From assembly GCA_020056965.1 (NCBI GenBank), contig JAGVGT010000089.1, positions 1 to 64,000 on the forward strand: a stretch of 64,000 nt of DNA, in the 5' to 3' direction. The position numbers were made by a program, and so were the translations under genes. Of this stretch, positions 1 to 64,000 are shown piece after piece; position 1 is the first letter of the stretch; each line of letters opens with the position of its first letter. Source of the stretch: Deltaproteobacteria bacterium (GTDB lineage Bacteria; Desulfobacterota; Desulfobulbia; Desulfobulbales; JAGXFP01). The notes below the pieces were generated by a model that saw only the letters and a list, made by a program, of their open reading frames with translations, did no database searches and was not told the DNA's origin.

Positions 1-779
1 GCCACCCCCTGGCGGACGGCATTCGGGCCGAGGCGGCGCGGCGCGGCCTGGTTATTCCCGCCGAGGCCGGGGCCGTGGTGGTGCCGGGCCAAGGCCTCTG
101 GCGCAATAGCGCGAACGGGGTTATCCGCGTTGGCACTGGCGCTTTTCTGGCCACTGCCGGGATCAAGGTGGAGCCACTGGCCGCCTCCGACCAGACCGAG
201 GTGCATCTGGCCGTGGGCCACGAATATCGGGGCTATCTGCGCCTGGCCGATCGGCTGCGGGGCGAGGCCCCGGCTGCCCTGGCCAGTCTGCGCGGCTTGG
301 GACTGCGGTTGGTGATGCTGACCGGCGACCAGCCCGAGGCCGCCCGGAGGATCGGCGGGGAACTAAGCTTGGAGTTCCAGGCCCGACTGACCCCGGCCGG
401 CAAGGGCGCCTGGATCGAGGAGCAGCGCGAACAGGGCGCCAGAGTACTGATGGTCGGGGACGGCATCAACGACGGCCCGGCCTTGGCCGCCGCCGATGTG
501 GGTTGCGCCATGGCCGGTTCCACGGACTTCGCCCTGGAGAGTTCCGACTTGGTGCTTACCCGGCCGGATCTTATCCGCCTGGTGGCGGCGGTCAAACTGG
601 CCCGCCGCGCCCTGCGGGTGATCCGCCAGAACCTCTTCTGGGCCTTCTTCTACAACCTGCTGATTCTGCCGCTGGCCGCCGCCGGGATGCTGGCCCCGAT
701 CCACGCGGCCGCCGCCATGGCCGCCAGCTCGCTCTGCGTGGTTGGTAATTCCCTGCGGCTGGCGCGGATCAAGAATTGA
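1..779 (+). CDS. Heavy-metal (copper-type) P1B ATPase, C-terminal part
   Basis: This is the 3' end of a metal-exporting P-type ATPase; the gene begins before the window, and the frame is open from base 3. The first two codons read His-Pro, matching the HP dipeptide of the P1B nucleotide-binding domain. The MLTGD motif and the hinge motif GDGIND (456-473) followed by PALAAADVG are intact. The last two membrane helices carry FYN and later MAASS, the pattern of CopA-type Cu(I) pumps, so copper is the likely substrate (inference). The phosphorylated DKTGT loop and metal-binding N-terminus lie outside the window. A TauE/SafE protein follows, an arrangement also seen near cbb3 oxidase assembly genes, so a CcoI/FixI role is the alternative. 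Confidence 0.93.
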   Translation, partial: HPLADGIRAEAARRGLVIPAEAGAVVVPGQGLWRNSANGVIRVGTGAFLATAGIKVEPLAASDQTEVHLAVGHEYRGYLRLADRLRGEAPAALASLRGLGLRLVMLTGDQPEAARRIGGELSLEFQARLTPAGKGAWIEEQREQGARVLMVGDGINDGPALAAADVGCAMAGSTDFALESSDLVLTRPDLIRLVAAVKLARRALRVIRQNLFWAFFYNLLILPLAAAGMLAPIHAAAAMAASSLCVVGNSLRLARIKN

Positions 780-885
780 AAAATGGGAGCAATAGGACTA
801 ATAGTAGTTAGTGGACATATCGGCCGCTGCTATCCATATGTTGCATGGTCCCATAGGTCCTATCCCTCTACGAGAATCGTCGCCA

Positions 886-1590
886 ATGCTTGACCCCCTT
901 TACTCCCTGGCCCTGCTCACCGGTTTTTTGGGTTCCGGCCACTGCCTGGGCATGTGCGGCACCATTGTTGCCGCTCTTTCCTTCGCCCAGCCGGGCCGCC
1001 AAAGCGGCATGGTTTTTCAGCTCCTGTACAACCTGGGGCGGATTACCACCTATGGCGGGATCGGTCTGCTGGTCGGCTGGCTCGGCTCATTGATGGCCTA
1101 CAGCGACGGCTTCGCAGGCTTTTCCAGGCTGCTGTTACTGGGCTCCGATCTCTTCGTCATCGTCCTCGGGCTGGGTAGTGCCGGGGCCTTGCGCCGCCTG
1201 AACTTTCTGCGCCTGGAGTTCGCCGGCCCGGCCCGCCTGATGGGCGGGGCGGTATCAGGCCTGCACCGCCTGCCGCCTTGGCTGGCCGCCCTGCCGCTGG
1301 GGCTGCTCTTCGGCTTTCTGCCCTGCGGATTCCTCTATGCCATGGCCATCACCGCCGCCCAGACTGCCGCGCCCGGGCGGGCCGGGCTGGTGATGCTTGC
1401 CTTCGGACTCGGCACCATCCCGGCCCTGTTCACCTTCGGCTCGGCCGCCCACTGGCTTGGCAGTCGCGAGCGGAGTTGGATGCTGCGCGGCGCCGGACTG
1501 ACCGTGGCTTTGATGGGGCTGGTCAATCTCTTCCGCCACCTGCAACTTTTCGGCATCCTGCCGGGCGGGACGGCGGGCTGCTTTTGCTGA
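886..1590 (+). CDS. Sulfite exporter TauE/SafE family membrane protein (UreH/CcoS-like)
   Basis: A polytopic inner-membrane protein of about 234 residues. It opens with a helix containing GFLGSGHCLGMCG, the signature of the TauE/SafE proteins found beside copper ATPases and cytochrome oxidase assembly genes, and repeats a similar half later (LLFGFLPCGFLYAMA). The two Cys-containing GxCxGMCG and FLPCG segments could handle a metal ion, although this is inferred. The chosen start is the ATG at 886, directly before the first hydrophobic helix; in-frame GTG 811 and ATG 838 would add a non-conserved leader. It is separated from the ATPase by about 106 bases and may be co-transcribed with it. The transported substrate cannot be told from the sequence. 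Confidence 0.85.
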   Translation: MLDPLYSLALLTGFLGSGHCLGMCGTIVAALSFAQPGRQSGMVFQLLYNLGRITTYGGIGLLVGWLGSLMAYSDGFAGFSRLLLLGSDLFVIVLGLGSAGALRRLNFLRLEFAGPARLMGGAVSGLHRLPPWLAALPLGLLFGFLPCGFLYAMAITAAQTAAPGRAGLVMLAFGLGTIPALFTFGSAAHWLGSRERSWMLRGAGLTVALMGLVNLFRHLQLFGILPGGTAGCFC

Positions 1591-1874
1591 AGAGCTTGGG
1601 GAAATGTGGCGTTACGCGCTGAAACCGCAACCTCCACCTTGCAGCAGTCCGACTGCTCTGACCAAAATCCTTAGGGCAGTCAACCAAAGCGTTTTATCCG
1701 GATAAGACCTGGTTTTTTTGTCGTATTTAGCACAGAATGATTGACGAAATGCCCTGAAAGAAGTAATTTCTCCCGCCTTATTTGCGACTGCGGCGTTTTT
1801 GCTTAAGGCGTTGATTTTACCGGCATATTTTAATATGCGTATTGGCCGTTTTTGATGACCGGGTTAGTGAAGAT

Positions 1875-2780
1875 ATGGAAGCAAATATTTTGCCGAGGCC
1901 GAATCTGCCTTATCAGGGGGCGGTGGCGGCAGCAACTCCGCAACCTCACAGCCTGAACCTGATTGGGGTCGGCTTTGACGGTACCGCCTGCGCCCGCAAA
2001 GGCGCCGCGGCCGGTCCGGCGGCCATCCGCCAGGTCTCGGAAGACATCGAGACCTACTCGCCCTATCTCGACCGTGACGTCACCGAAATTCGCCCCTTCT
2101 ATGATCTTGGTGACCTGGTCGTCAGCCGGTGCGGTGACGCCCACCGCGACTGGGACTCCATTTCCGCCGCCTTCGCGGTCCTGGCCGGGGCGGCTGATCC
2201 CTCGGCCCGTTTTCTGGCCCTGGGGGGCGAGCACTCGATCTCCTGCCTGTTCATCGAGCGTTGCCTGGCCCAGTTTCCCGACCTGCTCCTGCTGCACCTG
2301 GATGCCCACGCCGACCTGCGGGACGGCTACCAGGGCTATCATTACTCTCATGCCGCCGCGATTCGCCGCTGCCTCGATCATTTCGGCCCCGGCCATGAGC
2401 TGGCCCAGTTCGGCATCCGTTCCGGCACCCGGGAGGAATTCCACTGGATGCGCGAGCACCGGACCCTGCATGATGAGTTGCCGGGATTTCTCGACTATCT
2501 CAGGCAGATCCCCAGCCAGCGGCCGATCTATCTGACCCTCGATCTGGATTATTTCGACCCGGCCTTCCTGCCCGGCACCGGCACCCCGGAGGCGGGTGGC
2601 GGGGATTTTCATTCGTTTATTGAAATTGTTCGGGCGCTGCGCGGCAAAAAGCTGGTCGGCTCCGATGTGGTGGAATTGGCGCCAGCTCTTGATCCCACCG
2701 GTAACAGTGAAGTTTTTGCCGCCAAAGTAGTCCGGGAGTTGATCCTGGTTTCCCATGGAGAGGATGGTTATGCCCGCTAA
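1875..2780 (+). CDS. speB: Agmatinase / arginase-family ureohydrolase
   Basis: A ureohydrolase that most likely converts agmatine to putrescine and urea. The binuclear manganese ligands are all visible: GGEHS, then LDAHAD, then DLDYFDPAF followed by GTGTPE. Length (about 301 residues) fits agmatinase. The next gene is arginine decarboxylase, whose product is agmatine, which favours agmatinase over arginase or formimidoylglutamase. The start is uncertain: ATG 1875 is preferred over an upstream TTG at 1842, and no strong ribosome site is seen for either. Its 3' end overlaps the start of speA by 11 bases, implying translational coupling. Confidence 0.9.
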   Translation: MEANILPRPNLPYQGAVAAATPQPHSLNLIGVGFDGTACARKGAAAGPAAIRQVSEDIETYSPYLDRDVTEIRPFYDLGDLVVSRCGDAHRDWDSISAAFAVLAGAADPSARFLALGGEHSISCLFIERCLAQFPDLLLLHLDAHADLRDGYQGYHYSHAAAIRRCLDHFGPGHELAQFGIRSGTREEFHWMREHRTLHDELPGFLDYLRQIPSQRPIYLTLDLDYFDPAFLPGTGTPEAGGGDFHSFIEIVRALRGKKLVGSDVVELAPALDPTGNSEVFAAKVVRELILVSHGEDGYAR

Positions 2781-4689
2781 GAAAAAAATTTCGCCGGCCG
2801 ATGTCTGCGAGCTTTACAACGTCAAGCGCTGGGGCAGCGGCTACTTCACGGTCAACGACCAGGGCCATCTCTGCGCCTTGCCGGAAAAACGGGAAGACGG
2901 ACCACGGATCGACTTCATGGAGGTCATCGAGGAGATGCGGGAGCAGAAGATCGCCTTTCCGGCGGTGCTCCGCTTCCACGACATCCTGCGCTCCCAGGTT
3001 CGGCGGATCAACACCACCTTCCGGGAGGCCATTACCGAGTACGACTACAAGGGTTGCTTCTTCGGGGTCTACCCGATCAAGGTCAACCAGATGCGGGAGG
3101 TGGTCGAGGAGATTCTCGATGCCGGCCAGCCCTTCAACCACGGGCTGGAGGCCGGCTCCAAGTCGGAACTGATGGCCGCCCTGGCCTACAACGAGAACCC
3201 CGAGGCCTTGACCGTGCTGAACGGTTACAAGGACGAGGACTATATCCGGTTGGCCCTGATGGGCCGCAAGCTGGGCCGCAAGTTCATCATCGTGGTCGAG
3301 AACATCTCCGAGTTCGGCTTGATTGTCCGGATCGCCAAGGAGATGAAGGTCGAGCCGCTGATCGGCATCCGGGCTAAACTGGCGGTGCAGGGCGGCGGCC
3401 GCTGGGCCGGCTCTTCCGGTGAGCGGGCCAAGTTCGGCCTGACCTGCAGCGAGATTTTAAACGGCATCGCCCTCTTGAAGAAGCACGGCATGACCGATTG
3501 CCTGAAGCTCCTCCATTTCCACATGGGCAGCCAGGTTCCCGATATCCGGATCATCAAGGAGGCGATTGCCGAGGCGGCCCGGATCTATGCCGATCTGGCC
3601 CTCACCGGGATCAAGCTCGAGTATTTCGATGTCGGCGGCGGGTTGGGGGTCGATTATGACGGCTCCCGCTCGGCCAACAACTCCTCGCGGAACTATTCCT
3701 TGCAGGAGTATGCCCAGGATATCGTCAGCGGTCTCCAGCAGATCTGTGACGAAGTCGGCGTGCCGCACCCCAACATCGTCAGCGAGAGCGGCCGCTATAT
3801 CACTGCCCACCACTCCTGCGTGATCACCAACGTGGTCGATACCATCCACCAGACCAACTCCACCTTCCCGACCGAGCGGATCCCCGACGAGCATTTCCTG
3901 CTCACCAACATCCGCGAGGCGGCCGAGACCCTGACCGAGAAGAACTACCAGGAGATCTTCAACGACGCCCAGCAGAACAAGAACGACGCGATCAACGCCT
4001 TCAAGCTGGGGGTCATCTCCCTGGAGGAGCGGGCCAGGATCGAGACCCTCTACTGGCAGATCATCAGCCGGATCAGCCGGATGCTGGCCGGGGCGGATTT
4101 CGTCCCCGAGGAACTCCAGCAGGTCGAGGAGATGAAGGCCAGCCAGTTCCTCTGCAACTTCTCGGTCTTCCAGTCGGCCGCCGACACCTGGGCGATCAGC
4201 CAGCTGCTGCCGATCATGCCGGTGATGCGCTTGAACGAGCGGCCCGAGGTGCGCTGCTCGATTGTCGATATCACCTGCGATTCCGACGGCAAGATCAACC
4301 ACTTCATCTCCCAGAGCGGTTACGACCAGAGCCTGTTGCTCCACGCCCAGAAAAAGGGCGAGGAGTACTATATTGGCTTATTTTTGACCGGCGCCTACCA
4401 GGACGTGATGGGCGACATGCACAACCTCTTCGGCCGGTTGAACGAGGTGCACATCTACTGCGACGACGACGACCCCTCCGATTTCTACATCGAGGAGGTG
4501 ATCAAGGGCACCTCGGCCAAGAACGTCCTGGCCACCATGCAGTACAACCCGGAGATGATGGCCCGCGACGTCAAGAAGGAGATCGACCGCCAGGTCCAAC
4601 AAGGCCGGATCCAGCCTCGGGAAGGGGTGAAGCTGGTCGATTTTTACGAGGATTGCCTGGAAGGGTATACCTATTTGAAGTTTAGTTGA
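2770..4689 (+). CDS. speA: Biosynthetic arginine decarboxylase
   Basis: A PLP-dependent fold-III decarboxylase that makes agmatine from arginine, the first step of putrescine synthesis. About 639 residues, the usual SpeA length. The PLP lysine is K104 in VYPIKVNQ; LHFHMGSQ and the glycine-rich FDVGGGLGVDYDG phosphate-binding region follow, and the C-terminal half carries the catalytic-Cys segment DITCDSDG. The start is set at ATG 2770 because GGAGAGG lies six bases upstream; ATGs at 2755 and 2764 are in frame but lie in or before that site. It overlaps the end of the agmatinase gene, so the two form one operon for arginine to putrescine. The downstream carboxynorspermidine genes would use that putrescine. 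Confidence 0.97.
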   Translation: MPAKKKISPADVCELYNVKRWGSGYFTVNDQGHLCALPEKREDGPRIDFMEVIEEMREQKIAFPAVLRFHDILRSQVRRINTTFREAITEYDYKGCFFGVYPIKVNQMREVVEEILDAGQPFNHGLEAGSKSELMAALAYNENPEALTVLNGYKDEDYIRLALMGRKLGRKFIIVVENISEFGLIVRIAKEMKVEPLIGIRAKLAVQGGGRWAGSSGERAKFGLTCSEILNGIALLKKHGMTDCLKLLHFHMGSQVPDIRIIKEAIAEAARIYADLALTGIKLEYFDVGGGLGVDYDGSRSANNSSRNYSLQEYAQDIVSGLQQICDEVGVPHPNIVSESGRYITAHHSCVITNVVDTIHQTNSTFPTERIPDEHFLLTNIREAAETLTEKNYQEIFNDAQQNKNDAINAFKLGVISLEERARIETLYWQIISRISRMLAGADFVPEELQQVEEMKASQFLCNFSVFQSAADTWAISQLLPIMPVMRLNERPEVRCSIVDITCDSDGKINHFISQSGYDQSLLLHAQKKGEEYYIGLFLTGAYQDVMGDMHNLFGRLNEVHIYCDDDDPSDFYIEEVIKGTSAKNVLATMQYNPEMMARDVKKEIDRQVQQGRIQPREGVKLVDFYEDCLEGYTYLKFS

Positions 4690-5032
4690 TTTTAAGGCTG
4701 AAGACCGAAGGCTGACGGCTGACGGGAGAAGGAGCGAAAGCCCGGTAACTCGTCATTGCGAGGAGCGCAGCGACGAAGCAGATAAGCGCAGACTTCGATC
4801 TTCCGGAGATTGGCAACCATCTGGGTGAAGGCTAATACAATCGTGCCCCCTTCTTGAGATTGACGAATACAAACGCGGCATTCATCGGGCTGATTACGGC
4901 TGCACCTAATCCGCCCGACACTGGTTTGTGTGGAAGTCCAAGTGGGAAAACAGGTCAGCAAACAGCTTTTTTATTGACCGCGCCACCAAATTGACGCACA
5001 TTGTATGCAAATGTCTTACATGGAGGTCAATT
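4690..5032. repeat. Intergenic spacer with dispersed CGTCATTGCGAGGAG repeat
   Basis: No gene is seen in this spacer. It begins with short direct iterations of GGCTGA-type sequence (about 4697-4725), then carries a copy of a dispersed element at about 4751-4803 beginning CGTCATTGCGAGGAGCGCAG and running through a GCAGATAAGCGCAGACTTCG segment. Nearly the same element, in the opposite orientation, occurs at 22772-22821, and a diverged direct copy at 22657-22711. The rest (4804-5015) shows nothing recognisable. Confidence 0.7.
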
Positions 5033-5290
5033 ATGCTCAAAGCAGCCAGTCTGACTGTTCGCGTTAAGCCGGACACCCGGGATCGCCTTGACAATCTGGC
5101 TCGGATCACCCGCCGTTCAAAATCCTACGTGATCGAGGAAGCCCTTGAACAATATCTTGCGGTGAACGAATGGCAGATTCAGGGCATCAACGAGGCGCTG
5201 AGCGAAGCGGATAGCCCTGGCGCGGTTTTTGAAGAACACGACGCAGTTCAGGCCAAGTGGGAGGCCAAAGTTGCGCGTAAGGTGGCTTAA
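5033..5290 (+). CDS. Ribbon-helix-helix (CopG/RHH) antitoxin, ParD-like
   Basis: An 85-residue protein with an N-terminal ribbon-helix-helix: SLTVRVKPDTRDRLDNLA followed by RRSKSYVIEEALEQYL. The acidic C-terminal tail would wrap the toxin. The start is ATG 5033, with GGAGG six bases upstream. Its 3' end overlaps the ParE-like toxin by 20 bases. In this family the antitoxin dimer binds its own promoter and neutralises the toxin. The pair sits between the speAB operon and the carboxynorspermidine genes, flanked by repeats, which suggests a recently inserted accessory module. Confidence 0.88.
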   Translation: MLKAASLTVRVKPDTRDRLDNLARITRRSKSYVIEEALEQYLAVNEWQIQGINEALSEADSPGAVFEEHDAVQAKWEAKVARKVA

Positions 5291-5555
5291 TCGAGCGCTT
5301 CTTGACCTGGATGCCGCCGAGGCATATATCGCCCAGGATGACCCGCAAGCGGCAGCCACGGTTGTCCTGAGAATCATCCGGGCGGTATCGTTGCTACAGA
5401 AACAACCTGGCCTCGGGCGGACCGGTCGCGTCCCGGGCACGAAAGAGTTGCTTGTCCCCAACACCCCGTACATCGTGCCATACCGGGGCAAGGATGAGGT
5501 CGTCCAGATCTTGCGGGTCTATCATTCAGCCCGGAAATGGCCGGAGGGCATGTAG
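5271..5555 (+). CDS. RelE/ParE-family toxin
   Basis: A 94-residue toxin of the RelE/ParE fold. Visible family features are the helical N-terminus WLNRALLDLDAAEAYIA, the LGRTGRVPGTKELLV loop, the strand YIVPYRGKDEVVQILRVYHSARKWP, and the terminal aromatic/basic tail. The start is taken as TTG 5271 because GGGAGG lies six bases before it, inside the antitoxin gene; a further upstream TTG (5229) would add residues not typical of the family. Overlap and a weak TTG start would keep toxin expression coupled to, and below, antitoxin expression (inference). ParE relatives poison gyrase and RelE relatives cut mRNA; which applies here cannot be decided. Confidence 0.87.
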   Translation: MRVRWLNRALLDLDAAEAYIAQDDPQAAATVVLRIIRAVSLLQKQPGLGRTGRVPGTKELLVPNTPYIVPYRGKDEVVQILRVYHSARKWPEGM

Positions 5556-5562
5556 CAAGCGA

Positions 5563-5632
5563 AGTGGTGGGGCGGGTCACACCCGTGATTGCACCTATGG
5601 CATTGAATGGCGGATGACCCGCCCTACCAACT
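5563..5632. repeat. Palindromic repeat element
   Basis: Inverted arms TGGTGGGGCGGGTCA (about 5565-5579) and TGACCCGCCCTACCA (about 5615-5629) enclose about 35 bases, giving a long imperfect hairpin immediately after the toxin gene. The following sequence (5643-5662, ACTCATCCGGCGCAATGCGC) matches half of a palindrome found again at 32069-32099. This looks like non-coding repetitive DNA, not a gene. Confidence 0.6.
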
Positions 5633-5859
5633 GCTTTTCTGAACTCATCCGGCGCAATGCGCTACGCTTATTGGCGCTCTACAAAGTGGAGCAGTTTGCG
5701 GGTTACGAGTTGGCTTAATTTGCAGTTGGCGTGGTATCTTTATCAGGTAACCAACTCGGCAACCGCGAAGGATATTATGAAGATAAAAAGACTACCGGCC
5801 TTGGCTCACGTCTAACCTGGAACGTCAACTCGGAAGGCGCATTCGCTTCCGTCAGTCCC

Positions 5860-5954
5860 GTAGGTCGAGTTAGCGTAGCGTACCCGACATTTTAAGGTTC
5901 GCGGCAGGTATGGCGATGTTGGGTTACGCGATGAAACCGCTAACCCAACCTACG
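5860..5954. repeat. Palindromic dispersed repeat (GGTTAGCG type)
   Basis: The ends are inverted copies: CGTAGGTCGAGTTAGCG at 5860-5876 and CGCTAACCCAACCTACG at 5938-5954, with two mismatches between arms. Inside, GTAGCGTACCCGACAT and ATGTTGGGTTACGCGAT form a second inverted pair. A related element lies at 40831-40928. The element ends 27 bases before the carboxynorspermidine dehydrogenase start, so it may lie in that gene's leader. Confidence 0.7.
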
Positions 5955-5981
5955 AAATCGAATTTTCACGGAGTGAAAAAC

Positions 5982-7172
5982 ATGTCCAAAAAAGTTCTGA
6001 TCATCGGGGCCGGCGGGGTCGGCTCGGTTGTTGCCCAGAAATGCGGGCAGGTGCCGGAGGTGTTCGGCGAGATCTGTCTGGCCAGTCGAACCAAATCCAA
6101 GTGCGATGCCATCGCCGCGTTGATTCCCCGGCCCATTCAAACCGCCCGGGTTGATGCCGACCGGGTGCCGGAGATGGTCGCCTTGATTAAAGACTTCCAG
6201 CCCGATCTGGTCTTGAACGTCGCCCTGCCCTACCAGGATTTGACCATCATGGACGCCTGCCTGGAGACCGGGGTCAACTACCTGGACACCGCCAACTACG
6301 AGCCCCTCGACGAGGCCAAGTTCGAGTACAAGTGGCAGTGGGCCTACCAGGAGCGTTTCAAGGCCGCCGGGTTGATGGCTCTCTTGGGTTCCGGATTTGA
6401 CCCTGGCGTCACCAACGTCTTCTGCGCCTATGCCCAGAAGCATCTCTTCGACACCATCAAGACCATCGATATCCTCGACTGCAACGCCGGCAGCCACGGT
6501 CACGCCTTCGCCACCAACTTCAACCCGGAGATCAACATCCGCGAGATCACCCAGCGCGGCCGCTACTGGGAGAAGGGGCAGTGGCTGGAGACCGATCCCC
6601 TGTCGAAGCGGATCGACTTCGATTACCCCATCGCCGGGGTGAAGCCCAGCTACCTGCTATATCATGAGGAACTGGAGTCCCTGGTTCTGAACATCAAGGG
6701 GCTGGAGCGGATCCGCTTCTGGATGACCTTCTCCGAAAACTACCTCAAGCACCTGGAGGTCTTGCAAAACATCGGCATGACCCGCATCGACCCGGTGGAG
6801 TTCGAGGGCCACCAGATTGTGCCAATCCAGTTCTTGAAGGCGCTGCTGCCCGACCCGGCCTCCCTGGCTGCCAACTACACCGGCAAGACCGTCATCGGCT
6901 GCATCTTTGGCGGCGTGAAGGACGGGAAGACTGCGCAGAAGTACATCTACAACGTCTGCGACCACGCCGAATGCTATCAGGAGGTCAGCTCCCAGGCCAT
7001 CTCCTACACCACCGGGGTGCCGGCGATGATCGGCGCCAAGCTGATGCTGACCGGGGCCTGGCAGGGCGCGGGCGTCTTCAACATGGAACAGCTCGACCCC
7101 GATCCCTTCATGGCGGCACTGAACATCCACGGACTGCCATGGCAGATCACCGACTTCAACGGCTCAATATAA
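5982..7172 (+). CDS. Carboxynorspermidine dehydrogenase/synthase (saccharopine dehydrogenase family)
   Basis: A 396-residue NAD(P)H-dependent enzyme. In the alternative polyamine pathway it condenses aspartate-beta-semialdehyde with putrescine or diaminopropane to give carboxyspermidine or carboxynorspermidine. The Rossmann motif GAGGVGSVV lies near residues 9-17, followed by ASRTKSKCDAIA and the family segment LGSGFDPGVTNVFCAYA. The start at ATG 5982 has GGAG eight bases upstream; the earlier in-frame ATG at 5910 lies inside a repeat. The 3' end overlaps the decarboxylase gene by 34 bases. With SpeA and SpeB upstream supplying putrescine, spermidine via carboxyspermidine is the likely end product, and no S-adenosylmethionine decarboxylase is seen nearby. 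Confidence 0.92.
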   Translation: MSKKVLIIGAGGVGSVVAQKCGQVPEVFGEICLASRTKSKCDAIAALIPRPIQTARVDADRVPEMVALIKDFQPDLVLNVALPYQDLTIMDACLETGVNYLDTANYEPLDEAKFEYKWQWAYQERFKAAGLMALLGSGFDPGVTNVFCAYAQKHLFDTIKTIDILDCNAGSHGHAFATNFNPEINIREITQRGRYWEKGQWLETDPLSKRIDFDYPIAGVKPSYLLYHEELESLVLNIKGLERIRFWMTFSENYLKHLEVLQNIGMTRIDPVEFEGHQIVPIQFLKALLPDPASLAANYTGKTVIGCIFGGVKDGKTAQKYIYNVCDHAECYQEVSSQAISYTTGVPAMIGAKLMLTGAWQGAGVFNMEQLDPDPFMAALNIHGLPWQITDFNGSI

Positions 7173-8281
7173 AGACGCCCTGCTACCTGGTGGAGCGGCA
7201 GCTGGTCGAGGCCAACTGCCGGTTGCTCGCCTCGGTGCAGGAGCGGACCGGCGCCAAGGTTCTCCTGGCCACCAAGGCCTTCTCGATGTTCAGCCTCTTT
7301 CCGCTGATCCGCCAGTACCTGCACGGCACCTGTGCCAGCGGGTTGAATGAGGCAAGGCTGGGGCGGGAGGAGTTCGGCCGGGAGGTGCATACCTTCTCCC
7401 CGGCCTACCGGGAGGAGGAGTTCGCCGAGATCGTCCGCCTCTCCGACCACATCGTCTTCAACTCCTGGTCCCAATGGCAGAAGTACGGCCCGCAAGCCCT
7501 GGCGGCCGGCCTAAAATGCGGTCTGCGAATCAACCCGGAATACTCGGAGGTGGAGGTGGCCTTGTACGACCCCTGCGCCCCTGGCTCGCGGATGGGCATC
7601 CGGGCGGCGGACCTGGTGGGCAAGGATTTAAGCGGTATCTCGGGGTTGCACTTCCACGTGATGTGCGAGCAGGGGGCCGACACCCTGGGCCGCGTGCTCG
7701 AGCATGTCGAAGCCAGGTTCGGTCACCTGCTGACCCGGATGGAATGGTTCAATTTCGGTGGTGGTCACCACATCACCAAGCCCGGCTATGATGTCGAACT
7801 GCTCTGCCGGTTGATCGAGAAATTCCGTGATAAATACCAATTGCAGATCTTCCTGGAGCCGGGCGAGGCGATTGCCCTCAATACCGGTTTCCTGATCGCG
7901 GAGGTTTTGGACATCGTCGAAAACGGCCTGCAAATCGCCATCCTCGACACCTCGGCCGAGGCCCACATGCCGGATGTGCTGGCCATGCCCTACCGGCCCC
8001 AGGTGATCGGCGGTGGTGAGTCCGGCGAATTCGCCCACACCTACCGGCTGGCCGGTAACACCTGCCTGGCCGGCGACGTGGTCGGTGACTACTCCTTCCC
8101 GGAACCGCTCAAGCCCGGTGACCGGCTGGTCTTCACCGACATGGCCCATTACACCATGGTCAAGAACACCACCTTTAACGGCATCAACCTGCCGAGTATT
8201 GCCATCTACGATTCAGAAACCGGCCAGCTGGAAATGGTGCGGGAGTTCGGCTACCAGGATTTCAAGGGAAGGCTTTCCTAA
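7139..8281 (+). CDS. nspC: Carboxynorspermidine decarboxylase
   Basis: A 380-residue PLP-dependent fold-III decarboxylase that removes the carboxyl group of carboxy(nor)spermidine. The PLP-lysine region reads LLATKAFSMFSLFP, and the GLHFHVMCEQGADTL, FNFGGGHHITKPGYD and LEPGEAI segments fit NspC. The C-terminal segment AGNTCLAGDVVGDY holds the conserved catalytic Cys. ATG 7139 is used as the start because it gives the family N-terminus (about ten residues, then TPCYLVE) and an overlap with the preceding gene; an upstream in-frame start at 6971 lies wholly within the dehydrogenase gene. Translational coupling to the dehydrogenase is implied. Confidence 0.93.
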   Translation: MADHRLQRLNIKTPCYLVERQLVEANCRLLASVQERTGAKVLLATKAFSMFSLFPLIRQYLHGTCASGLNEARLGREEFGREVHTFSPAYREEEFAEIVRLSDHIVFNSWSQWQKYGPQALAAGLKCGLRINPEYSEVEVALYDPCAPGSRMGIRAADLVGKDLSGISGLHFHVMCEQGADTLGRVLEHVEARFGHLLTRMEWFNFGGGHHITKPGYDVELLCRLIEKFRDKYQLQIFLEPGEAIALNTGFLIAEVLDIVENGLQIAILDTSAEAHMPDVLAMPYRPQVIGGGESGEFAHTYRLAGNTCLAGDVVGDYSFPEPLKPGDRLVFTDMAHYTMVKNTTFNGINLPSIAIYDSETGQLEMVREFGYQDFKGRLS

Positions 8282-8313
8282 GGTTCAGACCAGGCCGAGA
8301 AGGAATTACCCAC

Positions 8314-9945
8314 ATGCTGCGATTGACCGAACTTCGATTGCCCTTGGACCACGCCGAGGCTGACCTGCGGGCGGCCATCCTGAAAAGGCTGGGCCTGGCG
8401 GCGCAAGAGCTGGTCGGCTACAAGATCTTCCGGCGGGGCGTCGATGCCCGCAAGCCCCACGCCATCGTCTTCATCTACACCCTGGATCTGGAAGTGGCCG
8501 ACCAGGCCGCCCTCCTGAGCCGGTTCGCCCACGACCAGCACCTGAAGCTCGCTCCCGACACCAGCTACCATTTTGTTGCCCGGGCGCCTGAAGATGGGCT
8601 GCCAGAGCGGCCGGTGATCGTCGGCATGGGCCCGGCCGGCCTCTTCGCCGGGCTGATCCTGGCCCAGTCCGGCTTTCGGCCGCTGATTCTCGAGCGGGGC
8701 AAGGCGGTGCGGGAACGGACCCAGGACACCTTCGGTTTCTGGCGCAAGGGCGTCTTCAATCCGGAATCCAACGTCCAGTTCGGCGAGGGCGGGGCCGGGA
8801 CCTTTTCCGACGGCAAGCTGCACACCCAGATCAAGGACCCCAAGCATTACGGCCGCAAGGTGCTGGAGGAATTCGTCAAGGCCGGGGCGCCACCGGAGAT
8901 TCTCTATGTCAGCAAGCCCCACATCGGCACCTACCGGCTGGTCGGGATGGTGGAAAAGATGCGGGCCGAGATTCTGGCCTTAGGCGGCGAGATTCGCTTC
9001 CAGAGCCGGGTGGACGATATCGAGATCGCAGATGGGCAGGTCAAAGGGGTGGTGTTGGCCAGCGGCGAGCGGATTGCCACCCGCCATCTGGTCCTGGCCA
9101 TCGGCCACAGCGCCCGCGACACCTTCGCGATGCTGCACCACCGCGGCGTCAGTCTTGAGGCCAAGCCCTTCTCCATCGGCTTTCGCATCGAACACCCCCA
9201 GTCGCTGATCGACCGGACCCGCCACGGCAAAAACGTTGGCAACCCGCAACTTGGCGCCGCCGATTACAAGCTGGTCCATCACGCCAGCAACGGTCGTTCG
9301 GTCTACACCTTCTGCATGTGCCCGGGCGGCACCGTGGTTGCCGCCACCTCGGAGGCGGGAAGGGTGGTGACCAACGGCATGAGCCAGTATTCCCGCCAGG
9401 AACGCAACGCCAACAGCGGCATCGTGGTCGGCATTGACCCGGCCGACTATCCGGGTGGACCGCTGGCCGGTATGGAGTTTCAACGTTTCTGGGAGGCCCG
9501 GGCCTTTGAGCTGGGCGGCTCCACTTATCAGGCCCCGGTCCAGCTGGTCGGTGACTTTCTGGCCGGCCGACCCTCCACCGAGCTAGGCAAGGTTAAGCCA
9601 TCCTACACGGCTGGGGTACACCCGACCGATCTCGCCACCGCCCTGCCGGACTACGCCATCGCCGCCATCCGCGAGGCCCTGCCCGCCTTCGCCCGGCAAA
9701 TCAAGGATTTCGATTTGCCGGATGCGGTGCTGACCGCCATCGAGTCGCGCACCTCCTCGCCGCTGCGGATCAAGCGGCACGACGGTGACCTGCAGAGCCT
9801 CAACACCAAAGGCTTATACCCGACCGGTGAAGGGGCGGGCTATGCGGGTGGGATCCTCTCCTCGGCCGTGGACGGCATCAAGGTTGCCGAAGCGGTGGCC
9901 TTAAGTCTGCTGGCTGGCGGCGGCACCGGCCAGCCCCGCGATTAG
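8314..9945 (+). CDS. Uncharacterised FAD-dependent dehydrogenase (COG2509-like)
   Basis: A 543-residue flavoprotein. Residues 1-100 form a small N-terminal domain typical of this family. The FAD-binding motif GMGPAGLFAGL follows near residue 107, then LERGKAVRERT and the family signature FGEGGAGTFSDGKLHT. The middle holds HLVLAIGHSARDTF and the end GEGAGYAGGILSSAVDGIKVAEA, the second FAD-contact motif. The substrate of this family is not established to my knowledge. It lies 32 bases after nspC with AAGGA upstream of the ATG, and could share its transcript, but a role in polyamine metabolism is not implied by the sequence. Confidence 0.85.
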   Translation: MLRLTELRLPLDHAEADLRAAILKRLGLAAQELVGYKIFRRGVDARKPHAIVFIYTLDLEVADQAALLSRFAHDQHLKLAPDTSYHFVARAPEDGLPERPVIVGMGPAGLFAGLILAQSGFRPLILERGKAVRERTQDTFGFWRKGVFNPESNVQFGEGGAGTFSDGKLHTQIKDPKHYGRKVLEEFVKAGAPPEILYVSKPHIGTYRLVGMVEKMRAEILALGGEIRFQSRVDDIEIADGQVKGVVLASGERIATRHLVLAIGHSARDTFAMLHHRGVSLEAKPFSIGFRIEHPQSLIDRTRHGKNVGNPQLGAADYKLVHHASNGRSVYTFCMCPGGTVVAATSEAGRVVTNGMSQYSRQERNANSGIVVGIDPADYPGGPLAGMEFQRFWEARAFELGGSTYQAPVQLVGDFLAGRPSTELGKVKPSYTAGVHPTDLATALPDYAIAAIREALPAFARQIKDFDLPDAVLTAIESRTSSPLRIKRHDGDLQSLNTKGLYPTGEGAGYAGGILSSAVDGIKVAEAVALSLLAGGGTGQPRD

Positions 9946-10275
9946 CCGGCGGAATTATCTGCCGGGGCCTGAAGATCGATCAGACTTGGCGGTAGATTTT
10001 TTTTGGATAAATTCGACCTTCAGCTCCTGCCAACCAGCCAGTTGCGGCCTTGTTCGCGGCGCACACTCTCACGCTCATTCAGGCAACGCAGTGGCAGGCC
10101 ATCAGCGGATCATGCCTGCCGTTCAACTCTCTGAACCAACCGGTTAGCAACCGGTACCTTCCTCGATTGTTCCGCCCGCTTATGCTCCATGACTTGACTT
10201 TATAGCAAATTGGGGGGCATCCTGAATGAAGTTCTGTAGTGTCTAGGGGTCATTAGACCTGTTTCGGAGGAAATC
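9946..10275. other. Intergenic region before tusA-like gene
   Basis: No gene is visible. A short inverted repeat (GGCAGGC at 10093-10099 and GCCTGCC at 10114-10120) lies in the middle. A small dyad (GTCTA and TAGAC around 10240-10257) lies just before the TusA ribosome site CGGAGG (10265-10270). A TTGACT-like -35 candidate occurs near 10194, but no good -10 is spaced from it, so no promoter is claimed. Confidence 0.5.
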
Positions 10276-10500
10276 ATGACGGTTGATAGAGATATTGATG
10301 TGGTCGGCAAGGCCTGTCCCTTTCCACTCATTACGGTCGCCAAGGAGGTTCTCACCATGCAAAAAGGCCAGTTGCTAAGGATCGTTGGTAATGACCCGCT
10401 CTTCGAGGTAACGATCCTGGATTTTTGCCGGGAGTGTGGCCACGAAGTTCAAGAGACCGACCGCGAGGGGAAAAAGGTGAGCATCACCTTGATGGTCTAG
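10276..10500 (+). CDS. TusA/SirA-family sulfur carrier protein
   Basis: A 74-residue protein with the TusA signature CPFP (Cys14-Pro-x-Pro) after an N-terminal strand, and the typical C-terminal strand ending in VSITLMV. TusA proteins carry a persulfide on this Cys and pass it to DsrE-type partners or to tRNA thiolation and molybdenum cofactor enzymes. GGAGG lies six to eight bases before ATG 10276. A DsrE/DsrF-like gene follows after 38 bases, making a sulfur-transfer pair. The additional Cys pair in DFCRECGHE is notable for a TusA protein. Confidence 0.9.
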   Translation: MTVDRDIDVVGKACPFPLITVAKEVLTMQKGQLLRIVGNDPLFEVTILDFCRECGHEVQETDREGKKVSITLMV

Positions 10501-10538
10501 ATGAGTTAATCGTTGCAAGAAGGATCGGGGGGGATCTG

Positions 10539-11066
10539 ATGAATAAAAAAGTTACCATACTCTTGCAAAGCGGTGACATGGACAAGGCGCTTTGTGCCTT
10601 TATCTTTGCCAATGGCTATGCGGCATTGGGGGTGGAGGTCAAGATGTGGTTCATGATCTGGGGCCATAATTGCCTCAAGCGGCGGAAAGGTCTCTTCGGG
10701 TTCCGCCGGAAACCTGACCCGGTTCGGGATGGCGCCTACCGGGTCTTGGAGACCGACAACATTATGCAGCCCATGCTCGAAATGCTCAACCGCGGCGGCG
10801 CCAATCATTTACCCCTTTCGCGCTTCAATCTTATGGGCTTCGGCCCATGGTTGTTAGGGAAAATGCTTAACAAGAAAGGTATTCCCAGCTTGGAAGAGCT
10901 GATCAGAAGCGCCGATGAACTGGGCGTTCAATTCAAGATGTGCCAGATCTGTTTCGATGTCATGGGGCTGAGCGTCGACGATCTGATCGTCCCGCATGTC
11001 GAGGTGGCGGGGGTCACCGCCTATGCGAAAGATACCATGGAAGCGCACGTAAATTTGTTCATCTGA
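10539..11066 (+). CDS. DsrE/DsrF-like family protein
   Basis: A 175-residue protein of the DsrE/F/H-like fold: strand KKVTILLQSGDMDKALCAFIFANGY, then a strand/helix with VEVKMWFMIWGHNCLKR, and a C-terminal KMCQICFDVMGLSVDDL segment. The Cys in KMCQIC corresponds to the position where DsrE-type proteins carry the active thiol. The start is ATG 10539, preceded by a G-rich ribosome site. Pairing with the TusA-like gene suggests persulfide relay, but no dsrAB, tusB or tusC gene is seen here. A hybrid histidine kinase starts 16 bases downstream, so thiol or sulfur status could be its signal (inference). Confidence 0.84.
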   Translation: MNKKVTILLQSGDMDKALCAFIFANGYAALGVEVKMWFMIWGHNCLKRRKGLFGFRRKPDPVRDGAYRVLETDNIMQPMLEMLNRGGANHLPLSRFNLMGFGPWLLGKMLNKKGIPSLEELIRSADELGVQFKMCQICFDVMGLSVDDLIVPHVEVAGVTAYAKDTMEAHVNLFI

Positions 11067-11082
11067 TCAGCGGAAAGCATTT

Positions 11083-13629
11083 ATGGATGCCAAATCATCT
11101 TTGAATAACCTGGGTAACATGGATCGTTTGCTCGAAGAAAATGCCTTCCTGCGCGCGGCCCTGGCAAAGAGCGACCCGGGTAAAGAGCTGATTCGGCAGC
11201 GGGAGGAATTTTCACTTATTTTGACCCTCAGCAAGCTCATTGTCTCGGAGCTTGATCTAGGCAAAGTTTTTCAACTGGTCGCCGACCAGGCCCGGGAGTT
11301 GGTGCAGGCGGAAATGTTGTTGGTGCCGATGTTGAACGAGTCCCGGGACCGGTACACCTATAAGGCCGCCGCCGGTGCCGATGCCGGGGCGGTCCTGGAA
11401 TCGAGTTTCCCGGTTAGCACCGGGATGTGCGGCTGGGTGTTGCAGAACGAACAGAGTCTCTTGTTTGGCGAAGCAAGTCCGTGCTGGCTGGATGAAACAA
11501 CCGCCTGGGAAAAGGGTCAGCAATCCGCCGTGCTGGCCCCCTTGTTCGGCCGGAAACAGATCATTGGCGGCCTGTCGGCCCTTGGTAAAAAAGGGGGAGG
11601 CAGTTTCACCCAGCATGACCTCGAACTGCTGACCATTTTTGCCAACCAGGTCAGCACCGCCATTGAAAATGCGATCTTGTTCCAGCAGGTGCAAAGGGAA
11701 GTAGAGGAACGCAAACAGGCGGAGGAATTGCTGCGCACCAGCGAGAGTCGCCTGCATCTCGCCACCAGTGCGGGGAATATCGGCATCTGGGATTGGGATG
11801 TGGTCAAGGATGAACTGCTCTGGGACGACAGCATGTATTCCCTCCACGCCATGCGCCAAGAGGATTTTGGCGGTGCCTACGAGGCCTGGCGCAATACCCT
11901 GCACCCCGATGATCGGCAGTTTGCCGAGGGGGAGATCCAGGCCGCTCTGCGTGGCGAGCGGGAATATGCCCCCGAGTTTCGGATTGTTCGTCCCGACGGT
12001 GCCATCCGGATCATCAAGGCCGATTCCAAAACCATCCGTGACAGTAGTGGCAAGGCCCTGCGCATGATCGGGACGAATATCGATATTACTCAGAGGCGGC
12101 AGGCGGCCGAGGAGCTGGCCGCCGAAAAGGAGCGGTTGACTGTGACCCTGCGGAGTATTGGTGACGGGGTCATCGCCGTGGACACCAACAATAAGATCGT
12201 GGTGATTAACAAAGTCGCCGAGGAAATGACCGGCTGGTCCCAGCCCGAGGCCCTGGGCCGAACCTTTCAGGAGGTCTTCCGGATTGTCAACGAACAGACC
12301 CGGCAGCCCTGCGAGAATCCGGTTGAGCAGGTTTTGCGCACCGGCCAGATAAGTGATTTGGCCAACCATACCATTCTTCTTGGTAAAGACGGCTCGGAGC
12401 GCAGTATTGCCGACAGCGGGGCGCCGATTCGGGATGCGAAAAGCCTGATTATTGGTGTCGTCCTGGTGTTCAGGGATGTGACCGAACGGGAAAGGATAGA
12501 GAAGGAACTGCTCAGGATCCAGAAAATCGAATCGGTCGGCGTGCTGGCTGGTGGTATTGCCCATGATTTTAATAATATTCTCGCCGCCATCCTTGGGAAT
12601 CTCTCTCTTTCCCTGGCTGCTGATGGGTTGAGTGCCAAGATCAGAGGGTATTTGCATGGAGCGGAAAAAGCCTCGTTGCGGGCCCGAGATCTCACCCGGC
12701 AACTCCTGACCTTTTCCAAGGGCGGCGCGCCGGTCCGGGAAGTCTCTTCGCTGGTTGAGGTGATCACAGACTCGGCCAACTTTGTTCTGCGCGGGAATCA
12801 GGCCACCTGCCAGTTCTCGTTTCCTGACGACCTGTGGCTGGTGAACATTGATAAGGGGCAGATCAGTCAGGTTATTCAAAACCTGGTCCTGAACGGTTGC
12901 CAGGCCATGGTCGGTAGCGGCGTCATCCGCATTTCCTGCGCCAATGCCGAGGAGATTGTCGAACTCAATCACACCGGGCAACGAGAGGGCAAATACATCA
13001 AAATATCGATCAGCGATAACGGCATTGGTATCCCGGCCGATGTGGTCGGCAAGATCTTTGATCCATATTTTTCCACCAAAAAGGATGGCAGCGGTCTCGG
13101 TCTGGCCATTTGCCACGCCATTATCACCAAACACGAGGGGCAGATCTTTGTTGCCTCCAAGCCCGGTGAGGGTACCACCTTTACGCTCTATCTGCCTGCC
13201 ACGGCCAACGGCAAGATCAGCCCGCCGGAAAAAGGAGCTGGCACTGCTCCGGCTGGGGGTAAACGAAAAATATTGCTTATGGATGATGATGAGATGGTCC
13301 GCGATGTGGCCACAGCCATGTTGAACATGCTTGGCCATGAAATCGTCCTGGCCTCGGATGGACGTGCAGCCATCGAACTCTACAAAAAATCAGGAAATAC
13401 CATCGATCTGGTCATTATGGATTTGACCATTCCCGGCGGCATGGGTGGCAAGGAGGCGGCCCGGGAAATTCTTACAATCAACCCTGAAGCTAAAGTTATC
13501 GTCTCGAGCGGTTATTCCAATGACCCGGTAATGGCCCGCTTTGGTGAATATGGTTTTTGTGCGGCCCTGGTAAAGCCGTACCAGGTGGACGAGTTGAGCA
13601 AAGTGATCAATCAATTGGTGCAGAGCTGA
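11083..13629 (+). CDS. Hybrid sensor histidine kinase (GAF-PAS-PAS-HisKA-HATPase-REC)
   Basis: An 848-residue cytoplasmic kinase with no membrane segment. Order: short coiled coil (10-50), GAF (about 55-205), PAS/PAC (about 215-340), a second PAS (about 345-470), HisKA with phospho-acceptor H494 in GGIAHDFNN, an ATPase domain with ISDNGIGIP and GSGLGLAI, and a C-terminal receiver with acidic pocket MDDDE and phospho-acceptor D780 in IMDLTIPG. An attached receiver on this H-box type usually autoregulates the kinase. It follows the TusA/DsrE-like pair by 16 bases, likely the same transcript, and runs convergently into an HD-GYP regulator ending 17 bases away. The ligand of the sensory domains cannot be told. 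Confidence 0.94.
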   Translation: MDAKSSLNNLGNMDRLLEENAFLRAALAKSDPGKELIRQREEFSLILTLSKLIVSELDLGKVFQLVADQARELVQAEMLLVPMLNESRDRYTYKAAAGADAGAVLESSFPVSTGMCGWVLQNEQSLLFGEASPCWLDETTAWEKGQQSAVLAPLFGRKQIIGGLSALGKKGGGSFTQHDLELLTIFANQVSTAIENAILFQQVQREVEERKQAEELLRTSESRLHLATSAGNIGIWDWDVVKDELLWDDSMYSLHAMRQEDFGGAYEAWRNTLHPDDRQFAEGEIQAALRGEREYAPEFRIVRPDGAIRIIKADSKTIRDSSGKALRMIGTNIDITQRRQAAEELAAEKERLTVTLRSIGDGVIAVDTNNKIVVINKVAEEMTGWSQPEALGRTFQEVFRIVNEQTRQPCENPVEQVLRTGQISDLANHTILLGKDGSERSIADSGAPIRDAKSLIIGVVLVFRDVTERERIEKELLRIQKIESVGVLAGGIAHDFNNILAAILGNLSLSLAADGLSAKIRGYLHGAEKASLRARDLTRQLLTFSKGGAPVREVSSLVEVITDSANFVLRGNQATCQFSFPDDLWLVNIDKGQISQVIQNLVLNGCQAMVGSGVIRISCANAEEIVELNHTGQREGKYIKISISDNGIGIPADVVGKIFDPYFSTKKDGSGLGLAICHAIITKHEGQIFVASKPGEGTTFTLYLPATANGKISPPEKGAGTAPAGGKRKILLMDDDEMVRDVATAMLNMLGHEIVLASDGRAAIELYKKSGNTIDLVIMDLTIPGGMGGKEAAREILTINPEAKVIVSSGYSNDPVMARFGEYGFCAALVKPYQVDELSKVINQLVQS

Positions 13630-13645
13630 GTTCGTGAACCTGCGC

Positions 13646-14719
13646 TTATGCAACCGATTGATGGGAAGAATAAAGACAAGATTTGCCGGCCACATCCTGG
13701 TTGGAATGGAGGATTTTTTCCATGGCCGGGAGGTTGGCCATGAAGCAGTCCAGGATCTCCGGATCAAAATGAGTGCCCTTCTTCTTGGCCATGATCCCCA
13801 GCACCTCTTTTTCCGGGTACATGGCGCGATAGACCCGGTCATTGCTCAGGGCGTCATAAACATCGGCAATGGCCACCACCCGGGCCGCCTCCGGAATATC
13901 CTTGCCGCTGAGGCCCGCCGGATAGCCGCTCCCGTCCCATTTTTCATGATGGCATAAGGCGATATCCGCGGCGGTCTGGAGCAGTGGAATCTTGGATCCG
14001 CCGAGAATGCCGGCCCCGATCCGGGGATGCTGTTTGATGATCTGATATTCTTCCGGAGAGAGCCGGCCGGGTTTGCGCAGAATGTGGTCCGGGATGCCGA
14101 TCTTGCCGACATCGTGCATCGGCGCCCCGACCCGGAGGTGTTCGATCCTTTCCTCATCCCAATCGAGATTGGCGGCGATCACCACGCTGTACAGGCCGAT
14201 CCTTTTGATGTGTTCCCCGGTTTCCTCGTCGCGATGGCCAGCCGCCGAGATCAGGCGCAGGGCGATCTCCTCCTCCCGCTTGCGCACGTCGGCCGTCCGG
14301 GCGAGAATCTCCGCTTCGAGAATTTGCCGGCATTTCCGGTTTTCCTGGGTCAAGCGGCTTCTTTCCAGGGCGTTGGCCACGTTGATCAGGAATTCATTGA
14401 GCGAGAAGGGTTTGATGATGTAGCCGTAGGCCCCGAGCTGGATGGTCTCGATGGCCGTCTTCCGGTCGTCGAGACCGGTGGCCATCAGTACGGCCAGGTT
14501 GGGGAAATTCGCTTTGACCCGGGCCAGGAGCTCGAGCCCCGACATATCCGGCATCATGACATCGGAGATCATCAGGTCATATTTATTCTGTCCGAGCATG
14601 TCCAGGGCCTGGTGGGCGCTGACCGCCACATCACAGTCATAGCCGCTTTCCGTCAGCCAGAGGGCAACCATCTCGGCGACAAAAATTTGATCATCAACCG
14701 CCAGAATCCGCTGTTTCAT
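13646..14719 (-). CDS. Response regulator with HD-GYP c-di-GMP phosphodiesterase domain
   Basis: A 357-residue protein. The receiver domain (1-125) has VDDQ near the start, the phospho-acceptor in LMISDVMMPD and the conserved Lys in IIKPF. A short linker leads to the HD-GYP domain: HDVGKIGIPDHIL, HPRIGAGIL, CHHEKWDGSGYP and VAIADVYDAL are intact, so hydrolysis of cyclic di-GMP is expected. ATG at 14719 is chosen with GAGGAAGGG upstream; the longer frame reaching 15040 has no family match in its extra 107 residues. It converges with the hybrid kinase gene, a plausible but unproven partner. Confidence 0.93.
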   Translation of the reverse strand: MKQRILAVDDQIFVAEMVALWLTESGYDCDVAVSAHQALDMLGQNKYDLMISDVMMPDMSGLELLARVKANFPNLAVLMATGLDDRKTAIETIQLGAYGYIIKPFSLNEFLINVANALERSRLTQENRKCRQILEAEILARTADVRKREEEIALRLISAAGHRDEETGEHIKRIGLYSVVIAANLDWDEERIEHLRVGAPMHDVGKIGIPDHILRKPGRLSPEEYQIIKQHPRIGAGILGGSKIPLLQTAADIALCHHEKWDGSGYPAGLSGKDIPEAARVVAIADVYDALSNDRVYRAMYPEKEVLGIMAKKKGTHFDPEILDCFMANLPAMEKILHSNQDVAGKSCLYSSHQSVA

Positions 14720-14904
14720 CCCTTCCTCATAGTTATTCCGCCGATTTAAGTTCTCCGGGTTAAAACCCCGCAGGGTTTTCTTCATCAAGAAACATGCCAG
14801 TGAACGTGGATATAAATGACATTTAAGTAAGTCCGCAAAGAGCTGTGTGAACCAGGCATTGGGCACCGCTAAATGTGGTTTGACTGCTATTGGCCGGTTT
14901 CGGG

Positions 14905-14949
14905 TAAGTGGAAAGAAACCAACCACACTGGGTGGTTTCTTTCCACTTA
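14905..14949. repeat. Perfect 17-bp inverted repeat in divergent intergenic region
   Basis: TAAGTGGAAAGAAACCA (14905-14921) is followed, after 11 bases, by its exact reverse complement (14933-14949). It lies in the 479-base spacer between the HD-GYP gene (leftward) and the PpiD-like gene (rightward). There is no T-run, so it is not a standard terminator. It may be a regulatory RNA stem or the ends of a small mobile element. The rest of the spacer shows no gene. Confidence 0.75.
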
Positions 14950-15198
14950 TTGTCCAGCCGCAGCGGTAAAGGGGGTAAGTCGCCGGGGCCGAGTTAGCGC
15001 CGGACCAAGCACAAAGACAGGGTGATTTGTGAGGCCCCATTTCGTCTCCTCAAAAGCGAATTCGGCCACTGGTTTTCGACTCTGGCCGCTCGGTGGGCAG
15101 AAAAAATATTTGACGGCATTTGCGAAAGAACTTAGGATTGAACGCTTGTCTTCACAGAGGTACAAATCTGATCCAATTTTTTGGGGGAACAGTCCAAG

Positions 15199-17124
15199 AT
15201 GCTTGATTTTTTCCGGAAAAAATCCCAGTCAACCGTGATCCAGTTGGCCATTCTCGCCATTATTCTGGTTTTCATCTTCTGGGGGGTGGGCGGTCAACAG
15301 GGCAACGAGGTCAACGCCTTGGCCACCGTCAATGGTGAGAAGCTTTCCACCCTCGAATACCAGAGGCTCTACGACCGGAAGCTCAATCAGCTGCGCGACC
15401 AGCTGGGCGGCGAGATTCCCGCCGGGCTTCTGGAGGCCATGGACCTGAAAAAGCAGGTGGTGGACGAGTTGATCAAGGGCAGCTTGATTCGCCAGGGCGC
15501 GGCGGCCTCAGGGCTGGCGGTCAGCGATGTCGAAGTTCGTCAGGCCATTGAGGAAATGCCGGCCTTCCGGAACAACGGGGTCTTCGACGTCAAATGGTAT
15601 AAGGATATTCTGGCCAGCAACCGGATGAGCGTCACTGATTTTGAGAATTCGCTGCGCGCCGATCTCCTCACCGCCAAGGTTTTTGGGCATCTGGCCCGCT
15701 TCGGCGGAATCTCCGAGGCGGAATTGAAGGAACGCTTCGGTTTTGACTTCCGCGAGAAGAAATTTTCTTACGTGGCCTTTGGCGCTGCCGAGTTTGAAAA
15801 GAGGGTTCTGGTTAGCGACAAGGAATTGGCCGATTATTTCGCGACCCACAAGGACAAGTACCTGGGCCAACCGGAAGTGGATTTGAAGTACGTCCTCTTC
15901 CCCTTTGACGGCAGTGCGGCCACGCCGGTGTCGGATGAGGAAGTCGCTGCCTATTACGAGCAGCACCGCGACGAATTTGCCGATAACGAGACCAGGCGGG
16001 CTCGCCACATCCTCTTGCGGGTCGGGGCGGACGCCGCCGGCGCCGAATTGGCCGGCCAGCAGGCCCGGGCCGAGGCGCTGGTCAAGGAGGCCCGCTCTGG
16101 TAAAGATTTTGCCGACCTGGCCAGAAAGAATTCCGATGACAAAGCTTCCGCCGTCCAAGGCGGCGATCTCGGCTATTTCGGGCGCGGCCAGATGGTCAAG
16201 AATTTCGAAGAGACGGTCTTCGGCCTGGCCAAGGGTGGAGTAGCTATGATCCGGACCGATTTCGGGTTCCATGTGATCAAACTCGAGGATGTTCGGCCGG
16301 GCCGGGTCAAGAGCCTGGCTGAGGCCAAGGATGCGGTGGTGGCGGCGATCCGCAAGACCACGGCCAAAAATCTGGCCTTCAAACAGGCCAGCGATTCCTA
16401 CGAAAAGATCATCCTGTCCGGCAGCCTCGACAAGTTTGCGGCCGGCGGCGGCATCACCATGAAGCAGACCGGACTGTTCAATCTCGAGACCCCTCCGGCC
16501 CTGCTCAAGGACGAACCCGCCTTCCAGTTGGCGGCCGCGAATCTGAAGAAGGGTGAGTTGAGTTCCATCATCGACGGTCAGTCAGCCTATGCGGTTTTTT
16601 TCGCCCAGGAGGTCAGGGCGCCGCGGACTCCGGATTTGTTTAAGGTGCGGGAGCAAGTCAAGGCGGATTTTGCCAAGGAACGGGCGGTGGAACTGGCCCG
16701 GGCCGGGGCGGAACGGTTTCTGGCTGCCTTGAAGGCGGGCGGGAACATGGCCGGCGAGGCCCAGAAAATCGGAATGCAGCCTCAGGAGTCGCCTTACATC
16801 TCTCGGGCGGCCTTGGCCGGCAGCCAGTTGCCGGCCGGGCTCATGGATGCCGGGTTGTCTCTGACCGCCGCCAATCCCTATCCCAAGAAAGTGGAACAGG
16901 TCGACAATGCTTTCTACGTCCTGGCCTTTGCCGGCGACAAGGGTGCCCCGGAGAGTTTGCTGCAGCAGAGACACGAAGAATTGGCCAAGCGCTTGGGCGA
17001 CGAAAATCGGGCTCGCCTGGTGGTGGCCTGGGAGTCATACCTGCATGACCAGGCCAAGATCGAAATCAGCCCGGCCTTTGCCAAGGCCGATGCCCCGGTG
17101 GAAAAAGAGGCGCCGGCCAAGTGA
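15199..17124 (+). CDS. PpiD/SurA-like membrane-anchored peptidyl-prolyl isomerase
   Basis: A 641-residue periplasmic folding factor anchored by one N-terminal helix (QLAILAIILVFIFWGVG, about residues 15-32), followed by a SurA-N/PpiD-type chaperone region (40-250). The parvulin (PpiC) domain spans roughly 262-360, with ARHILLRVG, DFADLARKNSDD and QGGDLGYFGRGQMV recognisable. The remaining C-terminal half matches the long tail of PpiD-like proteins and is non-catalytic. The start is the ATG at 15199 just before the anchor; a TTG at 15181 would add six residues. It probably helps outer-membrane and secreted proteins fold. A terminator hairpin follows 23 bases after the stop. Confidence 0.92.
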   Translation: MLDFFRKKSQSTVIQLAILAIILVFIFWGVGGQQGNEVNALATVNGEKLSTLEYQRLYDRKLNQLRDQLGGEIPAGLLEAMDLKKQVVDELIKGSLIRQGAAASGLAVSDVEVRQAIEEMPAFRNNGVFDVKWYKDILASNRMSVTDFENSLRADLLTAKVFGHLARFGGISEAELKERFGFDFREKKFSYVAFGAAEFEKRVLVSDKELADYFATHKDKYLGQPEVDLKYVLFPFDGSAATPVSDEEVAAYYEQHRDEFADNETRRARHILLRVGADAAGAELAGQQARAEALVKEARSGKDFADLARKNSDDKASAVQGGDLGYFGRGQMVKNFEETVFGLAKGGVAMIRTDFGFHVIKLEDVRPGRVKSLAEAKDAVVAAIRKTTAKNLAFKQASDSYEKIILSGSLDKFAAGGGITMKQTGLFNLETPPALLKDEPAFQLAAANLKKGELSSIIDGQSAYAVFFAQEVRAPRTPDLFKVREQVKADFAKERAVELARAGAERFLAALKAGGNMAGEAQKIGMQPQESPYISRAALAGSQLPAGLMDAGLSLTAANPYPKKVEQVDNAFYVLAFAGDKGAPESLLQQRHEELAKRLGDENRARLVVAWESYLHDQAKIEISPAFAKADAPVEKEAPAK

Positions 17125-17147
17125 CGAGTGATTGTTAAGGGAGTTGC

Positions 17148-17184
17148 GGGGGAGTGGTCGGGTAACGGCTACTCCCCTTTTTTG
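17148..17184 (+). terminator. Rho-independent terminator after ppiD-like gene
   Basis: The stem GGGGAGT (17149-17155) pairs with ACTCCCC (17171-17177), and a run of six T follows. It sits downstream of the foldase stop codon and before the convergent J-protein gene. Confidence 0.88.
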
Positions 17185-17208
17185 TGGGATCTCGATGGAA
17201 ATCCGGGG

Positions 17209-17529
17209 TTAACTCTGGCCCTTGCCCCAGAGCGGGTCGTTGCCGAACCTGTCCATCCACCATTCTTCATCGTCTAGTGGCGCTCGGTCGGGTTCCAGAG
17301 GGATCGGGTAGTTGAGGCAGTATTCGGTGAGGAGCTGGTAGGCCTCGGTCAGCTGGTGCATTTCAAGCCTTTCCCCATCCTCGGTTCGGGCCTCGGTCAG
17401 ATCGGGATGATGCGCTTTGGCCTTGCGGCGGTAGGCCAGCTTGATCTCCGCCAGGCTGGCGCAACGGTCCAAACCAAGGAGTTCCCGGGCGGACCTGAGT
17501 TGCCCCCTTTTATCGGGCTTTTTCCGCAT
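17209..17529 (-). CDS. Short J-domain (DnaJ-like) protein
   Basis: A 106-residue protein that is mostly a J domain. Helix I/II (ARELLGLDRCASLAEIKLAYRRKAKAH) leads into the HPD tripeptide at 41-43, and helix III (MHQLTEAYQLLTEYCLNY) follows. No Gly/Phe-rich or zinc-finger region is present, so it is a type III co-chaperone expected to stimulate a DnaK ATPase. The C-terminus is acidic and Trp-rich. The gene overlaps the end of plsY by 20 bases on the same strand, so the two are one transcription unit. Confidence 0.87.
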   Translation of the reverse strand: MRKKPDKRGQLRSARELLGLDRCASLAEIKLAYRRKAKAHHPDLTEARTEDGERLEMHQLTEAYQLLTEYCLNYPIPLEPDRAPLDDEEWWMDRFGNDPLWGKGQS

Positions 17530-18121
17530 CGCTCTTCTTCCAGCTTTTTTCCTGGCCCCGCAGCAGCCGGGCGATGTTCTCGTGGTGTTTAAGCCAGATT
17601 ACTGCCCCGACCAGGGCGGAAACCCCGGTCAGTTCAGGGGGCCCGCCCGCCAGCCAGATCAGCAGGGGCAGGGCGGCAGCGGCGGCGAGTGAACCCAGCG
17701 AGACATAGCCGGAGAGCCGGACGGTAGCCGCGAACAACGCCACCCCTGCCAAGGTGGGCAGCGGGGCGAGATAGAGATGGAGGCCCAGGGCGGTGGCTAC
17801 CCCCTTGCCACCCCGAAATTTCAGATAGACCGGGAAGCAGTGGCCCAGGAAGGCGGCCCCGCCGCACAGCATCACCCACTCCTTCGCCCCTGGCTGGTCG
17901 CCCAGCAGTTTGGCGGCCAGCAGCATGGGCAGGATGCCCTTGAACAGGTCGCTGACCAGGGTGAGGGCGCCCAGTTTCTTGCCGAGCAGACGGCCGACGT
18001 TGGTGGCGCCGATATTGCCGCTGCCCTGACGGCGGACATCGATGCCAGCCAGTTTTCCGTAGAGCAGGCCGAAGGGGATCGAACCCAGCAGATAGCCGAT
18101 ACTGATCAGAAGGTAGGTCAT
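17510..18121 (-). CDS. plsY: Glycerol-3-phosphate acyltransferase PlsY
   Basis: A 203-residue integral membrane enzyme that transfers the acyl group from acyl-phosphate to glycerol-3-phosphate, the first step of phospholipid synthesis. The PlsY motifs are present: GSIPFGLLYGK, then RRQGSGNIGATNVGR, and FRGGKGVATALG, with about five hydrophobic helices. Length is standard. It is the upstream gene of a two-gene leftward unit with the J-domain protein. The 246-base spacer upstream is shared with the divergent guanine deaminase gene and contains an FNR-like palindrome. Confidence 0.96.
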   Translation of the reverse strand: MTYLLISIGYLLGSIPFGLLYGKLAGIDVRRQGSGNIGATNVGRLLGKKLGALTLVSDLFKGILPMLLAAKLLGDQPGAKEWVMLCGGAAFLGHCFPVYLKFRGGKGVATALGLHLYLAPLPTLAGVALFAATVRLSGYVSLGSLAAAAALPLLIWLAGGPPELTGVSALVGAVIWLKHHENIARLLRGQEKSWKKSDAEKAR

Positions 18122-18294
18122 GGTCGCTCTGGTTGTTCAATGATTCTGGGGTGTTAGTGAAATGACGGCCTGATCATACCGTCTGGCGGCGCGGAGATAA
18201 AGCGAATTCTCTCGGGACGCCGGGCCGGAAAAATGTAAATGTGGCTTGAAGTGTCTCTACGATGAGGTAAATTAGCCTTCCGAACCGGTATTGT

Positions 18295-18308
18295 TTGATC
18301 TTAATCAA
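18295..18308 (+). promoter_or_regulatory. FNR/HcpR-type operator upstream of guaD
   Basis: The sequence TTGATCTTAATCAA is a perfect match to the FNR-family consensus TTGAT-N4-ATCAA. It lies 59 bases before the guanine deaminase start and 173 bases before the plsY start. A closely related site occurs at 19164-19177 upstream of hcp. Crp/Fnr-family control of guaD is inferred; no Crp/Fnr gene is in the window. Confidence 0.65.
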
Positions 18309-18367
18309 CAACTGGGTGTGCGAAGTTCCTGCACTTCCGCGTCGTTTCGTTTCAAAGTGAGGTAAGT

Positions 18368-18835
18368 ATGGACAATGGATTTTTGACAGAGGCCATCCGC
18401 CTGTCCGTCGATAAGATGCAGGCTGGTGAGGGCGGACCATTCGGGGCGGTGATCGTCCGATGCGGGGAAATCATCTCCCGGGGCTGGAACATGGTCACTT
18501 CCACCAACGATCCCACTGCCCACGCCGAGATGGTGGCGATCCGCGAGGCCTGTCGGATTCTGGAGACCTTCTGGCTGGGTGACTGTGAAATCTATGTGAG
18601 CTGCGAGCCCTGCCTGATGTGTCTGGCCGCCATCTATTGGTCCGGGATCCCCAAGGTCTTCTACGCCGCCACGGCCGAAGACGCCGCGGCTGCCGGCTTT
18701 GCCGATGCTTATATCTACCGCGAACTGGCCAATCCGCCGGCGGAAAGAAATCTTGAGATGCTGCAGGCGCAACGGCTGGAGGCCTTGGTTGCCTTCCAGC
18801 TCTGGGACGAGAAGGCGGACAAGATCGAGTACTAA
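18368..18835 (+). CDS. guaD: Guanine deaminase (cytidine-deaminase fold, GuaD type)
   Basis: A 155-residue zinc hydrolase converting guanine to xanthine. The zinc and catalytic residues are H52-A-E54 and the PCLMC motif (C82, C85). The sequence follows the Bacillus GuaD pattern through its length: GGPFGAVIV, NDPTAHAE, SCEPC, AIYW, the FYAAT/DAA/AGF stretch, and a C-terminus ending in Glu-Tyr. The C-terminal helix with Trp is the part that separates GuaD from tRNA adenosine deaminases, so GuaD is preferred. It is preceded by an FNR-like palindrome and followed by a tiny Lys-rich ORF about 100 bases downstream. Confidence 0.88.
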   Translation: MDNGFLTEAIRLSVDKMQAGEGGPFGAVIVRCGEIISRGWNMVTSTNDPTAHAEMVAIREACRILETFWLGDCEIYVSCEPCLMCLAAIYWSGIPKVFYAATAEDAAAAGFADAYIYRELANPPAERNLEMLQAQRLEALVAFQLWDEKADKIEY

Positions 18836-18936
18836 GGTGTATCTGGGGAAATAATGCTCCCGGCGGCGTAGCTGGGCCGGTTCTTTACGAGGGCGTGGGA
18901 GCTATCATTAAACAACATAATAAGGGAGGATGAAGC

Positions 18937-19047
18937 ATGAGCAAAGGCACAGACATGAAGAAGGCCGTCAAGAAAGAACCCACCAAGACCCTCAAGGAGA
19001 AAAAAGAGGCGAAAAAGCTGAAGAAGGAGCAGAAGAAAAGCCAGTGA
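18937..19047 (+). CDS. Lys-rich 36-residue mini-protein
   Basis: A very short gene: ATG 18937 with AGGGAGGA seven bases upstream, ending at TGA 19045-19047. The product has 36 residues, about half of them Lys, with the rest mostly Glu, Ala, Thr and Gln (it contains MKKAVKKEPTKTLKEKKEAK). It is predicted to be one charged helix without hydrophobic segments. The strong ribosome site supports translation. Function unknown; nucleic-acid or acidic-protein binding is one possibility from charge alone. It lies between guaD and hcp and stops before the HcpR-like site. Confidence 0.6.
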   Translation: MSKGTDMKKAVKKEPTKTLKEKKEAKKLKKEQKKSQ

Positions 19048-19163
19048 TCCTTGCTTCCCCCCATTCTGCCGGCCCGGAGCGGTTCGCGGGCCGGCAGCCA
19101 CCCCTCTTGCCGTTCCCCGCGACCCCGCCCTGGTCGGATATTTTTGCAGATTATCCCCGTTCG

Positions 19164-19205
19164 TTGATCTAAGTCAAAGTCTCCCGCCGTTCTTTCCAGT
19201 ATCCT
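19164..19205 (+). promoter_or_regulatory. HcpR/FNR-like operator and promoter of hcp
   Basis: TTGATCTAAGTCAA at 19164-19177 is a near-perfect FNR/HcpR-type palindrome. A -10 candidate TATCCT (19200-19205) would put transcription start near 19212. That places the operator centre about 41.5 bases upstream, the class II activator position. Hcp genes in this group of bacteria are known to be controlled by Crp/Fnr-family HcpR regulators in response to nitrosative stress. The spacing match is my calculation; activation is inferred. Confidence 0.62.
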
Positions 19206-19327
19206 CCAGTCAAACGATACGTTCGCTGCCCCAGAGATGGCGGCCGGAATAGTTTGTATTGCCGAGAACTTTACAGCTAGAATTTCAATAAGTTCAGGAA
19301 TTAATTAATTTAAACGGAGGATGTGAA

Positions 19328-20956
19328 ATGTTTTGTTTCCAATGTGAGCAGACGGCCAAGGGTGGATGTACCTCAATCGGGGTGTGCGGCAAGAGTCCGG
19401 CCGCCTCGGATCTGCAGGATCTTTTGATCCATGCCCTGCAGGGTTTGTCGCTTTACGCCGTCGAGGGCAAGAAGGTGGGGATCAGCGATCCCGGCCTGGG
19501 GCTGTTTACCTGCGAGGCGGTCTTTTCGACCCTGACCAACGTCAACTTCGACCCCGAGCGTTTGGCGGCCCTGATCCGCGAGACTGTGGCTCACCGCAAG
19601 GCCCTGCGTAGCAAGGTGGCAGGCGCTGGCGGCAAGGTCGACTTTACCGAGGCCGCCGCCAACTTCGAACCGGCTGACGATACTGCCGGCATGGCCGCCC
19701 AGGGCATTCAGGTGTCGCTGGTCGGTGATCCCGCCGAGAACGAGGATATCCGCTCGCTCAAGTTCACCCTGCTTTTCGGCCTCAAGGGACTGGCCGCCTA
19801 TGCCGACCATGCCCGGGTTCTGGGCCAGGAAGACCAGGCCGTCTACGACTTCATCCACGAGGCCCTGGCGGTGCTGCTCAAGGACGGCCTGGCCGCCGGT
19901 GATTGTGTCGCCGCAGCCCTGAAGTGTGGCGAGGTCAACTTAAGGGCCATGGAACTGCTCGATGCCGGCAATACCGGCACCTATGGCCATCCGGTGCCCA
20001 CCACCGTGCCGCTGGGCGCCAAGAAAGGCAAGGCGATCCTGGTTTCCGGCCATGACTTGAAGGACCTGGAGGCAATCCTCAAGCAGAGCGAGGGCAAGGG
20101 GATCAATGTCTACACCCATGGCGAGATGCTGCCCACCCACGGCTATCCGGGCTTGAAGAAGTACCCCCACTTTTATGGTCACTTCGGGACGGCCTGGCAG
20201 AATCAGGGCAAGGAGTTTCCCCAGTTCCCCGGGGCCATCGTCATGACCACCAACTGTATCCAGAAACCGGCCGACTCCTATATGGACAATATTTTCACCA
20301 CCGGGATGGTGGCCTGGCCGGGAGTAGCCCATATCGGCGTCAACAAGGATTTCTCCCCGGCCATTGACCATGCCCTGGCCTTGCCCGGCTTTACCGAGGA
20401 TACCGATAAGGGTTCGGTAATGGTCGGTTTTGCCCGCAACACCGTGCTCTCGGTGGCCGATAAGGTCATCGCCGCCGTCAAGAACAAGGACATCCGCCAC
20501 TTCTTCCTGGTCGGCGGCTGTGACGGCGCCAAGCCGGGTCGCGACTACTACACCAAGCTGGTCGAGCAGATTCCCGCCGACTGCATGGTCCTGACCCTGG
20601 CCTGCGGCAAGTTCCGCTTCTTCGACCAGAAACTGGGTGAGATCGGCGGCATCCCGCGCTTGCTCGACATCGGTCAGTGCAACGATGCCTACTCGGCCAT
20701 CCAGATTGCCGTCGCCCTGGCCGGGGCCTTCGAGTGCGAGGTCAACGACCTGCCGCTGTCGATGATCCTCTCCTGGTACGAGCAGAAGGCGGTGGTCATC
20801 CTCCTGACCCTCTTCAGCCTGGGGATCAAGAACATCCGCCTTGGGCCGACTCTGCCGGCCTTTATCACCCCGGGCGTCCTGCAGGTGCTGGTCGACAATT
20901 TCGCGATCAAGCCGATCACCACCCCGGAGGATGACTTAAAGGCCATTCTTGGTTAA
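19328..20956 (+). CDS. hcp: Hybrid-cluster protein (hydroxylamine reductase)
   Basis: A 542-residue cytoplasmic iron-sulfur enzyme linked to hydroxylamine or nitric oxide reduction and protein S-nitrosylation. The N-terminal cubane ligands have the class I spacing C3-x2-C6-x7-C14-x5-C20. Hybrid-cluster ligands are visible in THGEMLPTHGYP, NCIQKP, VGGCDGAKPGR, LACGKFRFF and GQCND. Length matches class I proteins without insertion. CGGAGG precedes the ATG. A strong hairpin follows the stop, yet an HD protein and a ferredoxin follow closely and may be read-through partners; the ferredoxin could serve as electron donor in place of an Hcr reductase (inference). Confidence 0.97.
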   Translation: MFCFQCEQTAKGGCTSIGVCGKSPAASDLQDLLIHALQGLSLYAVEGKKVGISDPGLGLFTCEAVFSTLTNVNFDPERLAALIRETVAHRKALRSKVAGAGGKVDFTEAAANFEPADDTAGMAAQGIQVSLVGDPAENEDIRSLKFTLLFGLKGLAAYADHARVLGQEDQAVYDFIHEALAVLLKDGLAAGDCVAAALKCGEVNLRAMELLDAGNTGTYGHPVPTTVPLGAKKGKAILVSGHDLKDLEAILKQSEGKGINVYTHGEMLPTHGYPGLKKYPHFYGHFGTAWQNQGKEFPQFPGAIVMTTNCIQKPADSYMDNIFTTGMVAWPGVAHIGVNKDFSPAIDHALALPGFTEDTDKGSVMVGFARNTVLSVADKVIAAVKNKDIRHFFLVGGCDGAKPGRDYYTKLVEQIPADCMVLTLACGKFRFFDQKLGEIGGIPRLLDIGQCNDAYSAIQIAVALAGAFECEVNDLPLSMILSWYEQKAVVILLTLFSLGIKNIRLGPTLPAFITPGVLQVLVDNFAIKPITTPEDDLKAILG

Positions 20957-20973
20957 AGTGTTAAGTTGAATCG

Positions 20974-21009
20974 GTGGCCGGCGGGAGGATTTTCCCGCCG
21001 GCCACTTTT
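20974..21009 (+). terminator. Terminator/attenuator hairpin after hcp
   Basis: GTGGCCGGCGGG (20974-20985) pairs perfectly with CCCGCCGGCCAC (20994-21005), with an eight-base loop and four T after the stem. The next gene begins 21 bases later, so it may be a partial terminator tuning expression of the downstream genes relative to hcp. Confidence 0.82.
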
Positions 21010-21029
21010 GAAATGCAAAGGAGGACGCC

Positions 21030-21794
21030 ATGCAATGCCCCGGACAAGACAGTCGCTACTGGGATGGGGCCGCGGTTTTCGAGGCCCCTTGCCACAAGTG
21101 CGGTTCGGTGGTGGAGTTCTTCAAGGACGACAACACCAGGAAGTGCGGTGGGTGTGGGGAGAAGGTCTTAAATCCCCGGATGGATTTTGGCTGTGCCGCT
21201 TACTGCCCCCACGCCGCCCAGTGTTTGGGCGAATTGCCGCCGGGGCTGTTGGCCGGCAAGCAGAACCTGCTTCGGGAGCGAGTGGCCATTGAGATGAAGA
21301 AGTACTTCGGCCAGGATTTTCGCCGGATCGGCCATGCCAGTCGGGTCGCCCGCTACGTCGAGGAGATCGGCAAACTATTGGCCGCCCAGGTGGACCCTCC
21401 AGCCGATTACAACCCGGCCGTGGCGGGGATCGTCGCCTATCTCCACGATATCGGCATCAAGGAGGCGGAGCGCAAGTTCAATAGCTCTTCTCCCCATTAC
21501 CAACATCAGGAAGGGCCGCCGGTGGCCCGGGAAATCCTCACCAAACTGGGGGCGCCGCAGGGGCTGATCGATGAGGTCTGCGAGATTATTGGCCACCACC
21601 ACCATCCCCGGCCCGAAGAACCCACGAATTTCAGGGTCCTCTACGATGCCGATCTGATCGTCAATCTGGAGGAAAAGCAACAGGAAGAACCATCCGCCCC
21701 CGGCCATTTGGCCAAGGTGGTGGCATCCTCCTTCCTGACCGAGGCCGGGGCCAAAGTGGCGGCCCGGGTCTTTGCCCTGTCTCAAGCGAGTTAA
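21030..21794 (+). CDS. Zinc-ribbon HD-domain phosphohydrolase
   Basis: A 254-residue protein combining an N-terminal zinc ribbon (C21, C24, C39, C42), further Cys/His residues in CAAYCPHAAQC (55-65), and an HD domain: H102 in GHASRVARYVEEI, the HD pair H139-D140 in YLHDIGI, and the GHHHHP segment later. HD proteins hydrolyse phosphate esters or nucleotides; this one's substrate is unknown. It has AAAGGAGG upstream of its ATG. Its place between hcp and a ferredoxin gene suggests a link to redox or nitrosative stress, perhaps as a Cys-based sensor, but that is inference. Confidence 0.82.
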   Translation: MQCPGQDSRYWDGAAVFEAPCHKCGSVVEFFKDDNTRKCGGCGEKVLNPRMDFGCAAYCPHAAQCLGELPPGLLAGKQNLLRERVAIEMKKYFGQDFRRIGHASRVARYVEEIGKLLAAQVDPPADYNPAVAGIVAYLHDIGIKEAERKFNSSSPHYQHQEGPPVAREILTKLGAPQGLIDEVCEIIGHHHHPRPEEPTNFRVLYDADLIVNLEEKQQEEPSAPGHLAKVVASSFLTEAGAKVAARVFALSQAS

Positions 21795-21817
21795 TCAATT
21801 ACCCAAAAGGCGGCACC

Positions 21818-22573
21818 ATGAAGGTTACCAGGAAAATTATCGAGATCGACGAAACGCTCTGCAACGGCTGCGGCCAGTGTGTGCCCAACTGCGCCGAGGG
21901 CGCCCTGCAGATCATCGACGGCAAGGCCCGGATGCTGGCTGAAAAATACTGTGACGGCCTGGGCGCCTGTCTGGGTGAATGCCCGGTGGGGGCGTTACGG
22001 ATCGTCGAGCGGCTGGCCGAAGACTTTGACGAGGCGGCAGTTGAGGAGTTGTTGAAGAATCGCCCGCCGGTCGCAGTGGGCCAGCTGCATTCCCCACCTC
22101 CCGGCGGTTGTCCTTCCGCCAACCTGCAGATGTTTGGTAGCCAGAGCCCCTGCCAGGCGGCCAACCGTCCGGTGGCCACCGCCCCGGCCGGCGCCTCAGC
22201 CTTGAGCCACTGGCCGGTGCAGATCCGGCTGGTGCCGCCCACGGCGCCTTTCCTCAAGGGGTGCGATCTATTGGTGGCGGCCGACTGCACTCCTTTGGCC
22301 TACCCGGATTTTCATCGGGATTTTCTGGCCGGTCGCATGGTGCTGATGGGTTGCCCCAAGTTTGACGATGCCCCTGCGTACGTGCAAAAATTCAAGGAGA
22401 TTTTCGAAACCGCCCAGCCCCGGTCGGTGACCCTGTTGATCATGGAGGTGCCTTGTTGCGGCAGCATGCGCAACATTGTCACCGAGGCCCTGAAGCTTTC
22501 CGGGCTGGCGATCAAGGTTTCGGAGGCGGTGATCGGGGTGCGCGGCGAGGTGGTGTCGCGGCGGGACTGGTAG
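21818..22573 (+). CDS. 4Fe-4S ferredoxin-domain protein with C-terminal extension
   Basis: A 251-residue protein. The N-terminal 65 residues form a ferredoxin domain with C15, C18, C21, C25 (CNGCGQCVPNC) and a second set C45, C51, C55 (YCDGLGACLGECP). A Pro/Ala-rich linker (about 85-145) and a C-terminal domain (about 145-251) follow. The latter has ADCTP, GCPKFD and EVPCCGSM, suggesting further cluster or thiol chemistry. This architecture is common in anaerobes and is often found near hcp. It starts 23 bases after the HD gene with AAAGGCGG upstream and is probably co-transcribed. It could deliver electrons to Hcp (inference). Confidence 0.85.
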   Translation: MKVTRKIIEIDETLCNGCGQCVPNCAEGALQIIDGKARMLAEKYCDGLGACLGECPVGALRIVERLAEDFDEAAVEELLKNRPPVAVGQLHSPPPGGCPSANLQMFGSQSPCQAANRPVATAPAGASALSHWPVQIRLVPPTAPFLKGCDLLVAADCTPLAYPDFHRDFLAGRMVLMGCPKFDDAPAYVQKFKEIFETAQPRSVTLLIMEVPCCGSMRNIVTEALKLSGLAIKVSEAVIGVRGEVVSRRDW

Positions 22574-23066
22574 GGTTCTTGGCTTGATCCGGGCAAACCG
22601 TCGCTAATCAAATATCTGACTACCACTAATCTTCAGCCCGGTCTTCCGCGTCATCGCGTCATTGCGAGGAGAGGGCGGAGCCCCGACGTGGCAGGTAAGC
22701 GAAGCTTCCATCTCCTGTTGCAGGCACGGTAATCTTTAGCTGAATGGGATCAGGTTGCCAGACTTCCATGAGATCGAAGTCTGCGCTTATCTGCTTCGTC
22801 GTTACACTCCTCGCAATGACGAATTTCCCTCGATTTCGCCAGAAACTACTAGGCCTGCTTTAAATACTGGCTGAAGTTCGATGGTAATCAGAATCAAATA
22901 ACGGTCGTATTGGGACGCTAGAGACACTGGCAGGAGCCATCAGGAAGTGGCCATGAAGGTGCTGGTTATTACTGCCAACCGCTAAAATACTTTCGTCCGG
23001 AACGGAAAGAGATTATCTTGGCGGACAACAGGGCGCGCCGTTGTTGCCGTCCTTTTTCCTCCAAAG
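22574..23066. repeat. Intergenic region with inverted pair of CGTCATTGCGAGGAG repeats
   Basis: No gene is supported in this 493-base gap. A diverged repeat copy starts at 22657 (CGTCATTGCGAGGAG). A second copy in reverse orientation lies at 22772-22821 (through CTCCTCGCAATGACG), and its internal part GCGCTTATCTGCTTCGTCG is the reverse complement of the element at 4751-4803. The two copies face each other, so the region can fold into a long cruciform or hairpin. The flanks up to 23066 show nothing recognisable apart from the TlpA ribosome site region. Confidence 0.7.
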
Positions 23067-23591
23067 ATGAAGAGGTTCACTATGCGGTCTGGCATGAGCA
23101 AGATGAGTAGGCGGCTACAGTTCGGGTTGCTGTCATTAATGATGGCGGTGCTGTTGGTTGGCCCGGCCATGGCGGCCAAGAGGATGCCGGATTTTTCCGG
23201 AAAAACCGTCAACGATCAGGGTAAATTCGATAGCGCCACCCTGCGGGGTAAAGTGGTTCTGGTCAATTTCTGGGCGACCTGGTGTCCGCCCTGCCGTAAG
23301 GAAATTCCCTCCCTGCTGAAACTTCAGGAAAAATACCGCGACAAGGGCTTCGCGGTGGTCGGGGTTTCCATGGATGAGGGCGGCAGCACGCTGGTCGGCA
23401 AGTTTCTGGCCAAGCAGAAGGTCAGCTATCCGGTCATTATCGGCGACGCCGAACTGGCCCGGGGCTTCGGCGGCGTTATCGGCGTGCCGGCCACCTTCCT
23501 GGTGGATCGCCAGGGCGAATTAATTCGCCGCTACGACGGATTTGCCTCCGAGGATGAGTTGCAGGAAGAGATCGAAAAGCTCTTGAAGTGA
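23067..23591 (+). CDS. TlpA/ResA-like periplasmic thioredoxin-fold protein
   Basis: A 174-residue exported thiol-disulfide protein. The N-terminus is basic with a hydrophobic segment (LLSLMMAVLLVGPAMA, about 21-36), a signal peptide or anchor. The thioredoxin fold follows with the active site FWATWCPPC (C73 and C76) and the cis-Pro segment IGVPATF. ResA/TlpA relatives reduce apocytochrome c or other exported Cys proteins. The start could be any of four in-frame ATGs between 23067 and 23103; 23067 is listed as the longest. A separate promoter begins shortly after the stop, so the next gene is probably independent. Confidence 0.9.
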   Translation: MKRFTMRSGMSKMSRRLQFGLLSLMMAVLLVGPAMAAKRMPDFSGKTVNDQGKFDSATLRGKVVLVNFWATWCPPCRKEIPSLLKLQEKYRDKGFAVVGVSMDEGGSTLVGKFLAKQKVSYPVIIGDAELARGFGGVIGVPATFLVDRQGELIRRYDGFASEDELQEEIEKLLK

Positions 23592-23627
23592 GGCGGTACG
23601 AGGAATCCGGCGCCGAGGATTTTCCCC

Positions 23628-23655
23628 TTGACAGTGGTTCGCTATCTTGTATAAC
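23628..23655 (+). promoter_or_regulatory. Sigma-70-type promoter for the 70-residue exported protein
   Basis: A perfect -35 TTGACA (23628-23633) and a -10 TATAAC (23650-23655) are separated by 16 bases. The start codon of the downstream gene is 53 bases after the -10. This is the best consensus promoter I see in the window. Confidence 0.75.
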
Positions 23656-23708
23656 TTCCGGCTCGGGAAGAGGCACCTGATCAAAAATTTTTATTGGAGA
23701 GAAAAGTC

Positions 23709-23921
23709 ATGAGCAAGAAGATTGTTGCCCTGGTTATCGCTGCTGCTTTTACGGTCGGCTTCGCCGGCGTCACCTTGGCCGCCAAGAAGAAGGTCGCCTG
23801 TGAAGTTAAGTCCGTCGAGGGTACCACCGTAACCCTGACCTGCACCGATGCCGCCGATTTGAAGGCCGGCCAGAAGGTCAATGTTGCCGACGCCACCAAG
23901 AAGGCGGTTGAAGGCTGCTGA
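23709..23921 (+). CDS. Small exported protein with two Cys pairs' worth of thiols, unknown function
   Basis: A 70-residue protein. Residues 1-24 are a clear signal peptide (MSKKIVALVIAAAFTVGFAG, cleavage after LAA). The mature part of about 46 residues is a small strand-rich domain with Cys in VACEV, LTCTD and at the very C-terminus (EGC). ATG 23709 follows GGAGAG; the ATG-less longer frame from 23694 is rejected. It has its own near-consensus promoter upstream and a strong terminator downstream, so it is a single-gene unit likely made in quantity. I do not recognise the family. The three cysteines and the neighbouring TlpA suggest a thiol or metal role (inference). Confidence 0.78.
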   Translation: MSKKIVALVIAAAFTVGFAGVTLAAKKKVACEVKSVEGTTVTLTCTDAADLKAGQKVNVADATKKAVEGC

Positions 23922-23947
23922 TCCGCATCATCTGTAATTGTTTTGTA

Positions 23948-23982
23948 GGCTGCCTGGCCACATGTGCCAGGCAGCCTTTTTT
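23948..23982 (+). terminator. Rho-independent terminator
   Basis: GGCTGCCTGGC (23948-23958) pairs perfectly with GCCAGGCAGCC (23966-23976), with a seven-base loop and six T following. It ends the transcript of the small exported protein. Confidence 0.93.
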
Positions 23983-24135
23983 ATGCCCGGCGCCGGCAAA
24001 GTCACTCCGCCCGGACCGGTTTTTCCTCGGTTCAGACTGGCTTGCGATCCATCCCGCCCATCGCCACCTGGCCATGAGTTGAACCGCTGGCCTTTTTGTT
24101 TACTTTTGCCAGCCCCTTACTTATAGTGCCAACCC

Positions 24136-24945
24136 ATGAATCTTCTCTATGCCATACTGCTCGGGGTTCTTCAGGGAGCCACGGAATTCCTGCCGGTTTC
24201 CAGCTCCGGCCACCTGATCCTGGCCGAACATTTCCTGGGATTTTCCGAGGGGGGGCTGGCCTTTGATGTCGCTCTGCATCTGGGGACCCTGACGGCAATC
24301 CTGATCTACTTTCGGAAAGATTTCCTGCTGATGGCGGCGGCCTTGTTGCCGGGTCGTGGTAGCGATGCCGAGGGTGCCCTGCACCGGCGGCTTTTTTTCT
24401 TTCTGGCCCTGGCCACCGTGCCGGGCGCCTTGTGCGGGCTGTTACTGGAAAAATCGGCGGAAACCCTGTTTCGCAGCCCGATTCTGGTTGCCACCACCAT
24501 GGCCGGGGTGGGGCTCCTCCTGCTCTGGGGTGAACGGGCCGGCCGGCGCAGTCGGGATATCCGCATGCTCACCCTGACCGATGCCCTGCTGATCGGCCTC
24601 TCCCAGGCCCTGGCCGTGGTGCCCGGGGTGTCGCGAAGCGGCATTACCATGACCACCGGCCTCTTCCTGGGTCTTAACCGTGAAGCTGCGGCCCGCTTCT
24701 CTTTCCTGTTGTCGGCGCCGATCATCTTCGGGGCTGGGCTGCACAGCCTGCCCAAGATCATCAAGCAGGGTGCCGATGGCGGCGAAGGCGGTCTGTACTT
24801 GGCCGGTTTTCTGGCCGCCGCCCTCTCCGGTTATGCGGTGATTGCCTGGCTGCTGAAATTTGTCCGCACCCGCAGTTTCGATATTTTTGCTTACTACCGT
24901 CTGGCCCTGGCCGGGCTGGTCTATCTGAGCCTCTTAATGTCCTGA
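24136..24945 (+). CDS. uppP: Undecaprenyl-diphosphatase (BacA/UppP)
   Basis: A 269-residue polytopic membrane phosphatase that recycles the undecaprenyl carrier for peptidoglycan and lipopolysaccharide synthesis. Both catalytic motifs are visible: EFLPVSSSGHLI near the N-terminus and the PGVSRSG segment in the middle, with alternating hydrophobic helices through the protein. Length is standard. It begins a tight four-gene rightward run (gaps of 7, 2 and -1 bases) ending with mnmG, so these genes are co-transcribed. Confidence 0.96.
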   Translation: MNLLYAILLGVLQGATEFLPVSSSGHLILAEHFLGFSEGGLAFDVALHLGTLTAILIYFRKDFLLMAAALLPGRGSDAEGALHRRLFFFLALATVPGALCGLLLEKSAETLFRSPILVATTMAGVGLLLLWGERAGRRSRDIRMLTLTDALLIGLSQALAVVPGVSRSGITMTTGLFLGLNREAAARFSFLLSAPIIFGAGLHSLPKIIKQGADGGEGGLYLAGFLAAALSGYAVIAWLLKFVRTRSFDIFAYYRLALAGLVYLSLLMS

Positions 24946-24952
24946 GTCAGTC

Positions 24953-25663
24953 ATGAATAATCCTGTTCTGCCCCCAGAAACCAAGGAAATTCTCCGGCGC
25001 CTGCGCCGTCGCTACCGCCCCGAGTTCGATACCCTGCGCCTTCGGGATCGGGAACTTAAACTCCTGCAGGTTGCCGATATCGAGCCGCTCCTGAACGGCC
25101 GCGACCCCTTCGAGGATGTCAGTAATTTCCCTTTCTGGGTGCGGCTCTGGGAGGCGGCCCTCTTGTTGAGTGACCTGATGTTGACCCAACCGGTTCCGGC
25201 CGGCGGGCGGCTCCTGGAATTGGGGGCCGGGCTGGGGGCGCCAGGTCTGGCCGCCGCCCTGGCCGGCCACCGGGTGACCTTGAGCGATTACCAGCCGCAG
25301 ATCCTCGATTTTCAGAGGGTCAGCGCGGCCGCCAATGGCCTGACCGGGATCGAATTCCGGCTGATCGACTGGCTCAAGCCCCCGCATCTGGAGCGCTTCG
25401 AGACCATCATCGGGGCCGAGATCCTCTTCCGGGCTGACTTTTTTGCGCCGCTCCTGAAGATTTTCCGTAATTATCTGGCCCCCGGCGGCACCATCTATCT
25501 GGCCCACGATGCCAGCCGCCGCAGCCTGGGGGCCTTTCTGGAACTGGCCTCCGAGCATTTCACCATCGGTACCATGCCCCGGAAAATTTCCGGCGACGAT
25601 AAGGAAGTCACCATTGTCCTGAACCGTTTGCAGCTCAAGGTCCAACCGGTCCGGAGTAACTAA
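24953..25663 (+). CDS. Class I SAM-dependent methyltransferase (METTL/nicotinamide-N-methyltransferase-like)
   Basis: A 236-residue methyltransferase. The SAM motif LLELGAGLGAPGLAAAL is followed by VTLSDYQPQIL (acidic residue for the ribose) and the post-I motifs ETIIGAEILFRADFFAPLL. The FPFWVRLWEAALLLSDLM segment before motif I resembles the METTL21/23 group of protein-lysine methyltransferases, so a protein substrate is plausible but unproven. Seven bases separate it from uppP and two from the next methyltransferase. Confidence 0.85.
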   Translation: MNNPVLPPETKEILRRLRRRYRPEFDTLRLRDRELKLLQVADIEPLLNGRDPFEDVSNFPFWVRLWEAALLLSDLMLTQPVPAGGRLLELGAGLGAPGLAAALAGHRVTLSDYQPQILDFQRVSAAANGLTGIEFRLIDWLKPPHLERFETIIGAEILFRADFFAPLLKIFRNYLAPGGTIYLAHDASRRSLGAFLELASEHFTIGTMPRKISGDDKEVTIVLNRLQLKVQPVRSN

Positions 25664-25665
25664 AG

Positions 25666-26481
25666 ATGGGTGGTTTTGCGGAGATCGACTGGAACCGGAT
25701 CTGGCGAGAGACCCGGCAACAGCGGACCTGCAAGGCCAAGGGCAGCCAGGACTGGGACCGCAAGGCCGCCTCCTTCGCCCGGCGCAATCGGCAAAGCCCC
25801 TACATCGACCATCTGCTCACGATCATCAACCCGGAGCCGACCGCCACCGTCCTCGATGTGGGCGCCGGTCCCGGCACCCTGGCCATTCCCATGGCCCGCC
25901 GGGTCCGCCAGGTCACCGCCCTGGACTTTTCCACCCGGATGCTGGAAGAGCTGACGGTCGGGGCGGCGGCGGCCGGGCTTGGCAACATCACCACCGTTCG
26001 GGCCGCCTGGGAAGATGACTGGTCGGCCCTGGGTCTCGTCCCCCACGATATCGCCGTGGCCTCCCGCTCCCTGGCCGTTGACGACCTGGAAGCGGCCTTG
26101 GTCAAACTCAACCACTTTGCCCGGCAGCGGGTTTACCTCACCGACCGGGTCGGGGCCGGGCCTTTCGACCCGGAGGTCTTCGCTGCTGTGGGGCGGACCT
26201 TCGAGTCCGGGCCGGACTACATCATTACCCTCAACCTGCTCTATAGCCTGGGAATCCACGCCCGGGTCGATTTCATTCCGGCCGAATATTCGGCCTGCTA
26301 TGCCAGCCGGGCCGAGGCGGTGGATTCGCTCATCTGGATGCTCGAGGAGCTGCAACCCGGCGAGGCCGAGAAGTTTGAGACCTACCTGGCCGAGCGTCTG
26401 TCCTGCCAGGTCGATGGCACTTGGACTGTGGCCCGCCGCCACCGGCCGCTCTGGGCCGTGCTCTGGTGGGAGAAAGAGTGA
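25666..26481 (+). CDS. Class I SAM-dependent methyltransferase
   Basis: A 271-residue methyltransferase with motif [17 protein letters not shown], motif [15 protein letters not shown] and a VRAAWEDDW acidic loop. The N-terminal part ([32 protein letters not shown]) is typical of a family often found in anaerobes without assigned substrate. The stop codon overlaps the mnmG start by one base (TGATG), indicating coupled translation. It is not related in sequence to the preceding methyltransferase beyond the shared fold. Confidence 0.86.
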
Positions 26482-28352
26482 TGGTCGCCAGGCCTGAATA
26501 TGAAGTGATCGTGGTAGGGGCCGGCCATGCCGGCTGCGAGGCGGCCCTGGCCGCCGCCCGTCTGGGCTGCCGCACCCTGGTGCTGGTGATCAACGTCGAT
26601 ACCATCGGCGCCATGTCCTGTAATCCGGCGATCGGCGGGTTGGCCAAGGGCCATCTGGTCAAGGAGATCGACGCCCTGGGCGGCGAGATGGCCAAAAACA
26701 TCGACGCCACCGGGATCCAGTTCCGCCGTCTCAACACCAGCAAGGGACCGGCGGTCTGGTCCTCCCGGGCCCAGGCCGACCGTTTGCGCTACCGGTTGCG
26801 GATGAAGGAGGTCATGGAGGGCCAAGCCAACCTGGAGATTCGCCAGGCGGTGGCCGACCGCTTCCTGATCGAAAATGGCCGGGTGGTCGGGGTGGTTACC
26901 TCCCTGGACCAGGAACTGCGGGCCAAGGCGGTGGTGGTGGCCACCGGCACCTTCTTGAACGGCCTGATCCACATCGGCCTCAAGTCCTTCCCGGCCGGGC
27001 GGATGGGCGATGTTCCCTCGCGCAGCCTGGCCGGTGACCTCAAGCGCCTCGGTTTCAACGTGGGGCGGTTGAAGACCGGCACCACCCCGCGCCTGGACGG
27101 CTCCTCCATCGATTACTCCGGGCTGGAGGCGCAGGCGAGCGATGCGCCGCTGCCCCTCTTCTCCTTTGCCAGCCAGGGGGCGCTGCTGCCGCAACTCCCC
27201 TGTTATGTCACCTACACCAACGAACGCACCCACGAGATCATCCGGGCCGGTTGCGACCGCTCGCCGATGTTCACCGGGATCATTGAGGGGGTGGGAGCCC
27301 GTTACTGCCCCTCCATCGAAGACAAGGTGATGCGTTTTCCCGACAAGACCCGCCACCAGATCTTTCTGGAGCCGGAGGGACTCGACACCGTCGAGGTCTA
27401 TCCCAACGGGGTGCCGACCAGCCTGCCCATCGATGTCCAGGAGGCGATGCTCAAGAGCATCAAGGGGCTGGAGCAGGTGCGGATCATCCGGCCCGGCTAC
27501 GCCATCGAGTATGACTATGTCGATCCCCTGGAACTGCTCCCCAGCTTGGAAACCAAGCGGCTGCCGGGGCTGTTCCTGGCCGGGCAGATCAACGGCACCT
27601 CTGGTTACGAAGAGGCTGCCGCCCAGGGCCTGATGGCCGGGATCAACGCGGCCCGCCAGGCCCGGGGAGCGACGCCGCTGGTGCTGGATCGCTCCCAGGC
27701 CTACATCGGGGTGCTGATCGACGACCTGGTTACCCTCGGCACCAAAGAGCCCTACCGGCTCTTCACCTCCCGGGCCGAATACCGGCTGCTGCTGCGGGAG
27801 GACAACGCCGATCTGCGCTTGAGCGAAATTGGCCGGCGGATCGGCCTGGTGGACGACCAGGCCTACGCCAGGTTTCAGGAAAAACAGCGGGGTTTTACGG
27901 CCGGTATCGCCTGGCTGGAAAACACCACGATCAGTCCCACCGCGCTGGTCAACGGCCGACTGGCCGAGCTGGGCAGCGCCCCCTTAAGCAAGCAGGTTGC
28001 CCTGGCCGAGCTCCTGCGGCGCCCCGAACTCGATCTGGCCAAGGTCTGCGTGGCGGCCGGGGTCGAAGACCTGACCCCCGGAGATTGCCGGGAGGAGGTG
28101 CAGCTCGAGGTCAAATACTCCGGCTATATCCAGCGCCAGCAGGAGCAGGTGGCGCGCTTCCGCCGCTTCGAATCGTTCACCTTCCCGGCCGATTTCGTAT
28201 ATCGCGGTCTGCCCGGCCTCTCCGCCGAGGTGGTCGACAAACTCAGCCGCATCCGCCCCTTAAGCCTGGGCCAGGCCTCGCGGATCTCCGGGATCACCCC
28301 GGCCGCCATCGCCATCCTCCAGGTGCATCTCAAGAAACTCGGGCGGCACTGA
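26481..28352 (+). CDS. mnmG: tRNA uridine-5-carboxymethylaminomethyl modification enzyme MnmG (GidA)
   Basis: A 623-residue FAD protein that, with MnmE, modifies the wobble uridine of certain tRNAs. FAD motif GAGHAG at residues 13-18; then [23 protein letters not shown] split across the family's signature, [13 protein letters not shown]-like [10 protein letters not shown] with the catalytic Cys region, and [20 protein letters not shown]. The C-terminal MnmE- and tRNA-binding part ends in [15 protein letters not shown] 26481 gives the family N-terminus and overlaps the preceding stop; the earlier in-frame start at 26421 lies within the methyltransferase gene. Confidence 0.97.
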
Positions 28353-28548
28353 GGCAGGGCTTCATTCTGCGCCATGGTCGTTTCGAGCTTGTGTATAACT
28401 ACGACCACTGGTTCTGCCCAGGAAAAAACTGGCTTGGGGGGTTAAAGGCAATCTCCCCGTTGCCCGGTGCGATCGACCGGGCGAACGGGTGGAGGTATTC
28501 GGGGTCGAGTTGCCCCGTAATTCCAGAGCTTAGAGGATGTGAGCCGAA

Positions 28549-28977
28549 TTATTTGAGGCCCTTGGCCATGCGGTAGTTTTTGTGAAATACCGGGTTGTCC
28601 GGCCAGAGGGTGATCGCCTTGTTGAAAAAGAAGATGGCCGAGAGATTGTCTTTTTTGCGCAAAAAGGTGAGCCCGGCCTCGTTGTACCTTTCGGCCTCCC
28701 GTTGTCTGGCCTTGCGCTCCTTCTCTTCCTTGGTGATCGGGGTGCTCGCCACCGGCCGGCCGTCTTGATAAGTCACATGAAACTCGTTACCGTCCGCATC
28801 GGTGTAAATCCCCTCGCCGTCCGGATCGGCGACGGCGAAATGGCCGCTGAACTTGGAGCCGTCATTCCACTGGAAGGTGCCATAGCCATTCTGGCAGTCT
28901 CCTTCCAGACAGGTTCCCGCCGTTGCCACCTCGGCCATCATCAACAATAACCCGGTCAAGATGATGATTCTACCCAC
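28549..28977 (-). CDS. Secreted MORN-like repeat protein with TPR-like C-terminus
   Basis: A 142-residue exported protein. Signal peptide 1-20 (IIILTGLLLMMAEVATA), then GTCLEGDCQNGYGTFQWNDGSKFSGHF with MORN-type G-Y/F-G repeats, and a charged helical C-terminus (KEEKERKARQREAERYNEAG) leading to a TPR-like unit (FLRKKDNLSAIFFFNKAITLWPDN). The start is GTG 28977: GGGGAGGGGAAA precedes it, and alignment with the paralogue at 29110-29379 begins at the same residue. An upstream GTG at 29004 is less likely. The two paralogues lie tandemly 133 bases apart, and a third relative is at 44191. Function unknown; MORN repeats usually mediate binding. Confidence 0.78.
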   Translation of the reverse strand: MGRIIILTGLLLMMAEVATAGTCLEGDCQNGYGTFQWNDGSKFSGHFAVADPDGEGIYTDADGNEFHVTYQDGRPVASTPITKEEKERKARQREAERYNEAGLTFLRKKDNLSAIFFFNKAITLWPDNPVFHKNYRMAKGLK

Positions 28978-29109
28978 TTTCCCCTCCCCATGATTTATAA
29001 CCACAACGGGTAATGCTTACTTCTTCAACGCCGGGTGGCAGGCTGAACTATAGCGCACCAATAACGAAAACGGCAGCCATTTTCCCCAGCGATCTTTTGT
29101 TCATGCCGG

Positions 29110-29379
29110 TTACTGTTTACGACGGGGGTGATGGGCCGGATTGGGTCGGGTGAGCAGCTTGCCGTCTTTATAGAGCACCACTTTGTAGGTGCCGTTGGGC
29201 GCAGTATAAATTCCCTGGCCATCCGGGAGGCCATTGACGAAGTTGCCGGTGAACTTGGAGCCGTCATCCCACTGGTAGGTCCCGCTACCGTCCTGGCAGT
29301 TTCCTTCCAGGCAGGTACCCGCAAACGCTATATTGCCGAGCAGCAACAGACAACCGAGAAAGAAGATGATTTTGCCCAT
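29110..29379 (-). CDS. Small secreted MORN-like repeat protein
   Basis: An 89-residue exported protein with signal peptide IIFFLGCLLLLGNIAFA, followed by GTCLEGNCQDGSGTYQWDDG and GQGIYTAPNGTYKVVLYKDGK, two MORN-like units. It is closely similar to the N-terminal half of the 28549-28977 protein, including the G-T-C-L-E-G-(D/N)-C motif directly after the signal peptide. GGAGG precedes ATG 29379. It lacks the TPR-like tail of its neighbour, so the pair looks like a tandem duplication with loss or gain of a domain. The paired Cys could form a disulfide in the periplasm (inference). Confidence 0.8.
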   Translation of the reverse strand: MGKIIFFLGCLLLLGNIAFAGTCLEGNCQDGSGTYQWDDGSKFTGNFVNGLPDGQGIYTAPNGTYKVVLYKDGKLLTRPNPAHHPRRKQ

Positions 29380-29448
29380 TTTGACCTCCGTTGTGCGACC
29401 ACTGTACCGTGGCTAAGCCTGAATTATAGTGCATCCGGGGCCAAAATT

Positions 29449-30735
29449 TCAGCCATTTTCTCGCCCGGCGATCTTTTCAATCAGGCCGGTGGTGGAAAAA
29501 TCCGCCACCAGGGGGATGCTCAGCACCCGTCCTCCAGCAGCCAGCACCTCCGAGGCGCCGACGATCTTCGCCACCGGCCAATCGCCGCCCTTGGCCAGCA
29601 CCTCGGGCAGCAGGGCGTTGATCAATTCCTGCGGGGTGTCTTCTTCGAAGAGGACCACGAAATCGACACAGCTTAAGGCCGCCAGCACCCGGGCCCGGGC
29701 GTCCTCATTGTTCACGGGTCGGGAAGGGCCTTTAAGGCGTCGCACCGAGGCATCGGCATTCAATCCCACCACCAGGCAGTCGCCCAGTCGCCGCGCTGCC
29801 TCCAGATAGGTGACGTGCCCCCGGTGGAGGATGTCGAAGCAGCCGTTGGTGAAGACCACCTGGCGGCCCAATTTACGATAGGAGGCGCGGATCTCCAGCA
29901 GTTCCTCCCGGCTGACGATCTTCTCCTGGTCGGGGAAGCGGTAGGGAGAAGCGGCGGCGGCAGTGAAAAGTTTGCGGCTGCGGCTGACCAAGGCCGGATC
30001 GAGTTCGACCAGTTGGGCGGCTGCTGTGCTCCCCGCCTCGGCCAGGATGGTGCCATCCGGGCCGACAATCAGGGAGTGGCCGCCAAACTCGGTATCCTCG
30101 GTGGTTCCGCAACGGTTGCAACCGATCACGAAGAGCTGGTTCTCGATGGCCCGGGCCTGCAACAGCACTCGCCAGTGTTCGCGGCGGGTGGCGGGCCACT
30201 GGCCGCTGACCACCAGAAGCTGGGCGCCCCGGGCCGCCTGGCTGCGGGCCAGATCGGGAAAACGCAGGTCGAAGCAGACCTGGCCGGCCACCAGTCCCAG
30301 CTCGGTGGCGACGGGCTGGGGATTGTCGCCGGCGGTAAAGGGACCGGCCTCGCCCATGGGGGCGAAGAGTTGTTGTTTGCGGATCATCCCGGCCACGCCG
30401 GTCGGGCCGACGATGTAGAGGGTGTTGTAAACCAGCCCCGCCGCCGCCTCGGGCAGCGAACCGGCCAGATGAATGTTGTAGCGGGCCGCCTCCTCTTGCA
30501 GAGCGGCCAGCAGGGTTGGGGTCTGCTCGGCATGGGCGGCCAGGTTGGGGTAGTCGAAACCGGCTCCCCACAACTCCGGCAGCACCAGCAGGGCGGGGCC
30601 GGCCGGGTTGAGGGTGGCCAGCCCCTGGCGGACGGCGGCCAGATTGGCCTCACTGTCGCCCAGCTTTACGTCGAACTGGAGAAAGCCGGCCCGGCAGGGC
30701 TGGAGTTCGCCGGTATACATCGGCTCGGTGGTCAT
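29449..30735 (-). CDS. Fusion of a nitrilase-family amidohydrolase and HldE-type heptose-1-phosphate adenylyltransferase
   Basis: A 428-residue two-domain protein. Residues about 10-255 form a carbon-nitrogen hydrolase domain with the catalytic Lys in [11 protein letters not shown] and catalytic Cys in [11 protein letters not shown], close to omega-amidase/YafV. Residues about 275-428 form the nucleotidyltransferase domain of HldE/RfaE2: [12 protein letters not shown] (HxGH motif), [25 protein letters not shown] and the STTGLIEKI end. The second half should make ADP-glycero-manno-heptose for lipopolysaccharide. The hldE kinase half is absent. The join is in one open frame without any stop, so the fusion appears real. 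The start is taken as ATG 30735; 27 extra upstream residues in the open frame look non-native. Confidence 0.88.
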
Positions 30736-30816
30736 ATAGTTCTCATTATCAAGGGTTGTTTCACGGGCAACATCAGCATACCCTGATTCCCGGCGGCCAT
30801 CAAATGCTATGACCAT

Positions 30817-31217
30817 CTACCAGGTGTGGATATCGCCTATATCACAATAACACCGGCGTGTTCTCTGGTTTTACAGCTGCGATATTAAATCAGGCTGGTC
30901 ATGATTCCGGCCAAAAGGATGGCGACCCGGAGATGGCGATTTTCGGCCGGGAAAGGGGGTTGGCGAAGGCCGCGATCGAAGCGGTTCGGGCCGCACTGGA
31001 TCCGAGCCGACGTCAACACCGATCCCTCCGGATGTGCTTGCCCGCATTAAGAGATGGTCTGGCAACAAAGAAAACCTCTTGAAACAATATCTCCGGTCAG
31101 TTAGGTATCAAAAAATAGTTAAGGGGACACCTCTGATCGGCGTGCGGCCTTCCCGGCGGCCCCACGATCTACAGCCTTGAACAATAACCACACAGCCATT
31201 GGCCAGGTGCAAAGCCG
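30817..31217. other. Intergenic region, possibly with a decayed gene end
   Basis: No complete gene is seen. Around 31037-31160 one frame reads LARIKRWSGNKENLLKQYL and continues to a stop near 31160. This resembles a coding 3' end without a start, and AGTTAAGGGGACACC in it is the sort of sequence I associate with transposon-linked DNA. The remainder is unassigned. Confidence 0.35.
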
Positions 31218-31973
31218 ATGGCAGCGGGAGGAGAACGGTTGCTACAGGAATACTTCAAGAGAATCTACACCAGGACCATGCAGGAAGCCTATCGCACCGC
31301 AGCTGAGAATATTGTTGCCTCTCTGCAGGGCGGCGGCAACCTTCTCGACTGCGGAGCCAACAGCGGCCGGATGTATGACATTTTGGGCCAGGATGTGACA
31401 CTGTTATCTAGCCAATACTTCGGGGTGGAGTGGGACCGCGAAAGCGCCGAAGAAGGGCAAAGGCGCGGCCTTCAGATCGCCTGTGCGGACCTGAACAAGG
31501 GCATTCCCCATGAGAGTGCGACCTTTTCTTGCGTGTTCGCGCTGTCGGTCCTGGAACATTTGCTCAATGGCTGCAAATTTCTGAAAGAGTGCCACCGGGT
31601 GCTCCAGCCGGGCGGGAAATTAGTGCTGCTGACCCCCAACATCAGCACCTACTTCACGGCAGCCCTTATTTTAATGGGGAAGATGCCATCCAGCGGTCCC
31701 CATCCTGATTCCGATGCCCTCCTCCAGGCGGAAGAGGTGTTCAAGGTCAGCAGCGACCATCTTCATTTCGATACCGAGCGGGACACGCCCGTGCACCGGC
31801 ATCTGGTGGTGTTCAGCTATCGAGTGTTGAGGGATTACCTGACCATGCTCGGCTTCAGCGAAGTCCGCGGTTACGGTTTCGGCCTGTACCCGTTTCCCAA
31901 TTCCCTGCAGCCCCTGCTGGAACGTCTCGATCCCTACCATTGCCACCAGATGGTTTTTGTGGCCCGAAAGTAG
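31218..31973 (+). CDS. Class I SAM-dependent methyltransferase
   Basis: A 251-residue methyltransferase of the UbiE/Methyltransf_11 type. Motif I reads LLDCGANSGRMYDIL, followed by FGVEWDRESAEEG, then FSCVFALSVLEHLLN and the VLQPGGKLVLLTPN strand. The C-terminal part (VVFSYRVLRDYLTMLGFSEVRGYGFGLYPFPN) resembles methyltransferases of cell-surface glycan clusters, but no such cluster is around it. The start is the first ATG and lacks a strong ribosome site. It stands alone between the nitrilase fusion and the minus-strand HTH genes. Confidence 0.82.
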   Translation: MAAGGERLLQEYFKRIYTRTMQEAYRTAAENIVASLQGGGNLLDCGANSGRMYDILGQDVTLLSSQYFGVEWDRESAEEGQRRGLQIACADLNKGIPHESATFSCVFALSVLEHLLNGCKFLKECHRVLQPGGKLVLLTPNISTYFTAALILMGKMPSSGPHPDSDALLQAEEVFKVSSDHLHFDTERDTPVHRHLVVFSYRVLRDYLTMLGFSEVRGYGFGLYPFPNSLQPLLERLDPYHCHQMVFVARK

Positions 31974-31986
31974 GTTGGCCGGAATA

Positions 31987-32145
31987 TCAGGCGGCCGGCG
32001 CAATGGGCCGGGAAGTGGGGTATAGGTGGGAAGCCATGAAAAAGCGCCGGATTGTGACCAGGAGATGCAACTCATCCGGCGCAATGCGCCGAATGAGTTC
32101 CGCCCGGATTTCCGCGTGGTCACAAAAAGCCTGCCAGTCCAACAT
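31987..32145 (-). CDS. Short ORF coupled to the HTH gene, unknown
   Basis: A 52-residue frame starting four bases after the HTH stop (TAAgaaaATG), which suggests coupled translation. It begins MLDWQAFCDHAEIRAELIRR. From about residue 17 it runs through the palindrome at 32069-32099, so the C-terminal half may be repeat-derived and the original gene truncated. HTH genes of this kind often precede toxin or PIN-type partners, but no such motif can be recognised here. It could equally be non-coding. Confidence 0.35.
   Translation of the reverse strand: MLDWQAFCDHAEIRAELIRRIAPDELHLLVTIRRFFMASHLYPTSRPIAPAA
32052..32125. repeat. Nested palindrome
   Basis: An inner 31-base near-perfect inverted repeat, ACTCATCCGGCGCA to TGCGCCGAATGAGT (32069-32099), sits between outer arms TTGTGACCA (32052-32060) and TGGTCACAA (32117-32125). 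The inner left arm recurs at 5643-5662. The structure is a long imperfect hairpin with an interior bulge, typical of a small repetitive element. Confidence 0.7.
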
Positions 32146-32149
32146 TTTC

Positions 32150-32479
32150 TTACTGATCCCGCTTCACATCCCGCAAAGACCGTTTGAAGGCCTTTAAATC
32201 CCTGGCGGCAAACATCTGGCTGCGGCCCACCCGATGGGTAGGCTTGAGCTTCCCGCCTTGCACATAGCGACGGAAGGTGGGGATTGAAACCTCCAGGTAT
32301 TCTGCCGCTTCCGTAGCGGTAAACTCAGCCTCGGCGAGGTGCCCGAACAGCTGTTCGTGGCTGGAGTCGTCGCCCTGGAATAATACCTCGCCCAGCATGG
32401 CAAAAAACCGGCTCCGCTCGGTGGCGGGCATGGTTTTCATTTCGGCAAAAAGATCTTCGGCTGTTAAAGCATGGCTCAT
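32150..32479 (-). CDS. Helix-turn-helix (excisionase/MerR-like) DNA-binding protein
   Basis: A 109-residue protein. An N-terminal helical part (1-50, LTAEDLFAEMKTMPATERSRFF) precedes a winged-helix excisionase-type domain: EFTATEAAEYLEVSIPTFRRYVQGGKLKPTHRVGRSQMFAARDLKAF (about 53-100). GGAGGA lies six bases before ATG 32479. Proteins of this build often act as antitoxins or local regulators. The next frame downstream starts four bases after its stop. It may control the nearby coiled-coil gene, whose promoter has a palindrome (33069-33080), but this is inferred from position only. Confidence 0.8.
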   Translation of the reverse strand: MSHALTAEDLFAEMKTMPATERSRFFAMLGEVLFQGDDSSHEQLFGHLAEAEFTATEAAEYLEVSIPTFRRYVQGGKLKPTHRVGRSQMFAARDLKAFKRSLRDVKRDQ

Positions 32480-32523
32480 GAGCACTCCTCCTTCAGATAC
32501 GCTTCAGCCTTACGCCTATATGA

Positions 32524-33033
32524 TCACGTAGTCATAAGTGGCCAAGTCCCGAACGTTTGGATCCAATCCGCCTCTGAATAAGCGGCATTGGCATTGGTAA
32601 AGTGACCACCTGCCGGACGGCGTGTTTGCATGCCAACGATCAACGCATCGAGTCGTATGGTGAGCCGGCCAACACGCCGTTGGGATGTCTGGCAGGCGAG
32701 TCTAATAACCTCCGGTGCGTGTACTGCGTTTCGCCAAGCTGCGTATGGCCCGACAATACGACGATATGCCTCCGAGTAGGAGATCAACCTTGGAGGGTTC
32801 ATTTCGTCAAGCAGGGTGGCAAACAACTCCTCAGCCCTTTGAATCTTTGCATCTTCGCTATCGCCTGTGGCCGTGGGCGATCCGAGAACATTGCTTTTCT
32901 TAACTGAGGTTACCATTTCTGCTCTCCCTTCTCTTGGCATTGTTAATTCACGGTTCTGGGTAGCGAGTTGTTGCTCAAGGTTTGCGACTCGTAGTGCCAA
33001 TTCAGCAAGTCTCTTTTCCATGGTGGTAGCCAT
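32524..33033 (-). CDS. Hypothetical coiled-coil protein
   Basis: A 169-residue protein with a predicted N-terminal coiled coil (MEKRLAELALRVANLEQQLA) followed by a region without recognised domain; residues about 75-115 read EDAKIQRAEELFATLLDEMN and SYSEAYRRIVGPYAAWRNAV. Translation support is strong: AGGAGG sits five bases before ATG 33033, and a plausible promoter with an overlapping palindrome lies upstream. It ends 45 bases before the HTH gene on the same strand, so they may form one unit. Function unknown. Confidence 0.65.
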   Translation of the reverse strand: MATTMEKRLAELALRVANLEQQLATQNRELTMPREGRAEMVTSVKKSNVLGSPTATGDSEDAKIQRAEELFATLLDEMNPPRLISYSEAYRRIVGPYAAWRNAVHAPEVIRLACQTSQRRVGRLTIRLDALIVGMQTRRPAGGHFTNANAAYSEADWIQTFGTWPLMTT

Positions 33034-33068
33034 AATGTCCTCCTGTAAGATTATTAGCATGTAGTCTC

Positions 33069-33107
33069 CTAGTGCACTAGAGTAGTAGTGGGCTATTGCG
33101 CTGTCAA
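33069..33107 (-). promoter_or_regulatory. Promoter with overlapping operator for the coiled-coil gene
   Basis: On the minus strand TTGACA (33107-33102) is followed 17 bases later by TACTCT (33084-33079), a modest -10. A perfect 12-base palindrome CTAGTGCACTAG (33069-33080) overlaps the -10 and the expected start site, the usual position for a repressor operator. Confidence 0.5.
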
Positions 33108-33122
33108 GACAATTTTGAGGCT

Positions 33123-33268
33123 GTAGGTGGATGAAGCGAAGGGCATCCACCATTTGGCACCGATGTGTCATAGCCCAGATTGGTTGAATCGCTAGGCTTG
33201 TTCCACCTTACGTCTTAGGCAAACCCTCAGTAACTGTTGGGGTTCGCTACGCTCACCGCCAACCTACG
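33123..33268. repeat. Two short repeat elements in the spacer before the ASKHA gene
   Basis: At 33123-33152 a hairpin-forming unit GTAGGTGGATG...CATCCACCA occurs. At 33237-33268 a TTGGGGTTCGCTACGCTCAC...CCAACCTACG unit occurs. Both resemble common dispersed palindromic repeats. No gene is visible in 33034-33383. Confidence 0.5.
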
Positions 33269-33383
33269 TTGCGCCATCCATCTCACCCAAAATCACCCCG
33301 TTCCGAGGTCGCTCTTTTCGATATTCTCCATTTATGTTAAATACTCCCATTCACGTCATTGTCATCTACGGAGCCAAACATAA

Positions 33384-35297
33384 ATGACCCACGAAATTCA
33401 TTTCCAGCCCGACAACGTCAAGATCCAGGTGGAAGAGGGCGCTAACCTGCTGGCCGCTGCCGCCAACGCCGGGGTTTATATCCATGCCTACTGCGGCGGG
33501 GACGGGGTCTGCGGCAAGTGCAAGTGCAAGATCGATTCCGGCGAGGCCCATATTTCCGGGCCGCCCGCCGATAAGCAGGGCTTCCGGCTGGCCTGCCAGA
33601 CCAAGGTGAACGGCGACATCACCGTCTCCATCCCCGAGGTGGTCAGTAAAGATGGCCGGTCACTGAAGCGCAAGCCCAAGACCACCCACGCCATCTCGGC
33701 CCGCTCGATGTCGGCCCTGGTCGGCGAGTGGCACCTTGACCCGCCGGTCGAAAAACGTTTCCTGAAAATTGCGCCGCCCTCCATTGAGGACAACGTCCCC
33801 GATCTGCAGCGCTTGCTGCGGGCCATCCGCAAGGGCTGTTACGATTGCGCCGAGCCGACCTACGACCACCCGGAACTGCTGCGGGAGTTGCCTTTTACTC
33901 TGCGGGAGAAGAACTGGGAGGTGACGGTCATCCTGCTGAAGGGCAAGCGGGTCGAGGAGCCGGACCGGATCATCGCCGTCGAGCCCGGCAACACCACCGA
34001 CCGGCTTTACGGTCTGGCGGTGGACATCGGCACCACCACGGTCTGCGGCCTTTTGATCGACCTGAACAGCGGCAAGGTGCTGGCCGACTCCACCTCCTAC
34101 AACGAACAGATCCGCTTCGGCGAGGACGTCATCTCCCGGATGATTTACTCCCAGCGGCCCGGCGGCCTCAAGGAACTACAGGAGCTGGTGGTGCGGACCA
34201 TCAACAAGGTGATCGAGGCGGTTTGCCATAAGGTGGTGATCAGCCCCAGCGACATCAGCTACATCATGGCCGCCGGCAACACCGTGATGAGCCAGCTGCT
34301 GCTGGGCATCAACCCCAAGTACCTGCGCGAGGCGCCCTATGTGCCGACCTGCAGCCAGATGCCGCTGACCCGGGCCGCCGCCCTCGGGGTTTACGCCCAC
34401 CCCTCGGTGCGCCTCTTTCTCTACCCCTCCATCGCCAGTTACGTGGGCGGCGATATCGTCGCCGGCGTCCACGCTGCCCAGATGCACAAGAGCCCGGAGC
34501 TGACCCTGTTCATCGACATCGGCACCAACGGCGAGATCGTGGTCGGCAACCAGGAATGGATGGCCTGCGCCGCCTGCTCGGCCGGACCGGCCTTCGAGGG
34601 CGGCGGCATCAAGCACGGGATGCGGGCCAACACCGGCGCCATCGAAAACTTCCATATCCATCCCGAGACGCTGGACCCGATGCTGGTCACCATCGATATG
34701 TCCAAACCCTGCGGAATCTGCGGCTCGGGGCTGATCTCCATCGTCTCGGAGCTGCTGGAGGCCAAGGTCATCGACCAGCAGGGCAAGTTCGACCGCCACC
34801 TCGATCACCCCCGGATTCGCGACGGCCACGATGGCTACGAGTACGTGCTGGCCTGGGGCAAGGATTCCCAGACCGGCGAGGACATCGTCATCACCGAGGT
34901 GGATCTCGACAACCTGACTAGGGCCAAGGGCGCTATGTACGCCGGCTATCTGACCCTGCTGGAATCGGTGGGCATGACCTTCACCGATCTGGACCGGGTG
35001 ATCCTGGCCGGCAACTTCGGGGCCTACATCGACCTGGAGCGGGCCATCACCATCGGCCTGCTGCCCGACATCGACCGGGAGCGCTTTTACTACCTGGGTA
35101 ACGCCTCGCTGACCGGTTGCCAGATCAGCCTCTGCGACAACAAGCGCTTTCGGGAGCGCACCGAGGTGAGCAAGCTGATGACCAACATGGAGCTGGCCGA
35201 GAACCCCCAGTTCATGAACCACTACATGGCGGCGCTCTTCCTGCCCCACACCGACATGGAACTGTTTCCGACCGTGAAGGCCAAGCTGGCGGGGTGA
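33384..35297 (+). CDS. ASKHA-domain 2Fe-2S protein (RACo-like corrinoid protein activator)
   Basis: A 637-residue protein. The N-terminal ferredoxin domain has 2Fe-2S ligands C37, C43, C46 and C71. A linker (about 95-210) leads to a large ASKHA-fold ATPase domain: VDIGTTTVCGLLIDL, AAGNTVMSQLLLG, FIDIGTNGEIVVG, ACSAGPAFEGGGI and ILAGNFGAYIDLE are typical. Relatives such as RACo reductively activate corrinoid methyl-transfer proteins using ATP. The MeTr/AcsE-like methyltransferase at 38919 fits the same pathway, although a decayed accessory stretch separates them. Its exact corrinoid partner is not in the window. GGAG lies about ten bases before the start. Confidence 0.9.
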   Translation: MTHEIHFQPDNVKIQVEEGANLLAAAANAGVYIHAYCGGDGVCGKCKCKIDSGEAHISGPPADKQGFRLACQTKVNGDITVSIPEVVSKDGRSLKRKPKTTHAISARSMSALVGEWHLDPPVEKRFLKIAPPSIEDNVPDLQRLLRAIRKGCYDCAEPTYDHPELLRELPFTLREKNWEVTVILLKGKRVEEPDRIIAVEPGNTTDRLYGLAVDIGTTTVCGLLIDLNSGKVLADSTSYNEQIRFGEDVISRMIYSQRPGGLKELQELVVRTINKVIEAVCHKVVISPSDISYIMAAGNTVMSQLLLGINPKYLREAPYVPTCSQMPLTRAAALGVYAHPSVRLFLYPSIASYVGGDIVAGVHAAQMHKSPELTLFIDIGTNGEIVVGNQEWMACAACSAGPAFEGGGIKHGMRANTGAIENFHIHPETLDPMLVTIDMSKPCGICGSGLISIVSELLEAKVIDQQGKFDRHLDHPRIRDGHDGYEYVLAWGKDSQTGEDIVITEVDLDNLTRAKGAMYAGYLTLLESVGMTFTDLDRVILAGNFGAYIDLERAITIGLLPDIDRERFYYLGNASLTGCQISLCDNKRFRERTEVSKLMTNMELAENPQFMNHYMAALFLPHTDMELFPTVKAKLAG

Positions 35298-35437
35298 GGG
35301 CGATTGGCCGCTGTCGCTAGTGCGGGGACTGCATTTTTGTGACGCCTGCCATGCTCAACCCCAGGCCATGAGGCAAGGGCATATCGCCCTGTGGGCTGCA
35401 AGGTGTTAGGGACGAGTTGCTCCAGGTAGAATTACTT

Positions 35438-35453
35438 GACAGACAAGTCTGTC
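35438..35453 (+). promoter_or_regulatory. TetR operator upstream of its own gene
   Basis: GACAGACAAGTCTGTC is a 16-base inverted repeat overlapping a TTGACA -35-like sequence (35436-35441), 18 bases before the TetR start. The same ACAGAC-N2-GTCTGT core recurs at 36090-36107, so both are probable binding sites for this regulator. Confidence 0.75.
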
Positions 35454-35471
35454 CTGTGCTAACCAGGAGAC

Positions 35472-36065
35472 ATGAAAAAGAATCCCACCGAGAGCGAAGC
35501 CCGCCAAAGGATCATCGACACCGCCCTGGATCTCTTTTACCGACAGGGGTATCTGGCCACCGGCATCAATCAGGTCATCGCCGAGGCGGGAGTTTCCAAG
35601 AACACCTTCTACTACTACTTCCCCTCCAAGGAGGATCTCTGCGTCGCCTATCTCCAGGCCAGGCACCTGGTCTGGATGGGTTGGCTGCAGAACACCATCG
35701 ACTCTTACCATACCCCCTACCCGCGTCTGCTCAGCGTCTTCGAGTTTCTCGACAACTGGCTGCGGGACTGCAATTTTCGCGGCTGCGCCTTTCTCAATAT
35801 CGCCTCCGAGGTTCCGGATATCAACCACCGACTGCGCCGGGAGGTCATCAGCCACAAGGATGAGTTGCGCCGGGTGTTGACAGGACTGCTGGACGATCTG
35901 CGCCGCGATGACCCGAAATATGCGGGGCTGCACGTGGCCGGACTCGCCGACTCACTCTATCTGCTTTGCGAAGGAGTGATCAGCGCCTGTCAGAATTACG
36001 GCGATGCCGCCTTGATCGGCAGGGCGCGTGAGCAATTCGTCTCACAACTCAAGATGGGGAAATAG
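35472..36065 (+). CDS. TetR/AcrR-family transcriptional regulator
   Basis: A 197-residue repressor-type protein. The N-terminal HTH domain (about 10-58) has the family pattern ARQRIIDTALDLFYRQGY, GINQVIAEAGVSKNTFYYYFPSKEDLC. The C-terminal domain resembles the group that senses electrophiles or aldehydes, with Cys in NWLRDCNFRGCAF. AGGAGA precedes the start. Operator-like inverted repeats flank the gene on both sides, so it probably represses itself and the downstream DJ-1/PfpI-like gene and perhaps the alcohol dehydrogenase. Confidence 0.92.
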   Translation: MKKNPTESEARQRIIDTALDLFYRQGYLATGINQVIAEAGVSKNTFYYYFPSKEDLCVAYLQARHLVWMGWLQNTIDSYHTPYPRLLSVFEFLDNWLRDCNFRGCAFLNIASEVPDINHRLRREVISHKDELRRVLTGLLDDLRRDDPKYAGLHVAGLADSLYLLCEGVISACQNYGDAALIGRAREQFVSQLKMGK

Positions 36066-36089
36066 CGCGATATTTTTTTGTCACCAATA

Positions 36090-36107
36090 GAACAGACTTG
36101 TCTGTTC
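36090..36107 (+). promoter_or_regulatory. Second TetR operator, upstream of the DJ-1/PfpI gene
   Basis: GAACAGACTTGTCTGTTC is an 18-base inverted repeat with the same ACAGAC/GTCTGT arms as the operator at 35438-35453. It lies 45 bases before the DJ-1/PfpI start. Confidence 0.78.
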
Positions 36108-36151
36108 TGAAAACAACAGCCGGCATCATCAACCACCAAAGGAGCATGGAT

Positions 36152-36789
36152 ATGGCAAGAAGATTGGGGGTCTACATTTTTAACGGCGCCGAGGTCATCG
36201 ATTGGGCTGGCCCCATCGGGGTATTCGCGGTGGCCCGGCGGCTGGAGCCGGAGCTGGAGGCTTTTTTGATCGGCGACTCACTCGCCCCGGTGATGGCCAC
36301 CGGGAACCTTTCCGTCAACCCCAAGTATAGCCTGGACCAACACCCAGACCTGGACGCCTTTCTGATCCCCGGCGGCATCGGCACCAGGGCGGAGATGCAT
36401 AACGGCCGGCTCCTGGACTATGTCAAGACCTTGCCAGCTAAGACCCTGCTTACCAGTGTCTGCACCGGCTCCTGGGTTTACGGCATGGCCGGGCTGCTCG
36501 ACGGTCTGGCCGCGACCAACCGCAAGAATGGCGACCCCAGCGAAAAGCTCATCCCCCTGGACCGCTTGGCCCAAATATCGCCCCTCAAGCCATCATCGAC
36601 CGCCATCGTATAGTCGATACCGGCCGGATTATCACGGCCGGCGGCATCAGTTCGGGGCTGGAAATGGGTTTCTATCTGCTGGAGCGCTTCGGATTTGCCG
36701 AGGAGTTCGTAAATACCGTGGCCCATATCATGGAATACGAGGCGCAGTGGCAATTGATGAAGGCGGATCGGCTGGTCTTACCGGGCTGA
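36152..36789 (+). pseudogene. DJ-1/PfpI-family protein, frameshifted
   Basis: The first part encodes a DJ-1/PfpI glutamine-amidotransferase-like domain: GAEVIDWAGPIGVF, then FLIPGGIGTR and the nucleophile-elbow Cys in TSVCTGSWVYG. After PLDRLAQI (to about 36578) the frame breaks. The family continuation AIIDRHRIVDTGRIITAGGI and SSGLEMGFYLLERFGF is read one frame over and ends at TGA 36787-36789. One missing base near 36577-36585 explains this, so it is either a recent mutation or a sequencing error. ATG 36152 has GGAG seven bases upstream. The promoter region carries a TetR operator. Confidence 0.85.
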
Positions 36790-37248
36790 CAACGTGGGCC
36801 GCATCTCAGAGCATAGCGGCGGAGCGATTCGCGACCGGGCGGTCGCTCCCACAGCTGGTGACCGGCAAATCCGCGCCAATACCTTCCGGTGGGAGCGGTC
36901 GACCGCGAATGCCCACCCTAATCGGCCGCCACTTGCCGCAAGCGCAGAATGTCCCGTAGCGGCGGAGACCCGAAATGGCGATTGTCTTCACGGCTGAATT
37001 GGGAAGGACTTTCGTCACCGACCTGAAAAACCGGGGTGGCGGCCTCACAAATCGTGGTGCCTGGGGGACGCCTGCGCAAGCAATTGTTGGTGATGTCGGG
37101 TCGCGAAACGCCACTCAAAAACCAGCACAATTAACCGGGGGTTACATTCTGCCCAGCTATCTGCCATACTGACCGTTAACTGACCACCGGAAACCGGTAT
37201 CCGACCCTCAGCTACTGAATACCGCAGACACTTCAACTGGAGAAAACC
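36790..37248. repeat. Intergenic region with REP-like palindrome
   Basis: No gene is supported. At 36824-36912 a palindromic element has arms beginning GCGATTCGCGACCG and GGTCGCTCCCA, mirrored by TGGGAGCGGTCGACCGCGAAT. It looks like a REP/BIME-like repeat. The sequence from 36913 to 37248 shows no clear coding frame; a ribosome site (CTGGAG) precedes the alcohol dehydrogenase start. Confidence 0.6.
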
Positions 37249-38304
37249 ATGCACAAAGCTAAAGCGTATTCCGCCGCCAGCGCCACCTCGCCATTGACCC
37301 TCGACACCATCCAGCGTCGGGAAACCACCGAACGCGACGTGCAGATCGAGATCCTCTTCTGCGGCATCTGTCACTCCGACCTGCACACGGTGCGTAACGA
37401 GTGGAGCAGCGCCATGGCCACCACCTACCCCTGCGTGCCGGGCCATGAGATTGTCGGCCGGGTGAGCAAAGTGGGTGCGGGGGTCACCACCTTCAAGGCC
37501 GGAGATCTGGTCGGGGTCGGCTGCATGGTCGATTCCGACCAGACCTGCCCGCACTGCCGGGCCAATGTCGAGCAGTTCTGCCCCAACTCGATCTTCACCT
37601 ACAACTCGCCGGACAAGCATCTCGGCGGCGTCACCTACGGCGGTTACTCGGAGAGCATCGTCGTTGATGAGAAGTTTGTCCTCAAGGTACCCAGGAATCT
37701 CGACCTGGCCGGAGTGGCCCCGCTCCTCTGCGCCGGGATCACCACCTACTCGCCGATCCGCCGCTGGGGCGACATTACCGGCAAAAAGGTCGGCGTGGTC
37801 GGCCTGGGCGGCTTAGGCCACATGGGGGTGAAGTTCGCCCGGGCCTTCGGCGCCCACGTGGTGGTCTTCACCACCTCGCCAAGCAAGAAAGAGGATGCCT
37901 TGCGCCTCGGCGCCCATGAGGTGATCATCTCCACCAACGGTGAGGAGATGCATAAGCACGCCGGCACATTCAACTTCATCCTCGACACCATCGCCGCCGA
38001 TCACAACATCGCCGCCTACCTCAACATGCTTGTTCTCGACGGCAACCTTACCCTGGTCGGGGCGCCGGAGAAACCGCTGTCCATTCCCGCCTTCGCCCTG
38101 ATCTTCGGCCGCAAGAGCCTCTCGGGCTCGCTCATCGGCGGCATCAAGGAAACCCAGGAGATGCTCGATTTCTGCGGCCAGCACAACATCACCGCCGATG
38201 TCGAAATCATCCCGATCCAGAAGGTCAACGAGGCCTACGCGCGGATGGTCAAGTCGGATGTGAAGTACCGTTTCTCCATCGATATGGCTTCGTTGAAGGA
38301 TTGA
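37249..38304 (+). CDS. Zinc-dependent NAD(P)-linked alcohol dehydrogenase (YahK/CAD type)
   Basis: A 351-residue medium-chain dehydrogenase, probably reducing aldehydes. The catalytic zinc site is visible in FCGICHSDLH and PGHEIVGRV, and the NAD(P)-binding motif is GLGGLGHMGVKFA. The structural zinc loop reads VDSDQTCPHCRANVEQFC: the first of four expected Cys is Asp, a substitution I believe occurs in part of this family, so the loop may still bind zinc through Asp. The next gene relic is an SDR/cupin pseudogene. With the TetR and DJ-1 genes upstream the set resembles an aldehyde-detoxification cassette (inference). Confidence 0.94.
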   Translation: MHKAKAYSAASATSPLTLDTIQRRETTERDVQIEILFCGICHSDLHTVRNEWSSAMATTYPCVPGHEIVGRVSKVGAGVTTFKAGDLVGVGCMVDSDQTCPHCRANVEQFCPNSIFTYNSPDKHLGGVTYGGYSESIVVDEKFVLKVPRNLDLAGVAPLLCAGITTYSPIRRWGDITGKKVGVVGLGGLGHMGVKFARAFGAHVVVFTTSPSKKEDALRLGAHEVIISTNGEEMHKHAGTFNFILDTIAADHNIAAYLNMLVLDGNLTLVGAPEKPLSIPAFALIFGRKSLSGSLIGGIKETQEMLDFCGQHNITADVEIIPIQKVNEAYARMVKSDVKYRFSIDMASLKD

Positions 38305-38309
38305 GGAGA

Positions 38310-38629
38310 ATGCCCAATCTGATCGTTGTCATCGGCGCCGGTTTGATCGGCCAGGCCATTGTCATCTTTGAGCCCGGCGCCGCACCGCTTAGCACACCCA
38401 CCCGCTGGGCCAGACCCTGATCGTCACCGCCGGTCGCGGCGGGTCCAGCGCTGGGGCGCCCCCGTCGAATAGATCCGGCCTGGCGAGGTGGTTTGGATCC
38501 CGCCGGGCGTGAAGCATTGGCGCGGCGCCGGCCACGGCCATGGCCCATATCGCCATGGTCGAAGAGGTTGACGGCAAGAGCGCCGACTTTGCTGGAAAAG
38601 GTCAGCAACGGACCATAGAGACGGATTGA
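38310..38629 (+). pseudogene. Remnant of an SDR start fused to a decayed cupin gene
   Basis: ATG 38310 opens with an SDR-like N-terminus (LIVVIGAGLIGQAI) that runs directly into cupin sequence (VIFEPGA). Cupin pieces then continue in other frames: HPLGQTLIVTAGRG, then RVQRWGAPVE, a TAG stop at 38470, [16 protein letters not shown], and finally [17 protein letters not shown]. At least three frame changes plus one stop are needed, so the gene is dead. The join between the SDR and cupin parts suggests an internal deletion. The cupin belongs to the mandelonitrile-lyase-like group by pattern. Confidence 0.8.
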
Positions 38630-38918
38630 GGGCAGAATGAAAGGTGACGCATGACTGTTCCTACCTCTCACGCCAGGCCTGAACTGAATACGAAGTCACG
38701 TCCTTAAGGCTGTTCTTCCGACTCACGATCCTGGCCCGATGGACCGCCCTTGCCCCGACGGGAACGCAGTTGACCCGGCAAATTCACCCTCCTGCCATAT
38801 CCCGGTTGACAACCCGCTGTTTTACCGCTAATTTTGTCCCTCGCATTCGGCCAGGCTAATCTTGTCCAACCGGTTCCCCAGGAATCTGAAATATTAATGA
38901 ACTAAGAAGGAGACCAAA
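38630..38918. other. Leader of the acsE-like gene
   Basis: No gene or recognised riboswitch is seen in these 289 bases. AGAAGGAG lies about seven bases before the methyltransferase start. Confidence 0.4.
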
Positions 38919-39818
38919 ATGTCCTCAAATCTGATTCTCGGCATTGCCGAAAGCATCAACATCATGGGTACCCGTAGCGGCACCGCCATGAAGGCCCGTG
39001 ATAAAGGCCCGATCCAGGAGATGGCCAAGGAAGAGACCGCCGCCGGCGCTGCCTGGCTGGACCTCAACGTCGGTCCGGCCCGTAAGGACGGCACCGAGCT
39101 CTTGCCCTGGGTGGTCCAGACCATCGAGGAGGTCACCACCCTGCCGCTCTGCCTCGACACCACCAACACCGCCGCAATGGCCGCCGGTTTTGCCGCGATC
39201 AAGAACAAGAAGGGCGCCATCATGAACTCCATTTCGGCCCAGCCCGAGCGGATGGAGAAATTGATTCCGGTGGCCGCCGAGGCGGGCTGCAACGTCATCA
39301 CTCTGCTCTGGGGACCGGAAGGCATGCCGCGCGATTCCAACGAGCGCTGCGCCATGTCGGTGGACCTGATGATGGCCTTGAACGAGGCCGGCATCCCCAA
39401 CGAGAAGATGATCTTCGACCCGATCGCCACCCCCATCACCCTGGGCGCCGACCAGATCGCCTCCGGGCTGGAGTTCCTGAGCATGTTGCAGGAGATCGCC
39501 CCCGGCGCCCGCTCCACGGTCGGCCTCTCCAACGTCTCCAACGGCGTGCCCCACGAGCTGCGCGGCTATCTGGACCGCACTTACCTGATCATGCTGATGA
39601 AGTACAATCTGACCACCGCCATCGTCAACTCCTACGACCCCGAGTTGATCGCGATCTGCCGCGGCGAGCGCCAGACCATCGTCAACATGGTCCACGAGAT
39701 GATCGACGGCAACGATCCCGACCCGTCCACCCTGGACCAGAAGGCCCTGGAGCACTATAAGTCCTATAAGGTTCTCTCCGGCCAGAACGTCTTTTCGGAG
39801 TCGTGGCTGACCTTGTAA
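38919..39818 (+). CDS. acsE: Methyltetrahydrofolate:corrinoid protein methyltransferase (AcsE/MeTr-like)
   Basis: A 299-residue pterin-binding TIM-barrel protein of the dihydropteroate synthase superfamily. Motifs include ESINIMGTRSG, AAWLDLNVGPARKDG, LCLDTTNTAAMAAG, IMNSISAQ, IFDPIATPITLG and VGLSNVSNGVP. This pattern matches the methyltransferase that moves the methyl group from CH3-tetrahydrofolate to a corrinoid iron-sulfur protein in the Wood-Ljungdahl pathway. No CODH/ACS or corrinoid protein gene is in the window, so use in one-carbon metabolism more generally is possible. The ASKHA activator upstream supports corrinoid chemistry. AGAAGGAG precedes the start and a strong terminator follows. 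Confidence 0.88.
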   Translation: MSSNLILGIAESINIMGTRSGTAMKARDKGPIQEMAKEETAAGAAWLDLNVGPARKDGTELLPWVVQTIEEVTTLPLCLDTTNTAAMAAGFAAIKNKKGAIMNSISAQPERMEKLIPVAAEAGCNVITLLWGPEGMPRDSNERCAMSVDLMMALNEAGIPNEKMIFDPIATPITLGADQIASGLEFLSMLQEIAPGARSTVGLSNVSNGVPHELRGYLDRTYLIMLMKYNLTTAIVNSYDPELIAICRGERQTIVNMVHEMIDGNDPDPSTLDQKALEHYKSYKVLSGQNVFSESWLTL

Positions 39819-39845
39819 GAGACGGCAACTCTCTGATGGTTTCAA

Positions 39846-39874
39846 GGGGGGCTGCCGGGCAGCCCCCCTTTTTT
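39846..39874 (+). terminator. Rho-independent terminator after acsE-like gene
   Basis: GGGGGGCTGC (39846-39855) pairs perfectly with GCAGCCCCCC (39859-39868), with a three-base loop and six T after it. Confidence 0.93.
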
Positions 39875-39899
39875 CGTTGGTGCTTAGCGCGAGGACGGT

Positions 39900-40478
39900 A
39901 TGAGCGACATTCCATCCCACCACAGGATCCTCGGAACGCTGACCGACTTCGTTACCGGCGAGGAGCTGGTCGATACCGACGACGAGCGCTACCGGCAGAA
40001 GCTGGCCCGCTATCTGGTCGAGGTGAAGGGGTACGCCAAGGAAGAACTGGAGCCGCGCCAGAAGATCGAGACCCTCTTTGCCGGCTGTTTCGTGGTCTCA
40101 AAGATCGAATTGGTGGTAAGATTGGCCGGCCGCCCCCTGTTGCTCCTGCGCTACGGGCCTGGTTCCCTGGTCACCCGCGAACGCCCGACCCTGGCGGCGG
40201 CCCGGGTTTTGGAACCGGAGATGATTATTCCGGTGGCGGTGATCAGTAACGGTGAGGATGCCGAGATAATGGATACGGTGAGCGGCAAGGTTATTGCTAC
40301 CGGCCTGGCCGCCATTCCCGACCGGGCGCAGTTGGCGGAGATGGCTGCGGCTACGCCACCGTTGCCGGGGCCAACCGGCGACCGGCGGGAAAAGGAACTG
40401 CGGATTTTGAACGCCTTCGATGTCGAGGGTTGTTGCGTCGGCGATGCGTGCGCATTGCCGCACGCACCGGAAGGTTAA
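39900..40478 (+). CDS. HsdR-N-like (PD-(D/E)XK fold) protein with degenerate catalytic site
   Basis: A 192-residue protein. Residues about 10-120 resemble the small type I restriction HsdR N-terminal domain: VDTDDERYRQKLARYLVEVKGY, then IELVVRLAGRPLLLLRYGPGSL, then PVAVISNGEDAEIMDTVSGKVI. In active members the second stretch has an Asp and an E-x-K motif; here these positions read Glu and L-R-Y, so nuclease activity is unlikely. The C-terminus ends with a Cys-rich VEGCCVGDACALPH segment that could bind metal. It follows the acsE-like gene after a terminator, so it is probably transcribed separately or by read-through. Confidence 0.68.
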   Translation: MSDIPSHHRILGTLTDFVTGEELVDTDDERYRQKLARYLVEVKGYAKEELEPRQKIETLFAGCFVVSKIELVVRLAGRPLLLLRYGPGSLVTRERPTLAAARVLEPEMIIPVAVISNGEDAEIMDTVSGKVIATGLAAIPDRAQLAEMAAATPPLPGPTGDRREKELRILNAFDVEGCCVGDACALPHAPEG

Positions 40479-40504
40479 TGGCCTGGAAGCAAGTTTGCCA
40501 ATGA

Positions 40505-40544
40505 CCCTTCGATCCTTCGACAAGTTCAGGATCAGGGTGAACGG
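40505..40544. repeat. Fragment of a CTTCGACAAGTTCAGG-type dispersed repeat
   Basis: CCTTCGACAAGTTCAGGATC followed by AGGGTGAACGG matches a dispersed bacterial repeat that I recall in the form CCTTCGACAAGCTCAGG...GAACGG. Only one copy is seen in this window. Confidence 0.4.
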
Positions 40545-40643
40545 AATAATTGATTGTTGTGTGTAATATGAATGAAATATCTAGTTATTTATGATTACAG
40601 GTCGGAAGATGATTGACCATTATAGAAGTGAGAAATAAATGCT

Positions 40644-40844
40644 ATGAGCCATATTTATTCAATTTCATTCATTGTTTTTGGATCTTTCTTTCTTGTTCTT
40701 TCATTTAGTGCGAACAATTATCAAAAACTGAAAAAGGACAATGGAGAAAAGTTTGCCAATCAAATTACAAAGGGTCTCATGGTGTGCGGAAGTCTCTTGA
40801 TTCTGGTTTCAGCAATAGGTTTCTTATTGAGTCGGTCTGGTTAG
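40644..40844 (+). CDS. Small two-helix membrane protein
   Basis: A 66-residue protein with two hydrophobic helices: IYSISFIVFGSFFLVLSFSA (about 4-23) and LMVCGSLLILVSAIGFLL (about 45-62), joined by a charged loop (KLKKDNGEKFANQ). It is clearly AT-richer than its neighbours, suggesting recent acquisition. Its stop codon lies inside the repeat at 40831-40928, so the natural C-terminus may have been altered. The ribosome site is weak (GAAGTGAGAAA). No family is recognised. Confidence 0.55.
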   Translation: MSHIYSISFIVFGSFFLVLSFSANNYQKLKKDNGEKFANQITKGLMVCGSLLILVSAIGFLLSRSG

Positions 40845-40928
40845 CGCAGCGTAACCCGACGTGGTTCTGAAATAGTACTGCTTTGGCAATGTCGGGTTAC
40901 GCGATAAAGCCGCTAACCCGACCTACAC
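40831..40928. repeat. Palindromic dispersed repeat (GGTTAGCG type)
   Basis: GGTTAGCGCAGCGTAACCCGAC at the left is mirrored by GTCGGGTTACGCG and CGCTAACCCGACCTAC at the right. It is related to the element at 5860-5954: both have an outer TAGGT-GGTTAGCG arm and an inner CGTAACCCGAC/GTCGGGTTACG pair. It lies in the leader of the DAHP synthase gene. Confidence 0.7.
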
Positions 40929-40965
40929 GGTTAGAGCTAATCATGAAGTTTTACGGAGATACAAA

Positions 40966-42303
40966 ATGAGCACCGAGTGGTCCAAAACCTCCTGGCGGAA
41001 TTTCCCCGCCCTGCAGCAGCCCAACTGGCCGGATAAGGCCGAGCATGAACAGGTGGTGGCGGAGATCGCCGAGCTGCCGCCCCTGGTCTTTGCCGGGGAG
41101 ATCCGCGATCTCAAGAAACAGCTGGCTCTGGCCGCTGAAGGTAACGCCTTTGTCCTCCAGGGCGGCGACTGTGCCGAGGAGTTCGCCATGTGCAAGGCCC
41201 CGGTGATCCGGGAGATGCTGAAGGTCATCCTGCAGATGGCGGTGGTAATCAGCTACGCCGGCGGCAAGCCGGTGGTGAAACTCGGCCGGATGGCCGGCCA
41301 GTACGCCAAACCCCGCTCCGCCGACACCGAGATGGTGGGTGGTGTGGAGCTGCCCAGCTACCGGGGCGACATGGTCAACGCCATCGATCCCACCCCCGAG
41401 AGGCGGCGCCCCGACCCCCGGCGCATGCTGGAGGGCTACTTCCGGGCCTGCGCCACCATGAACATCGTCCGCGCCTTCACCCGCGGCGGTTTCGCCGCTC
41501 TGGACCGGGTCCATGCCTGGAACAATGCCTTCGTCGCCAATTCGCCCCAGGGACAGAACTACGAGAAACTGGCCAAGAACATCGACCAGGCCATCAACTT
41601 CATGAAGCTGATCGGCATCGACACTGAGATTCCCCAGATCAAGCAGGCCAGCTTCTACACCTCCCACGAGGCCTTGCTCCTGGGCTATGAAGAGGCCCTG
41701 ACCCGCCGGGATTCCACCACCGGCGACTGGTACGACTGCAGCGCCCACATGCTCTGGATCGGCGACCGGACCCGCCAGCTGGACGGCGCCCATATCGAGT
41801 TCCTGCGCGGGGTCTTGAACCCCATCGGCATGAAGGTCGGCCCCAAGCATGACCTTGATGAGGTCAAGCGGATCATCCGCCGCCTCAACCCGGACAACGA
41901 GCCGGGCCGCTTGACCCTGATCACCCGTTTCGGGGCCAAGAAGATCGAGGAACACCTGCCGCAACTGGCCCGGGAAATGAAGCGCGAGGGCTTTAATCTG
42001 GTCTGGAGCTGCGACCCCATGCACGGCAACACTTACACCGCCGCCAGCGGCTATAAGACCCGCAATTTCGATGAGATTCTCCAGGAGATCCGCGCCTTCT
42101 TCCAGATTCACTGGAACGAGGGTACCGTCCCCGGCGGGGTCCATTTCGAGCTGACCGGCGAGAATGTCACCGAGTGCACCGGCGGCGGCCGCGAGATTCT
42201 CGATGAGCACTTGATCAACAACTACATGACCAACTGCGACCCGCGCCTGAACGCCGAGCAGAGCCTGGATTTGGCTTTCCAGATCGCCGAGATGCTGCGC
42301 TAA
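40966..42303 (+). CDS. Class II 3-deoxy-7-phosphoheptulonate (DAHP) synthase
   Basis: A 445-residue enzyme joining phosphoenolpyruvate and erythrose-4-phosphate, the first step of the shikimate pathway to aromatic amino acids. It is the plant/Mycobacterium-type class II enzyme: WRNFPALQQPNWPD at the N-terminus, VLQGGDCAEEF with the metal-binding Cys, KLGRMAGQYAKPRS, then FYTSHEALLLGYEEALTR and WSCDPMHGNTYTA, and GGVHFELTGENVTEC. Length is normal for the shorter bacterial members. A repeat element lies directly upstream. It appears monocistronic. Confidence 0.96.
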   Translation: MSTEWSKTSWRNFPALQQPNWPDKAEHEQVVAEIAELPPLVFAGEIRDLKKQLALAAEGNAFVLQGGDCAEEFAMCKAPVIREMLKVILQMAVVISYAGGKPVVKLGRMAGQYAKPRSADTEMVGGVELPSYRGDMVNAIDPTPERRRPDPRRMLEGYFRACATMNIVRAFTRGGFAALDRVHAWNNAFVANSPQGQNYEKLAKNIDQAINFMKLIGIDTEIPQIKQASFYTSHEALLLGYEEALTRRDSTTGDWYDCSAHMLWIGDRTRQLDGAHIEFLRGVLNPIGMKVGPKHDLDEVKRIIRRLNPDNEPGRLTLITRFGAKKIEEHLPQLAREMKREGFNLVWSCDPMHGNTYTAASGYKTRNFDEILQEIRAFFQIHWNEGTVPGGVHFELTGENVTECTGGGREILDEHLINNYMTNCDPRLNAEQSLDLAFQIAEMLR

Positions 42304-42512
42304 AAACGATCGGCTAGGGCGGTGGATTTATTTTCGCGGATGGGAAGTCCGGCAATACCGCTTCCAACATTAGCCAGGTATTGGTGGTGATGCCCAAGGA
42401 TAAGGCCTTGCCCGCAGGCGGGTTGGCCGTTAAAATAAGTCGGTTTAGAGGTGGGGTTTTGCGCTCACCAGTCGGAATTTATAAACTTCATTGATGAGCC
42501 AGGGAGGCACCA

Positions 42513-42986
42513 GTGCGTCATATCCTCATGATCACCATCTGCGCTTTTTTGCTGGGCAGTTGTTCGGGTGGCGGAGATAAAACCACCACCCAGAGCCGCA
42601 GCGAGCAGGAACTATTGTCAAGCTATCTGGCCTATCATCAGAAAAAGGACCTTGCCGGCATCCTTGGCCTTTTTTATCTGAAAGATACTCCTCCGTTCGT
42701 CATCGACTCGGTCAAGAAACGCAGCCTGAAAAACTTTGAATTCACCATCAGTTCGGCCCAGATCGAGGAGATTCCGCCGGAAAAGCTGAAAATGGTCATG
42801 GCTGGCTTCCCATTTAACGGCAAGACCCTGGTTCCTAACCTTACGCCAATCAAGCAGATTGCCTTCAAATTCGCCCAGGCCGGGCAAACCCAAGATCTGC
42901 GGGCCGCTGGCGGCTCGATCATGTATGGCAAGATCGACGACATCTGCTACTTCGTCCTGTCAAAAGAGAAAGAGGCTGCAAAATGA
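42513..42986 (+). CDS. Putative lipoprotein, unknown function
   Basis: A 157-residue protein starting at GTG 42513, with AGGGAGG five bases upstream. The N-terminus MRHILMITICAFLLGSCSGG is a lipoprotein signal with lipobox LGSC (Cys17), so it is expected to be lipid-anchored. The mature part has a helix-rich start (ELLSSYLAYHQKKDLAGILGLFY) resembling NTF2-like/DUF4878 proteins, but the match is weak. Nothing in the neighbourhood indicates function. Confidence 0.75.
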   Translation: MRHILMITICAFLLGSCSGGGDKTTTQSRSEQELLSSYLAYHQKKDLAGILGLFYLKDTPPFVIDSVKKRSLKNFEFTISSAQIEEIPPEKLKMVMAGFPFNGKTLVPNLTPIKQIAFKFAQAGQTQDLRAAGGSIMYGKIDDICYFVLSKEKEAAK

Positions 42987-43079
42987 GCCAGTGGGGGCTA
43001 CCTGGTAAGGTGAGGAGCCGTGTCGCTTAGCGGCTAAGTAGTTGAACTATCCAGCAATGGCAGTAAGGCACCGGGGACA

Positions 43080-43517
43080 ATGGACACGATCAGCGAGCAA
43101 CTGTTGGAAGTGCGGGATCACGCGGGGGCTGGCTACCAGCCCCTGGTGGATTTCGCGGCCTGGCGTGTTGCCGTTCTCAATTTTGCCGATGAGTTGCGGG
43201 TGGAGAACCTCACCAGGATGCAGCGTCACCTCGAGACCGACGAGGTCTTCGTGCTGCTCAAGGGGCGCTGTGTTCTCTTTGTGGGCGAAGGGGAGGAGAC
43301 GGTAACGGCGATCCATGCCAGGGACTTGGAGCCGCACCGGCTCTACAACGTCAAACGGGCGGTCTGGCACCATCACACCTTGAGTGAGGACGCCATGGTG
43401 CTGGTGGTGGAAAACCGTGACACCACCTACGACAACTCGCCGTTCTGCGCTTTGACCGGGCCACAACAGGAAAAAATTCGCGGGTTGACCAGGCAGTTGT
43501 GGCGTGGCCAGCCCTGA
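43080..43517 (+). CDS. Cupin-fold protein
   Basis: A 145-residue single-domain cupin. MQRHLETDEVFVLLKGRCVLFVG carries the first cupin motif (His and Glu ligands), and LYNVKRAVWHHHTLSEDAMVLVVENRD the second. The metal, substrate and role are not evident. GGACAATGG lies near the start; no strong ribosome site is visible. It has no close operon partners: the lipoprotein gene ends 94 bases upstream and the next gene is on the other strand. Confidence 0.75.
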   Translation: MDTISEQLLEVRDHAGAGYQPLVDFAAWRVAVLNFADELRVENLTRMQRHLETDEVFVLLKGRCVLFVGEGEETVTAIHARDLEPHRLYNVKRAVWHHHTLSEDAMVLVVENRDTTYDNSPFCALTGPQQEKIRGLTRQLWRGQP

Positions 43518-43557
43518 TTAACCGGTCTGGACCAACCGTTCTTCCGGGCGGAACCGG

Positions 43558-43881
43558 TCACCCCTTGCGCTTGTTTTTTTCCGGTTTGGGCTCGAAATCG
43601 GCGTGGGTAAGTTTGAAATTTCCCCCTTCTTCCTTGATCACCTGCTTGAAAAAATCGCAGTCGAGGCAGTTAAACAGTTTCTGGGCGGCGGAGCCTTGCG
43701 GCTCACCGCCGCAGAGGGTGCCGGCAATGCGCCAGCAGAAGCGACCGCCATGTTTACCATGGTTAGCCCCCTCATAGTGGCCGGGCATGGTGACCGGGCA
43801 CAACCCATGCTCGGCCACGTGGGCTCCGCCGGGTTGGCGGCCGCAGTTTTTGATTTCCCAGCAATTTTTTTTCCGATGCAT
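43558..43881 (-). CDS. Two-CW domain protein
   Basis: A 107-residue Cys-rich protein. It reads CWEIKNCGRQPGG at the N-terminus, GLCPVTMPGHYEGANHGKHGGRFCWRIAGTLCGGEPQG in the middle, and NCLDCDFFKQVIKEEGG at the end, which is the two-CW pattern (paired Cys-Trp motifs) found in anaerobes. It probably binds a metal or iron-sulfur cluster and is often linked to signalling domains; here it is free-standing. The start is ATG 43881 with TTAGGAGA upstream; 30 further upstream residues in the open frame have no family match. Confidence 0.85.
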   Translation of the reverse strand: MHRKKNCWEIKNCGRQPGGAHVAEHGLCPVTMPGHYEGANHGKHGGRFCWRIAGTLCGGEPQGSAAQKLFNCLDCDFFKQVIKEEGGNFKLTHADFEPKPEKNKRKG

Positions 43882-44190
43882 ATCTGGTGATTCTCCTAAA
43901 ATGTTCTGGGCGGCAATGCGTTGCGATATTTTGAACTTCCTTCGGTTCCCGCCTCTATACCGGCATGCCATCGCGATCCTCGCTGGCTAAGGGGAATCGA
44001 GACGACGGAGTGCCGGAATATAGCCTGACTGCATGGTTTGATTAGGCGAGGTGTGAGCTTCCTCTGTGGTACTACCTTTGGGGTGGGAAACTGTCAATAG
44101 AAAGTGTAGGCTCTGGGCAAGCAGCAAAAGATCGAAATCAGGTGTCCATCCGCTGGCTACTCAAAGACGTAACTAAAAGAAGGGAACAAG

Positions 44191-44688
44191 ATGATTTCAG
44201 GAACAATCAGGACGCGGTTTTTGGCCGGGCTGCTGGTGTTGGTGGCGGGTGCCGGTCTGCCGGTATCCTCCTTCGCCAAGGAAGGAGTCTGCCGGGAAGG
44301 CAATTGCGAAACCGGCAAGGGCCGATTTGAATACGACAGCGGCATGATGTATTGGGGCGAATGGCAGCGGGGCAAGGAGCACGGCCTGGGATTGATGACC
44401 ATGCCCAGCGGGATCAGATACGAAGGAGAATATCGCAACGGTTTGCCGAACGGTCGCGGGAGCTATTCCCTGACCGATGGCCGCAAGTATGTCGGGGAGT
44501 GGAAGGACGGCCACCCGGAAGGGCAGGGCATCGAGACCCAACCGACCGGGATTGGCTACGAGGGGCAGTGGCGCAACGGGGTTCCCCACGGCAAAGGCAT
44601 CACCCGGAAAGGGGGCAAGATCGAGAAGGACGGCTACTGGCTGGAGGGCAAGTTCGTCGGCAAGGACAAACCCCGGGGCTTGAAGTAG
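44191..44688 (+). CDS. Secreted MORN-repeat protein
   Basis: A 165-residue exported protein. Signal peptide about 1-29 (FLAGLLVLVAGAGLPVSSFA), then GVCREGNCETGKGRFEYDSG and at least four MORN repeats: YWGEWQRGKEHGLGLM, YEGEYRNGLPNGRG, YVGEWKDGHPEGQG, YEGQWRNGVPHGKG. The C-x-E-G-N-C motif directly after the signal matches the two minus-strand MORN-like proteins at 28549 and 29110, so the three form one local family. GAAGGGAA precedes the start. MORN repeats bind lipid or protein partners; the periplasmic role is unknown. Confidence 0.85.
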   Translation: MISGTIRTRFLAGLLVLVAGAGLPVSSFAKEGVCREGNCETGKGRFEYDSGMMYWGEWQRGKEHGLGLMTMPSGIRYEGEYRNGLPNGRGSYSLTDGRKYVGEWKDGHPEGQGIETQPTGIGYEGQWRNGVPHGKGITRKGGKIEKDGYWLEGKFVGKDKPRGLK

Positions 44689-44778
44689 CTGGCCTGATCC
44701 TGATCGCAGGCCATCCTGTCACTTCCTTAATCAACCACCGTGCCGCTCCCGGCGGCCGCCGGCTTTTCGCGCTTTGGT

Positions 44779-46137
44779 CTAGCGCCGGATCAGGGCCAGC
44801 AGCTCGGCGGTTTTTGCCGCCAGCAGTTTCTGGTCGCCCCGGGTCTCCACGTTGAGGCGCAGCAGTGGTTCGGTATTGGACTTACGCAGATTGAAGCGGT
44901 AGGTTGGGGTGGCGAAACTGAAGCCGTCGGTGCGGTCGATCTCACCCACCTCGGTGGCGCAGAATTCTTCGACCCGGACCAGCACCGCCTCGGGGTCGGC
45001 CACCGTGCTGTTGATCTCGCCGCTGACCGGGAAGGCCGCGATCATCTCATCCACCAGCTCCGAGAGCTTCCGGCCGGTCCGGCTGAGAATGCTCGCCGTC
45101 AACAGCCACGGGATCATGCCAGAATCGCAGTAGGCGAAGTCGCGGAAGTAATGGTGGGCGCTCATCTCACCGCCGTAGATGGCGTTTTCGCTGCGCATCC
45201 GTTCCTTGATGAAGGCGTGGCCGGTGACGCTCATGATCGGCTGGCCGCCGGCTGCGGTGACCACCTTTTGAGTGTTCCAGATCAGGCGCGGGTCGTGGAT
45301 GATCTTCTCGCCGGGATGCTCGGCCAGGATGGCCCGGGCCAGCAGGCCGACCACATAGTAGCCTTCCAGAAAGCGGCCGGTCTCGTCGAAGAGGAAACAG
45401 CGGTCAAAATCGCCGTCCCAGGCGATGCCGAAGTCGGCCCCGGCCTCACGCACCGCCCGGGCGGTGGCCTCGCGGTGGTCGGGCAGTAGTGGATTGGGGA
45501 TACCGTTGGGGAAGGTGCCGTCCGGGGTGTAGTTGATTTTGATGAACTCAAAGGGCAGCTGGGACGCCAAGGCGTCCAAGGTCGGCCCGGCGCAGCCGTT
45601 GCCGGGGTTGGCGACGATCTTCAGGGGCTTTAGCTTGGCGGCGTCCACATAGGTCAACAGGTGCGCGACGAAGGCGGGCCGGTTGTCGCAGGCGCGTAAA
45701 ATGCCGGGTTGGATACTGTTGACGAAGCTAGCGGTGGCGGTCAACGCCTCGATCTCCCGCAGGCCGCTGTCGGCGCCGATGGGCCGGGCCAGGGAACGGA
45801 CCAGCTTCAGGCCGTTGTAGTCGGCCGGGTTGTGGCTGGCGGTAACCATGATCCCGCCATCGCATTCTAAATGCCAGGTGGCGAAGTAGACCTCCTCGGT
45901 GCCGCAGAGCCCCAAATCCAGCACCTCCACACCCGATTCCGTCAACCCCCGGGCCAGGGCGTGACTCAAGGCCGGGCTGGAGAGGCGGATGTCGCGGCCG
46001 ATCACCATTCTTTTGGGGCGCAGATAGGCAGCGGTGGCCCGGCCGATCCGCTCGGCCATGGCCTCATTGAGTTCATCGGGCAGGCGGCCGCGAATATCGT
46101 AGGCCTTGAAGCACTTGAGGCGGGCAGGTCCGGGCAT
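44779..46137 (-). CDS. Phosphomannomutase/phosphoglucomutase
   Basis: A 452-residue alpha-D-phosphohexomutase interconverting hexose-6- and hexose-1-phosphates for sugar-nucleotide synthesis. All four domains are recognisable: [15 protein letters not shown] at the N-terminus, the phosphoserine loop [15 protein letters not shown], the metal-binding loop [14 protein letters not shown], the sugar-specificity loop [15 protein letters not shown], and the C-terminal phosphate-binding [14 protein letters not shown]. This [10 protein letters not shown] type matches ManB/AlgC enzymes that act on both mannose and glucose. It could supply exopolysaccharide or LPS precursors. It reads leftward as a single gene. 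Confidence 0.95.
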
Positions 46138-46243
46138 GGCTCTTCCTTGGTTTTTGGGCGGTGATGAAGTATGGTTCTCTTTCCCCGCCGGTTGAAAATT
46201 TCAGCGGCGCTTGCCCCGAAGATAACAAAAAAACGGCGATCTG

Positions 46244-46834
46244 ATGAGTGATAATCTGCTTACCCCCGAACTGTCCGCCCGGCTGGCCGCTCTCTATCAG
46301 CGCATGGAAACTGCCTATGATCAGGTCGCGGGGGAGTTGGCCTTTTCCTGTAGCGGTTGCCCCGACAACTGCTGCGACAGTTTCTTCATGCACCACACGG
46401 TGAGCGAGTGGAGCTATCTCTGGCAGGGGCTGGCGGCCTTGAACTCGGACCATCGGGCCCAAATCCGCGGGCGGGCCGAGCGCTATCTGGCCGGGGCCGC
46501 CGCCGCCATCGCCCGCAACGAGCGGCCGCAGCTCCTCTGCCCCTTGAATGAGCAGGGGTTGTGTACGCTTTATGCCCATCGCTTGATGATCTGCCGGATG
46601 CATGGGGTGCCGTCGGCGGTGACCCGGCCGGACGGGCAGAAGCAGACCTTCCCGGGCTGTTATCGCTGCCAGGAGCTGACCGAGGGCCGGGAGGCGGTTC
46701 CGGAGGTTGAGCGCACCGAGCATTACCGGGAATTGGCTGAACTGGAGCGGGAGCTGTTAACGGCAGTCCAGTGGCGGGGCGGGCGGGTCAAGATGACCAT
46801 CGCCGAGATGATCCTGGCCGGGCCACCCAAATAA
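46244..46834 (+). CDS. YkgJ-like Cys-cluster protein
   Basis: A 196-residue cytoplasmic protein. The N-terminal part has CSGCPDNCCDSFFMHHTVSEW, followed by CPLNEQGLCTLYAHRLMICRMHG and PGCYRCQ. This spacing of eight or more cysteines is the YkgJ-family pattern thought to bind zinc or an iron-sulfur cluster. Function is not established. It ends three bases before the Na/Pi cotransporter gene, so the two are an operon. Confidence 0.83.
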   Translation: MSDNLLTPELSARLAALYQRMETAYDQVAGELAFSCSGCPDNCCDSFFMHHTVSEWSYLWQGLAALNSDHRAQIRGRAERYLAGAAAAIARNERPQLLCPLNEQGLCTLYAHRLMICRMHGVPSAVTRPDGQKQTFPGCYRCQELTEGREAVPEVERTEHYRELAELERELLTAVQWRGGRVKMTIAEMILAGPPK

Positions 46835-46837
46835 ACC

Positions 46838-48595
46838 ATGACCACCAACCTAGATCTCTGGAAACTCCTGGCCGGGCTGGGCATTTTCCTCTTCGGGATG
46901 TACCAGCTGGAGGATGCGGTCAAGTCCCTGTCCGGCAAGGTTTTCCGGCGGATGATCTCCCACTGGACCCGGGGGCGCTGGCGGGCCGTGGGCAGCGGCA
47001 CCCTGGTCACCGTCATCCTGCAGTCCAGCTCGGCGGTATCGCTGATGGTCCTGGCCTTTGTAGGGGCCGGGGTGCTGAGCATGGAGAACGCCATCGGGGT
47101 GATGCTGGGCTCCAACATCGGCACCACTTTTACCGCCTGGATCATCGCCGCCCTAGGCTTCAAGCTCAAGATCGAGACCTTCGCCCTGCCCTTTGTCGCC
47201 GCCGGCGGTCTGCTCCTGGCCTTCAGCGCCCCGACCTCGCGCCCCTTCCAGATCGCCCGGTTGCTGCTGGGTTTCGGCTTTCTCTTCCTGGGGGTCGATT
47301 ACATGAAGGGCGGAGTCGAAAACCTGGCCGCCGGTATCGATCTTGGCGACCTGCCGGCCTTCGGCCTCTGGTTTTACGTGCTGGTCGGGGTGGTGCTGAC
47401 CGCCCTGATGCATGCCAGTTCCGCCAGCATCGCCATCTTTCTGGCCGCCCTGCACAGCGGCCTGATCACCTTCGAGATGGGCGCCGCCCTGGTCATCGGC
47501 GCCAACGTCGGCACCACCGTCACCGTGCTGCTGGGTTCCCTGGGCTCCACCCAGGCCAAGAAGCGGGTGGGGATGAGCCACCTGCTCTTCAACGGGGTCA
47601 CCGGAATCGTTGCCTTGGCCGGGCTGGGCGGGCTGATCCGGCTGGTCGAGCTGCTCCTGCCCGGCCAAGGCGGCGGGGTCATGGGGCTGGCCCTCTTTCA
47701 CACCCTCTTCAACGCCCTCGGGGTTATGCTCTTTTTCCCCTTCATCGGGCAGCTGGCCCGCCTCTTGAACCGCCTCTTCCCGGACCACAAGACCGTGCTG
47801 ACCGTCTACCTCAACAACACCCCGGTCGAGGTCCCCGCCGCCGCCGAAACCGCCCTGCGCAAGGAGATCCGCCATCTCCACGACGAATGCCAGCTCTACC
47901 AGCTGCGTCTCTTGAAGATCGACGAAAAGCTGATTTTTCTGGAAGCCTTACCGCTGGAGCGCAAGTCCGGCAAGCGGTTGACCCTGGAAGAACTCTACGA
48001 AGACATCAAGCTGCTACACGCCGAGATTTTCTCCTTTTATTCTCGGCTGCAGAGCCAGAAGTTGGAAGTGGGCGAGGCTAAGGAGCTGGAGCGGCTGATT
48101 TATGCCTCCCGAAACATCATGAACGCCCTCAAAAATTTCAAGGGCATCCGAGGCGATTTGGACGAGTTCGATGCCTCGGAAAACGGTTATGTCGAGGCGC
48201 AATACCAGCTTTTCCGGCAGCGCCTTTCTGCGTTGGGCCATGACCTGCACCGGTTGTCGGAGGTGGCGGACCCGGAAGAACTTTTCCGGGACCTGCTCAG
48301 AACTTATCTGCGGGTGGAAGCTGCCGACCGTCGCTTCATTAAGGAAACCATGCAGGCGGTGGCCGCCAGGCAGATCCACGAAATGGAGATTGCCTCTCTG
48401 CTATTGGCCAACCGTCTCTTCACCCAGGCCTGCCGGCTCCAGGTTTTCGGCCTGAAGGACTTGTTGCTCTCCCAGCCCCAGGTGCTCGATTTCGACCGCG
48501 CTTTGGATATGAAGGAACTTGTCGATGAGGAACAAACCCAGAATGGTCTGCGGGCGGGCTGGCCGCAACTGCCTGGACAACCACCGAACGCCTGA
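46838..48595 (+). CDS. Na+/phosphate cotransporter with PhoU-like C-terminal domain
   Basis: A 585-residue PNaS-family transporter. Two inverted repeat halves are recognisable: TVILQSSSAVSLM in the first and ALMHASSASIAIF in the second, where the usual QSSSA has become HASSA. Around eight membrane helices span residues 10-330. The remaining 250 residues are a helical PhoU-like domain (ALRKEIRHLHDECQLYQLRLL, ELERLIYASRNIMNALKNF). Phosphate uptake or export coupled to sodium is the family role; the changed second motif could alter this. ATG 46838 lies three bases after the Cys-cluster gene. Confidence 0.92.
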   Translation: MTTNLDLWKLLAGLGIFLFGMYQLEDAVKSLSGKVFRRMISHWTRGRWRAVGSGTLVTVILQSSSAVSLMVLAFVGAGVLSMENAIGVMLGSNIGTTFTAWIIAALGFKLKIETFALPFVAAGGLLLAFSAPTSRPFQIARLLLGFGFLFLGVDYMKGGVENLAAGIDLGDLPAFGLWFYVLVGVVLTALMHASSASIAIFLAALHSGLITFEMGAALVIGANVGTTVTVLLGSLGSTQAKKRVGMSHLLFNGVTGIVALAGLGGLIRLVELLLPGQGGGVMGLALFHTLFNALGVMLFFPFIGQLARLLNRLFPDHKTVLTVYLNNTPVEVPAAAETALRKEIRHLHDECQLYQLRLLKIDEKLIFLEALPLERKSGKRLTLEELYEDIKLLHAEIFSFYSRLQSQKLEVGEAKELERLIYASRNIMNALKNFKGIRGDLDEFDASENGYVEAQYQLFRQRLSALGHDLHRLSEVADPEELFRDLLRTYLRVEAADRRFIKETMQAVAARQIHEMEIASLLLANRLFTQACRLQVFGLKDLLLSQPQVLDFDRALDMKELVDEEQTQNGLRAGWPQLPGQPPNA

Positions 48596-48683
48596 TAGGA
48601 AGTGGGGCTGATTAGGCGAACCCTTAATTGGCCAGGCAGCCTGGGGGCCAGGGTGAAATTGGTTTAACCCTGGCGGGGGTTGC

Positions 48684-50594
48684 TTAAAAATGATGGGGAG
48701 ATTGCGTTGAGCTCGGTAAGGGCAGCGGCGCCTCACCGGAAAGCCTCCTGATCACGTTCAAATTAGTGATCACCAGATGATTGTTGGGGTTCATGCTTAA
48801 ATATTTTTCAAACATGCCTCTGGCTTCCAAGAGCTGGCGGCGCTGCAGATAAATCAGCCCCAGATTTTCATAATAATTCCAGGTGGCTGGGTACCTTTTT
48901 GTCCCGGCCTGACTTTCGGCGAAAATCTCATCCAGCACGCTCTTTTGCTTATCGAGGAGGCGGGCGCCGTACAACTGCCGATTTTTCGGGGTGTCTCTAA
49001 TAAAGACCATGGCGGTGCCGTCCTGGTAGATGGCTTGCCAGCCCGGATCGCTCATCAGCTGATAGGTGAGCGGCACAATACTGCCGTCGCCGGAGACGGC
49101 ATTGGTCAGGATAAAATCAACCTGATATTGATCAAGGAGATCTTGCCAGAGCGGCTTGGCGTTCGGCCGGTCTTTTCCCTCACTGGCCGAGATGATCAGC
49201 TGATAATGGAGAAACGCTGTTTCATTCAAACAGCGGCCGTCAATGAAAACCTGATTCTGCGGCAGGTTCCAGATCAGATACCCCCCCCAGTTGTAGGCAT
49301 TAAACATGCGGCCTGCGAGTTTGTTCTGCTTAACGAACTCCACGGCCGCCTTAGGATAGGTATGCTCGACGATGTTGAACGGCATGATGCCGCCCTGCGC
49401 CGTGGTTCGCACGAAAATGGTCAGAAAAATGATGGCGATCACCACCTGCGGCGCCCCGGCGGCAAAGGCCAGCTGCAGTCTGGTCAGGCGGAGCAAACGG
49501 GCGATCAGCTCTCTGTCCTTAAGCCAGAAGATAATCGCCGAAAGATTGACGGCCACAAACACGGCGGCCGCCAGGGTGAAAAAAATGATCGCCCGGATGC
49601 CCATCTGGGAGGCGATGGCCAGAAACAGGACGGGGAGAGAATCAGCCGGGTCGAAGGCTTTCAAACGGATCAAGAAAATTAACCCGGCCAGCCCTAGGAG
49701 GAACCAGTAACCATGATACTCATAGAGCATCGGCCGGGCATATTCCTCAATTCCGTTAAAAAATATGCTTTTCTTGATGGCGAAAACCAGTAAAAACGGC
49801 ACGAATCCGTTGGGATTGGCCAGGCTGACCAGTACACTCAAAGCGGCAACGAAGAGGAGCAGTTTGACGCTGCCCTGGTAACGACAACGGAAGATTTTCC
49901 AGCTGATTTTTTCGTCGACCAGGGACTTGAGTACGACACCAAAGACAAAAAGAAGCAGTACGGCAACCCCAATAACGTAGCCGCCATGCGTGTTGGCCCA
50001 GAACAGAAAAACCAGGGGGAGGAGAAAAAACCGCCGCCCCCCCTGTTGCCAGTCGATTAATAAAAAGTATTCCAGAGCAAAAAAGAGAAAAGAAAAGATC
50101 TGGGTCCGACTGTAGTTGAAATCTTTGCCGATATATGCCGCCAGCGTGAGAACCATAAGAGACACAACCGGGTCGGCGCCACCGCGAAGCATGGCCCGGT
50201 AAAGAACAAGACAGGTCAGGGTCAGGAGAATGGATTTGAGAATACCCACCCCCTGCAGCCCGCCCCAGTGATAAGAGAGGTACAATAAAACCTGACCGAA
50301 CCAGGAATTACTGAGGTTTGCGTGCCAGTATGGAAAATCGGAGGGGGGATTCGCCAGAGGGTTGCTTTCGATCCCCACGCCCCGGAGCTGTTCCGGTGTA
50401 ATGGTCGAGTAGGCAAAGGCATCTACGGTCGGGATGGCCAGGGTTTGGACAATCCGTTCGCCGCTCTTTAGATGCCACCAGAGATCAAAGTCATCTACGC
50501 GTTTGGCACTGGTCGTGAAAACCAGCGCCAACAACACGAATAGCGAAAAAATTGCCGCACCCTGTTGAACGAAAGACTTTTTCAGTGGATCCAT
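48684..50594 (-). CDS. Polytopic membrane protein with C-terminal TPR-like unit
   Basis: A 636-residue integral membrane protein with about 11-12 hydrophobic helices. The N-terminal segment ends in DDFDLWWHLKSGERI, with an extracytoplasmic acidic motif (DDFDLWWHL) resembling GT39/DUF2723-like glycosyltransferases. A soluble C-terminal part (about 430-636) has NWGGYLIWNLPQNQVFIDGR and a TPR-like helix pair (YYENLGLIYLQRRQLLEARGMFEKYLSMNPNN). It is probably a lipid-linked sugar glycosyltransferase or related surface-glycan enzyme, but that is inferred from topology. It converges with the Na/Pi gene and lies next to an IS30 remnant. Confidence 0.72.
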   Translation of the reverse strand: MDPLKKSFVQQGAAIFSLFVLLALVFTTSAKRVDDFDLWWHLKSGERIVQTLAIPTVDAFAYSTITPEQLRGVGIESNPLANPPSDFPYWHANLSNSWFGQVLLYLSYHWGGLQGVGILKSILLTLTCLVLYRAMLRGGADPVVSLMVLTLAAYIGKDFNYSRTQIFSFLFFALEYFLLIDWQQGGRRFFLLPLVFLFWANTHGGYVIGVAVLLLFVFGVVLKSLVDEKISWKIFRCRYQGSVKLLLFVAALSVLVSLANPNGFVPFLLVFAIKKSIFFNGIEEYARPMLYEYHGYWFLLGLAGLIFLIRLKAFDPADSLPVLFLAIASQMGIRAIIFFTLAAAVFVAVNLSAIIFWLKDRELIARLLRLTRLQLAFAAGAPQVVIAIIFLTIFVRTTAQGGIMPFNIVEHTYPKAAVEFVKQNKLAGRMFNAYNWGGYLIWNLPQNQVFIDGRCLNETAFLHYQLIISASEGKDRPNAKPLWQDLLDQYQVDFILTNAVSGDGSIVPLTYQLMSDPGWQAIYQDGTAMVFIRDTPKNRQLYGARLLDKQKSVLDEIFAESQAGTKRYPATWNYYENLGLIYLQRRQLLEARGMFEKYLSMNPNNHLVITNLNVIRRLSGEAPLPLPSSTQSPHHF

Positions 50595-50819
50595 TAGGCA
50601 ACTGGTTATTTAGGGTTATCAGGGAAATTCGTGAATTCCAAATCATGTACTGACACCATACATAATTATTTGATTTTTTGGACCAGGCTTTTGCCTTTCG
50701 AGCCAGCGCACAGTCAATTTAATGGGTTGAGAAGATATTTTCCCTCCGACGTCCCCGGTTCATTACATGATATCAGGCGCCGGGGAATTCTATGCGTAAT
50801 GGTCTGGACATGATGAAGG

Positions 50820-51521
50820 CTAATCGAGTTGGAGACAAAAGCCAAGAGCGGACTTGACCCCTTTTTTGTTGGTCAACGTAGCTGCTTTCTTGTTTTCCAG
50901 TTTTGCTGCCAACAGATACCGGCTTTTCCGTTCAACCATAGTCGCGATATAACCACTGCTCCTTTTGCCCTCAATGGTGTCGCCTTCCCAATCGCCATAC
51001 CTTTCTTTGCTATCAACGACCCCGGGCCGCTGGGTTATGCTTTTGCGATCCGCGAAGCGACGTCCTGATCCATATCGCTTCTGCCTGCGCCGTTTATTGC
51101 GTCCGCGCCTCAGATCCCTATATAGATCCCCTCCAACGCTGGCATCGAGATAAACCCAGCGATAGATGGTCTCATGGCTGATGCGCATACTTTCATCGTC
51201 AGGGTAATCGACTCGAAGGCGTTGAGATATCTCATCCGGGGACCATCGTTTGTTGAGCCTTGCCTCCACATAGCGCATCAAACGCAAATTCTTCTGCCGA
51301 CGATAATGCCGGGCCTTGCTCGTTCTCTCTATAGCTAGAGGCTGAGCCCAATAGTACCAGTAAATTGCGTCCGGATACCGGGCCTTTGCCCTCTTGAGTT
51401 CTCTGGTAATTGTCGTATGGCTGCGGTTTAATCTGCGGCCTATTTCACGGTTACTAAATCTAGCCGACTTTAAATGGCTGATGACATATCGTTCTCGTTC
51501 GGTAAGATGGCTGTAGGACAT
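50820..51521 (-). pseudogene. IS30-family transposase, 3'-truncated
   Basis: The first 215 or so residues are an IS30 transposase: MSYSHLTERERYVISHL, HTH (FSNREIGRRLNRSHTTITREL), SPDEISQRL, ISHETIYRWVY and the first catalytic Asp in YGDWEGDTIEG. The match stops after AAKLENKKAATLT, and a short unrelated tail leads to a stop, so the second Asp and the Glu of the DDE triad are missing and the protein is inactive. The upstream terminal region probably ends near 51630 (GTGGTGCACTTTGAAGTTGA). The truncation shows that mobile DNA has been active beside the Rhs locus. Confidence 0.88.
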
Positions 51522-51705
51522 GGCAGGCTCCTTCTGGGTGTGAGTTGGTCGTGCTTCTCAACATACCAGAAACCCTGTCATGTCCTGCTTTTAGCTCATG
51601 TGGTGCACTTTGAAGTTGAATTTACCGACCCCTTTCCGCGACCAGAAATATTCTGGAAGATGGCTCGTGGTGCATTTGCAATTTTAATTCACCTACCAGG
51701 TTTTA

Positions 51706-52698
51706 TTATCGAAAGCCCATTGCTACACCATAAGTAATTTTTTCTTTATTCATCGTCTCAATATTTAAAATATTGACTTGATGATGTTCGTATTTATTGT
51801 CAGTATATAATATATACTTATCATCTGGCGACCATATAAGGGAACTATAAGGTGAGATAAAAATCTCATCAGATATTTTATTACGTCTTCCTGAAGAAAT
51901 ATCATATATATAAAACGTATAACTATAAAACAATGTAGACAATTGTCCTTCTTCTTTTTTGTTATTTTTGGACATATAGACGTCTTGGTATTCTTTCATT
52001 GATATTATTTGGTAATTAATCATTTTCGATTTAACGGAAGCATCAACTTCTTTAGATAAATAAATTATTTTTTTACCATCGTGAGAAACTGATGGTGAGG
52101 TGCCAAAATCAATTATTCTTTCTCCATCACCAGTTATTATGTCAATAATGTATATACCGAAATCCTTTGAGCCAATAGCAATCCTTTTGCCGTCTGGAAA
52201 CCATGAAGGTTTATGGTTTACACATGAAAGGTTAGAGACCTGTCTGTCAGAAGATCCATCATGTTTGACAACATAAAGATATCTGTCGTCGATACGATAT
52301 TTGTGTTCTTCTTTATATTTAGTAGAAAGATATGCGATAAATGTTCCATCTGGAGAGAAAGATGGAACACTGGTGGAGGAGTTTTTTTTAATAAGTCTCT
52401 TTAACTTTTTGTCATCTGCGGTATAAACAAACAATCCCTCATCTGTCTCAATCACTTTTTCTTTTCCGCTATGTGAAGTGTCGAAGCTATACAAATAATT
52501 ACCGTGCTCCTGACTCAGGACATCCTGTATCTTGCCAGTCGCAAGCTCAATTATCTTGATAGTATTATTATCTACAAGTATTTCTATACAACCTGATAGT
52601 TTGTTGTCCATATTTCGTATGTCCATGGCATATACCGCTGTTACTATCACAATTGCAAGCAAGCTAAATGATAAAAGGCATATTGAATTTTTCATCAT
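51706..52698 (-). CDS. Exported PD40/TolB-like beta-propeller protein, candidate Rhs partner or immunity protein
   Basis: A 330-residue protein that is clearly AT-rich compared with the window. The N-terminal 25 residues are a signal peptide (ICLLSFSLLAIVIVTAVYA). The mature part has repeated WD40-like/PD40 blades: SVPSFSPDGTFIAYLS, HKPSWFPDGKRIAIGS, SPSVSHDGKKIIYLS and SSLIWSPDDKYILYTD. Its start codon overlaps the Rhs stop by four bases (ATGA), so it is translated with the Rhs protein. In polymorphic toxin loci the gene directly after the toxin tip encodes immunity, and a signal peptide would place this protein in the periplasm. That role is inferred; TolB-like propellers also serve as general binding proteins. 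Confidence 0.72.
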   Translation of the reverse strand: MMKNSICLLSFSLLAIVIVTAVYAMDIRNMDNKLSGCIEILVDNNTIKIIELATGKIQDVLSQEHGNYLYSFDTSHSGKEKVIETDEGLFVYTADDKKLKRLIKKNSSTSVPSFSPDGTFIAYLSTKYKEEHKYRIDDRYLYVVKHDGSSDRQVSNLSCVNHKPSWFPDGKRIAIGSKDFGIYIIDIITGDGERIIDFGTSPSVSHDGKKIIYLSKEVDASVKSKMINYQIISMKEYQDVYMSKNNKKEEGQLSTLFYSYTFYIYDISSGRRNKISDEIFISPYSSLIWSPDDKYILYTDNKYEHHQVNILNIETMNKEKITYGVAMGFR

Positions 52699-55600
52699 AA
52701 GCTTGCTCCCAGTACATAATTAGCCCAATTATAGCAATTATGAAATTTTAAACTGTATATATGCCATGTACTCTTTTCCTTTTGTATTTTTTCCTTGATC
52801 TTTTTTTCCATACAAGAATCATCCGTAACGAGAGTGCACGAAATCATTGCACCTTCTGGTTCGATCCAACCTGGCACCGGCGTTATTACGGCAAGATTTT
52901 CATATTTTTGCTTCGGAGCAAGCCCCCAACCGCCAATTCCATCTACCCACAAATATCTATGACCTATTCCAAGGTAATCATATACAACATGCGGTACTCC
53001 TTTGAGAGGTCTTGTGCAAAGATACACACTCTGTCCGGTTGGATCGGTGTTGTTAATCGGATTTTCGGCAACGTACGAAAATTGGTTGATCCCGCCCTCA
53101 AACCCGATCGGATCTTTCGAAATAAACCTCCCTACCTTGGCATCATAGTATCTTGCCCTGTAGAAATACAACTCGCTTTCCTTGTCCCACTCACGGCCGG
53201 TGTATGTATATGGCTGCTTCACCCGGTTCATCTGATCGTGCAGGTTACCGAAGGAGTCATACTGGTACTCCTGCGCCCCCTTGCCCTTGGCGTCGGTCAA
53301 CGCCACTATACTCCCCAACCCATCGGCGTGGTAGTAGTAGGTGGACTTGCCCTGAACCAGCACCAGCGGCTCGTCGATGCCGGGGCCGTGGAGGTATCGA
53401 TTGGTGATCTTGCCGGTGGCATCGGTTTCCAGGAGGATGTCTTCGTTGTCGTAGAGGTAACGGGTGACGCGGGTCTGGGGCTTGCCGTCTTCCCGTTCGG
53501 TGACGCGCTTTTCGACTCTTCTGCCCATGGGGTCGTAGGCGAAGGTGACGGTTGCCGCCTCATCATCGCCGTGCTTGACCACCTCGACCAGGCGGTTCTC
53601 GAAGTCGTAACGGTAGCTCCAGCGCTCATCATCGTCGTCGCCATCCTTGCCGGCCTTGGCGATCAGGTTGCCGTTACGGTCGTACTGGTAACGGTAACGC
53701 TGGTCTTCCCGCAAGCGATTGGTCGCATCGTAAACAGAGCCGGGCTGGTGTTCATGGCTGGCCGGACCGCTCAGCCGGTTGCCCACCGGATCGTATTTGT
53801 AGCGCTCACTGTTTCCGTACCCTTCGCCCTCGCCACGCCCATCGTCATCCTCGTCATCGTCCCCGTCATCATCGTCTTCGTCATGCTCGTCGTCCCCACC
53901 CGGCCGGGCCGAGAGCAAGCGGTAGATGGAGTCGTAACCATAGCGTAATTCCTCCCCGGTCGTGGCCTTACTCAGCCGGTTGCCGACTGCATCGTGACTG
54001 TACGCGCTTTTGGCCACCACCTGCCGGGCCGAGTTCTTGTGAACCAGGCTGGTCAACCGGCCGCCATCGTCGTAAGAATATGCGGCAACCACGCCGTTGG
54101 GATAGGTGAGGGAATTCCTGCGTCCGGACTGGTCGTAGCCGAAGACAAAATCCCCACCGCTACGAATCTTCCCCAGCCGCCCGGCCGGGTCATATTCGTA
54201 GCCGATCACCTTGCCATCAGGCCCGGTCATCTTGACCTTGCGCCCGGCTGTGTCGTATGCGTAAGCGATTTTCCGGCCCAGCCGGTTGGTGACGCTGGCC
54301 AATCTCCCGTTCGTGTCGTAGGCATAGAGATAGCTTTCGGCGGTGTTGGCGGCGGTCAGGATATTGCCCCGGGCGTCGTAGCTGAAAATTTCTTCGCTGT
54401 TGTCCGGATAGAGCCTCTTCAGCAGCCGCCCCAGCGTATCATAACTGTAGCGGATAGTCGCCCCGTTGGCGTCGGTCTTTGCAGTCAAATTACCTTTGGC
54501 GTCGTATAAATAGGCAGTGACATTGCCCAGGGGATCGACTTCCTTGACCAACCGCCCGAGGCTGTCATAATCGAAGGTGGTGGCGTGACCGTTGGCGTCG
54601 GTCAGGGCGGTGAGTTTATTCACCCCGCCGGAACAGGTGGCGCAACCGCTGCCGCCGCCGTAGCTGAAGATCGTGACTTGGCCTAAGGCATCGGTGCTCT
54701 TCACCACCTGCCCTTGGGCGTTGAAATCGTAAAAAGTGGCATTGCCGTTGGCATCGATCTGGCTGGTTCGGTTGCCGTTGGCGTCGAAGCCGGCACTGGT
54801 CACCCCGCCCAGGGGATCGGTGGTGGAGACCAGATTCCCGGCGGCGTCATAGGTGAAGGTGGTCACCCCGCCCTGGGGATCGGTCTGGGTCAATAGCCGC
54901 CCAGCTGCATCGTACTCCATTGAGGTCTTGGCCCCGGCCGGATCGGTGATGGCGATCAGGTTGCCCGCCGCATCGTAGGCCATGCTGGTGACGCCGCCAG
55001 CTGCGTCGGTGACGCTGGTTACTCGCCCGGCGGTATCGTAAATATAGACCGTTGTGGCCCCGGCCGGGTCGGTGATGTTCAGCAGGTTGCCCTGCTCGTC
55101 ATAGCTGTAGGAGGTAACCCCGCCCGCCGTGTCGCTAACGCTGGTGGTCTGGCCGGACTCGTTGTAGGTGTAGGCGGTGGTCTGCCCGGCCGGATCGGTG
55201 GTGGAAAGCTGATTGCCAGCAACGTCATAGGTGTGGCTGGTCACCCCACCGTCCGGCCCGGTTTCGGAGAGTTGGTTGCCGGCCGCATCGTAGGTGTAGC
55301 TGGTGCTGTTGCCCTGGGGATCAACCTTGGTAAGGAGATCGCCGTTCCCGGTATCGTAGGTGTAGCGCCAGACTCCGCCATCCTTTTCGACCAGCTCGCT
55401 AGTCAAGATCTGTCCCGCGCCGGTCGGGTAGTTGATGGTGCGCACCCGCCCCTCGGGATCGGTGGCGGTCAGCACCCGGTACTGGTCGTCATAGGTGTAG
55501 GTGGTGAGGTTGCCGTTCGGGTCCATCTTGCTCAGCAGGAAACCGTTGGCGTCGTATGTGTAATCCCAGAAGCGGGCGCCGGGATAAGCGGCCCCGACCA

Positions 55601-58028
55601 GTTCCAGTCGGTCGCCGACCACCGCGAACCGGTAAACCTGGCCGTCCGGGGCGGTGATGGCCGAGAGCTTGGCGTTGGCGTCGTAGGCGAAGGTGGTCAC
55701 CCGTTCTGCCGAGTCGCTGATGGTCGCCAGCAGGCTGTTGTCGTAGGCGAACTGCATGGCGTTGCCGTTGCGGTCGGTGATCGTTGCGATCAGACCGTCA
55801 TCGTTAAATCGGTAGGTCTGCCCATCCGGGCGGGTCAAAGCAAAGGTGTTGTCGGGGTTGCGGCTGAGCAGCGAGTAGTCGCCCCGCGGGGCCAGATAAA
55901 TGCCATTGGCGTATTGGTAGAGCTTGTAGCCACCGTTGCCGGTCCGGACCAAGACATCGCCGCTGGCCTGTTCGGTCAGGGTGATATTGTAGCTGTGACT
56001 CCAGCCCATCCCCAAGGGTCCGTTATACGGGTCGGTACTGTTGTAGTAGAGACTGAGATCGGTGCTCAAGCCGGACCCGGGCAGGGAGAAGACCTCCTGG
56101 CTGTGCGAGAGATTGCCGTTGGCGATATTGGCTGAGGAGCCGAAGCTGACCTTGAGGTTGCAGCTATTGGGATCTTCGTCGACCTTGATGGTGGTTGAGG
56201 AGCTGGCGCTGCAATTGGGAATGGAGTTTTTGCTGATTGTCAGGGTGGCATTATAGGTGCCGGGAGTAATAAGCTTGCCTCCCAACTTGCCGTTCCAGAC
56301 CCAGCTGTTTTCGAGTATTTTCACCCCATTCACGCTTATTGCCGCCGTGTCGTAGGTGCCTGTGGTGGATTTGGTAAATCGAATCTTGTCCCCGGTGGTT
56401 CGTTTAAGGGTGGTGGTGTTGCCACTGAATTTGTTGATCTTCAGATCACAAAGTTGTTTACAAATCCCGGTGTCATTGAGGCAATTGTAACTGTCAGCTT
56501 GGCCGCTCAGGCAATTACTGGCGATCCAGGCCGCTTTCTTTTCGGCGCAGGTGTAGCAGTCACCGGTATTGCTCGGGCAATCGTAACTGCTCAGCTGAGC
56601 GCCGGGCTCGAAACAGCTTGCGGTCACCCAGGCGTTTTGCTTAGCTATGCAGTCATCGCAAACCCCGGTGTTGGTGGGGCAAGTATAAGAGGCCAGAGAT
56701 TGGCCAGGGCCGGAGCAATAAACGGCAACCCAGGTGGCTTGCTTTTCGTTACAGACCATGCAGTTGCCGGTATCAGACGTACAATCGTAGCTGATCAACT
56801 CAGCGCCGGGCTCCGAGCAGTTCGCCGCCACCCAGTTGTTTTGCTTGGTTATGCAGTCATCGCAAACCCCGGTGTTGGTGGGGCAGTCGAAGGAAAGCAG
56901 GGACTGACCCGGGCCGGAGCAATTGGCGGCAACCCAATCGGCCTGCTTTGCGGAACAGGTCAGGCAGTCGCCGGTGTCGGTTGGACAGTCGTAACTGAGC
57001 AGCACAGCGCCGGGCTCCGAGCAGTTTGTTGCCACCCAATTGTTTTGCTTGGTTATACAGTCATCGCAAACCCCGGTATCGGATGGGCAGTCATAAGAAA
57101 CTAACGATTGATCAGGACTGGAACAATAGACAGCAACCCAAGCGGCCTGCTTTGCGGAACAGGTCAGACAGTCGCCGGTGTCGGTGGGACAGTCGTAGCT
57201 GAGCAGCTCAGCGCCGGGCTCAGCGCAGTTTGCCGTCACCCAGTTGTTTTGCTTGGTTATACAGTCATCACAGACCCCGGTATCGGTGGGACAGTTATAA
57301 GAAACTAACGTTTGATCAGGACTGGAACAATAGACAGCAACCCAAGCGGCCTGCTTTGTGGAACAGGTCAGGCAGTCGCCGGTGTCGGTTGGACAGTCGT
57401 AGCTGAGCAGCTCAGCGCCGGGCTCAGCGCAGTTTGCCGTCACCCAGTTGTTTTGCTTGGTAACGCAGTCATCACAAACGCCGGTATCATTGGCACAATC
57501 ATATGACACAAGGGTTTGACCTTCTCCAGAACAATTAGCTTCAGTCCAAGCGGCTTCTTTTTTTGTACAATCACAAGAACCAGTTGTTATCGACTGCATC
57601 CCCGGAGCCACACACCAAATACGATAGCCTAAACTCGTGTGAGTAGTAACAGGAAGCTCGCCCGGAACATCAGAATAATAAGTTATGTCGTAATTATAAT
57701 TCTGACTGCCTTGAATACATCCTAAACCAGGAGAATCGGAGGGAGAAGAAAGAGCGCTAGCAGTACAATTATCAAAATAGATGTAACCACGATGATTTTC
57801 TCCACACCTGTATATATAGCTTTTGATGTCTTGATCAATTTCTGCTTGGGTACGGTTACCGTAAGGATTTGTGCCAGCGATAACACAGCCATTGCCGACA
57901 GATATGTTAGTGATTTGATAATACCCTTGCGCGAAACACCACTTAGCAAAGCCAATCAGCAAAAACAACGTGAAAAAACCGATGACAATGGCAACCAGAC
58001 GGGGCTTGAAGAAAGACAAAAGCTTCAT
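52695..58028 (-). CDS. Rhs/YD-repeat protein with Cys-rich repeat stalk and variable C-terminal domain
   Basis: A 1777-residue surface protein starting at ATG 58028 (AAGGAG eight bases upstream; ATG 58034 lies too close). Order: signal/anchor helix (about 10-33); unique region to 150; eleven 34-residue Cys-rich units (about 152-525); Ig-like domain (about 530-625); DPYNGPLGMGWSHSYN opening the Rhs core; many YD repeats (YDxxGxxxxxTDPxG) to about 1480 with an Asp-rich insertion (SARPGGDDEHDEDDDD); the Rhs closing motif LYFYRARYYDAKVGRFISKDPIGFEGGINQFSYVAENP ending in DPTG near 1665. The last 110 residues are a distinct AT-rich tip beginning SVYLCTRPL, with GIGHRYLWVDG and FHNCYNWANYVL, resembling a common Rhs tip and a Cys/His amidase-like fold. 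Downstream gene overlaps by ATGA. Confidence 0.9.
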   Translation of the reverse strand: MKLLSFFKPRLVAIVIGFFTLFLLIGFAKWCFAQGYYQITNISVGNGCVIAGTNPYGNRTQAEIDQDIKSYIYRCGENHRGYIYFDNCTASALSSPSDSPGLGCIQGSQNYNYDITYYSDVPGELPVTTHTSLGYRIWCVAPGMQSITTGSCDCTKKEAAWTEANCSGEGQTLVSYDCANDTGVCDDCVTKQNNWVTANCAEPGAELLSYDCPTDTGDCLTCSTKQAAWVAVYCSSPDQTLVSYNCPTDTGVCDDCITKQNNWVTANCAEPGAELLSYDCPTDTGDCLTCSAKQAAWVAVYCSSPDQSLVSYDCPSDTGVCDDCITKQNNWVATNCSEPGAVLLSYDCPTDTGDCLTCSAKQADWVAANCSGPGQSLLSFDCPTNTGVCDDCITKQNNWVAANCSEPGAELISYDCTSDTGNCMVCNEKQATWVAVYCSGPGQSLASYTCPTNTGVCDDCIAKQNAWVTASCFEPGAQLSSYDCPSNTGDCYTCAEKKAAWIASNCLSGQADSYNCLNDTGICKQLCDLKINKFSGNTTTLKRTTGDKIRFTKSTTGTYDTAAISVNGVKILENSWVWNGKLGGKLITPGTYNATLTISKNSIPNCSASSSTTIKVDEDPNSCNLKVSFGSSANIANGNLSHSQEVFSLPGSGLSTDLSLYYNSTDPYNGPLGMGWSHSYNITLTEQASGDVLVRTGNGGYKLYQYANGIYLAPRGDYSLLSRNPDNTFALTRPDGQTYRFNDDGLIATITDRNGNAMQFAYDNSLLATISDSAERVTTFAYDANAKLSAITAPDGQVYRFAVVGDRLELVGAAYPGARFWDYTYDANGFLLSKMDPNGNLTTYTYDDQYRVLTATDPEGRVRTINYPTGAGQILTSELVEKDGGVWRYTYDTGNGDLLTKVDPQGNSTSYTYDAAGNQLSETGPDGGVTSHTYDVAGNQLSTTDPAGQTTAYTYNESGQTTSVSDTAGGVTSYSYDEQGNLLNITDPAGATTVYIYDTAGRVTSVTDAAGGVTSMAYDAAGNLIAITDPAGAKTSMEYDAAGRLLTQTDPQGGVTTFTYDAAGNLVSTTDPLGGVTSAGFDANGNRTSQIDANGNATFYDFNAQGQVVKSTDALGQVTIFSYGGGSGCATCSGGVNKLTALTDANGHATTFDYDSLGRLVKEVDPLGNVTAYLYDAKGNLTAKTDANGATIRYSYDTLGRLLKRLYPDNSEEIFSYDARGNILTAANTAESYLYAYDTNGRLASVTNRLGRKIAYAYDTAGRKVKMTGPDGKVIGYEYDPAGRLGKIRSGGDFVFGYDQSGRRNSLTYPNGVVAAYSYDDGGRLTSLVHKNSARQVVAKSAYSHDAVGNRLSKATTGEELRYGYDSIYRLLSARPGGDDEHDEDDDDGDDDEDDDGRGEGEGYGNSERYKYDPVGNRLSGPASHEHQPGSVYDATNRLREDQRYRYQYDRNGNLIAKAGKDGDDDDERWSYRYDFENRLVEVVKHGDDEAATVTFAYDPMGRRVEKRVTEREDGKPQTRVTRYLYDNEDILLETDATGKITNRYLHGPGIDEPLVLVQGKSTYYYHADGLGSIVALTDAKGKGAQEYQYDSFGNLHDQMNRVKQPYTYTGREWDKESELYFYRARYYDAKVGRFISKDPIGFEGGINQFSYVAENPINNTDPTGQSVYLCTRPLKGVPHVVYDYLGIGHRYLWVDGIGGWGLAPKQKYENLAVITPVPGWIEPEGAMISCTLVTDDSCMEKKIKEKIQKEKSTWHIYSLKFHNCYNWANYVLGASL
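56456..57575 (-). repeat. Tandem 34-codon Cys-rich repeats in the Rhs gene
   Basis: Eleven units of about 102 bases, arranged as alternating A and B types, so the DNA repeats with a period near 204 bases. Type A: CDDCITKQNNWVTANC, then EPGAELLSYDCPTDTGD. Type B: CLTCSAKQAAWVAVYC, then SSPDQSLVSYDCPSDTG. Each unit has four conserved Cys and one Trp. The strong DNA similarity between some dimers suggests recent expansion or recombination. Confidence 0.88.
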
Positions 58029-58179
58029 GGACATAGCTCCTTAGGCAAAGAGAACATGCAGTAGTTAGGCAAGTGTCCAGCTAACATACAAATGATCTTG
58101 TGACAACAAAAAAATGCTCCTTTGCCCGAGGGGTTCGGCTACCGATGAAACCTCCGCCATTACCAGCCACAACCTTGAC

Positions 58180-58208
58180 TTGCCGACCAGCTTTTACTCT
58201 AGTAGAAT
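58180..58208 (+). promoter_or_regulatory. Candidate promoter of the cyclase gene
   Basis: TTGCCG (58180-58185) and TAGAAT (58203-58208) are separated by 17 bases, 61 bases before the cyclase start. The -10 matches five of six consensus bases and the -35 four of six. Confidence 0.4.
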
Positions 58209-58269
58209 AGCGCCCACGCGACCGCTGCCGACCACAGCATTTTCGCGCCGCCTAAACAAGGGGGAAGGC

Positions 58270-60798
58270 ATGGACAACCAGAAGCTTTACTACAAGCTCA
58301 ACGTCATCTTCGTCATGCTGCTGCTCTTTCCCTGCGCGGGTTTCCTCTATTTCGGCTACAAGTATAACTTCCTCAGAGACACCTCGATCAAACTGATCGT
58401 CGTAGTCGGGCTGGTTTACATCTTCGTCGGCTACACCTTGCTGCGCCGGCTGTTCGACAGCATCATCAGCATCTCCCGAACCCTTAGCAGCAAGATCAAC
58501 CAGGAGATCGCGGTTGGCACCATCGACCACAACCAGAGCGAACTTCAGCAGATCATCGCCTCCTTCAACGCCATCGAACAGCGCTTCCGGCAGAGTACCG
58601 ACCGGCTGGCCAAAAAGTCGCACGAGGTCTCGGTCCTCAAGGAACTCTCCGATCTCTGCTACGTCACCTTGGACCCCTGGGAGATCCTCCAGGTCACCCT
58701 CGAACGGGCCCTGACCCTGACCGGGGCGGACGTCGGCTCGGTCTTGATCCTCGACAAAAACCGCCGGGAATTTGTGGTCAAGGCCAGCATCGGCCTGGGT
58801 GACTACGTCAAGATCAACGACCGGATCGACTTCGAGACCTCGATCGGCAAATACGCGGTGATCAACAAGAGCCCGCTGATTGTCGAGGACATCGAAAAGG
58901 AGCGCCGTTTCGGCCGCTCCAACCGGCTCCACTACGGCACCAAGTCGTTTGTGATCATGCCGATCAAGACCATCAAGGACGTCATCGGCGTGCTGTCCAT
59001 CTCCCGGCGCGACGAAAATGCGGTCTTTCTCCAGGAGGAGGTCGAGGCCCTGACTCCGCTCTTGAGCAACGCAGCTTTCACCTACGAAAACATCCGTCTG
59101 ATCAGCGAACTGGAGATGGAAAAGGACCAGATGAACGCGGTCCGCAAGATCTTCAAATCGCTCAACTCCAGCCTCAAGAACAGCGAACTGCTGCACTCAA
59201 TTTTGAACGAGATCCAGGAGATCATCCCCTTCGAGATTGCCCTGGTTCTGGTCCGCGACGAAAAGCGGCCCGACCAACTCAAGGTCATCGACCTGGTGGC
59301 CAACGAGACTGTCGATATCTCGATCGGCGCCCAATTTTCCTGCAAGGGCAATATCATCGACCGGGTCATGCAGCAGGAAGCGGTGCGGATTATCGACACC
59401 TCCTCCACCCTGCACCAGGAGGTCGGGGAGATGCTGCTGCCCGGCGCCCTTCACAAGCCCTGCATGCTGGCCCCCCTGGTCATGCAAGGCAAGGTCGGCG
59501 GCGTCGTCGTCCTCTACGCCAAGGAATGCCGGATCTTCCACGAGACCCAGGCCATCTCCGAGTGCATCGCCAATATCATCTCCTTCGCCATCGAGGAGAG
59601 CCGCCTGACCACCTCGGTGGCCAAACGCAACCAGGAGCTGGAGGCCATCAAGCAGATCGGCAGCGCCCTGGCCTCCGCCACCTTCGACATTCATCGGGTC
59701 CTCGATTACACCATGGACATGATCCGTTCATTGATGAACGTCGAGGCCGGCTCCCTCTCTCTGGTCAAAAACGGGGAGCTGGAGTTCGCGGTCGCCTTCG
59801 AGATCGATGTGGCCAACCTCCAGAAATTCCGCCTCAAATTGGGCCAGGGCATCTCCGGGGCCGTGGCCTCGAAGGGTGAGGCCATCATTGAAAATGATGT
59901 CGTCAATTCCAGCCACTTCTATGGGAAAATCGACGATCTGACCGGCTTTAAGACCCGCTCGGTGCTCTGTGTGCCGATGATCTCCCAGGGCCGGGTGATC
60001 GGGGTGATCGAGGTCTTAAACCGGCGGGAAGGCGACTTCAGTGCCAAGGACAAGGATCTGCTCCAGTCCATCGCCACCTCGGTCAGCATCGCCCTGGAAA
60101 ACGCCAGGTTGTACAAGGAAACCGTGGCCATGGCCGACAATGAGCGGGGCATCCGCAAGATGTTCCAGAAGTTCGTGCCCAAGGAGATCATCAACAAGAT
60201 TGTCGGAGCCGGCGCCGAACAGGCGATTGTCGAGGAGTTCAAGGCCATCACCCTGCTGAATCTGGATATCCGCGGCTTTTCGGAGATGACCAAAAAGATC
60301 GGCCCGCACAAGAGCGTCGCTCTGCTCAACTATTTTTTCTCGGTGATGGGCGGCATTGTCTTTAAGAATCACGGCATCGTCGATAAGTATCTGGGCGATG
60401 GCTTCCTGGCCCTGTTCGGGGCTCCGGTCTCCTCGGCCCGCGACGCCGAAAACGCCGTGGCCGCGGCCCTGGAAATGCAGGCCGCCATGGCCGCCTTGAA
60501 CGAGGATTTCGTCAAGGGCCAGCTGGACAGCGAGCTGAAGATCGGGGTCAGCATCTATACGGGGGAGGTGGTTCTGGGCAATATCGGCTTCGAGATGAAG
60601 ATGGACTACACGGTGATCGGCGACCCGGTCAACAAGGTTTTTGAACTGCAGGAGTACACCCGGCCGGTGCCCAACAGTATCATCATCGATGAAACGACCT
60701 GCCGGGCGACCATGAGCCAGCTTAAACTGCGGGAGCTGGCGGAGCGGTTGGACGAGACCAAAATTTATGAGCTGCTGGGCCGGGTCGGCCCGGCCTAG
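58270..60798 (+). CDS. Class III adenylate/guanylate cyclase with three GAF domains
   Basis: An 842-residue membrane protein. Two N-terminal helices (about 10-30 and 40-62) lead to a HAMP-like stretch, then three GAF domains (about 120-290, 310-470 and 490-645) and a class III catalytic domain (about 670-840). Metal-binding Asp residues are in LLNLDIRGFSEM and KYLGDGFLALFG; the later MDYTVIGDPVNKVFEL gives the purine-specifying and ribose-binding residues, with Asp favouring ATP. FSARD-like SSARDAENAV follows. It probably makes cAMP in response to GAF ligands. ATG 58270 has GGGGGAAGG upstream; 52 extra residues upstream in frame are rejected. The gene is divergent from the Rhs gene. Confidence 0.92.
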   Translation: MDNQKLYYKLNVIFVMLLLFPCAGFLYFGYKYNFLRDTSIKLIVVVGLVYIFVGYTLLRRLFDSIISISRTLSSKINQEIAVGTIDHNQSELQQIIASFNAIEQRFRQSTDRLAKKSHEVSVLKELSDLCYVTLDPWEILQVTLERALTLTGADVGSVLILDKNRREFVVKASIGLGDYVKINDRIDFETSIGKYAVINKSPLIVEDIEKERRFGRSNRLHYGTKSFVIMPIKTIKDVIGVLSISRRDENAVFLQEEVEALTPLLSNAAFTYENIRLISELEMEKDQMNAVRKIFKSLNSSLKNSELLHSILNEIQEIIPFEIALVLVRDEKRPDQLKVIDLVANETVDISIGAQFSCKGNIIDRVMQQEAVRIIDTSSTLHQEVGEMLLPGALHKPCMLAPLVMQGKVGGVVVLYAKECRIFHETQAISECIANIISFAIEESRLTTSVAKRNQELEAIKQIGSALASATFDIHRVLDYTMDMIRSLMNVEAGSLSLVKNGELEFAVAFEIDVANLQKFRLKLGQGISGAVASKGEAIIENDVVNSSHFYGKIDDLTGFKTRSVLCVPMISQGRVIGVIEVLNRREGDFSAKDKDLLQSIATSVSIALENARLYKETVAMADNERGIRKMFQKFVPKEIINKIVGAGAEQAIVEEFKAITLLNLDIRGFSEMTKKIGPHKSVALLNYFFSVMGGIVFKNHGIVDKYLGDGFLALFGAPVSSARDAENAVAAALEMQAAMAALNEDFVKGQLDSELKIGVSIYTGEVVLGNIGFEMKMDYTVIGDPVNKVFELQEYTRPVPNSIIIDETTCRATMSQLKLRELAERLDETKIYELLGRVGPA

Positions 60799-60800
60799 CA

Positions 60801-60826
60801 GCTGGGGTCACTTGTTGATCCCCAGC
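60801..60826. terminator. Possible shared hairpin between convergent genes
   Basis: GCTGGGG (60801-60807) pairs with CCCCAGC (60820-60826) at the point where the cyclase gene and the pilin-like gene converge. There is no T-run, so its terminator strength is doubtful. Confidence 0.3.
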
Positions 60827-61311
60827 CGCTCCGCCAGGGTGCCGCTCATGGTCCAGAGGACGATCCGGGAATTATTGGTCTGGGGCTGGGCATACATGAC
60901 CATGTGGTTCAGACTGCCCAGCTTATCCGTGGAATCGACGGTGAGCTTCAACCGGTCGGCCAGCATTTCGACCTGGAAGTGCCGAGTATCCGCCCCCACC
61001 ACCATGGCTGGGAACTCAGCCGCCGTGGGCAGGGCCGTCTGGGTGGCGTAGAAAAGGGCGATATTGGTTTCGATGGCATGCAGCCCCGGGTAGATATAGG
61101 TTACCACCTTGGCCCGCTGGACATGGCTCATATAAAAGGGGATGGCCACTGCGCAGAGAATGCCGATGATGGCCACGACGATCATCACCTCGACCAGGGT
61201 AAAGCCGCCGTTGTGACGGGACACCCTCAGTAACCTTCGGAAAATCCTCGCTCTGCCAGGTCCAGCCGCTTTTGCCGCCATTTTGAGGCTCCCGTCAACC
61301 GCAAATTTCAT
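60808..61311 (-). CDS. Type IV pilin-like / pseudopilin protein
   Basis: A 167-residue protein with a prepilin signature after a long basic leader (about 35 residues): HNGGFTLVEVMIVVAIIGILCAVAIPFY, where cleavage is expected after the Gly and Glu is the fifth mature residue. The C-terminal part (about 65-167) is a globular domain with PTAAEFPAMVVGADTRHF. The leader is unusually long for a type IVa pilin. ATG 61311 overlaps the stop of the HAMP protein gene by four bases (ATGA), so the two are coupled. It may be a minor pilin or type II secretion pseudopilin. Confidence 0.85.
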   Translation of the reverse strand: MKFAVDGSLKMAAKAAGPGRARIFRRLLRVSRHNGGFTLVEVMIVVAIIGILCAVAIPFYMSHVQRAKVVTYIYPGLHAIETNIALFYATQTALPTAAEFPAMVVGADTRHFQVEMLADRLKLTVDSTDKLGSLNHMVMYAQPQTNNSRIVLWTMSGTLAERLGINK

Positions 61312-61907
61312 TTGTCTCGCCGGAACGAATAGCGCTGCATCTCTCGACAGAATTTCTCCCGATCGCCTTTCAGGCGCACCAACAGCTTGGCGATTTCCGG
61401 ACTGTCCAGGCGGCCGCTGTCGATCTCCCGCTCCAGCGCCTCGCCGCACTCCCCCATGCACCGGCAGCCCCGCTCCAGATCGATCAGCAAGCGCTCCAAG
61501 TTGTCGGCCATGGCGTTGAAATTATGGTGGAACTCTTGCAGCTCGTCGCCCTTGCGGATATGGGCGCGGACGGTCAGATTGCCGGCGGCCATTTCGCGGA
61601 TGGTCCGATCGATGGAAAACAGGGGCCCGACAATCTTGTGGGTCACTAAGATGCTGCCGACCCCGAACAAGGCGATAACCGCCAAGGCCGCCGGCCAGAA
61701 GGTTTTGTGCAGTTCCATGATCACCCGGGCATCATCCGCCTTCCCGGCCAGCGTCAACTCGGCCGCGAATTCCTGCATTTGCGGGACGAAGATGGCTGCC
61801 AGCAGGAACAAGGTGTAAGCAACCAGCACGGCCACGGTCAGGAGCAAGTACTTGAGCTGGATCTCCCGGTTGATCAGGTATTTTTTCCTGCTGAATTTCT
61901 GCGCCAT
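61308..61907 (-). CDS. HAMP-domain membrane protein without output domain
   Basis: A 199-residue protein with two membrane helices (LLLTVAVLVAYTLFLLAAIF, about 20-40, and AALAVIALFGVGSILVTHKI, about 75-95), a short periplasmic loop, and a HAMP domain (GPLFSIDRTIREMAAGNLTVRAHIRKGDELQEF). The end is a charged helical stretch with CRCMGECGEALEREI. No kinase, methyl-accepting or cyclase domain follows, so it could act as a stand-alone receptor or adaptor. GGGGGGAGAG precedes ATG 61907. It is coupled to the pilin-like gene by an ATGA overlap. Confidence 0.87.
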   Translation of the reverse strand: MAQKFSRKKYLINREIQLKYLLLTVAVLVAYTLFLLAAIFVPQMQEFAAELTLAGKADDARVIMELHKTFWPAALAVIALFGVGSILVTHKIVGPLFSIDRTIREMAAGNLTVRAHIRKGDELQEFHHNFNAMADNLERLLIDLERGCRCMGECGEALEREIDSGRLDSPEIAKLLVRLKGDREKFCREMQRYSFRRDK

Positions 61908-62271
61908 CTCTCCCCCCAAGCAGCTTGAAGCCGTGGTCAACCGACAATCTGGTCATTCTGAGTGGCCTAAACGGCCTAAGGAGCCGTAAAGGAATGGTCA
62001 GAATCAGACAAGTTATTTCTTGGCGGCTCCTAAACCAGTAACCTCAGATAAAGCCTTCGCTAACGACTTTGTCAACAAGACTTTGCCACCCGTCCGGCCC
62101 CACGGTTGCTGCCGGCTGCCGCTCTGATCGCCCGCCCAAATCAGTGGCAGGCCGGACCATTCGCCAAGCCGTGAGCCCGTCGGGCGGGCCTTTCAACCGG
62201 TTGATTTATCGTTACCCCAGTTGATCAATTTAGACTTATTACCCCGCCGGGGGTTTATAAAGGCAAAGCCC
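61908..62271. other. Intergenic region upstream of the HAMP gene
   Basis: No gene is supported. GGAGCCGTAAAGGAATGG-like sequence near 61980 and GCGGCTCC near 62023 form a partial inverted repeat. A G/C-rich dyad ACCCCGCCGGGGGT (62240-62253) lies just beyond the polA stop on the minus strand and may contribute to 3' end formation, but no T-run follows. Confidence 0.4.
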
Positions 62272-64000
62272 TCAAGTGTCCGCCAGGTTTTTGCCGGTGG
62301 AAAGGTTGACCACCAGCGGCACCCGCAGTGCCATGACCGACTCCATGGCCGGCCGGACCAGTTCGGTGACGGCCGCGATTTCATCCTCCGGTACCTCGAA
62401 GACCAGCTCGTCGTGGATCTGCAGGAGCAGCCGCGCCCCGCTGCCCGCCTCGCGCAGGCGGTGGTCGGCCGCCAGGGTGGCCAGCTTGATGATATCGGCG
62501 GCGGTGCCCTGAATCGGGGTGTTGATGGCGATCCTTTCGGCTCCCTCGCGCTGGACCCGGTTGGAGCTGTGGATTTCCGGCAGGTAGCGCCGCCGCTGCA
62601 AGAGGGTGGTGACGTAACCGTCGCGCCTCGCCTGTTCGACGATCTCCTCCATGTAGCGTTTGACCCCGGGGTAATGCTCGAAATAGCGCTCGATGAAGGT
62701 GGCCGCCTCCTTGCGGCTCAGATTAAGGCGGGAGGAGAGGCCGAAGGCGCTGATCCCGTAGACGATGCTGAAGTTGATGGTCTTGGCCACCCGTCGCATC
62801 TGGTCGGTGATGAAGTCGGCGCTGACCCGGAAGATCTCGGCGGCGGTCTGCCGATGGACATCGCGGTTGGCCCGGAAATCCTCGACCAGGGCCGGGTCGC
62901 CGGAGTAATGGGCCATGACCCGCAGATCGATCTGTGAGTAGTCGGCGGCCAGGAAGACGTAGCCGGGCGCCGCCACGAAGGCCTGCCTGATCCGCTGCCC
63001 TTCCGGGGTGCGGATTGGAATGTTCTGCAGGTTGGGGTTGCTGCTTGACAGCCGCCCGGTGGCGGCGACCATCTGGTTGAAGGAGGTGTGGACCCGGCCG
63101 GTTCGCGGATGGATCTGCCCCAGGAGGTTATCGACGTAGGTCGATTTGAGCTTGGCCAGGTTGCGGTGGTTGAGCATCGCCACCGGCAGGTCGTGGTAGC
63201 GGCCCAACTCTTCGAGGACCTTGGCGTCGGTGGAGTAGCCGGTCTTGGTCTTGCGGCCCTGGGGCAGCTTCAATTTCTCGAAGAGGATCTCGCCCAGTTG
63301 CTTGGTTGAGCCGATATTGAACTCCTGCCCGGCCAGCCGGTAAATCTCCTGCTCCAGCTCGGCCAGGTTGTGGCCGAACTCCTCGGCCAGCCCTAGCAGC
63401 AGCTGCCGGTCCACGGTGATCCCCGCTAGCTCCATGGAGGCCAGGACCGGGATCAACGGCGCTTCCAGCCGCTCGAACAGTTCCAGCATGCCCAGTTCGG
63501 CCAGCTTGGGCCGGAAGTACTCCCAGAGCAGCCAGGCCGCGTGGACATCCTCGCATGAGTAGTCACCGGCGGCCGCCGGGGCAACCAAAGCGAAATTGAC
63601 CTCGTCTTTCCCCTTGCCCTGGCCGACGGTGACCTCAGCGAAGCTGGTCAGCTTGACCTGCAGTAACTCCAAGGCCAGATCGTCGAGTTTGTGGGAACGG
63701 CGGTCGGGATTGACCAGGTAGGAGGCGAGCATGGTATCACGAAGCGGCCCGGCCAGGGTAATCCCGTGCGCCTTGAGAATCGCGTAGTCAAATTTTAGGT
63801 TATGACCGAGCTTGGGCAGGTGCGGATCTTCCAGGAGCGGCCGGAGCAGCTCCAACACCTCAGCCTGGCTTGGCTGACCGGCCACCAGACAGCCGGCGCC
63901 ATCGCAGTGGGCGACCGGAATATACCAGGCCGCGGCGGCGGAAACGCAGAGTGAGATGCCGACCAGTTCGGCGCTCAACGGATCCAGGCCGGTGGTTTCG
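62272..64000 (-). CDS. polA: DNA polymerase I, C-terminal part (3'-5' exonuclease and polymerase domains)
   Basis: The gene continues past the right edge of the window; 576 codons are visible. At the edge the frame reads ETTGLDPLSAELVG, the exonuclease I motif, and LGHNLKFDYAIL is motif II, so the proofreading domain looks active. The polymerase domain has motif A (FLAADYSQIDLRVMAHYSGD), motif B (RRVAKTINFSIVYG) and motif C (LLLQIHDELVFEV). The protein ends normally at 62272. Its 5' nuclease part lies outside the window. It acts in DNA repair and Okazaki-fragment processing. Confidence 0.97.
   Translation of the reverse strand, partial: ETTGLDPLSAELVGISLCVSAAAAWYIPVAHCDGAGCLVAGQPSQAEVLELLRPLLEDPHLPKLGHNLKFDYAILKAHGITLAGPLRDTMLASYLVNPDRRSHKLDDLALELLQVKLTSFAEVTVGQGKGKDEVNFALVAPAAAGDYSCEDVHAAWLLWEYFRPKLAELGMLELFERLEAPLIPVLASMELAGITVDRQLLLGLAEEFGHNLAELEQEIYRLAGQEFNIGSTKQLGEILFEKLKLPQGRKTKTGYSTDAKVLEELGRYHDLPVAMLNHRNLAKLKSTYVDNLLGQIHPRTGRVHTSFNQMVAATGRLSSSNPNLQNIPIRTPEGQRIRQAFVAAPGYVFLAADYSQIDLRVMAHYSGDPALVEDFRANRDVHRQTAAEIFRVSADFITDQMRRVAKTINFSIVYGISAFGLSSRLNLSRKEAATFIERYFEHYPGVKRYMEEIVEQARRDGYVTTLLQRRRYLPEIHSSNRVQREGAERIAINTPIQGTAADIIKLATLAADHRLREAGSGARLLLQIHDELVFEVPEDEIAAVTELVRPAMESVMALRVPLVVNLSTGKNLADT

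Follow-up and report, generated by a model that had tools for sequence, protein, structure and literature searches.

The window, by which we mean the whole analysed stretch of 64,000 nucleotides, carries a guaD-like deaminase gene followed by hcp on the forward strand, with plsY as the divergent neighbour of guaD and with genes for an HD-domain protein and a ferredoxin-type protein behind hcp (Table 1). The zinc motifs of the CDA fold are HAE and PCxxC, and the guaD translation carries TAHAEM and EPCLMC; the product has the cytidine deaminase fold, and among solved structures the guanine deaminase of B. subtilis is the one closest to it. The product is described here as guaD-like, i.e., a guanine deaminase of the B. 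subtilis type with guanine as its predicted substrate. Judging by the spacing, the HD-domain and ferredoxin-type genes are probably part of the hcp transcript. Between guaD and hcp there is also a lysine-rich open reading frame of 36 residues (MSKGTDMKKAVKKEPTKTLKEKKEAKKLKKEQKKSQ, 18937-19047, forward strand) with a good ribosome-binding sequence; a search for lysine-rich reading frames found it behind guaD at 1 of 77 loci.

Table 1. Genes and predicted regulatory features of the guaD-hcp region (positions in the window).
Feature	Position	Strand	Evidence
plsY, divergent neighbour of guaD	17510..18121	-	TIGR00023, 172.6 bits (cut-off 137.2)
Palindrome TTGATCTTAATCAA before guaD, probably a chance match	18295..18308	+	in 1/80 guaD upstream regions; 11.8 bits; no -10 box at class II spacing
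guaD-like deaminase, 155 aa	18368..18835	+	PF00383; best PDB matches 1TIY/1WKQ, E 5e-48
HcpR operator of hcp (predicted), TTGATCTAAGTCAA	19164..19177	+	conserved in 48/50 hcp upstream regions; 23.0 bits
-10 box of the hcp promoter, TATCCT	19200..19205	+	29.5 bases from operator centre; conserved there in about 28/30 promoters
Probable hcp transcription start	19212..19213	+	A 42.5 bases past operator centre in 25/30 promoters
hcp, hybrid cluster protein / hydroxylamine reductase, full-length, 542 aa	19328..20956	+	NF003658, 803.5 bits (cut-off 367); PF03063
HD-domain protein, 74 bases after hcp	21030..21794	+	PF01966; spacing
4Fe-4S ferredoxin-type protein	21818..22573	+	Fer4 models; spacing

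A first-pass annotation of this DNA had pointed to two 14-mers, at 18295 and 19164, with two differences and a common CTWA core, and this description is correct: TTGATCTTAATCAA, upstream of guaD, and TTGATCTAAGTCAA, upstream of hcp and followed by AG, are identical, CTWA included, except at positions 8 and 10. With up to two mismatches, TTGATCTWARTCAA has 3 matches in the window vs. 0.63 expected, a number reached in 4 of 100 shuffles, while TTGAYNNNNRTCAA appeared in 21 of 20,000 shuffles of the plsY-guaD gap and in 24 of 20,000 shuffles of the guaD-hcp gap. For the gap in which it lies, either site is rare, yet in a genome with at least 1000 gaps some chance sites are to be expected. Across the whole 3.08 Mb assembly (completeness approx. 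90%) there are 26 matches of TTGAYNNNNRTCAA, vs. 5 of a reversed control pattern.

The hcp site is kept in the relatives. Among 58 genomes (own included), the upstream regions of the best 30 hcp matches all contain TTGAYNNNNRTCAA, as do those of 18 out of 20 further hcp genes, the two without it being G003's second paralogue and the hcp of G051; this set of 50 genes leaves out truncated hcp matches and more distant paralogues. When the 30 promoters are aligned on the site, the operator consensus is TTGAyyTArGTCAArG, there is an A-rich stretch approx. 20 bases upstream of the site centre, and a TAnnnT hexamer starts 29.5 bases from the centre (T in 28 promoters, A in 28 and the last T in 27). 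In our window the operator centre is 19170.5 and TATCCT lies at this same distance, so that a start near 19212-19213 would put the centre at -41.5/-42.5. The predicted start thus gives the class II arrangement, in which an activator site at about -41.5 replaces the -35 box, and the operator itself is a TTGAY-N4-RTCAA palindrome before hcp, as expected for the HcpR1 regulon. The scoring matrix was trained on the hcp promoters of 29 relatives, with our own hcp left out; the score of the hcp site falls within the range of the training set (20.3-28.5 bits), and the whole-promoter score is 34.7 for hcp and never exceeds 6 in the rest of the window. The hcp half of the first-pass annotation, which proposed a TATCCT -10 box, a site centre about 41.5 bases before the start and class II activation, is strongly supported by this comparison across the order, since the spacing recurs in the 30 aligned promoters and both the site and the -10 box are conserved. 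The mRNA leaders of hcp would be long, with 83-157 bases between the site centre and the start codon in the 30 aligned promoters, and CCTTTGGCT is common to the hcp leaders of G017, G027 and G038.

Two full Crp/Fnr proteins were found in the genome, namely P0001, a protein without cysteine whose recognition helix is GTIPETLSR, and a second one with a CRP-like SSREMVSR helix. In the available part of their paper (PMC1274295), Rodionov et al. link a TTGAC-type motif to regulators in which residue 180 is Ser or Pro and residue 181 is Glu, and by this rule P0001, with Pro180 and Glu181, is a candidate HcpR. Going by search matches, orthologues of P0001 are present in 53 of the 58 genomes, own included, whereas the search found none in G001 and G004. 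In all 30 hcpR loci examined the helix reads GTIPET[LM]SR, and in five relatives (G025, G034, G041, G048, G054) the coordinates place hcpR divergently next to hcp. G002 and G012 have one Crp/Fnr match each, at HcpR, and no other. P0001 is therefore put forward as the candidate HcpR1-type Crp/Fnr protein of this species, with a helix that fits the hcp motif.

The HcpR regulon was predicted in 2004-2005 (PMC545781, PMC1274295, in the parts available to us). In these parts, the regulon of Desulfuromonas, Geobacter and Desulfotalea has the same type of motif before hcp (wyTTGACnnnnGTCAArw), a Crp/Fnr regulator whose residue 180 is Ser or Pro, and hemerythrin-like, cytochrome and ferredoxin genes among its targets, all of which it shares with the present system. 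What differs here, as far as those parts go, is that the operator, TTGAyyTArGTCAArG, is slightly asymmetric and has a class II -10 box at a fixed distance, that many uncultured relatives are involved, and that NIR_SIR-YgbA and cupin genes are among the predicted targets. HcpR/HcpR1 of Desulfovibrio are likewise Crp/Fnr regulators of the nitrosative-stress response, but they read TGTGA-N6-TCACA, and hcp of D. desulfuricans 27774 is assigned to HcpR2 (PMC5701242, available part). The hcp site can be counted, at a fitting position, among the predicted sites of this already described regulon. A link to guaD is another matter: the word “deaminase” does not occur in the available part of PMC545781, nor “guanine deaminase” in that of PMC1274295, the open-licence literature yielded no paper with both guanine deaminase and hybrid cluster protein, and among open-licence papers with hcpR and deaminase the titles and opening lines of the abstracts mention no bacterial guaD-hcp link.

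Of 257 genomes of the order, 81 gave a guaD orthologue (E ≤ 1e-42), and 80 upstream regions were examined (77 + 3, two of the three with just 167 and 119 bases upstream), while the 81st gene (G254), cut off by the contig end, was left out. Within 400 bases upstream of guaD, TTGAYNNNNRTCAA was present in our own genome only. The guaD site scores about half as many bits as the hcp site, and a match at 53287 of the window scores the same 11.8 bits. It carries T at +0.5, where the 30 hcp sites without exception show A or G, A at +2.5, where 26 of 30 have G, and A at +8.5, where 29 of 30 have the near-invariant flanking G. No A2/T6 hexamer starts 26.5-35.5 bases downstream of its centre, neither the refined operator nor its promoter spacing is matched before guaD, and the automatic scan listed no promoter there. 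Against a chance reading stand the palindrome itself, a perfect one seldom reached in shuffles of that gap, and the low score of the accepted C21 site, 14.2 bits toward its gene. All in all, the guaD palindrome most likely arose by chance; at best it would be a very young gain confined to this species. As the comparison set contains no other species of the genus, such a recent gain is compatible with the counts. Control of plsY by the same site was considered and rejected: there is a TAATTT at +27.5 on the plsY strand, but in that direction the score is just 10.3 for the site and -18.7 for the whole promoter. Riboswitches and other known RNAs upstream of guaD were also looked for, and a comparison of the window and of 12 of the 77 guaD loci with Rfam gave nothing at the gathering score.

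The neighbourhood of the two genes is much more widespread than the site before guaD. At least 24 of 77 genomes, from six families, have guaD ahead of hcp in the same orientation, a lower bound given that the fetched stretches are of unequal length. The pair is present in 7/7 genomes of family f5, 4/4 of f15, 4/5 of f1, 1/1 of f9, 6/15 of f3 and 2/7 of f6, and in 0/36 of f12 and f13 and 0/2 of f2 and f7; the divergent plsY upstream of guaD is likewise seen in f1 and in G012. An exact site lies less than 200 bases from the hcp start in 22 of the 24 pairs and 274 bases from it in G219, while in G022, the only pair without an exact site, the nearest one has one mismatch. This persistence of the site near the hcp start suggests an old neighbourhood in which hcp has its own promoter. 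A single operon of guaD and hcp read from the HcpR promoter was rejected, because wherever guaD precedes hcp this promoter lies between the two genes. Among 80 GuaD loci of named genomes (mostly of other phyla, by title), the hcp start motif is present in 2, which are probably the same records as G004 and G255.

With gene boundaries from a crude gene caller, 7 of the 26 genomic matches of TTGAYNNNNRTCAA were judged intergenic: those of hcp and guaD and five more, on contigs C25, C21, C47, C51 and C96. The C25 site, a 14-mer identical to that of hcp, precedes a multihaem cytochrome that weakly resembles hydrazine dehydrogenase (L004, 185-1393; relatives L278, L287, L291). The C21 site stands before the gene of a small protein with a NIR_SIR half-domain, behind which comes a YgbA_NO protein (L003, 420-1425; relatives L282, L286), has a class II -10 box TATGCT, and scores 14.2 bits toward its gene and 19.5 in the other direction. 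The C47 site precedes a hemerythrin-PAS protein, and those of C51 and C96 small cupins, the C96 cupin (L031, 2452-2769; just below the Pfam cut-off) being divergent to an M20 peptidase and having in G004 a counterpart, L290, also with an HcpR-type site. These other intergenic sites have an A2/T6 hexamer, of varying quality, 29.5-31.5 bases from the centre toward the gene.

The hcp promoters of relatives also yielded a refined pattern, TTGAYNTRRRTCAANG, which matches our genome exactly four times (C25, C51, hcp and C96), and the guaD site is absent from its matches even at one mismatch; the genome-wide scan suggested by the first-pass annotation thus listed hcp and guaD together at the level of the crude pattern and retained hcp alone of the two at the refined level. 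Five relatives together have 15 distinct exact places, of which all but G004:C345 were read: five lie before hcp and three before the multihaem cytochrome (G001, G002, G004), NIR_SIR has two (G003, G012), the M20-cupin locus likewise has two (one in G004, the other in G002 but there just on the M20 side), hemerythrin-PAS has one (G012), and the last falls within coding sequence (G002:C46). Among the places read, neither guaD nor the C51 site recurs. That other sites recur in relatives and the guaD site does not is a telling contrast against guaD. As predicted targets, the NIR_SIR-YgbA_NO pair, the multihaem cytochrome and the hemerythrin protein would fit a response to nitrosative stress.

We therefore consider it likely, with a probability of about 85%, that an HcpR1-type activator drives hcp from a class II site, that the guaD palindrome arose by chance and that guaD is outside the regulon. 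The regulator would bind the operator before hcp, whose centre lies 41.5-42.5 bases ahead of the predicted start, and activate the promoter from there, the operator taking the role of a -35 box and the signal probably being nitric oxide or nitrite stress; the promoter would serve hcp and the HD-domain and ferredoxin-type genes behind it, and guaD would be an old neighbour of hcp with a promoter of its own. The first-pass annotation had instead regarded both sites as FNR/HcpR-like and placed both genes under one regulator, and of this the part concerning hcp stands, while for guaD it finds no support, as none of the 79 other guaD upstream regions examined has the site and our own copy shows neither the flanking G nor a -10 box at class II spacing. 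Joint control by HcpR in this species alone, with the guaD site as a recent gain, seems unlikely. The palindrome is perfect, close to hcp and uncommon for its gap, and HcpR is the only full Crp/Fnr protein found with a fitting helix, but the low conservation, a score equalled elsewhere in the window, more than one mismatch from the refined consensus and the empty promoter scan all speak against it. If HcpR did control guaD, a repressor site downstream of the start would be more likely, since no class II -10 box follows the site; a weak TTGAAG-16-TAAATT promoter, seen by eye at 18246-18273, would put the site near +22, and HcpR is thought to repress some Desulfovibrio genes (PMC545781, available part).

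A different, FNR-like Crp/Fnr protein reading TTGAT-N4-ATCAA could also be imagined for guaD. The guaD palindrome equals the textbook FNR consensus, and with the assembly about 90% complete such a regulator could be missing from it. We regard this as extremely improbable, given that only HcpR and the SSREMVSR protein were found as full Crp/Fnr proteins, that G002 and G012 have their single Crp/Fnr match at HcpR, and that the guaD site is not conserved.

To hypothesize further, a newly arisen operator beside the old guaD-hcp pair could have drawn the guanine deaminase of this lineage into the nitrosative-stress response under HcpR, which we think improbable; if true, purine salvage or the clearing of NO-damaged guanine would perhaps matter under nitrosative stress, and purine metabolism would be tied to that stress, although the comparison argues against it. 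For hcp itself, the comparison shows a predicted HcpR promoter whose rigid class II layout is kept across many relatives, and it yields a short list of predicted HcpR targets for the family.
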